Shown here piece by piece: positions 1 to 24,050 of a stretch of DNA of 24,050 bases (within the stretch, counting starts at the first letter, position 1; every line of letters begins with the position of its first letter). The notes beneath the pieces were generated by a model. The model did no database searches. It was given only the letters and a program-made list of their open reading frames with translations, and was not told the DNA's origin. Source of the DNA: a virus; the IMG/VR virus record IMGVR_UViG_3300035698_001017, positions 1-24,050 of that record; one strand, given 5' to 3'. The position numbers and the translations under genes are program-made.

Positions 1-331
1 CACTTATTTCATATACAAGTGAAGCGTCTGCGTGACCATTGAATCTCCACCCTGTTATAGTGCCAGTTATTTTAACATTATAAGTTCCTGCTCCTGCGTA
101 AGAATGATTTGTATCTGCATGATTGTAAACTGTTATATCGCTCTCTGAACCATCACCCCAATCAATGTTAAAGTCATAAGTCCCACCTGATTCAAGAGGC
201 AGTTGGAATGTGTCTGCCCCTGCTGTTTTTACTTCAAAGGCAAATGCAGTATCGCCACCGCCACCCAACCCCGTCAAACTTCGGGTGAGACTACGAGTCA
301 GACCCTGTGTGAGACTGCGCGTTAATGACAT
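1..331 (-). CDS. Tail/adhesion-type protein with PKD-like domain, N-terminal part (cut by window edge)
   Basis: Translated from the ATG at 331, which overlaps the stop of the preceding gene as TAATG. It stays open to base 1, giving about 110 residues. Residues 2-20 are a four-fold LTRS/LTQG-type repeat ending in a Gly-rich hinge. A beta-rich domain follows, containing IDWGDGS and then HSYAGAGTYNVKITG, the hallmark strands of PKD-like immunoglobulin folds. The end, GWRFNGHADAS, resembles the lead-in to BspA-type leucine-rich repeat surface proteins, but that part would lie outside the window. As the last gene of the late operon it probably encodes a tail fibre or host-contact protein. The PKD fold is well supported; the adhesion role is inferred. 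Confidence 0.7.
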   Translation of the reverse strand, partial: MSLTRSLTQGLTRSLTRSLTGLGGGGDTAFAFEVKTAGADTFQLPLESGGTYDFNIDWGDGSESDITVYNHADTNHSYAGAGTYNVKITGTITGWRFNGHADASLVYEIS

Positions 332-621
332 TACGACACCCCCATAGTTACACTGGTTGTGCCAACACCCGTTAATGTCCCCCTGATTTCCATACCATGA
401 CATACCAACAGTGCTTTAACGCCCTCAGCCGTAAACTCCATATCAGACTCAGTGATCCATAATGCGCTACCGGCAGGCTTTATCTCGAGCCCAGCAGTAG
501 CCCCGTCGAATGTGCCTGCCGCCCAGATATTCACATACTGTTGTGTAGCGAGGTTTCTAAGGGTTACTGTATCCTGTGAGCCTGCGGTGTTTGCTGCTTG
601 GTCTTCAAATAAAAACTTCAT
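331..621 (-). CDS. Small beta-rich virion protein, unknown
   Basis: A 96-residue protein with no membrane segment and alternating hydrophobic strands. The pattern FDGATAGLEIKPAGSALW followed by FTAEGVKALLV is typical of small beta-sandwich proteins often found next to phage tail-fibre genes. Its ATG overlaps the stop of the large gene upstream (ATGA), with GGAG-type Shine-Dalgarno sequence just before it. Its own TAA overlaps the start of the PKD protein, so the two are probably translationally coupled. It may be a small fibre or decoration component. The function is not established; the gene itself is well supported by coupling and codon continuity. Confidence 0.65.
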   Translation of the reverse strand: MKFLFEDQAANTAGSQDTVTLRNLATQQYVNIWAAGTFDGATAGLEIKPAGSALWITESDMEFTAEGVKALLVCHGMEIRGTLTGVGTTSVTMGVS

Positions 622-3600
622 TTTAAATACTCCTTAAACAATTGGTTAAACCCGTCTTTATAGGCTTCAATTCTGTCTTTAATTTTTCTCTTGTCTTCTG
701 GTGTCTTTGCCATGCGTAACTTATTTTTAAGTCCTTTTACTCTATGCTCCGCCCGCTTAACCGCCGACATACGTTTATAAAGAGGGTCTTTCTTAATTTC
801 AGCCCGTTTCTCCGGGTATAGTTCAGCCTGCTCGTGTAATTGATAGACCTTTAATACGTTCTTATTAAAGTCTTCGTACGTCTTGTATTTAGATTTGTCA
901 CCAACAACCCTTCTTACCATAGGCACGTCGGACATCTCTAAGTCTCCTGCTATAGCTTTATACGGAAGCGCAAGTGAGTCTGTAACAAAACGCCCGGCCC
1001 CACCAGTGAATGTATCAAACACAAGGTCTAATGTCTCAGGAGACCATGACACAGCCCCTGGTTTAATCTCATCCCCGCCGGTGAGTTCATTTAAAGTCTT
1101 TGTGATTTGTTTAGCCGGTTTGCTTACAGACGACCAGTACCGCTCTGAGTTAGGGGTTGGTGTTTTATCAAATAGATTCTTCTCAGGCATCAATGGCGCA
1201 CCGAAAAATGTCTTATTCTCTCCTATCTGAACCACCGGATCGACCGCTGTAGGAGATAAGGTCTGTAGTAGCGTGGCCGATTGTAAAGGGTTAAAGGCAT
1301 CAAGAGTTGTGGATAGCATCCTTGAAGCCCCGTCCATTGGGTCGTAGTCATCTTTAATAACATAATCACCCATCTCCGTACCCATAGCCCAGAACACATT
1401 ATAGCCCCACGGTAATGGTATCTTAACATACTTCCCTTTCCCGCCCGGTATCATTATGACCATATTACGTGCTTTCACATGGTCGTCTACTTTATCATAA
1501 TCATCTCCACCTGTGGCCCCATTAAATGCTGCAAGCCCAGCCGCTGAGAAAATAGATGCCGCTACCATCTTTCTTACTTTAGGGCTACGCTTCATAGCGC
1601 CTATTATTCTTGTAGACCCCTGTATACCGGCATTAGCAAATAGATACAGCGCATTTATTGTAGAACCTTTTGCACCTTTCTGATTAAAATTCACAGTTAA
1701 ATCTTTTGCCATGATAGCCGCTTTAGAGTCTGTCATCCCTGCATCTAATCCCGCTTTAAAAGTTGATAGTCTTATCGCATTCTCTACAATAGAGTTATAA
1801 TCCTCTACAAAATTCATTAACTTACGTACGGTCTTCTTGGTAATATGACCCTTTCTAAAGAAGTCTATCTCACTTTCTAATTGCGCTCCTTTGGCTTTCA
1901 TATCCCCGCCATAATCTATCCAACCTATCTTAGCCCCTGAAGCCTCGTATCGTTTTATAGTATCAGCCCATGCGTGCTTTCCGTCTCCTCTCGCAAGGTT
2001 ACGCAGCCCCTTCATAGCCGTAGGAAGACTTTTAAATATCTTACCTTTAATTCCGGACACTTCTGTATCATTCAGATTATAAGCCGCGGTCTGTAAATCA
2101 CGAGTAAGATTGGATATTATAAATTCAGGATTGTATGTGGTGTTCACAGCGGCGAGCAGTCTATTGAGCCTTAACGCCGCCCCCACTATTGGACCCGCTG
2201 AGTCCCTATTGTTTTTGAGTATATCGAGTATTCTCATGGCGTGGGTGTTATCAGGGTTAACCGAGATTGTGTACATCTTACCATCAGACTTTATTGTTAA
2301 CTCGCTGCCATCTTTCTTTATCTCTCTTGCAGGCTCGTACTTTATATTACCTTTATTATCATAAGTGGCTCGTGTCTTAGTAGGCTCGAATTTCCAAAAG
2401 TCTTTATTGGGATTCTCTTTAACAAATTTTAAAAATACTTTAGCAACCTCTGCTTTTTTAGCATTTATAATTGTCTTCTCGTGACTTACTATAGCATTTG
2501 CAAGCAAGCCCACAGCCTTACGCGTTGACCCACCACGTGGCATAAAGTCTGTCCCAAGATTAGTAATGCCTTTCCCAACACCTTTACTGGCTCTACCATT
2601 CGCAAACCCCTCTCTACGTAGAGGAGCGTAATGTTTGAAAGTTCCTTTAATCGCGTTGTATTCTGTCTCTGAAAGTCTGCCTGAACTCCTCGATATTTCA
2701 AGACTATCTGAGTTCATCGAGTCAAAAATATCTGCTATCTCTGTCATGGACTTATCGTTAGACCATTTAGCTAATATCTTATCTGCTTCTGCGTTAGTCA
2801 TACCGGAAGGTTTCTCACTAAATTTAGACCACGCTTTTTTAACAGCCAATTCTTTGTTGGTATTTACAGAAGCTAATGTCTTCTCAAGTAGATTTAGATA
2901 CGCCTGTTGTACAGTCTTTGTCGGTATGGGCCCGCTCTCGAATATTGTATCCAGCTTTGCTAATTCCGCTTTAAGCTTACCCCCCTTCTGCGCCTTTGAT
3001 AATCGTTTAAGCCAGTGCCTAGCATTAGTGAGCCGTAACCTATCATTAGCCTCCTGTGCGTGTCGTGCGTATAAAAACTCATCTACCTGTGTAACGTTAT
3101 TGCCAGACGCCCCTATAAGCTTCATTATTGGTGTAAAGAAATTATCATCCGCTTCTTCTAACGCGTATTTAGTCTTACTCACCCTGAGTTGTTCCGCAAG
3201 TATAATGTCGGACTTCTCTGGTATAGCCTTCTTAATCGCTTTGTATACTTTCTTTAACGGGTCAAGCATATTCACAACATTATACTTGAAGCTGTCTATA
3301 AGGCTCGACTTCTCATTCAGCACAAACTCTTCACCCGTATCTTCGGTCTCTGTTGGTTCAACCGGCTCTACAGGTGCTTTAGGCTTTACGACAGGTTCTA
3401 TAACCTGAGGTGCGTTCTGATCGACCACCTCGCCCTGCTCGTACTGTCCTAACTCATCGTTGAGCATAGCCACTTCGTCCTTGGCTTGCTGCTCTTCAGA
3501 TAGGCCGACCACCTCACCCTGGGGTATGCTCGTATCGGTCAGATCTGCAACCGCCTCGTCCACGGGTGTCCACTCGTCCTGCGGCTCTACCGCCTGCTCT

Positions 3601-4796
3601 GGCTCTGGTGCGACCATCTCTTGCACCTGTGGTTCTAAATGCTTTAGTGTTGGGTTGCGTACCAAGTCGAGCGCGTCCTCCGGTGTTATCTCTTGGGCTT
3701 GTATAGCGTCTTGGAGCTTGGCTATTACCGCCGCATCCCGCTTCTCTTTAACAGTGGCTTGCTCGTCTGCTGCTTGCGTGTCTGGCTTACCGACTTGCAT
3801 TAACTGACCGGCTCCACCACCTCCAACGCCCATAGCAAATCCTGTAACTCCACCCTCTGTGCTTGCCTCTTTAACGCCTTCCCATATATCTTTCTCCGGG
3901 TCTACATATTGTCGCTCGTCCATATTGCTCGCCAGTTTCTCGAACCCACTCTGAGGGGACTCTTGTATCCCCTCGAGTGCGCCTGACGTTGCTAATTTAC
4001 GGGCTATACCGCCCTTGGCCTCACCACCTATAAGTTTCCCCATGAAATGACCTGAAGGAGCGCCAGCGAGTGCAGTAACAGCCATAACCTTGCCACCGGT
4101 CTTAACCGCAGCATGGTCGGCCACAATCTCTCGTGCCTTCTGCTCGTCACCTTCTGTCGCCTCAAGAGCTTTTTTGTATTCATCTGTCTCACCAAGTGTT
4201 TCTATCGGTGCGGACATAACTGTATCATAAGCGTCTTTACCCGCTTCAAACCCTGCGACTGTTCCTTCACCAAATGCCGATCCTACTATCCCGGCAAACC
4301 CCGGTGTCATTCCTAATTTTATTAAAGACTTTGTTGCGACTGCGCCTGTGCCTATACTGACCACCATGCTTGGGGCTGACTGCAATAAACTACTCGCCAC
4401 CTTAGCCGGACTCTTCCACGCGTCACCTTTGAACAGGCTCGTAAAACCTTTATCGTCCGTTGTGTATCTTAGTTTCTGCGCTTTACGCATAGCAGGGGAT
4501 AAGCCCTTAACGTCCTTGGCTTCCTCTGCTTTATATTTATTCTCTATCCACTGGCCAGCCTTGTCCACAAATCCTTCGCCCGGCAGTATGTTACCAGCCA
4601 CATCAACAGCTCTACCAAGAGTCTGCCCGAACTTATTAAGCCCTATGGCAAGACTGCGTGAGTAATCACCGGCCTGAGTGCCGCCAGTATCCTCTGGCTC
4701 CACTGGTGTCCATTCGCCTGCCGGTGCTTGCGTCTCGACTGGTGTCCACCCGTCTGTCGGGGCTTTAGCCTCTACTGGTGTCCATTCGCCGTCCAT
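618..4796 (-). CDS. Very large polyvalent-type virion/ejection protein
   Basis: 1392 residues, the largest gene here. The N-terminus has three GEWTPVE-like units at a 12-residue period (Trp5, Trp17, Trp29), with a fourth near residue 408 inside a long acidic Pro/Glu-rich linker (about 385-490). Residues about 125-185 include Ala/Gly-rich hydrophobic stretches. The C-terminal third contains NPEFIISNLTRDLQTA near residue 889, which resembles the large polyvalent protein-associated family LPD38 seen in phage proteins injected with DNA. A hydrophobic Ala/Gly segment follows near residue 1085, and the C-terminus is Lys/Arg-rich and helical. No lysozyme or protease motif was recognised. Position after the tail accessory and ejection genes suggests an internal virion protein delivered into the host. 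Start chosen at the TAATG overlap with the preceding gene. Confidence 0.7.
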   Translation of the reverse strand: MDGEWTPVEAKAPTDGWTPVETQAPAGEWTPVEPEDTGGTQAGDYSRSLAIGLNKFGQTLGRAVDVAGNILPGEGFVDKAGQWIENKYKAEEAKDVKGLSPAMRKAQKLRYTTDDKGFTSLFKGDAWKSPAKVASSLLQSAPSMVVSIGTGAVATKSLIKLGMTPGFAGIVGSAFGEGTVAGFEAGKDAYDTVMSAPIETLGETDEYKKALEATEGDEQKAREIVADHAAVKTGGKVMAVTALAGAPSGHFMGKLIGGEAKGGIARKLATSGALEGIQESPQSGFEKLASNMDERQYVDPEKDIWEGVKEASTEGGVTGFAMGVGGGGAGQLMQVGKPDTQAADEQATVKEKRDAAVIAKLQDAIQAQEITPEDALDLVRNPTLKHLEPQVQEMVAPEPEQAVEPQDEWTPVDEAVADLTDTSIPQGEVVGLSEEQQAKDEVAMLNDELGQYEQGEVVDQNAPQVIEPVVKPKAPVEPVEPTETEDTGEEFVLNEKSSLIDSFKYNVVNMLDPLKKVYKAIKKAIPEKSDIILAEQLRVSKTKYALEEADDNFFTPIMKLIGASGNNVTQVDEFLYARHAQEANDRLRLTNARHWLKRLSKAQKGGKLKAELAKLDTIFESGPIPTKTVQQAYLNLLEKTLASVNTNKELAVKKAWSKFSEKPSGMTNAEADKILAKWSNDKSMTEIADIFDSMNSDSLEISRSSGRLSETEYNAIKGTFKHYAPLRREGFANGRASKGVGKGITNLGTDFMPRGGSTRKAVGLLANAIVSHEKTIINAKKAEVAKVFLKFVKENPNKDFWKFEPTKTRATYDNKGNIKYEPAREIKKDGSELTIKSDGKMYTISVNPDNTHAMRILDILKNNRDSAGPIVGAALRLNRLLAAVNTTYNPEFIISNLTRDLQTAAYNLNDTEVSGIKGKIFKSLPTAMKGLRNLARGDGKHAWADTIKRYEASGAKIGWIDYGGDMKAKGAQLESEIDFFRKGHITKKTVRKLMNFVEDYNSIVENAIRLSTFKAGLDAGMTDSKAAIMAKDLTVNFNQKGAKGSTINALYLFANAGIQGSTRIIGAMKRSPKVRKMVAASIFSAAGLAAFNGATGGDDYDKVDDHVKARNMVIMIPGGKGKYVKIPLPWGYNVFWAMGTEMGDYVIKDDYDPMDGASRMLSTTLDAFNPLQSATLLQTLSPTAVDPVVQIGENKTFFGAPLMPEKNLFDKTPTPNSERYWSSVSKPAKQITKTLNELTGGDEIKPGAVSWSPETLDLVFDTFTGGAGRFVTDSLALPYKAIAGDLEMSDVPMVRRVVGDKSKYKTYEDFNKNVLKVYQLHEQAELYPEKRAEIKKDPLYKRMSAVKRAEHRVKGLKNKLRMAKTPEDKRKIKDRIEAYKDGFNQLFKEYLK

Positions 4797-5728
4797 TACA
4801 TTGGATTCCCTTCTAAGTCTACCATTGTCCCATCAGGCTTACGGTATGCCCTCGCCTCGCCGTTCTGCATCAGAGTCCAACCCTCAGCCTGCGCCTGTTG
4901 CTCTATGCCTACAGGTTCTGGTTCAGCCGCAGGGTCTACGCCAATAGACTCACCAACTACACCCATTGCTTGGTCGTACATAATCTGTTCGCCATCGGAT
5001 AGCTCCACAGTATCATACTGATTAGGGTGCATTTTCTTTTCTAATGTTCTTATAGTCTGTTGCGCGTTCTCAACTCTCCTATTCTCTTTAAGCGAGGTTG
5101 CTTTAAGTAGTGCTGCCGCTTTCGTATCGGCCGCTTTAAGCCTTGCTGCTTCTATCTTAGCATCGGCCTCTCTCTGTTTATCCAAACGATTAAGCTGTTT
5201 TATGGGGGTGGCTACTGAACTCTCTTTGCTTAAATAAGCCTTCTTTTCTAAAGGAGATTTAGCATCAAATTCTTTACCTGTTATAAACAGTTTTCTCGGT
5301 AACGCCCCACTTTCATACACGTATAAATTGAGGTCATCTAATTGTTCCCCCGTCTCCACATTTGATAAAAAACCACGCATATTCTTTACTGCTAAAGCTG
5401 TATTAGACAGTCTCTTATTCTTCAGTTCCGCTTTCTCCATCTGAGTCATTGGCTTCTTCTCGCCCGCACGGTTCATTCGGTCAGCATTGGCCCCTGACTC
5501 TTTTATCTTAGCTTTAGACTCGCCTTCTATAGTCCCAGTAGTAGCTTTGGTCTTCTCGACATTAGCCTCTGCTTGTGCTACCGCCGCCTTTTGCATAGCC
5601 TGCCTGTCACCACGGTCTACTAAATCCTCTCTCGGTGCGCCCATCATTACCTTATGGCTCCCACCCTTGCCCGCAAATTGTCGTCTTGCCGCGAGCCCTG
5701 TAGCCATTGTGTTTGTCCAGTTTACCAT
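4796..5728 (-). CDS. Putative ejection/internal virion protein, coiled coil
   Basis: 310 residues, highly charged and helical. Ala/Glu/Lys-rich coiled-coil stretches are visible at about residues 40-110 and 175-235, and a compact acidic C-terminal segment contains EGWTLMQNGEARAYRKPDG. The TAA stop overlaps the ATG of the 1392-residue gene. It lies between two genes with ejection-protein character, the same place occupied by the gp7/gp20/gp16 ejection set in P22-like phages. No catalytic motif is apparent. The ejection role comes from position and composition only. Confidence 0.6.
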   Translation of the reverse strand: MVNWTNTMATGLAARRQFAGKGGSHKVMMGAPREDLVDRGDRQAMQKAAVAQAEANVEKTKATTGTIEGESKAKIKESGANADRMNRAGEKKPMTQMEKAELKNKRLSNTALAVKNMRGFLSNVETGEQLDDLNLYVYESGALPRKLFITGKEFDAKSPLEKKAYLSKESSVATPIKQLNRLDKQREADAKIEAARLKAADTKAAALLKATSLKENRRVENAQQTIRTLEKKMHPNQYDTVELSDGEQIMYDQAMGVVGESIGVDPAAEPEPVGIEQQAQAEGWTLMQNGEARAYRKPDGTMVDLEGNPM

Positions 5729-6561
5729 TAGAAATCCTCCCCGGCTTTAAATGCCGCGTAGCCATATCGACGTTCGGCGGTCTCTTTCTCATTTGCGGCT
5801 GTTACTCCCGCAGCTCCTGTTATGCCACCAGCCTCGGCGTTAGCACCGCCTATTGCAGCTTGAGCAGCACCAGTGGTTGATCTGTAGCTCTGGTCTGCAA
5901 GGTCACGAGCTGACTGAGTATCTATATTACCCTGCTGTGTAGAAGCGTTATAGCCTCCTTGAGATAAATTCTGTAGCGGTGAGAATGATTTATAATATCT
6001 GTCTATGAATTTATCATACTCATTAGAAGCGAAGCCCTGCCCATATCTTAGACTCTCTTTCACGGCTTGCCCGCTTAATGCGCCGCCTCTCGCAGATGCC
6101 CCTCGCTCCACTTCTTTCTGCCCTTCTTTGAGTCTCCATTGGTAGCCGGGGCTCTCCTCAAAGTCTCCTGGACCCGCCGCTATCTTCTCTTGAATCTGAC
6201 CAAGAGCATCAACGCCAGCTTGTCTCCAAGGGTTCAACGCCTCTTTAGCTCTGTCACGAGCCGCCGCGGTCTCTGCCTGAGACTTAGCGCCATCCTCCTC
6301 GTACTTACCCTGAGCGACCCCGTATCCATATTTACTCACGCCAGCCGCTCTACTTATAGCCGACGCTTGCGCTCTGGCAGAATTACGTGTCGTGGCATCA
6401 ACCCCGCTACGCGCTTTAGCAGAGGCTTTAGTCTTAGCCCGTAGCTCCGACTGTGCGTCTACTTGCTGCTGGAAATTATTGTCCATAGATGCCGGAGCTA
6501 ACCATCTACTCGCTTGGTATCCTACTAAACCCTGAATCTTTCTCTCTAATGCTGTAGCCAT
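5728..6561 (-). CDS. Putative DNA ejection / transfer protein
   Basis: 277 residues from the ATG at 6561 (MATALERK). This start is preferred over an in-frame one 30 nt upstream because it overlaps the previous stop as TAATG and has AGGTG upstream. The first part is Ala/Gln/Arg-rich helix. The middle holds ALNPWRQAGVDALGQIQEKI and then GDFEESPGYQWRL, KEVERGASARG and SNEYDKFIDRYY. This arrangement recurs in phage proteins annotated as DNA-transfer or ejection proteins, and is recognised here from general knowledge of phage genomes. The C-terminal 90 residues are Gln/Ala/Gly-rich low complexity. Probably packaged in the capsid and released through the tail. Confidence 0.7.
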   Translation of the reverse strand: MATALERKIQGLVGYQASRWLAPASMDNNFQQQVDAQSELRAKTKASAKARSGVDATTRNSARAQASAISRAAGVSKYGYGVAQGKYEEDGAKSQAETAAARDRAKEALNPWRQAGVDALGQIQEKIAAGPGDFEESPGYQWRLKEGQKEVERGASARGGALSGQAVKESLRYGQGFASNEYDKFIDRYYKSFSPLQNLSQGGYNASTQQGNIDTQSARDLADQSYRSTTGAAQAAIGGANAEAGGITGAAGVTAANEKETAERRYGYAAFKAGEDF

Positions 6562-6896
6562 TATGTCACCTCGTATCCTGAAATCCTGCATCCTATTTTG
6601 GCAGTAACCGACGCCAACATGGAAATAAAATCTCCTGTTTCTAATTCATGGTTAGCCAAATCATAGCAAGACCATGTTTCCCCAGCCGATAATGTACGTG
6701 CCTTGGATATTCTATTAGCGTACGTTGCTGAACCACCGGATGAAACTATATTAATAGTAACCGTCACATTGCCGGTGTGGTCATTAACGAACGTAGCTTT
6801 TATAATTCCTCTGGTGGATGCCGGTGCAGTGTAGTATGTAAACGCCGCATCTGTCAGGTTAACACCCGCCACCATTGCTTTTGGAAGAGTTGCCAT
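6561..6896 (-). CDS. Small beta-sandwich virion protein
   Basis: 111 residues beginning MATLPKAMVAGVNL. Regular beta strands include VTVTINIVSSGGSA and LSAGETWSCYDL, and the tail is LETGDFISMLASVTAKIG. This is the pattern of a small single-domain beta-sandwich protein common in phage structural operons. There are only 2 nt between the preceding stop and its ATG, and its TAA overlaps the next ATG. It could be a neck, tail or fibre accessory component. The exact role is unknown. Confidence 0.65.
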   Translation of the reverse strand: MATLPKAMVAGVNLTDAAFTYYTAPASTRGIIKATFVNDHTGNVTVTINIVSSGGSATYANRISKARTLSAGETWSCYDLANHELETGDFISMLASVTAKIGCRISGYEVT

Positions 6897-6898
6897 AA

Positions 6899-7675
6899 TT
6901 AAAACCTACATGCTTTTAAGTCACTGTAAGCGCCCACAATTACGCACTTTACCGGCGACTCTATTGTTAGTTCGTATATTCTGTTCCGTGATTTACCGAG
7001 TGACCTCCAGATAGCTCTTGTGTCTACCTCTCCGTACTTCCCGATACTCACTGAGATACCATCCGACCAAGACTCGCCCGCATCATCAGACCATTTAAGC
7101 TCTGCTTGTGGATCATACCCGTCCTCGCCCTCCGCTACATCAAGACCGACTCCAGGCTCGAACTCCACCTCGAGACGATTGTGCATCACGTTCACGCGCT
7201 CTCTATTTAATATCTGAGTGCGTCTCTTACGCTGTATGTTCGTGCCATTCTCTGTATATGTATTCATGTCCAACTGGTATATCTTACCGTTCGACTGGTC
7301 GCCTATAAGTGTCTTGCCGTTAAATAGCGATCCGCTGTCGATCCCTGCTATACCTATGTGTCTGCCGAGGAACTGTATGTATGACTCAGTACCGTCCTGC
7401 ACAGAGACGTTAAACCCTCCTACGCTCAGTGCTGCGCCTATAACTCCCGCGCCGCCCAATAGCTTAACCGCTGCGTTCATATCACTCGAAGCAGACCACG
7501 TTGAGCCTAAGAACAGTTCAGTGGTTGCTATCAGTGCGTCCTCGTTCCCGCCGAAGCATATAGCGTTAGCCGAGTCACCGCCTACCCCGCAAAATTTCCG
7601 TGCAGACGAAGTGTCTCCTGTTGTAGACCATACGCTACCATCGTAAGTCTCTGTACCTTTCCCCATTCCAGCCAT
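6899..7675 (-). CDS. Kelch-like repeats fused to C-terminal part of a P22 gp10-like DNA stabilisation protein
   Basis: 258 residues. Residues 1-100 hold two Kelch-like units, with Trp16 and Trp60 each followed by a helical stretch and a GG-ended strand (AICFGG, AALSVGG). From about residue 103 (FLGRHIGIAG) the protein changes to NGKIYQLDMNTYTENG, LEVEFEPGVGL, ELKWSDDAGESWSD and TRAIWRSLGKSRNRIYEL. I recognise these as the C-terminal portion of gp10-like packaged-DNA stabilisation proteins. The matching N-terminal portion is a separate gene at 8883-9836. TAGGAG lies 6 nt before the ATG and overlaps the TAG stop of the preceding Kelch gene, which is in the same frame. Probably a tail-plug or tail-needle-proximal structural protein. 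Confidence 0.7.
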   Translation of the reverse strand: MAGMGKGTETYDGSVWSTTGDTSSARKFCGVGGDSANAICFGGNEDALIATTELFLGSTWSASSDMNAAVKLLGGAGVIGAALSVGGFNVSVQDGTESYIQFLGRHIGIAGIDSGSLFNGKTLIGDQSNGKIYQLDMNTYTENGTNIQRKRRTQILNRERVNVMHNRLEVEFEPGVGLDVAEGEDGYDPQAELKWSDDAGESWSDGISVSIGKYGEVDTRAIWRSLGKSRNRIYELTIESPVKCVIVGAYSDLKACRF

Positions 7676-7684
7676 AGTATTCTC

Positions 7685-8227
7685 CTAAAATCCCGGTGAG
7701 TAACACCCGGCGCATAGCCCGGTAGTTTGCGTTCCTGAACCCATGTGGCCATTTGACTCGTAGTTGGCATCTGCTCCCGCTGACCACGCGACTCCATTGT
7801 AAGATTGGGTCGGTGGTGGGTATGTCGATCCACCTGAAAATCTACCACCCCCCGCACTGACCGCAGCCGCTGTTGTCCCGAATACCGCTGAGTTCCGTGT
7901 GGAGGTGCTAAGGCTACCAACTGCCGACCACGCCGTACCATTATAAGAATACACCGAGGTTAGTGTTGTGTCACTGGTGTTTGCTCCCCCAACGCTCAGT
8001 GCCGCAGTTTGCGTACCACACCCGTCGTGCATCGTAACTGCCGCCGGTAAGTCTCCACCAGCCGACCATACTGCGCTGCCATACTCTTCGGTCGATGCAA
8101 TAGCCGACGCCGGAGCCTCGAATGTAGCGCTCGTGTCCCCCCCGAAAATTAACGCTGCGTCTGTAGTCCCTGTTGCTGCGAGGAACTTACGCGCTGTGCT
8201 TATATCTCCTTTTGCTGTCCAGCCCAT
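7685..8227 (-). CDS. Kelch-like repeat protein
   Basis: 180 residues made almost entirely of four degenerate repeats of about 46-51 residues. Each has a W[ST]A-G-D/S-type strand (Trp3, Trp54, Trp100, Trp148), a variable helix-like stretch, and a strand ending in GG or GxG (AALIFGG, AALSVGG, AAVSAGG, GLCAGC). This matches the marine-phage class of Kelch-like beta-propeller repeats. The ATG at 8227 has AAAGGAG 5 nt upstream and lies 28 nt inside the previous gene. The TAG stop is in frame with the next ORF, whose two repeats continue the series to six. Likely virion-surface or tail decoration with a binding role; this is inferred. Confidence 0.7.
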   Translation of the reverse strand: MGWTAKGDISTARKFLAATGTTDAALIFGGDTSATFEAPASAIASTEEYGSAVWSAGGDLPAAVTMHDGCGTQTAALSVGGANTSDTTLTSVYSYNGTAWSAVGSLSTSTRNSAVFGTTAAAVSAGGGRFSGGSTYPPPTQSYNGVAWSAGADANYESNGHMGSGTQTTGLCAGCYSPGF

Positions 8228-8886
8228 ACAAGCTCCTTTATGCTTTCTTTCATACCATCTTCGTAAGGTTTAAGCGCCAACTCTAAAAGACCGCGCTTTT
8301 CACATTGTCTTATCCCGGACTCAAGTTGCCCTACTAAATTTTGTTTCTCGGCAATGCCAGTTTCTTTTGTAAGCAACCTGCTCTGGTTTATCCACCTCCG
8401 AGTATAGCTTATTAACTGGTGACTATCAACATCTTCCAGCTCCTCTGGTGTCATTTTATCCGCAAGCTGCCCTTTGATATCCGACCATTCTGTTATCTCT
8501 CGTACTCTATGCTGTGCTACACGCTTCATCTCAGACATTTGGTACATTAGCTTCTCTTGCTTAATGACAAGTAATTGTTTAAGGAGGTCATCGCTCTCCT
8601 CGTCTATGTCTCGTTCAAGTATTTTTATATCAACAGCCGCAGTCCTGTAGTCGAATGACAACGATACCACTCCTTGTAGCATCACGTTCTGTTCTCTTAC
8701 TGACTGCCAGTATTTACTCGCGTATGTCGGATGGTGTAAATCATTTAAGACAGACACCTCCATCTCCGTACGAGTCCTGTGCGTCTGGACAGACTCAACC
8801 GTATGTGTTAACTCTTCTGCGAGAACCATCATCACATCTGTCTGCTCGTCGCTTAAAATACCAGACTGTTTAATTTCCTCTATCAT
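8200..8886 (-). CDS. Helical coiled-coil structural protein, unknown
   Basis: 228 residues from the ATG at 8886, which overlaps the stop of the gp10-like N-terminal gene as ATGA; in-frame starts up to 24 nt upstream are possible. The protein is strongly helical: KYWQSVREQNVM, then ILERDIDEESDDLLKQLL and KLMYQMSEMKRVAQHRVREI form an extended coiled coil at about residues 80-150. The C-terminal half has SHQLISYTRRW and a further charged helix. It resembles conserved phage proteins of unknown function. It sits between the two halves of the gp10-like protein and may contribute to the same tail substructure, which is inference from position alone. Confidence 0.65.
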   Translation of the reverse strand: MIEEIKQSGILSDEQTDVMMVLAEELTHTVESVQTHRTRTEMEVSVLNDLHHPTYASKYWQSVREQNVMLQGVVSLSFDYRTAAVDIKILERDIDEESDDLLKQLLVIKQEKLMYQMSEMKRVAQHRVREITEWSDIKGQLADKMTPEELEDVDSHQLISYTRRWINQSRLLTKETGIAEKQNLVGQLESGIRQCEKRGLLELALKPYEDGMKESIKELVWAGQQKEI

Positions 8887-9836
8887 GCTAATGTTCCCCA
8901 TTGGTGCCACATATTTGTTGTAATATTATGAACCCAAGTAACGTCCGCTGTCGGGAATGTTATCACATAGAAGGTGTTGCCCTCCAATGTGTACGTGTAC
9001 CCTGTAGCATCGTTTGTTGTGCTGTACGTTGATATTTGATAGTCTATGCCCGGCGGTGATATCTTCTTGAATCCATGCCCATCCCCTCGTACAATAGTTT
9101 TCTTATGAGTAAGCCAATATAGCACTCCTTCAATTTCAGCTACTGAGGTTAATGATTGGCAACCCATATCAATTATGGCTCCAGGGACTCTCGCAAACGG
9201 GAAGTCCGGATTACCTGAATTGTAGTATATTTCTGTGGTAAGCCCGCCGAATAGCCATATATTTTGTCGTGTGGTGCCTATGCCCACAAGGTCATCTGGT
9301 GATGCTTCTGCCGTGGCAAAGTCAAGAGCATCCCATACTGCCGCATTATAGAGCTGTGATACCTGTATCTTGCCAGTGTTGTACACAGTGACTATAAAAT
9401 ATCCGTCGAAAAATACGCAGTCTGTGGCTTGCGGATAGTCTGCATCCGCTATGTCTGTAAGCGTACTGTCCTCGATGTAATGCCCGTTTACCGAGCCATC
9501 GACTATAAGTAGCTGCGCCCCATTGGAAGCCATGCCTACATGCCCCGTGGAAGTCGTTATGCTACCTTTGCTCGTAGCGTCGCCCGCAGAATCTATCTCA
9601 TACACGACGGCTCCAACTACCGCATAAAGATAGTCGCCCTGAATGTGCATACCCCTTACCGCCGCAGACGTACCAGTGTCACTAAACTCTATTGTCCCGG
9701 GCGTATTATACATCGCCACGATAACCTTAGCGTCATTCTGGTCTACAACAGGGAATAAATTCACGCTCTGTTGGGCGTTTATCTTCTTAGACCTACCCTC
9801 GTATGCCCCCCCAACCCACGGTACGCTCATACTCAT
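8883..9836 (-). CDS. P22 gp10-like packaged-DNA stabilisation / tail accessory protein, N-terminal part
   Basis: About 317 residues from the ATG at 9836 (MSMSVPWVGGAYEGRSKK), with GGTGG 4 nt upstream; an ATG at 9830 is also possible. INAQQSVNLFPV, the propeller-like strands YLYAVVGAVVYEID and GYFIVTVYNTGKI, IGIGTTRQNIWLFG-type segments and YNSGNPDFPFARVPGA are characteristic of gp10-like proteins that bind the gp4/portal ring and help hold DNA inside the capsid. P22 gp10 is about 470 residues. This protein stops early, at MWHQWGTLA, and the missing C-terminal portion (about 155 residues) appears in the gene at 6899-7675. The two parts together add up to about the normal length. Confidence 0.8.
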   Translation of the reverse strand: MSMSVPWVGGAYEGRSKKINAQQSVNLFPVVDQNDAKVIVAMYNTPGTIEFSDTGTSAAVRGMHIQGDYLYAVVGAVVYEIDSAGDATSKGSITTSTGHVGMASNGAQLLIVDGSVNGHYIEDSTLTDIADADYPQATDCVFFDGYFIVTVYNTGKIQVSQLYNAAVWDALDFATAEASPDDLVGIGTTRQNIWLFGGLTTEIYYNSGNPDFPFARVPGAIIDMGCQSLTSVAEIEGVLYWLTHKKTIVRGDGHGFKKISPPGIDYQISTYSTTNDATGYTYTLEGNTFYVITFPTADVTWVHNITTNMWHQWGTLA

Positions 9837-9861
9837 GTTCCACCCACCCCACAATTTCCAC

Positions 9862-9888
9862 TTGACATAAGTGTAAAACCGTGATACT
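9862..9888 (+). promoter_or_regulatory. Sigma70-like promoter of the HNH endonuclease gene
   Basis: A consensus TTGACA (9862-9867) is followed after 15 nt by GATACT (9883-9888). A second candidate -10, TATAGT at 9889-9894, is too far away at 21 nt. The site lies between the gp10-like start on the other strand and the HNH start, so it would let the HNH gene be expressed independently of, and against, the late operon. Confidence 0.5.
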
Positions 9889-9913
9889 TATAGTTAAAAA
9901 AGGAGAAAAGATT

Positions 9914-10480
9914 ATGTTGCCCAAAAATGGTATTTTTAAAAGTAAGAAGTGTGTTTTTTGTGGTAAAGTTTTTCCACCGGTGAATGCAAGCTCCAATTAC
10001 TGCTCTCTCCCTTGCGCCTTTTGGCACAGGGTTGATACCGGCCAACCAGACGACTGCTGGAACTGGATAGGAGCAAAAAGCAAAAAAGGTGGGTACGGGA
10101 TACTTAACCGTTTTGGTGTTGCTTATAAATGCCACCGGTTGAGCTGGGAGATACACGGGGGCGACCTTCCTACCAAAAATGATGAGTCTTACCACGGTAT
10201 GTGTGTCCTTCACAAATGCGACAATCCTTCTTGCGTAAATCCTGACCATTTGTTTCTCGGGACTCACTCCGACAATATGAAAGATATGGTCGGTAAGTTC
10301 AGACGCCGTAGTTACGCAGGAGCGATGAACCCTTCTGCCGTACTTAACTGGGCGAAGGTTTTTAAAATAAGAACAGCCCTTTCTAAAAATGCTACCACAA
10401 CAAGCCTCGCCAAACAATATGCTGTGAGCAAGTCCACTATCCGTAGAATCAAGAATTTTGAGTCTTGGAAGTTCATGTGA
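9914..10480 (+). CDS. Free-standing HNH homing endonuclease
   Basis: 188 residues from the ATG at 9914 (MLPKNGIF), chosen because AGGAG lies 8 nt upstream; a GTG at 9881 is in frame but lacks this. The N-terminus has a zinc-finger-like CVFCG...CSLPC arrangement. The HNH core follows: GGYGIL, KCHRLSWEIHGG, then VLHKCDNPSCVNPDHLFLGT and DNMKDMVG, matching the HNH_3 pattern with its metal-binding Cys residues and the catalytic His in VLHKC. The C-terminal TTSLAKQYAVSKSTIRRIKN looks like a helix-turn-helix DNA-binding segment. It is the only plus-strand gene inside the late operon, inserted between two conserved tail genes, which is typical of a mobile homing endonuclease. Confidence 0.85.
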   Translation: MLPKNGIFKSKKCVFCGKVFPPVNASSNYCSLPCAFWHRVDTGQPDDCWNWIGAKSKKGGYGILNRFGVAYKCHRLSWEIHGGDLPTKNDESYHGMCVLHKCDNPSCVNPDHLFLGTHSDNMKDMVGKFRRRSYAGAMNPSAVLNWAKVFKIRTALSKNATTTSLAKQYAVSKSTIRRIKNFESWKFM

Positions 10481-10494
10481 TCTCTTCATGCTCA

Positions 10495-11424
10495 TTATCT
10501 CATCTCCGGTTGCATAAACACTGATTCTTTTTCAGCATCGAATGTGGACGCTAAAAATAAACTGTCCCTCGCCCATGATTGTAACCCTGCGTCTGGTTTA
10601 ACCCCGAGTTTGATACCTAATCTGATAGCAAGGTTTGATACAATGGCATCTATCCACTCTGTAGGAAACTCGCCTGTATCCGTACCCGCATCGAAATCTT
10701 CTATAGGTTTTTTGATAGTCATTTTGATAGTGTCTTTCACATCGGATGTGACTGGCCATACGTAGAAAGCACCGTCTGTTAACTGAGGGTCGTAGTAGAA
10801 TTGTGTTACAACACCGCTGTTGCTCTTATCTGATAGCGCCATATAGTCTGAACGTGAGAGTGGAAACAGTGGTGTCTCTTCTCCAGATGAGCTTACCCTA
10901 CGCGCCTCTATGATACTAATGGGGCGCTGAGTCTTCGTGGTATATACGTACACATGGTTATCTATGGCTGTCGCCCCTGTGAGAGCCGCTGTAATAGTAA
11001 CCGTGTACCCGGAAGGAACGCCATTAACTGTCGTCCATTGTACTGTACCATCATCAAGTTCTATCCCGATATAGTCTCCCGTGGTAATGCCGGTTATGGA
11101 ATCAACGTCTATTGTTAAGTCGGTAGCAACCCCCGCCACCTTCATCTCAGTCTTTACTGTAGTGGCAGAAGCATTTGTGCCTGTTGGCCCTAATAAGTAG
11201 GACTCCGTAGACTTAGCGAGGAACAATGTTATTTTCTGGTTCAGCCACAGTCCTATCGGTATTGTCTGCCAGCCTTTAAGCATTATATTTAATGTGCGTC
11301 TGTGGTTGGACAGCTCCTGTGCGGTCGGTGTCTCTTCTAAAGCCAAGGCCCCCAACAGGAACATGGCCTCGGTTATTAACCCGTCGCTATCAAGAGTGAA
11401 ATCATATGAACCTGATGTAGCCAT
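10495..11424 (-). CDS. P22 gp4-like tail accessory / head-tail adaptor protein
   Basis: 309 residues. The N-terminal helices contain LITEAMFLLGALALEE and ELSNHRRTLNIMLKGWQTIPIGLW. A beta domain inserted at about residues 75-165 includes VDSITGITTGDYIGIELDDG. Then come RPISIIEARRV, FYYDPQL, YVWPV and a C-terminal helical segment, PTEWIDAIVSNLAIRLG. This order matches the gp4-like adaptor family that docks under the portal and begins the tail. The start overlaps the stop of the zinc-ribbon gene as TAATG. In a normal order gp10 would follow directly; here the HNH gene intervenes. Confidence 0.75.
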   Translation of the reverse strand: MATSGSYDFTLDSDGLITEAMFLLGALALEETPTAQELSNHRRTLNIMLKGWQTIPIGLWLNQKITLFLAKSTESYLLGPTGTNASATTVKTEMKVAGVATDLTIDVDSITGITTGDYIGIELDDGTVQWTTVNGVPSGYTVTITAALTGATAIDNHVYVYTTKTQRPISIIEARRVSSSGEETPLFPLSRSDYMALSDKSNSGVVTQFYYDPQLTDGAFYVWPVTSDVKDTIKMTIKKPIEDFDAGTDTGEFPTEWIDAIVSNLAIRLGIKLGVKPDAGLQSWARDSLFLASTFDAEKESVFMQPEMR

Positions 11425-11660
11425 TATAAATCCTCCGCCGTGACTTCATTATCTGATAAAAAATAATCAGTCGGTTGTGGTCGTGGTTCAGGGACGGATT
11501 GTTTGTCTGCTTTCCCTTTAACAAAATCCTGTGGATGCCGTGTTTCCCAGTCTCTCTTGCAGACCCACAGCCCGTCCCACGTTTTCATTGTCTCACTTTG
11601 TCTGAACCTCTGACCGCACCTGTCGCAAATGCGCCAAAAATCACCAGGTATGTAAGGCAT
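11424..11660 (-). CDS. Small zinc-ribbon protein of the head-tail region
   Basis: 78 residues. WRICDRCGQRFRQSE has a CxxC pair and WVCKRDWETRHPQDF supplies a further Cys and His, consistent with a small zinc-binding knuckle. The tail is Pro-rich (PEPRPQPTDYF). Similar small proteins starting MPYIPGDFW are frequent in phage head-tail modules, upstream of gp4-like genes. The precise function is unknown. It is tightly coupled to the gp4-like gene. Confidence 0.7.
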   Translation of the reverse strand: MPYIPGDFWRICDRCGQRFRQSETMKTWDGLWVCKRDWETRHPQDFVKGKADKQSVPEPRPQPTDYFLSDNEVTAEDL

Positions 11661-11663
11661 GTC

Positions 11664-11915
11664 CTACTCCTCTAACCCTAAAAGAAACTCAACGCCAGCT
11701 TTCTTACTTACCCACTCGCCATCGTGTTTCAATACAAGTTTTTTAACATCTCGCCAGCCCATATCTTCCAGCCCGGCAAATTCACTATCTTCGTATGTAA
11801 TAAAAATTTCTCGTGTGTCGATGTTGAAGATAATACGTTTAGCATCTATCCCATCGAGCAACATCACGAGTTCTTTGCCTTCTGTAAAATCTGTTTGGAA
11901 AGGTATCTTAGTCAT
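11664..11915 (-). CDS. Small protein, unknown
   Basis: 83 residues, acidic/basic mixed, with two beta-like segments (RIIFNIDTREIFITYED) and a helical middle (WRDVKKLVLKH). No family recognised. The TAG stop is 3 nt before the next start. A 16-bp palindrome and a short gap lie upstream, separating it from the beta-helix gene. Real by position in an otherwise gap-free operon; the role is not known. Confidence 0.55.
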   Translation of the reverse strand: MTKIPFQTDFTEGKELVMLLDGIDAKRIIFNIDTREIFITYEDSEFAGLEDMGWRDVKKLVLKHDGEWVSKKAGVEFLLGLEE

Positions 11916-11937
11916 GCCTTATCTCCGCTATAAAAGT

Positions 11938-11953
11938 TATGGCGCGCGCCATA
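11938..11953. other. 16-bp perfect GC-rich palindrome
   Basis: TATGGCGCGCGCCATA reads identically on both strands. It lies in the 62-nt gap between the beta-helix gene and the next gene downstream. On the minus strand it is followed by AACTTTTAT, so it could be a weak hairpin or transcription-pausing site rather than a clear intrinsic terminator. Confidence 0.5.
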
Positions 11954-11977
11954 TTTCTTAACGCGCACCAAAATTAA

Positions 11978-12955
11978 TTATGTAGCCTGAATACCAGAAC
12001 CACCGGCCGCAGCGTATGTTGGAAGCGCGCTGATTATACCGGTCTGTGTAGCAAGTGCCGTACACCCGTTCTCACAGGTTGAACCCGTAAGGAGAATTTC
12101 TCCTGCGGTAAACGCAGACGCGCCACCTATGGCAACCGCTGGTGTGCCTACTGATTTTTTAGTCGTATTAAACACACAGTCTCTGAACTCAATTACCCGT
12201 TCAACGTCAGTCGCAGTAGTAGACCACACGAAAGCATTGGCGGCATTAGACGCCACCCTCCAAAATCTACAGTCCCTGAAGGTTACGTCACGTGCAAACT
12301 TACCAGCCACAAGGGTTTTTGTTAGCATAACACACGGTCTAATAATAGCTCCCGCCGTAATAACATTAGCCGTCGAACCAAAAGTACAGTCCTCAAATAC
12401 ACCAGAGTCACTGTTGCAAGCAAGTTCAGCCGCAAGTGAAGCGTCTAAATGCGAGGATTTATAAAACTCACACTGTGAATATTTAGCATACTCACCGGCC
12501 TCTACAACAGTAAACAGACCTTCTGCTACGGTGTCACTGTTTATAAACTTAATGTTACTGAAAGTATTTCTTACACCAGTGTTCTGCATTGTACCAAGAT
12601 TGGTCGCAACACCCGTGATACCCAACTGGACTTTAGCGTTCTGCCCATAAGGTCGCCCGCCACTACCGTCTAACCCAACGAAATGTACCCTATTTTTTGT
12701 AACTGATAACATCTCAGTCAAGACATGGCTTGAGTTACCCATCAAGCAAATAACATCGTTTTTGTTCGTTGTAGCGGAGTCGTAAGCTTTGTCTATGGTT
12801 TTGAAAGGACGGTCAATACTTGTCCCTCTATTACCATCACTACCGGTTCCATAATTCACATAAAAATATTTACCCTCAGTTACAGGTAATCCGCTTATCA
12901 TAGGGACGCCATTCCATGTGGGAATCCCTTTACCAAATTTATATCCACCCATCAT
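11978..12955 (-). CDS. Right-handed beta-helix (pectate-lyase-like) virion protein
   Basis: 325 residues from 12955; the ATG 3 nt later at 12952 fits the AAGGAG site better (7 nt spacing). The N-terminus has KYFYVNYGTGSDGNRGTSID and then RPFKTIDKAYDSA, the usual beginning of phage beta-helix proteins. Repeated coils follow, with stacked F/I-positions (FSNIKFINSD, YSQCEFYKSS, FEDCTFGS, FRDCRFWRV, FRDCVFN). No obvious lyase active site was identified. It follows the MCP gene, where this protein class is often found, so a capsid-surface or neck structural role is more likely than a free enzyme. The fold assignment is fairly firm; the role is inferred. Confidence 0.7.
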   Translation of the reverse strand: MMGGYKFGKGIPTWNGVPMISGLPVTEGKYFYVNYGTGSDGNRGTSIDRPFKTIDKAYDSATTNKNDVICLMGNSSHVLTEMLSVTKNRVHFVGLDGSGGRPYGQNAKVQLGITGVATNLGTMQNTGVRNTFSNIKFINSDTVAEGLFTVVEAGEYAKYSQCEFYKSSHLDASLAAELACNSDSGVFEDCTFGSTANVITAGAIIRPCVMLTKTLVAGKFARDVTFRDCRFWRVASNAANAFVWSTTATDVERVIEFRDCVFNTTKKSVGTPAVAIGGASAFTAGEILLTGSTCENGCTALATQTGIISALPTYAAAGGSGIQAT

Positions 12956-12976
12956 ACCACTCCTTAATTTAGAGCA

Positions 12977-12998
12977 GTGACGGACTCGCGCCCGTCAC
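12977..12998 (-). other. Hairpin after the major capsid gene
   Basis: Perfect 7-bp arms GTGACGG and CCGTCAC enclose an 8-nt loop just after the MCP stop codon. There is no long U-run after it on the minus strand, so it is more likely an mRNA-processing or attenuation structure than a full terminator. It could let MCP mRNA accumulate above downstream messages. Confidence 0.4.
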
Positions 12999-13009
12999 CA
13001 GTATTGTTA

Positions 13010-14765
13010 TCAGGCTCCAGCCGATCCATACAAACCACGAGGGTCTGTAGCACCAACAGAGTATCTGTCATAAGACTTGGATTTCGCGTTGTCTGTATCG
13101 AAATCATTGTCTTGTTTCAGTCTGTAACTGTCTCTCTGATACATTATCATACCACGGGGCGCGTTAGTTCTTACGAACCATGCGTCCGAATCAGTAAAAT
13201 AATGGTTAATTTTGATACCTTCAGGCATCGCGTTAGTCATTTTCAGTACATTAACTGCGTTGTTCGCTGTGTCATTCTGAAGTGTAGATTTGAGAATCCT
13301 GTTAGCCTCGAACCAATCGCTCGGATGGACATGCAAACTCTTAGCCATCAAAGAAATTTTAAGCCCTTTGTCATTAGTCGCCTGCATAATCTGAGTACAG
13401 ATATCCTCAAGAGAGGACTCATTCAGATCGGAAGGTGTCGCAAGTTCATTACTCCACGTTCCTGCTGAAGACGGATGGTCTGTTGCAAGAAGCTCTTTAC
13501 CATCACCGAAAGTATAATCGCTATTGAACGCACGATTATAAACATTAGCTCCAACAATCTCTTTAGTCTGGCGTTGTGAAAACGCATTTGACATCGCTCT
13601 ACGCTTACCAACCACTTCGTATAGGTTGTCTCTGATTTCTTCATAAGTACAAATGAACCCAAGCGCATAAGCTACATGCGTGTAACGAGAAGTGTACCCC
13701 TGAGTCTCTGTGTCATAAGACACACTTGAACCCTGCGCTTTTATTGGCGCAAGACCAAAGCCAGTTACCTGGACATCTTCCTCGTAGTTACGAGTAGACC
13801 CTTCAACCTCGAACAGGTCTTTATACTCTTCTTTATGCTCATCGTACGATCGGCCCCACCCTTTTGTGTTCGAAGCAAGTCGTTAGTTTGCCCCCGTCGT
13901 TACCCGACTGCTGCATGTTACCATGCAGAACAGACTATATCTTTATCCTGTAAGAGCTACAGGATACGCACCTTTTCCACTCACTTGAGTGTACTCCCTT
14001 TCGGGATAGTCGTTGAAGGTTGCAGATATTGAAAAGCCTCCGTGACTCTTTTGCCTACCAGATAGAATATGGAACATGGCGTAATGTTTCAAACCATGAA
14101 TCTCGCAAAAAGCTCTAAGACCCGTAATGCGCTTTGAGCTACCATCAGGAAAAGTAATAACGTATGTTTTAGAATTAACATTATCCTCACCTTTAGGTAC
14201 AAACTCTTTAGGGTCCTTCTTATTCGGATTTAATTTCCTTGATTTAATTATCTTATCATACCAAGTTATCTTACGCCCGAGCATAGCCTTTCTTATTTTT
14301 TCTATCGTAGCTTCTGAAATAGCGTCACCACCAACAGTCATATTATAACCTTTATTAAATGAGTTATACTTTTTTATAAAAAACTTTTCTAAATCATTCA
14401 GCTGCTCTCTATCAAACACATTGCAGAGTGCTTCGAATTTAAAGTTTTCTATTCCGTATTTTCTCATGGCCAAATATATCTTGTGGTCTCTCTTACCGAG
14501 GTTGAACCTACAAATGTGTTCCATTTTACGTTGGCGCAGCCCTTGTGTAGTCTGTCCTATGTAGACTTTGCCATTAGTAATATTGGTAATTCTATATATT
14601 AGTAAGTTCTTCAATACTGCCTTCCCTGCTGATTGTCCATTAACTGGAGTTCCCAGCAATTAAATGCGTTCTCAATATACATTACTATATATTGGCCCTG
14701 TGTGTCAAGGCTTTAACTCCCGGCCATAGTGCTTTTGGATGATTACTTGTTGTTATAACGCCCAT
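13010..14765 (-). CDS. Major capsid protein (Mu gpT-like), interrupted by a group I intron; join of 14765-14708 and 13860-13010
   Basis: Exon 1 (58 nt) encodes MGVITTSNHPKALWPGVKA plus the first base of codon 20. Exon 2 (851 nt) resumes the frame as WWGRSYDEHKEEYKDLF and continues through NYEEDVQVTGFGLAPIKAQG, SYDTETQGYTSRYTHVAYAL, LHVHPSDWFEANRIL and AWFVRTNAPRGMIMYQRDSY to a TGA. The joined product is 302 residues, close to the usual size of Mu gpT-like capsid proteins. The exon-1 frame read on without splicing hits TAG within 8 codons, so splicing is needed. AGGAG lies 7-8 nt before the ATG, downstream of the decoration-like gene. Exon 2 alone would look like an N-terminally truncated protein starting at an internal GTG. 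Confidence 0.9.
13861..14707 (-). ncRNA. Group I self-splicing intron in the major capsid gene
   Basis: 847 nt. The 5' exon ends in U and the intron ends in G (position 13861), as group I chemistry requires. P1: exon GCCU pairs with intron GGGC (14698-14695) with the U-G wobble at the splice site. P4: UUGCUG (14659-14654) pairs with CAGCAG (14631-14626). P3: AGAACG (14672-14667) pairs with UGUUCU (13932-13927). P7: AGUC (13936-13933) pairs with GACU (13881-13878). P8: a GCAUG/CAUGC stem closed by GUAA (13926-13912). GGGAAC...GACAAUCAGC resembles the core of T4 td-type introns (group IA). The endonuclease ORF lies in a peripheral loop after P4-P6. Splice sites were set by restoring the MCP frame and conserved residues. 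Confidence 0.88.
13943..14614 (-). CDS. Intron-encoded GIY-YIG homing endonuclease
   Basis: 223 residues if started at the TTG at 14614, which has GGGAAGG 5 nt upstream; the longer reading back to 14659 would run through the intron P4 core and is less likely. NLLIYRITN and KVYIGQT form the GIY-YIG strands, followed by LRQRKMEH with the catalytic-type Arg. DLEKFFIKKYNSFNKGYNMT carries the conserved Glu. A NUMOD3-like ISEATIEKIRKAMLGRK and a C-terminal HTH-like segment (ITGLRAFCEIHGLKHYAM) give DNA binding. The final codons and stop fold into a 9-bp intron hairpin (13944-13966), so the ORF and RNA structure overlap. It would cleave intronless MCP alleles and drive intron homing; this is known for the family and inferred here. 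Confidence 0.88.
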   Translation of the reverse strand: MKNLLIYRITNITNGKVYIGQTTQGLRQRKMEHICRFNLGKRDHKIYLAMRKYGIENFKFEALCNVFDREQLNDLEKFFIKKYNSFNKGYNMTVGGDAISEATIEKIRKAMLGRKITWYDKIIKSRKLNPNKKDPKEFVPKGEDNVNSKTYVITFPDGSSKRITGLRAFCEIHGLKHYAMFHILSGRQKSHGGFSISATFNDYPEREYTQVSGKGAYPVALTG

Positions 14766-14777
14766 ATTATTTCTCCT

Positions 14778-15374
14778 TTAGATACCAGTTGCGTATCGTT
14801 GTGTGTGTAGGTTTATCATAACTTCCCACTTTGCGTTATCACCAATAGCATTATCGACCCTATTAACAAGTCTTAATATCTTTAAATTTAATGCATCCGT
14901 AGTAGTCACTGTCGAGCTATCAAGCTCCACCCCGCTCTTGCCAGAAGTTGTCGAACCAGAACCAAAAATCATGTCCCCATTATTCCCTACATCAGTAACC
15001 GCAAGCGCGCCATCTACACTGTCCTCTTGTAATTCAAATACGAGGTCAGGATCATCCGCAACATATGCAATTCTTTCGGTACTCGCCTCATTGTAAGTCT
15101 TGGTTAAATCAGTAGGTAATGGGCTGAACCCAATTATAATACCTGTGATATACCCACCAGCCGCCGTAGCCTTATTTACAGTAGGCAACGTCCCAGGTGC
15201 ATTACCATGGAACGCCTCTGTATTTGCCGTACCTGTTATAATCACAGGGTCGCCAACATACATAGCTGTGTTGTAATCCGATCTTAGGTAATACTCGTTA
15301 TATGCCCCATTGTAAGGGGCGCCATTTTTATGTTTAATAGGCATTAAGCCTAAAGGTGCATCTTTGTTAGCCAT
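14778..15374 (-). CDS. Head decoration-like structural protein
   Basis: 198 residues beginning MANKDAPLGLMPIKHKNGAPY, a start seen in structural proteins just upstream of gpT-like capsid genes. It is beta-rich: YVGDPVIITG, GGYITGIIIGFSPL, IAYVADDPDLVFELQED and a C-terminal KWEVMINLHTQRYATG. There is no membrane segment. It lies 12 nt upstream of the MCP start and 3 nt after the preceding TAG. Probably a capsid decoration or head-completion protein; this comes from context and resemblance, not from a definitive motif. Confidence 0.65.
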   Translation of the reverse strand: MANKDAPLGLMPIKHKNGAPYNGAYNEYYLRSDYNTAMYVGDPVIITGTANTEAFHGNAPGTLPTVNKATAAGGYITGIIIGFSPLPTDLTKTYNEASTERIAYVADDPDLVFELQEDSVDGALAVTDVGNNGDMIFGSGSTTSGKSGVELDSSTVTTTDALNLKILRLVNRVDNAIGDNAKWEVMINLHTQRYATGI

Positions 15375-15377
15375 AAT

Positions 15378-15806
15378 CTATCCTTTTTCTATGCTTATAC
15401 CCCCCTCTGGGATATATCTTCCCCGCGCTCCTGCATTTTGTCCAGGTTCATCGGCTCCTCCTCGGAGGGCATTTTCAGTTTCATTTATTGATCGGTGCTT
15501 TGCCAACTGATCCGATACGTACATCGGCGCACTGATCTCCATTAAATATGCCTTAGTTCCGTCAGCGTTCACAACCTTACTCACTGCGTTGTTTAGGCTA
15601 TCATTTCTGTTAGCCGTATCTTCGTCTTTAAATTCAGCGTCGTCTCGTGCTACCAGACTGTAGCCTCCTTCAATAGCCATAGATACCCTACCGTCTTTGT
15701 CATTTATCCAGCGTCTTTTAAAACCTGGTTTCTCTTCAACGGCGAGGCGCAAGCGTGGTGCGCCTAACGGTACTCTTTTCGCTCTTGCTTTTTTATTCCC
15801 ACTCAT
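15378..15806 (-). CDS. Conserved head-region protein, unknown
   Basis: 142 residues with a basic N-terminus (NKKARAKRVPLGAPRLRLAV), then FKRRWINDKDGRVSMAIEGGYSL, which resembles a segment recurring in short proteins of phage head modules. The C-terminus is Gly/Asn/Arg-rich and probably disordered. The start overlaps the scaffold stop by 14 nt. The TAG stop lies 3 nt before the decoration-like gene. Likely involved in head assembly, but no specific activity can be seen. Confidence 0.6.
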   Translation of the reverse strand: MSGNKKARAKRVPLGAPRLRLAVEEKPGFKRRWINDKDGRVSMAIEGGYSLVARDDAEFKDEDTANRNDSLNNAVSKVVNADGTKAYLMEISAPMYVSDQLAKHRSINETENALRGGADEPGQNAGARGRYIPEGGISIEKG

Positions 15807-16581
15807 AATCTTCTAAATACCTCTCTTTTGTGTAGCCCGGAATTGTTTTAACAAAATTATTGCAGGCCTCTTTAGCGCCCGCTGGTAAATTGCTATAAGT
15901 CCGTTTGCCTGGTTGCGGTATTACTACCTTGTCGTCCCCGTCTATTACAGTAGTCGGAGCCTGCCTGTTTTTATTCTCGAACTCTTTTGGGAATCTGAGC
16001 TTGACTTCCTTTGTAATCTCGTCATATAACTCTGTCCCTACCAGTCCTCTACTATCTTTGAGGAAATGGCTCGAGTGAACCGCATATTGCTGCATCTCAA
16101 GGTTCTCATTGAACCACGCGTTATTTCCTTCCCACGCGTTAAATGCCGCTTCATCCACCGGGTCGCCTACCTCAGCCTCTGGCACAACCGGTATCGTCTC
16201 TGCAAGTTTTATCTTCTCTTCTTCAAGCTTATCGAAACCCTCTATGTCCTTCTCTTCCACAGCTTCTCGCTGCTTGTCTGTGATCTCTTTAAGCGCCCTA
16301 TTATACGCCCTGGTGTTGCTGTCTTTCTGGAACGTCTGGAAATCTGCAAATGTTTTGTTCATTCCTTTGATGGTGCTGTTAAGCCCCACTATCGTTCCAT
16401 CCATTTTCTTCATGCGCTCCCGCATAATAGGAAGCTCATTCTCTCCACGTTCAAGAAAACGATCCGCGCTAACCCATCGGTCTTTGTCGCCTTTAAACTC
16501 AGGCTCGTCTACCCAGCCCATGCGTCTTGCCTTATCTTCTGTCTCCCCCGGTATCGGGGTTCCTTCATTAGCTTCTGCCAT
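15793..16581 (-). CDS. Putative scaffolding protein
   Basis: 262 residues. KARRMGWVDEPEFKGDKDRW near the N-terminus is followed by FLERGENELPIMRERMKKMD. A long charged coiled coil then covers about residues 55-130, with a linker and C-terminal helices (ITKEVKLRFPKEFENKN). Acidic helical composition, position between portal and capsid genes, and these N-terminal motifs fit phage scaffolding proteins, which guide procapsid assembly and are then released. AAGGAG lies 6 nt before the ATG, which overlaps the co-chaperonin stop. Confidence 0.72.
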   Translation of the reverse strand: MAEANEGTPIPGETEDKARRMGWVDEPEFKGDKDRWVSADRFLERGENELPIMRERMKKMDGTIVGLNSTIKGMNKTFADFQTFQKDSNTRAYNRALKEITDKQREAVEEKDIEGFDKLEEEKIKLAETIPVVPEAEVGDPVDEAAFNAWEGNNAWFNENLEMQQYAVHSSHFLKDSRGLVGTELYDEITKEVKLRFPKEFENKNRQAPTTVIDGDDKVVIPQPGKRTYSNLPAGAKEACNNFVKTIPGYTKERYLEDYEWE

Positions 16582-16892
16582 TACTTACTCCTTATAATTG
16601 CTGCTATGTCTTTGTCGTTCATTAACTGGTATTTCTCTCCGTCTGTGCCTGTTACCTGATACCCTGCCGCTCTGCCTACATACACATGGTCGCCTATTAC
16701 TGGTTTGTCCCCATCCCAATCGTTGAAACAGTTTCCACCTGTTGCTATTAGTACCGCTTCTACCTGAACCATCTGTTGTTTTTCTACGAGCGTCGACGGT
16801 ATCCACAATCCACCTGTGGTCTTATCTGCTATCTTATCTAACTCCACGAGGATTTTATACTCAACTGGCTGTAACCCGCTGTTATTCTTCAT
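16581..16892 (-). CDS. GroES-like co-chaperonin (Cpn10)
   Basis: 103 residues matching the Cpn10 fold along its length. ILVELDKIADKTTGGLWIP covers the first strand and the mobile loop, where TGGLWIP stands in for the GGIVL-type tripeptide that docks into GroEL. VQVEAVLIATGG, VIGDHVYVGRAAGYQV and YQLMNDKDIAAII are the later barrel strands. No groEL gene is visible in the window, so it would cap the host chaperonin, probably to fold the capsid protein, as T4 gp31 does. It is placed between portal-overlapping and scaffold genes, consistent with head morphogenesis, and overlaps the preceding gene by 11 nt. Confidence 0.8.
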   Translation of the reverse strand: MKNNSGLQPVEYKILVELDKIADKTTGGLWIPSTLVEKQQMVQVEAVLIATGGNCFNDWDGDKPVIGDHVYVGRAAGYQVTGTDGEKYQLMNDKDIAAIIRSK

Positions 16893-17106
16893 CGTCTGCC
16901 ATCCTCACTTGTAATATTAAATCTGCCCCGTATAATACGCCTACCACCCTTGCCGTCTCTTCTGCTGTGCTGCTGTCGCCTTTTAGCGTTCCACCGCTAT
17001 TGAGCTGGTGGCGGTACATTTCCACCTGATCCCTGATTTGCGCCATTACCTGTTGTGTTACCGGGTTGCTTTTCCACTCCCCGAACTCCTCCTTTGTTAA
17101 CCCCAT
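16882..17106 (-). CDS. Small head-module protein overlapping the portal 3' end
   Basis: 74 residues: MGLTKEEFGEWKSNPVTQQ, then a helix and TAEETARVVGVLYGADLIL. The opening LTKEEFxxWKxxPVT is a pattern I associate with small proteins next to phage portal genes. The start lies 110 nt inside the portal gene in another frame, with AAAGGAATGAGGG before it. The stop overlaps the co-chaperonin gene. Function unknown. Confidence 0.6.
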   Translation of the reverse strand: MGLTKEEFGEWKSNPVTQQVMAQIRDQVEMYRHQLNSGGTLKGDSSTAEETARVVGVLYGADLILQVRMADDEE

Positions 17107-18955
17107 CCCTCATTCCTTTCACTTTAGTTCCCATTTCCTGTAAAAAAGTCCTATACTGATCTAACTGTTTGCCTTCTTCCTCGCCTTCCGCTTTTGCTAT
17201 GTTGAGAATAGAATCTGTAATTAATTTCTCAAGCTCTGCAAAAAGTATCATGCGTTTTATTTCTGCTGACTCTTTTTCTATAGCCCACTTGTCTTGCTCC
17301 ATCCCCATTTTTACTTGTTCCATATCCGGGGGTGTTTCTGGCCTCTGGTCTTCCGGTAGTAATATGTTGTCTGGTGCTTTAACTGCCTTAATGAAGGACG
17401 CTGTTATTGCATCCTCATCTACGTTCGGTCTGCCTGAAATATCCATTAGCGCCTGTGCCTGTGATGCTCTCTGGGCGTCTAATGAGAATGCCGGGTCTGC
17501 AGATGGTTGGATGTTGTAGTCTTTAGTATTAAAATCTTCCCTTGATACTTCCTGATCTACCACATCAAAATACTTCTTATCATCCACATACTTAGCGTTT
17601 AACTTAAATATTAGCTTTAACTCGTCGTTCAGTGACCGGTATATACGTTTGTATATCCCACTGAACACCTTTAATCCTTGCTCTATCAGTGCTGTAACTG
17701 TGGCCGCGGATACATTTTCTCCAGGTTTCTGACCCGCCATAGCCTCCTGCACCGATGATATGTCCTTACCTGCTGTTATTAATAGCCCAAGTAACTGAAA
17801 CAGCACCTGAGAAGGTTCTCTTATTGGTAGAGGCAGTACCCCTGCTCGTAAATCCTGCCCCATTACGTCGGTTGTTTTCCACTCACCGGGCTTAAATGTA
17901 ACCGCCCCCGCCTTGAGCTTAACACCACGGGCAAGGAAACCACCACCCGTATTAGATAGAGTCCCTCCGTCCAGTAGCATATTTATTACTGCATTAATAG
18001 AAGAGTTCACAGGATACAATAGTGTCCCAAATCCTATGTCATAAAATCCGCCATCGGGACTCGGTATGAACGGGTACTTAATGAAATACTGTAATGGCTC
18101 TATTCGTACAAGCTTACCATCTTTCAATTTAATACCGTCCACATCATACCTTGCCACGATTCGCATAACATGGTTCGTCTCTTCGTGTACCGTGACTATA
18201 TATGGCTCGTCGTACCCATCTTTATCGAGGTCCAACCACCTATGCTGTTCTAAAAATAAATGTGGCGCATCCACATCATCGTTCTCGGAGTCTTCCGGAT
18301 TAGCTTGCCCTAAGTCATACTCGACCCACAGCCCTGCGGCCATCATCTCTTTTGCGTAATTTGCGTATTTATAGACCCTGTGGGTTACGCGCCTTGCTGT
18401 CTCCAGCTTCTCTGCTTTCGCGTGTACCACAACATCTTCATACGTTAGATACTTTGATACGACTATCCCTTTTAGGGCATCGTAATATATTTTCCTGAAG
18501 CAAGTTCCGACTATTGGAAGCGCGTGGAGCATACGGTCTGTACCATCGAGCCACCCTGTCATCTCTTCTGTGAGCTGGTAGTTCATGTAATTGCCTACAC
18601 GTTCCGACCGTTGCTCCTTCGCCTTGTCGGGATCTTCTCCTGTTATTTTAAAATTAACTATCTTGTCGTCAGGCACAATCTCTGGGAAAGCCCTGCTCGC
18701 AAATTGTATAGACGCAACAGTGATAAGTGGGTATTTAACATTAGCAGCTTTAGGCCACGGAAATGATTTCTCTTCATAGGTCTGCTTGGCTAACTTCATG
18801 GCCTCATCGTTAATCTTGTCCCGCTCGCTGCGAGACTCGAGGTCTATCTTATACTCACGAGTGACGTCCATGCCTATCTTACTTAACTCGCTGTCTTCCA
18901 TACCCTCGGCTATATTCTCGCTCGCCATGAATTTATCTAATGCTGGGATGTCCAT
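16997..18955 (-). CDS. Portal protein
   Basis: 652 residues, in the size range of P22-like portals (about 700). The N-terminal half has KSFPWPKAANVKYPLITVAS, then YEDVVVHAKA and HRVYKYANYAKEMM. FIPSPDGGFYDIGFGTLLYPVNSSINAVIN is present near residues 300-330. AMAGQKPGENVSAATVTALIEQGLKVFSG near residue 405 is the helical segment typical of podoviral portal proteins. The C-terminal region is charged coiled coil and then a Gly/Asn/Gln-rich tail, the part overlapped by the next gene. It would form the dodecameric DNA channel at the capsid vertex. It starts at a TAATG overlap and ends in TAG. Confidence 0.85.
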   Translation of the reverse strand: MDIPALDKFMASENIAEGMEDSELSKIGMDVTREYKIDLESRSERDKINDEAMKLAKQTYEEKSFPWPKAANVKYPLITVASIQFASRAFPEIVPDDKIVNFKITGEDPDKAKEQRSERVGNYMNYQLTEEMTGWLDGTDRMLHALPIVGTCFRKIYYDALKGIVVSKYLTYEDVVVHAKAEKLETARRVTHRVYKYANYAKEMMAAGLWVEYDLGQANPEDSENDDVDAPHLFLEQHRWLDLDKDGYDEPYIVTVHEETNHVMRIVARYDVDGIKLKDGKLVRIEPLQYFIKYPFIPSPDGGFYDIGFGTLLYPVNSSINAVINMLLDGGTLSNTGGGFLARGVKLKAGAVTFKPGEWKTTDVMGQDLRAGVLPLPIREPSQVLFQLLGLLITAGKDISSVQEAMAGQKPGENVSAATVTALIEQGLKVFSGIYKRIYRSLNDELKLIFKLNAKYVDDKKYFDVVDQEVSREDFNTKDYNIQPSADPAFSLDAQRASQAQALMDISGRPNVDEDAITASFIKAVKAPDNILLPEDQRPETPPDMEQVKMGMEQDKWAIEKESAEIKRMILFAELEKLITDSILNIAKAEGEEEGKQLDQYRTFLQEMGTKVKGMRDGVNKGGVRGVEKQPGNTTGNGANQGSGGNVPPPAQ

Positions 18956-19191
18956 TATTCGGTGGTCTCCATTAATTTCTTTGTAACCCTTTGGCCAAGT
19001 CGTCTCTCAATAGTCCACTCCATATGCCAAGGCCCGACTTGCGAGTATTCACTTACCGCCGGGTTTACAGACATTAAGTCTGGGAATTGTCTTCCGCTTT
19101 CTATGCACCCATTATCTTCCGTATCTATACCAAAAGCTGATAATGGGCAAAACCCTAAAAGATGTATCTGCAAGCCGTCTGTCTCACTCAT
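18955..19191 (-). CDS. Small protein between terminase and portal, unknown
   Basis: 78 residues from the ATG at 19191, which overlaps the large-terminase stop as ATGA; a longer in-frame extension into the terminase gene (to 19272) is basic, low-quality sequence and probably not translated. It contains LQIHLLGFCPLSAFGID and WHMEWTIERRLGQRV. No family recognised. Its TAA overlaps the portal ATG. Translation is supported by coupling on both sides. Confidence 0.55.
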   Translation of the reverse strand: MSETDGLQIHLLGFCPLSAFGIDTEDNGCIESGRQFPDLMSVNPAVSEYSQVGPWHMEWTIERRLGQRVTKKLMETTE

Positions 19192-20738
19192 CCGTATCCT
19201 CCTACTGAGTCTGAATTGCCCATGTACGCTATGCTGTCCTCGTCCTCGTCGTGGATATATACCTCTTCCCACTCTGTGCCGAGTAGCATCGTTCTGTACA
19301 GGTTCTCCATCATGTGATCGTCTTTATCCATTGGTTTCTGTGTGTCTTTATCATACATATACCCTTCCATCTCGAAAATAGTCCTCACGAGGTCGTTGAA
19401 TATAAATAACGATGGCTGTTTGTTCGGCCCTTCCAGGTGGTCTCTCACCATCAGAATACCCGAAGTCTTGTCTTTAGATGCGGTCTCAAGCACGTACCCA
19501 TATTGCCACATGACCATAGATACTTTATCAAATACTGTGTTGGGATTGTTCTTATCCCCCTTGGACAGTGGGTCTATGGCTATTCTATTGATTCTATAAG
19601 TACACATCTTGGTGCATCTGATTATCTCTTTGCCTACCCAAGTACCATCACCATGCCCCCATATCTCATTCACAATGTATTTCATGCCATCAGGGGCTGT
19701 AGCTGTAAATAATACAGCCTGTCGCTCTCGTGGGTGAATATCTATCAATACATCTACCATCCAGTCTATCGGAACCTGGAAGCGCTCAACTAAATGTACC
19801 CGCCTGTCGTACTGCGGGTACACTAAGCCGCTCATATAGGAAGGAATACCGCGTAGTCTCGCCTCTTTTTCCTCTTCGGTCAGTGTTTTTGCGAATTGCT
19901 GCACTCCTTCTTCCGTGATTCCAAACCCTACATTCACAGATATGTCCCCATGTACGTTAAACACGGTCATATCAGGTCTACCAGTCTCATCTGTGGCTTT
20001 AATGACCTCTCGGTCTACCCACGCCTCTTTTAGTAGAGTCATGCAGAATAGCTCTCGGCCCGTACGGTCGATAAGACCACGCGCGTTCGCCACTCTAATA
20101 CTCCTGCGGGGAGGCTCGTCATATATAACCAGATCACCGGACCATCCTTCATGTAGCTCCGACTCCTGTAGGTTTGACATTATCTCTATGGTGCTACCGC
20201 TCTCTTTGTCCGTCCAGAGGGCTTCCACACCGTTGTTATTCTTTTTCTTATCGACTTTACGCCTCTCAGGCCACCATTTGTTAAGCTCAGGCACCACAAC
20301 AGCCTTGATCTGCTTCTCCCAATCCTGCCCGACGTAACGTATCTTCCGGGGTTTCTTGTGGGGGAATATCATCGGGTGGTCCTTATCCCACGGATAGTAC
20401 CCAAGGGCTGTGGAAATGGCAAGAACCGCGCCAATCGTCGTTTTTCCAATCCTGTTCGCTCCCGTAAAAGTAAATACTTTCAGTTCCGGGTTGTCCCAGG
20501 CGGTTAATAGCTTCTCCTGTACTGGATTCGGCTTGGTGAAGAACTCTATGAGATTCCCCTTACGGTACTCCACCATCTCCTGCATGAGTTTACTCTCGGC
20601 CTCAGCGACCTGACGCAGTTTAGCTTCTAACACAGAGCGGTCTGGCTTTGGTAGCCTTTTGCCCGCACCCGGGATAGTACGCATAGTACCTTTCCGTGAT
20701 GAGTGTGGCGTCTTTTGTAGCTCTGTGAGTGTGGTCAT
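19188..20738 (-). CDS. terL: Terminase large subunit
   Basis: 516 residues. The ATPase domain has a Walker A motif FTGANRIGKT at about 91-100 and Walker B LVIYDEPP at 203-210, with the catalytic Glu208. The C-terminal RNase H-like nuclease domain shows the first Asp in LIDIHPRERQ (Asp333), a second in IAIDP (Asp389), and a third acidic pair in DKDDHMMEN (Asp473-474). It therefore carries both packaging motor and DNA-cutting activities and docks on the portal during headful or site-specific packaging. The ATG overlaps the preceding stop as TAATG. The C-terminus is acidic and ends in a Gly/Ser tail. Confidence 0.93.
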   Translation of the reverse strand: MTTLTELQKTPHSSRKGTMRTIPGAGKRLPKPDRSVLEAKLRQVAEAESKLMQEMVEYRKGNLIEFFTKPNPVQEKLLTAWDNPELKVFTFTGANRIGKTTIGAVLAISTALGYYPWDKDHPMIFPHKKPRKIRYVGQDWEKQIKAVVVPELNKWWPERRKVDKKKNNNGVEALWTDKESGSTIEIMSNLQESELHEGWSGDLVIYDEPPRRSIRVANARGLIDRTGRELFCMTLLKEAWVDREVIKATDETGRPDMTVFNVHGDISVNVGFGITEEGVQQFAKTLTEEEKEARLRGIPSYMSGLVYPQYDRRVHLVERFQVPIDWMVDVLIDIHPRERQAVLFTATAPDGMKYIVNEIWGHGDGTWVGKEIIRCTKMCTYRINRIAIDPLSKGDKNNPNTVFDKVSMVMWQYGYVLETASKDKTSGILMVRDHLEGPNKQPSLFIFNDLVRTIFEMEGYMYDKDTQKPMDKDDHMMENLYRTMLLGTEWEEVYIHDEDEDSIAYMGNSDSVGGYG

Positions 20739-20953
20739 TACGCTGCTGACTCCCTGTATATTTCTGATCCTTCAAGTTTACGACAGTATGATTCATGTTC
20801 TGTACGTATTCTTAACGACATTGTTTTCTCATCATAGAACATATGTAATACTTTAGCTCCAACAGGGAGATTAGCACATAGTGAGGGTGTTGTTAGTAGC
20901 TCAAGCAGACGCTCCTCTGTTATAACCAAGTCTCTTATCTGTCGTTCTGCCAT
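20738..20953 (-). CDS. Small protein upstream of terL, unknown
   Basis: 71 residues: MAERQIRDLVITEERLLELL, then VGAKVLHMFYDEKTMSLRIRTEH, with two charged helices flanking a beta hairpin-like middle. No family recognised. Its stop overlaps the large-terminase ATG, which argues that it is translated. It could be a packaging accessory protein by position only. Confidence 0.5.
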   Translation of the reverse strand: MAERQIRDLVITEERLLELLTTPSLCANLPVGAKVLHMFYDEKTMSLRIRTEHESYCRKLEGSEIYRESAA

Positions 20954-20954
20954 A

Positions 20955-21149
20955 TCAGTCCTTTTTCTTGCGGGGGCCTATGTCTCCAGCCGCGTCTAAT
21001 GCTGATTTAAATCTTTTGTTCCCAGCATCCCCTATGTATGAGGAGCTGAGTGTGTTATTAGGTGCTGCGGGTGCTGAATTGGTCGCTGGTCGTGGGGGTG
21101 CTGTCCCCTCGTACTCGTGTTTTTTACTTTTACCTGAGTTGTCTGCCAT
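20955..21149 (-). CDS. Small low-complexity protein, unknown
   Basis: 64 residues rich in Ala, Pro, Asn, Ser and Lys (APPRPATNSAPAAPNN), with a basic C-terminus (GPRKKKD). It probably lacks a fold of its own, apart from a short helix around KRFKSALDAAGD. It fills the space between two other small genes with almost no gap. Function not known. Confidence 0.5.
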   Translation of the reverse strand: MADNSGKSKKHEYEGTAPPRPATNSAPAAPNNTLSSSYIGDAGNKRFKSALDAAGDIGPRKKKD

Positions 21150-21152
21150 GTG

Positions 21153-21341
21153 TTATGCTCCTATATATTTTTTAAAGCCTTCCGGGTCATCATATTTTGA
21201 TTCTAACTCCTGTAGTCTACAACAAACTCCATACAGCGCGTCCCGTAGGTCTTCTACTGTCTTTGCGCTATTTATATCTTCCCACATCTCTACAGAGTAA
21301 TCACCGCTAAATATTTTTATACTCACCGTGGCCTGCTCCAT
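21153..21341 (-). CDS. Small protein, unknown
   Basis: 62 residues: a beta-like N-terminus (ATVSIKIFSGDYSVEMW) and a helical C-terminus (VEDLRDALYGVCCRLQELESKY). TAGGAG lies about 9 nt before the ATG. No family recognised. It is the first gene after the 163-nt gap that follows the putative small terminase. Confidence 0.5.
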   Translation of the reverse strand: MEQATVSIKIFSGDYSVEMWEDINSAKTVEDLRDALYGVCCRLQELESKYDDPEGFKKYIGA

Positions 21342-21504
21342 GCTGTTGGTCTCCTATAGCCGCTTGTAGCGGCCTTTATAAATTTTCGTGGTGCTGGTGC
21401 GCACTAATAAAGAATAGCAAGGGGGGAGGGGGGTTGCCGGGTGTACATATAGCCCCGATCTCCACCCCTCGCCCCAGCCGTCCAGCCGCCGCTTGTATAT
21501 ACAA
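21342..21504. other. Gap with a G-run cluster and two small palindromes
   Basis: This 163-nt gap follows the putative small terminase. It has a G-tract cluster on the plus strand at 21421-21440 (two runs of six G, then a GGG after TTGCC), which could form a G-quadruplex on that strand. A 12-bp palindrome TTGTATATACAA (21493-21504) abuts the small-terminase stop. GCCGCT-TGT-AGCGGC (about 21358-21373) includes one copy of the GTAGCGG motif that is repeated in the large intergenic region. No gene was seen. A packaging-site or regulatory role is possible but untested. Confidence 0.4.
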
Positions 21505-21912
21505 CTAAAATTCATTCAACGCCTCCTCAAGCTGTAACCGTTGGCGCTGTAGGTCTTCCAGTGTTTGATTCATGTCTTGATAAGCCACGTTAGTGGTACT
21601 CTGTCCTTTCTCTAATCTGGTCATGTTAGAGACCTGAGACAGCGCGTAGGCGGTGTTATTGAGGCTTGCCTTTTGCCGTTTATCGTCGTCGACAAGATCA
21701 TTAAGTAACGTGGCCTCTACACTCTCCAGGACCGTAGCCTTGTGGTCCCTATAGGCTTCCAGCTCTCCATTGTCCAGTATAAGATGGTTAAACCGCTTCA
21801 AAGCCATATGTATCGCTTGTTTAGTAACGCCAAAATGCTTACCTATATCAGTGTAAGACAAGCCTTTCTTTACTCTAAGCTCCAAAGCTTTTGAAACGTC
21901 TACTCTGCCCAT
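21505..21912 (-). CDS. Putative terminase small subunit (HTH plus coiled coil)
   Basis: 135 residues. Residues about 8-42 form a helix-turn-helix: ALELRVKKGLSYTDIGKHFG and then VTKQAIHMALKRF. A middle helical segment and a C-terminal coiled coil (MNQTLEDLQRQRLQLEEAL) follow. This is the usual architecture of small terminases, which recognise the packaging site and recruit TerL. It is the first gene of the minus-strand operon and terL is four genes downstream. An alternative is a small transcription regulator; the oligomerisation tail and position favour the terminase reading. Confidence 0.6.
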   Translation of the reverse strand: MGRVDVSKALELRVKKGLSYTDIGKHFGVTKQAIHMALKRFNHLILDNGELEAYRDHKATVLESVEATLLNDLVDDDKRQKASLNNTAYALSQVSNMTRLEKGQSTTNVAYQDMNQTLEDLQRQRLQLEEALNEF

Positions 21913-21954
21913 ACCTGGTCAATCCTTTAGTCCATTAATGATCACATATGAGCG

Positions 21955-21969
21955 TGAACTATATGTTCA
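21955..21969. promoter_or_regulatory. Operator-like palindrome and possible late promoter element
   Basis: TGAAC-TATAT-GTTCA is a perfect 5-bp inverted repeat with a 5-nt AT spacer, the shape of a dimeric HTH-regulator site. On the minus strand a consensus TTGACA (21979-21974) immediately precedes it and would face the small-terminase gene. A good -10 at the usual distance is not evident (TATAGT comes too early, at 10 nt), so the promoter is weakly supported. Confidence 0.35.
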
Positions 21970-21980
21970 GTCGTGTCAAG

Positions 21981-22473
21981 TACCCTTAACCAATTAAATT
22001 GGTAAAGTTAAGGGTATTTACCGAGACCAGCACCAGGAGCGGTTATACACAATTCACTGACCGCTACGAATTTGGTTAAGGGTATTGGTCAAGGGTATCT
22101 TGTAAAGCCCCTATTCATCATACTCTTACTACCCTCTATTTCTTCTTTTAACCCAATACCCTTAACTTCTCAGTCGAAACTCTGTAGTTTCAGTAAGTGC
22201 CGTAGCGGTCAAGCGGTCACCTGTAGCGGCGCGCACCGTGCGCACAGCTACCGACTTGTTTGTTAAGGGTATTGGGGTAAAATCGTGGAGACGCAAGCCC
22301 GGCGCACCATACGTCAATACCCTTAACAAAACGGAGTAAATCTGCAAAACGGCGGAGACCCGCGCCCACAGCACCGATAGGGTTAACCCAAAAAATACCC
22401 TTAACCAACTCGTAAAAACAGGCTAAATCACGTAAACCCGCATGGTTAATACCCTCTTGGAAATACCCTTAAC
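21981..22473. repeat. Iteron-like family TACCCTTAAC, eight exact copies
   Basis: Exact copies are at 21981-21990, 22157-22166, 22318-22327, 22396-22405 and 22464-22473 (plus), and at 22007-22016, 22075-22084 and 22262-22271 (minus). Seven of the eight extend to AATACCCTTAAC. A one-mismatch copy lies at 22088-22097 on the minus strand. The first two copies face each other and enclose CCAATT/AATTGG, so they could form a hairpin. Spacing is irregular (16 to 95 nt), unlike CRISPR. Confidence 0.85.
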
Positions 22474-22695
22474 CAAGAACCGCGCCAGGCGCACCGATAC
22501 GACGTAGCGGACGACCATTTGACCGCTACGCGTAGCCGCTACGACCTACAGGTGTCCGCTCGACCGCTTGTAGCGGCTACGATTAACCCAAACTGTAGCG
22601 GCGGGTTAAAATCCACGACCGCTTGACCGCTTGTAGCCGCTACAGGTGACCGCTTGACCGCTACGACCTCTACAGGTGACCGCTACGCGTAGCGG
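22061..22695. repeat. CCGCTAC / GTAGCGG repeat family, twelve copies
   Basis: CCGCTAC is at 22061, 22523, 22536, 22637, 22658 and 22680. Its complement GTAGCGG is at 22202, 22223, 22504, 22570, 22595 and 22689. They are linked by related units ACCGCTTG and CTACAGGTG (22546, 22640, 22670, and inverted at 22218). The densest part is 22501-22695, where neighbouring copies form many possible stems. An outlying copy is at 21366 after the small terminase. Confidence 0.8.
22201..22665. repeat. 30-bp perfect inverted repeat
   Basis: Positions 22201-22230 are the exact reverse complement of 22636-22665 (left arm begins CGTAGCGGTCAAGCGGTC, right arm ends GACCGCTTGACCGCTACG). The arms are 405 nt apart and enclose five of the TACCCTTAAC motifs. 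The match stops at both flanks, so it is a defined unit and not a long duplication. Confidence 0.85.
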
Positions 22696-22836
22696 ACGGA
22701 TACGGGAAAAGCTTAGCGCAAGGCCCGGAACATTAAAAACAGGCGCAAAAAGAAGGAAATATATGGAAATAGTTGCATTTGTGACCATATATTCGTATAT
22801 TTGCCGCTAATTAAGTGTAATCACTGTAATCAGAGT

Positions 22837-22865
22837 TTGACAGTATTATCAGGCTATAATATAAA
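22837..22865 (+). promoter_or_regulatory. Sigma70-like early promoter
   Basis: TTGACA (22837-22842), a 17-nt spacer, and TATAAA (22860-22865) form a near-consensus host-type promoter; an overlapping TATAAT at 22855 is only 12 nt away and is less likely. It lies about 40 nt before the first rightward gene and would drive the plus-strand gene set. Confidence 0.65.
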
Positions 22866-22902
22866 GGTACCTATGATTAATAAAACAAATAAAGGAGACA
22901 GC

Positions 22903-23052
22903 ATGGAAACATTAAAAAACAAAGATTACATGGAAATAGTGGATATGAACACTCTTGAATTAATTAAATACAGTAAAAAAGAATTGATTGAAGCCCTCAG
23001 CCAGTTAGCTAATGAGTTATATGAAATGGAGACAGCATGCAAAAACGACTAA
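22903..23052 (+). CDS. Small early protein, unknown
   Basis: 49 residues from the ATG at 22903, chosen because AAAGGAG ends 5 nt before it; a longer frame from 22801 would overlap the promoter. It is acidic and helical (TLELIKYSKKELIEALSQLA, ELYEMETA). It is the first gene behind the early promoter. Small charged early proteins of phages often act on host functions, but nothing specific is seen here. Confidence 0.55.
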   Translation: METLKNKDYMEIVDMNTLELIKYSKKELIEALSQLANELYEMETACKND

Positions 23053-23165
23053 TAAGAATCAAACGCCGCCTACTACTCGCAAAATGGGAAGTTGGTTTAA
23101 TTACCCGCGCGGAGTATGCCGGTATGCTACAACGATACATAAACCATTTAACAAGGAGTATATAA
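23037..23165 (+). CDS. Very small basic protein, unknown
   Basis: 42 residues, starting at 23037 inside the end of the preceding gene (16-nt overlap in another frame) with GGAG 5 nt upstream. It is strongly basic at the N-terminus (MQKRLIRIKRRLLLAKWEVG), then ITRAEYAGMLQRYI. The stop is one base before the next ATG. The coupling and ribosome binding site support translation; its function is not known. Confidence 0.5.
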   Translation: MQKRLIRIKRRLLLAKWEVGLITRAEYAGMLQRYINHLTRSI

Positions 23166-23166
23166 C

Positions 23167-23493
23167 ATGGAAACAATAACTAAGGCACAATTTATCCAAC
23201 ACGCCACAAAAGGCATTGATTACCTTGGGAGCACCTGGACGAATAGAAAGGACCTTCCAGGGATATTAAAACACGTCCGCAAGGTAGCCCCCACAATAGA
23301 CAGTAAAGGCCGCCGGGTATTAAAGAACAAAACAATAAGCTCGCTACGGTTTGAAACTAATGACGGTTATTCTTACTTGGATTTGCACGGCAAAACATGT
23401 AAGGTCCATACAGACGGCCCGGTATTTATAATAGTAGATGACATTGAAGGAACCATAAACCTTATAATATACAGAAAGGAGCTAACAGTATGA
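23167..23493 (+). CDS. Early-region protein, unknown
   Basis: 108 residues, AAGGAG 8 nt before the ATG. The sequence has a helical start (TKAQFIQHATKGIDYLG) and a beta-rich end (DGYSYLDLHGKTCKVHTD, VFIIVDDIEGTINLIIY). No signal peptide, membrane segment or known motif was recognised. The stop overlaps the next start as ATGA. Confidence 0.6.
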   Translation: METITKAQFIQHATKGIDYLGSTWTNRKDLPGILKHVRKVAPTIDSKGRRVLKNKTISSLRFETNDGYSYLDLHGKTCKVHTDGPVFIIVDDIEGTINLIIYRKELTV

Positions 23494-23756
23494 AACTATC
23501 AGAGTATAAAAGCAATTTAGATACTATTTGCAAAGAATGGTCCGTTAAACAATTAAAGAATAAATATAGTGATTATCATTTATATTATATCGAATCTAAA
23601 CCAGAACATGATGGCGGGCTACTTATAGCCGCTACAAAACCCGCCAATAACAATTATAAAGTCGCTTTAAACAATAGGATTAATAAAAGTTATACGGCGG
23701 AGCGGCTATATAACTCATTGTTACCAATAGTTAGCAGACTACCAATAATAGAATAA
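23490..23756 (+). CDS. Early-region protein, unknown
   Basis: 88 residues, AAAGGAG 8 nt before an ATG that overlaps the previous stop. The N-terminus is helical (LDTICKEWSVKQLKNKYSDY), followed by YYIESKPEHDGGLLIAATK and a helical C-terminus (TAERLYNSLLPIVSRL). No family recognised. Two stop codons (TAA TAA) close it. Confidence 0.6.
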   Translation: MKLSEYKSNLDTICKEWSVKQLKNKYSDYHLYYIESKPEHDGGLLIAATKPANNNYKVALNNRINKSYTAERLYNSLLPIVSRLPIIE

Positions 23757-23771
23757 TAAAGGAGCGCAACC

Positions 23772-24050
23772 ATGCCTATAATAGATACTGAAATTAGAAA
23801 CGAGGTTGACTCGATAAATTTGGTAATGTCTGATGGATTAAACACTTATTTAGAAACAATTATACATAACAGCTCACTTTTTGATAATGTCGGCCTTGTG
23901 CTTATTAACAGCTGGTTCAATTACCCCAAAAATGTGATGTGGTTGAAGAGCATATAAACGAGTGCATGCCCGATGCTACAGAGACAGCTATTAATGATTT
24001 CTTGTGGTTCGAAGACGATTTCATCGCTGTAGAATTATTACAGTTAACAA
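23772..24050 (+). pseudogene. Small conserved-type protein, apparently frameshifted; open at window edge
   Basis: An ATG at 23772 with AAAGGAG upstream encodes MPIIDTEIRNEVDSINLV and on to WFNYPKN, then terminates at 23957 with a short unrelated tail. Shifting to the -1 frame near the CCCCAAAAA run (23924-23932) restores a coherent sequence, CDVVEEHINECMPDATETAI then NDFLWFEDDFIAVELL, which stays open to the window end. NDFLWFxxDxI is a motif I associate with small phage/bacterial hypothetical proteins. No start codon with a ribosome binding site precedes the second piece, so one gene broken by an indel (biological or from assembly) is the simplest reading. Confidence 0.5.

Follow-up and report, generated by a model that had tools for sequence, protein, structure and literature searches.

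An uncultured tailed phage carries a probable IA2-like group I intron encoding a GIY-YIG endonuclease in its major capsid gene

The window analyzed here, which is the whole of IMG/VR record IMGVR_UViG_3300035698_001017 (24,050 bases), carries on its minus strand a major capsid protein (MCP) gene whose reading frame is lost after codon 19 (position 14709) and regained at 13860. Exon 1 (14708-14765) starts with an ATG at 14765, contains codons 1-19 and the first nucleotide of codon 20, and has U14708 as its 3' end; exon 2 (13010-13860) encodes the remainder of a 302-aa gpT-like/Phage_capsid_4 MCP with the stop at 13010; and the 847 nt between them (13861-14707, also minus strand) have the features of a group I intron of IA2-like subgroup with G13861 as the final nucleotide. 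The frame break after codon 19 and the 847-nt gap had been proposed in an initial annotation of this DNA, and both were confirmed to the base. Without splicing, the exon 1 sequence MGVITTSNHPKALWPGVKA leads to a UAG stop at 14687-14685. Joining U14708 to G13860 gives 302 aa reading ...ALWPGVKA-WWGRSYDEH..., with GTTAAAGCCT followed by GGTGGGGCC as the predicted spliced junction. When ORFs were called without splicing, the sole long MCP ORF was one of 237 aa with a GTG start (13010-13723), which is the truncation from an internal GTG that the initial annotation had foreseen.

The MCP gene is flanked by a 198-aa gene on one side and a tail-fibre-like gene on the other, with portal and GroES genes upstream, and the order portal, GroES, two hypothetical genes, 198-aa gene, MCP is the same in L001-L003, which are isolate or complete-genome relatives. 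The GroES co-chaperonin gene (16584-16892, minus strand) lies within the head gene cluster, and its position is kept in L001, L002 and L003. In one of these relatives (MW202785, L001:1-1304) the large terminase is annotated as two CDSs about 130 nt apart with a small insertion, and this split may represent a further intron or mobile insertion. No near-identical phages were present in INPHARED, and megablast of the whole window matched only 108 bases of the intron core and found no isolate relative.

The joined MCP scored above the curated cut-offs of PF25209 and PF10124 (Phage_capsid_4, Mu-like gpT), matched PHROG major-head families including phrog_371, gave a single tblastn alignment covering 87% or more of the protein in each of 21 phage records, and had relatives at 66 IMG/VR loci, several of which end at a contig edge. 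Its closest relatives, L006-L010 (76-79% identity), have no intron, and MCP residues 1-302 align with them end to end and gap-free at the junction, with TGG TGG at joined codon 20 and codon 21 and the W kept at the joined codon. The 5' exon ending in U, the G preceding the 3' exon and the restored ALWPGVKA-WWGRSYDEH, all claimed in the initial annotation, thus agree with intronless MCPs, and the residues around the junction, which homologues might have lacked, are carried by L006-L010, including the W. An alternative junction, GCCUU/GUGG, lying one nucleotide later on both sides with an AAAAGG end, is also in frame; it was rejected because it gives A-L-W-G, and A-L-W is absent from homologues, which show A-W-W or A-F-F.

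The pairings expected of a group I intron are present in the insert (all coordinates on the minus strand). P1 (14695-14711) pairs exon GCCU with the internal guide sequence (IGS) GGGC, which places the wobble pair U14708.G at the 5' splice site; it is extended by intron UG/CA and is followed by the P2 hairpin (14673-14694), which holds the UAG at 14687-14685 that stops exon-1 ribosomes. The 5' strand of P3 (ACGCA, 14665-14669) has its partner UGCGU at 13966-13970, and P4/P5 (14626-14659) consists of UUGCUG/CAGCAG around UCC/GGA, P3 and P4/P5 being supported by both fold and covariation. The fold also pairs the 5' strand of P6 (GAAGG, 14620-14624) with CCUUC at 14015-14019. Downstream of this, the 5' strand of P7 (GACUAU, 14006-14011) forms a pseudoknot with P3 through its partner AUAGUC at 13933-13938 (Rfam match and fold), and the P7.1 and P7.2 hairpins (13978-14005), a hallmark of subgroup IA, were found by fold and covariation. 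The P8 hairpin AUCCUGUA/UACAGGAU (13945-13965; fold), the P9 hairpin (13911-13928; Rfam match, fold and covariation) and the P9.1 and P9.2 hairpins (13874-13908; fold), which lie upstream of the 3' splice site, complete the structure. The initial annotation had drawn P1, P3, P4, P7 and P8, each of which was recovered together with P2, P5, P6, P7.1, P7.2, P9, P9.1 and P9.2. P10 is weak, with at most three pairs as judged by eye. We presume the subgroup to be IA2 on the basis of P7.1/P7.2 between P7 and P3, plus P9.1/P9.2.

When the core was folded with the ORF deleted (intron nt 1-89 plus 685-847), the minimum free energy structure contained P1-P6, P7.1, P7.2, P8, P9, P9.1 and P9.2, a textbook subgroup IA fold, at -89.1 kcal/mol compared with -61.2 +/- 4.3 for shuffles (z = -6.4); the pseudoknotted P7 (14011-14006 with 13938-13933) was added to this fold manually. 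Rfam group I models, named in the initial annotation as a check, gave no match in the intron at the curated gathering score, whereas with relaxed filters RF00028 matched 14127-13911, in the 3' half, with 44.9 bits against a gathering score of 50 (E 5.4e-10), and a separate weak match covered the 5' half. The miss at the gathering score arises because an endonuclease ORF of about 600 nt splits the core and the model is unable to bridge it; the gathering score is a database threshold and no biological defining feature. Group I identity, as initially claimed, is therefore supported by the core, the U.G pair in P1, the terminal G, covariation and the intronless alleles.

Most of the intron is taken up by a GIY-YIG homing endonuclease ORF that had been absent from the initial annotation (13943-14614, minus strand, 223 aa), with a TTG start at 14614, which was set by alignment with the ATG starts of L049 and L072, and a TAA at 13945-13943 in J8/7. 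Profile searches matched it to PF01541 (E 7.6e-10), phrog_314 (E 1.8e-28) and, above the cut-off, TIGR01453 (group I intron endonuclease). A PDB search gave a weak match to the I-TevI catalytic domain (1ln0/1mk0), and in the alignment the ORF matched the I-TevI motifs at the Arg, Glu and Asn that serve in catalysis, residues whose roles have been described (PMC2988022). Endonuclease relatives occur in the capsid introns of L049 (47-56%), L072 (49%) and L074 (37%). The Shine-Dalgarno-like AGGGAAGG of the ORF overlaps P4/P6 and shares bases with the 5' strand of P6, and the last 25 or so codons span P6-P8. A second homing endonuclease candidate, apparently free-standing, is an HNH_3 gene at 9881-10477 (plus strand, opposite to the structural genes; PF13392 E 1e-11, phrog_1872) located between two seemingly complete genes.

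Introns were found elsewhere in the same MCP family, at the identical site and at three others. L049 (IMGVR_UViG_3300037628_000056), an independent contig whose MCP is 64% identical, carries a diverged intron inserted at exactly the same nucleotide; L072 and L073 have one eight nucleotides upstream, in codon 17; and in L074 the intron follows codon 10. In four further members of this gpT-like family (L179:60-520, L188:5400-5800, L232:3180-3560 and L236:1540-1900) the intron is short, has no ORF and lies near codon 90, and most of the P1-P9 core is discernible in each. The L049 intron sits in the same MCP family and position as that of the window and is homologous to it, as is its GIY-YIG ORF (47-56% identity), but its endonuclease frame is broken, its P2 is absent or much reduced and its IGS is recoded, following the synonymous exon codon (GCC.U/GGGC in the window, GCG.U/GCGC in L049). 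The frameshift in the L049 ORF (L049:2976-3606) indicates either an endonuclease in decay or a sequencing indel. At the gathering score, Rfam found tRNAs alone in 16 related loci, so the blind spot extends to L049, L072 and L074.

Covariation was scored at 38 pairs in an alignment of eight intron cores from this capsid family. At these pairs 95.4% of the cells were paired, falling to 32-41% when the partners were slid by 1-3 columns, and two-sided compensatory changes occurred at 14 of the 38 pairs compared with 8.4 +/- 1.5 in shuffles (0/500 shuffles as high). The covarying helices were P3, P4, P5, P7.1, P7.2 and P9; P3 in particular had five different sequences among the eight introns with pairing kept. 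P7 is the same in all eight sequences, and therefore its support is conservation only.

Comparable introns have been described in other phages. Splicing of the MCP intron of LittleE, a Cluster J mycobacteriophage, was proven by RT-PCR and N-terminal sequencing (PMC3706429), and like the window intron it is of group I type, similar in length (819 bp), located in an MCP gene and equipped with a homing-endonuclease gene, with intronless close relatives, a 5' exon terminal U and an intron terminal G (PMC3706429). It differs in that its ORF resembles LAGLIDADG enzymes and is encoded on the opposite strand, its MCP is HK97 gp5-like, its insertion site is another one and no subgroup was resolved for it, compared with IA2-like here. 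Since the splicing of LittleE has been published, the window intron belongs to a known sort, with a capsid family and site that differ from those of LittleE. Lactococcal phage Tuc2009, an unrelated phage, is cited in PMC3706429 as having a capsid gene that likewise contains a group I intron. More than half of the group I introns of viruses belong to subgroup IA2 (PMC11835236), and the T4 td/I-TevI and nrdD/I-TevII introns share with the window intron the IA2 type, P7.1/P7.2 and a GIY-YIG endonuclease (PMC2988022); however, they reside in thymidylate synthase or ribonucleotide reductase genes, whereas the host gene here is capsid and the endonuclease ORF reaches through P7-P8 to J8/7. By BLASTN, the 3' core of the window intron was 74.5% identical to an intron in the thymidylate synthase gene of Pseudomonas phage PspYZU05.

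The sequence shows the insert and its exact ends, covariation in the core, alleles that lack the intron and an intact GIY-YIG domain, and we conclude, with a probability of about 0.96, that a mobile IA2-like group I intron with a GIY-YIG endonuclease interrupts codon 20 of the MCP gene of an uncultured tailed phage. The intron might instead be degenerate and dead for splicing, in which case the capsid gene would be broken or translation from the internal GTG would give a 237-aa protein. The frameshifted L049 endonuclease points to decay within this lineage, but in the window all core helices are intact, with P3, P4, P5, P7.1, P7.2 and P9 covarying, both exons are open, and the junction residues agree with those of intronless homologues; moreover, loss of the first 65 MCP residues in an otherwise intact head cluster is expected to be lethal, and we regard this reading as very unlikely. 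The matches to Rfam, which fall mostly in the 3' half, would also suit a free-standing GIY-YIG gene that inserted into and split the MCP gene and is accompanied by group I-like sequence on its 3' side alone. This is very improbable, as P1, P2, the 5' strand of P3, P4, P5 and the 5' strand of P6 lie upstream of the ORF, their 3' partners are present, and the 5' helices covary.

Two other explanations concern the insert as a whole. A metagenome assembly chimera is conceivable for a window that is an IMG/VR contig and not an isolate, but the gene order around the MCP is that of L001-L003 and the independent contigs L049, L072, L073 and L074 bear introns in the same gene, which leaves very little probability to an artefact. 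An intein, translational bypass or frameshift in place of RNA splicing would likewise place an insert with a homing-endonuclease domain in a coding gene; however, each of the three reading frames of the insert contains stops, one of them 8 codons beyond the end of exon 1, profile searches revealed no intein domain, and a full, covarying group I core is present, so that such a mechanism is extremely improbable.

For the mobile group I intron, we propose the following mechanism. By the chemistry of the group I family, a guanosine bound at P7 would attack after U14708, the freed 3' OH of exon 1 would attack after G13861, and the exons would be joined to yield the 302-aa capsid protein. The early UAG would keep exon-1 ribosomes from the core. 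The folded intron would hide the endonuclease start, and a ribosome translating the ORF would unfold the core; with the Shine-Dalgarno-like sequence in P6 and the last 25 or so codons in P6-P8, folding and splicing would therefore compete with endonuclease translation. Judging from reference titles in PMC2988022, such a conflict between intron folding and ORF translation is known in T4 introns. During co-infection, capsid alleles lacking the intron would be cleaved by the endonuclease, and their repair would copy the intron in. The N-terminal motif KALWPGVxxWWG is well conserved in the MCP, and would therefore make a good homing target that is hard for the phage to change. It is fair to infer that capsid output would depend on splicing efficiency. 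The intron also conceals the MCP from standard gene callers, with the first 65 residues lost, while Rfam at curated thresholds is silent.

The initial annotation had implied that a capsid host is exceptional, which is at odds with the published precedents (PMC3706429) and with two DNA-pattern scans of IMG/VR for the intron core, in which downstream frames were classed by Pfam and PHROGs and capsid was the commonest host in both samples. Among the matches listed in the first sample, capsid genes made up about 25 of the 79 exon-2 readings (SU10_MCP 14, Phage_capsid_4 7, P22 coat 2, other capsid 2), compared with 10 for DNA_pol_A. In the second sample, of which a few readings are endonuclease ORFs and not exons, capsid genes made up about 44 of 93 among the matches listed (SU10_MCP 22, Mu-like gpT 11, Phage_capsid_4 9, Phage_capsid_3 3, P22 coat 3, Phage_capsid_2 3, Gp10A 2), compared with NRDD 4 and DNA polymerases 5; the Mu-like gpT 11 are probably largely the same proteins as the Phage_capsid_4 9, and the capsid totals assume no other overlap among the listed families. 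In both samples, the matches listed thus included more capsid genes than DNA polymerase, terminase or nucleotide-metabolism genes. Because these are listed matches, the samples share about 10 loci and IMG/VR contigs are picked partly by hallmark genes such as MCP, enrichment in capsid genes is not proven; exon 1 was verified in some loci only, and when SU10-type capsid introns were screened for exon 1 with a regular expression, the outcome was clear for L251 alone.

Capsid introns are nevertheless not rare. We further suggest, tentatively and at somewhat worse than even odds, that IA2 introns of uncultured phages reside preferentially in MCP genes, across several unrelated capsid families and at several positions within a gene, and that splicing routinely gates capsid production. 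No report of capsid-gene predominance among intron hosts was found in the open-access full-text literature. If capsid introns are that common in environmental phages, many metagenomic MCPs would be wrongly annotated as truncated or split, and phage capsid supply would often depend on ribozyme folding. Loci such as L158, L159, L186, L222, L240, L187 and L212 exemplify group I introns with the same core type in capsid genes, which belong to several unrelated families. Elsewhere in the window, the region 21974-22692 has clustered direct and inverted repeats with recurring GTTAAGGGTATTGG motifs and no convincing gene, and includes a perfect 30-nt inverted repeat whose arms (22201-22230 and 22636-22665) lie 405 nt apart.
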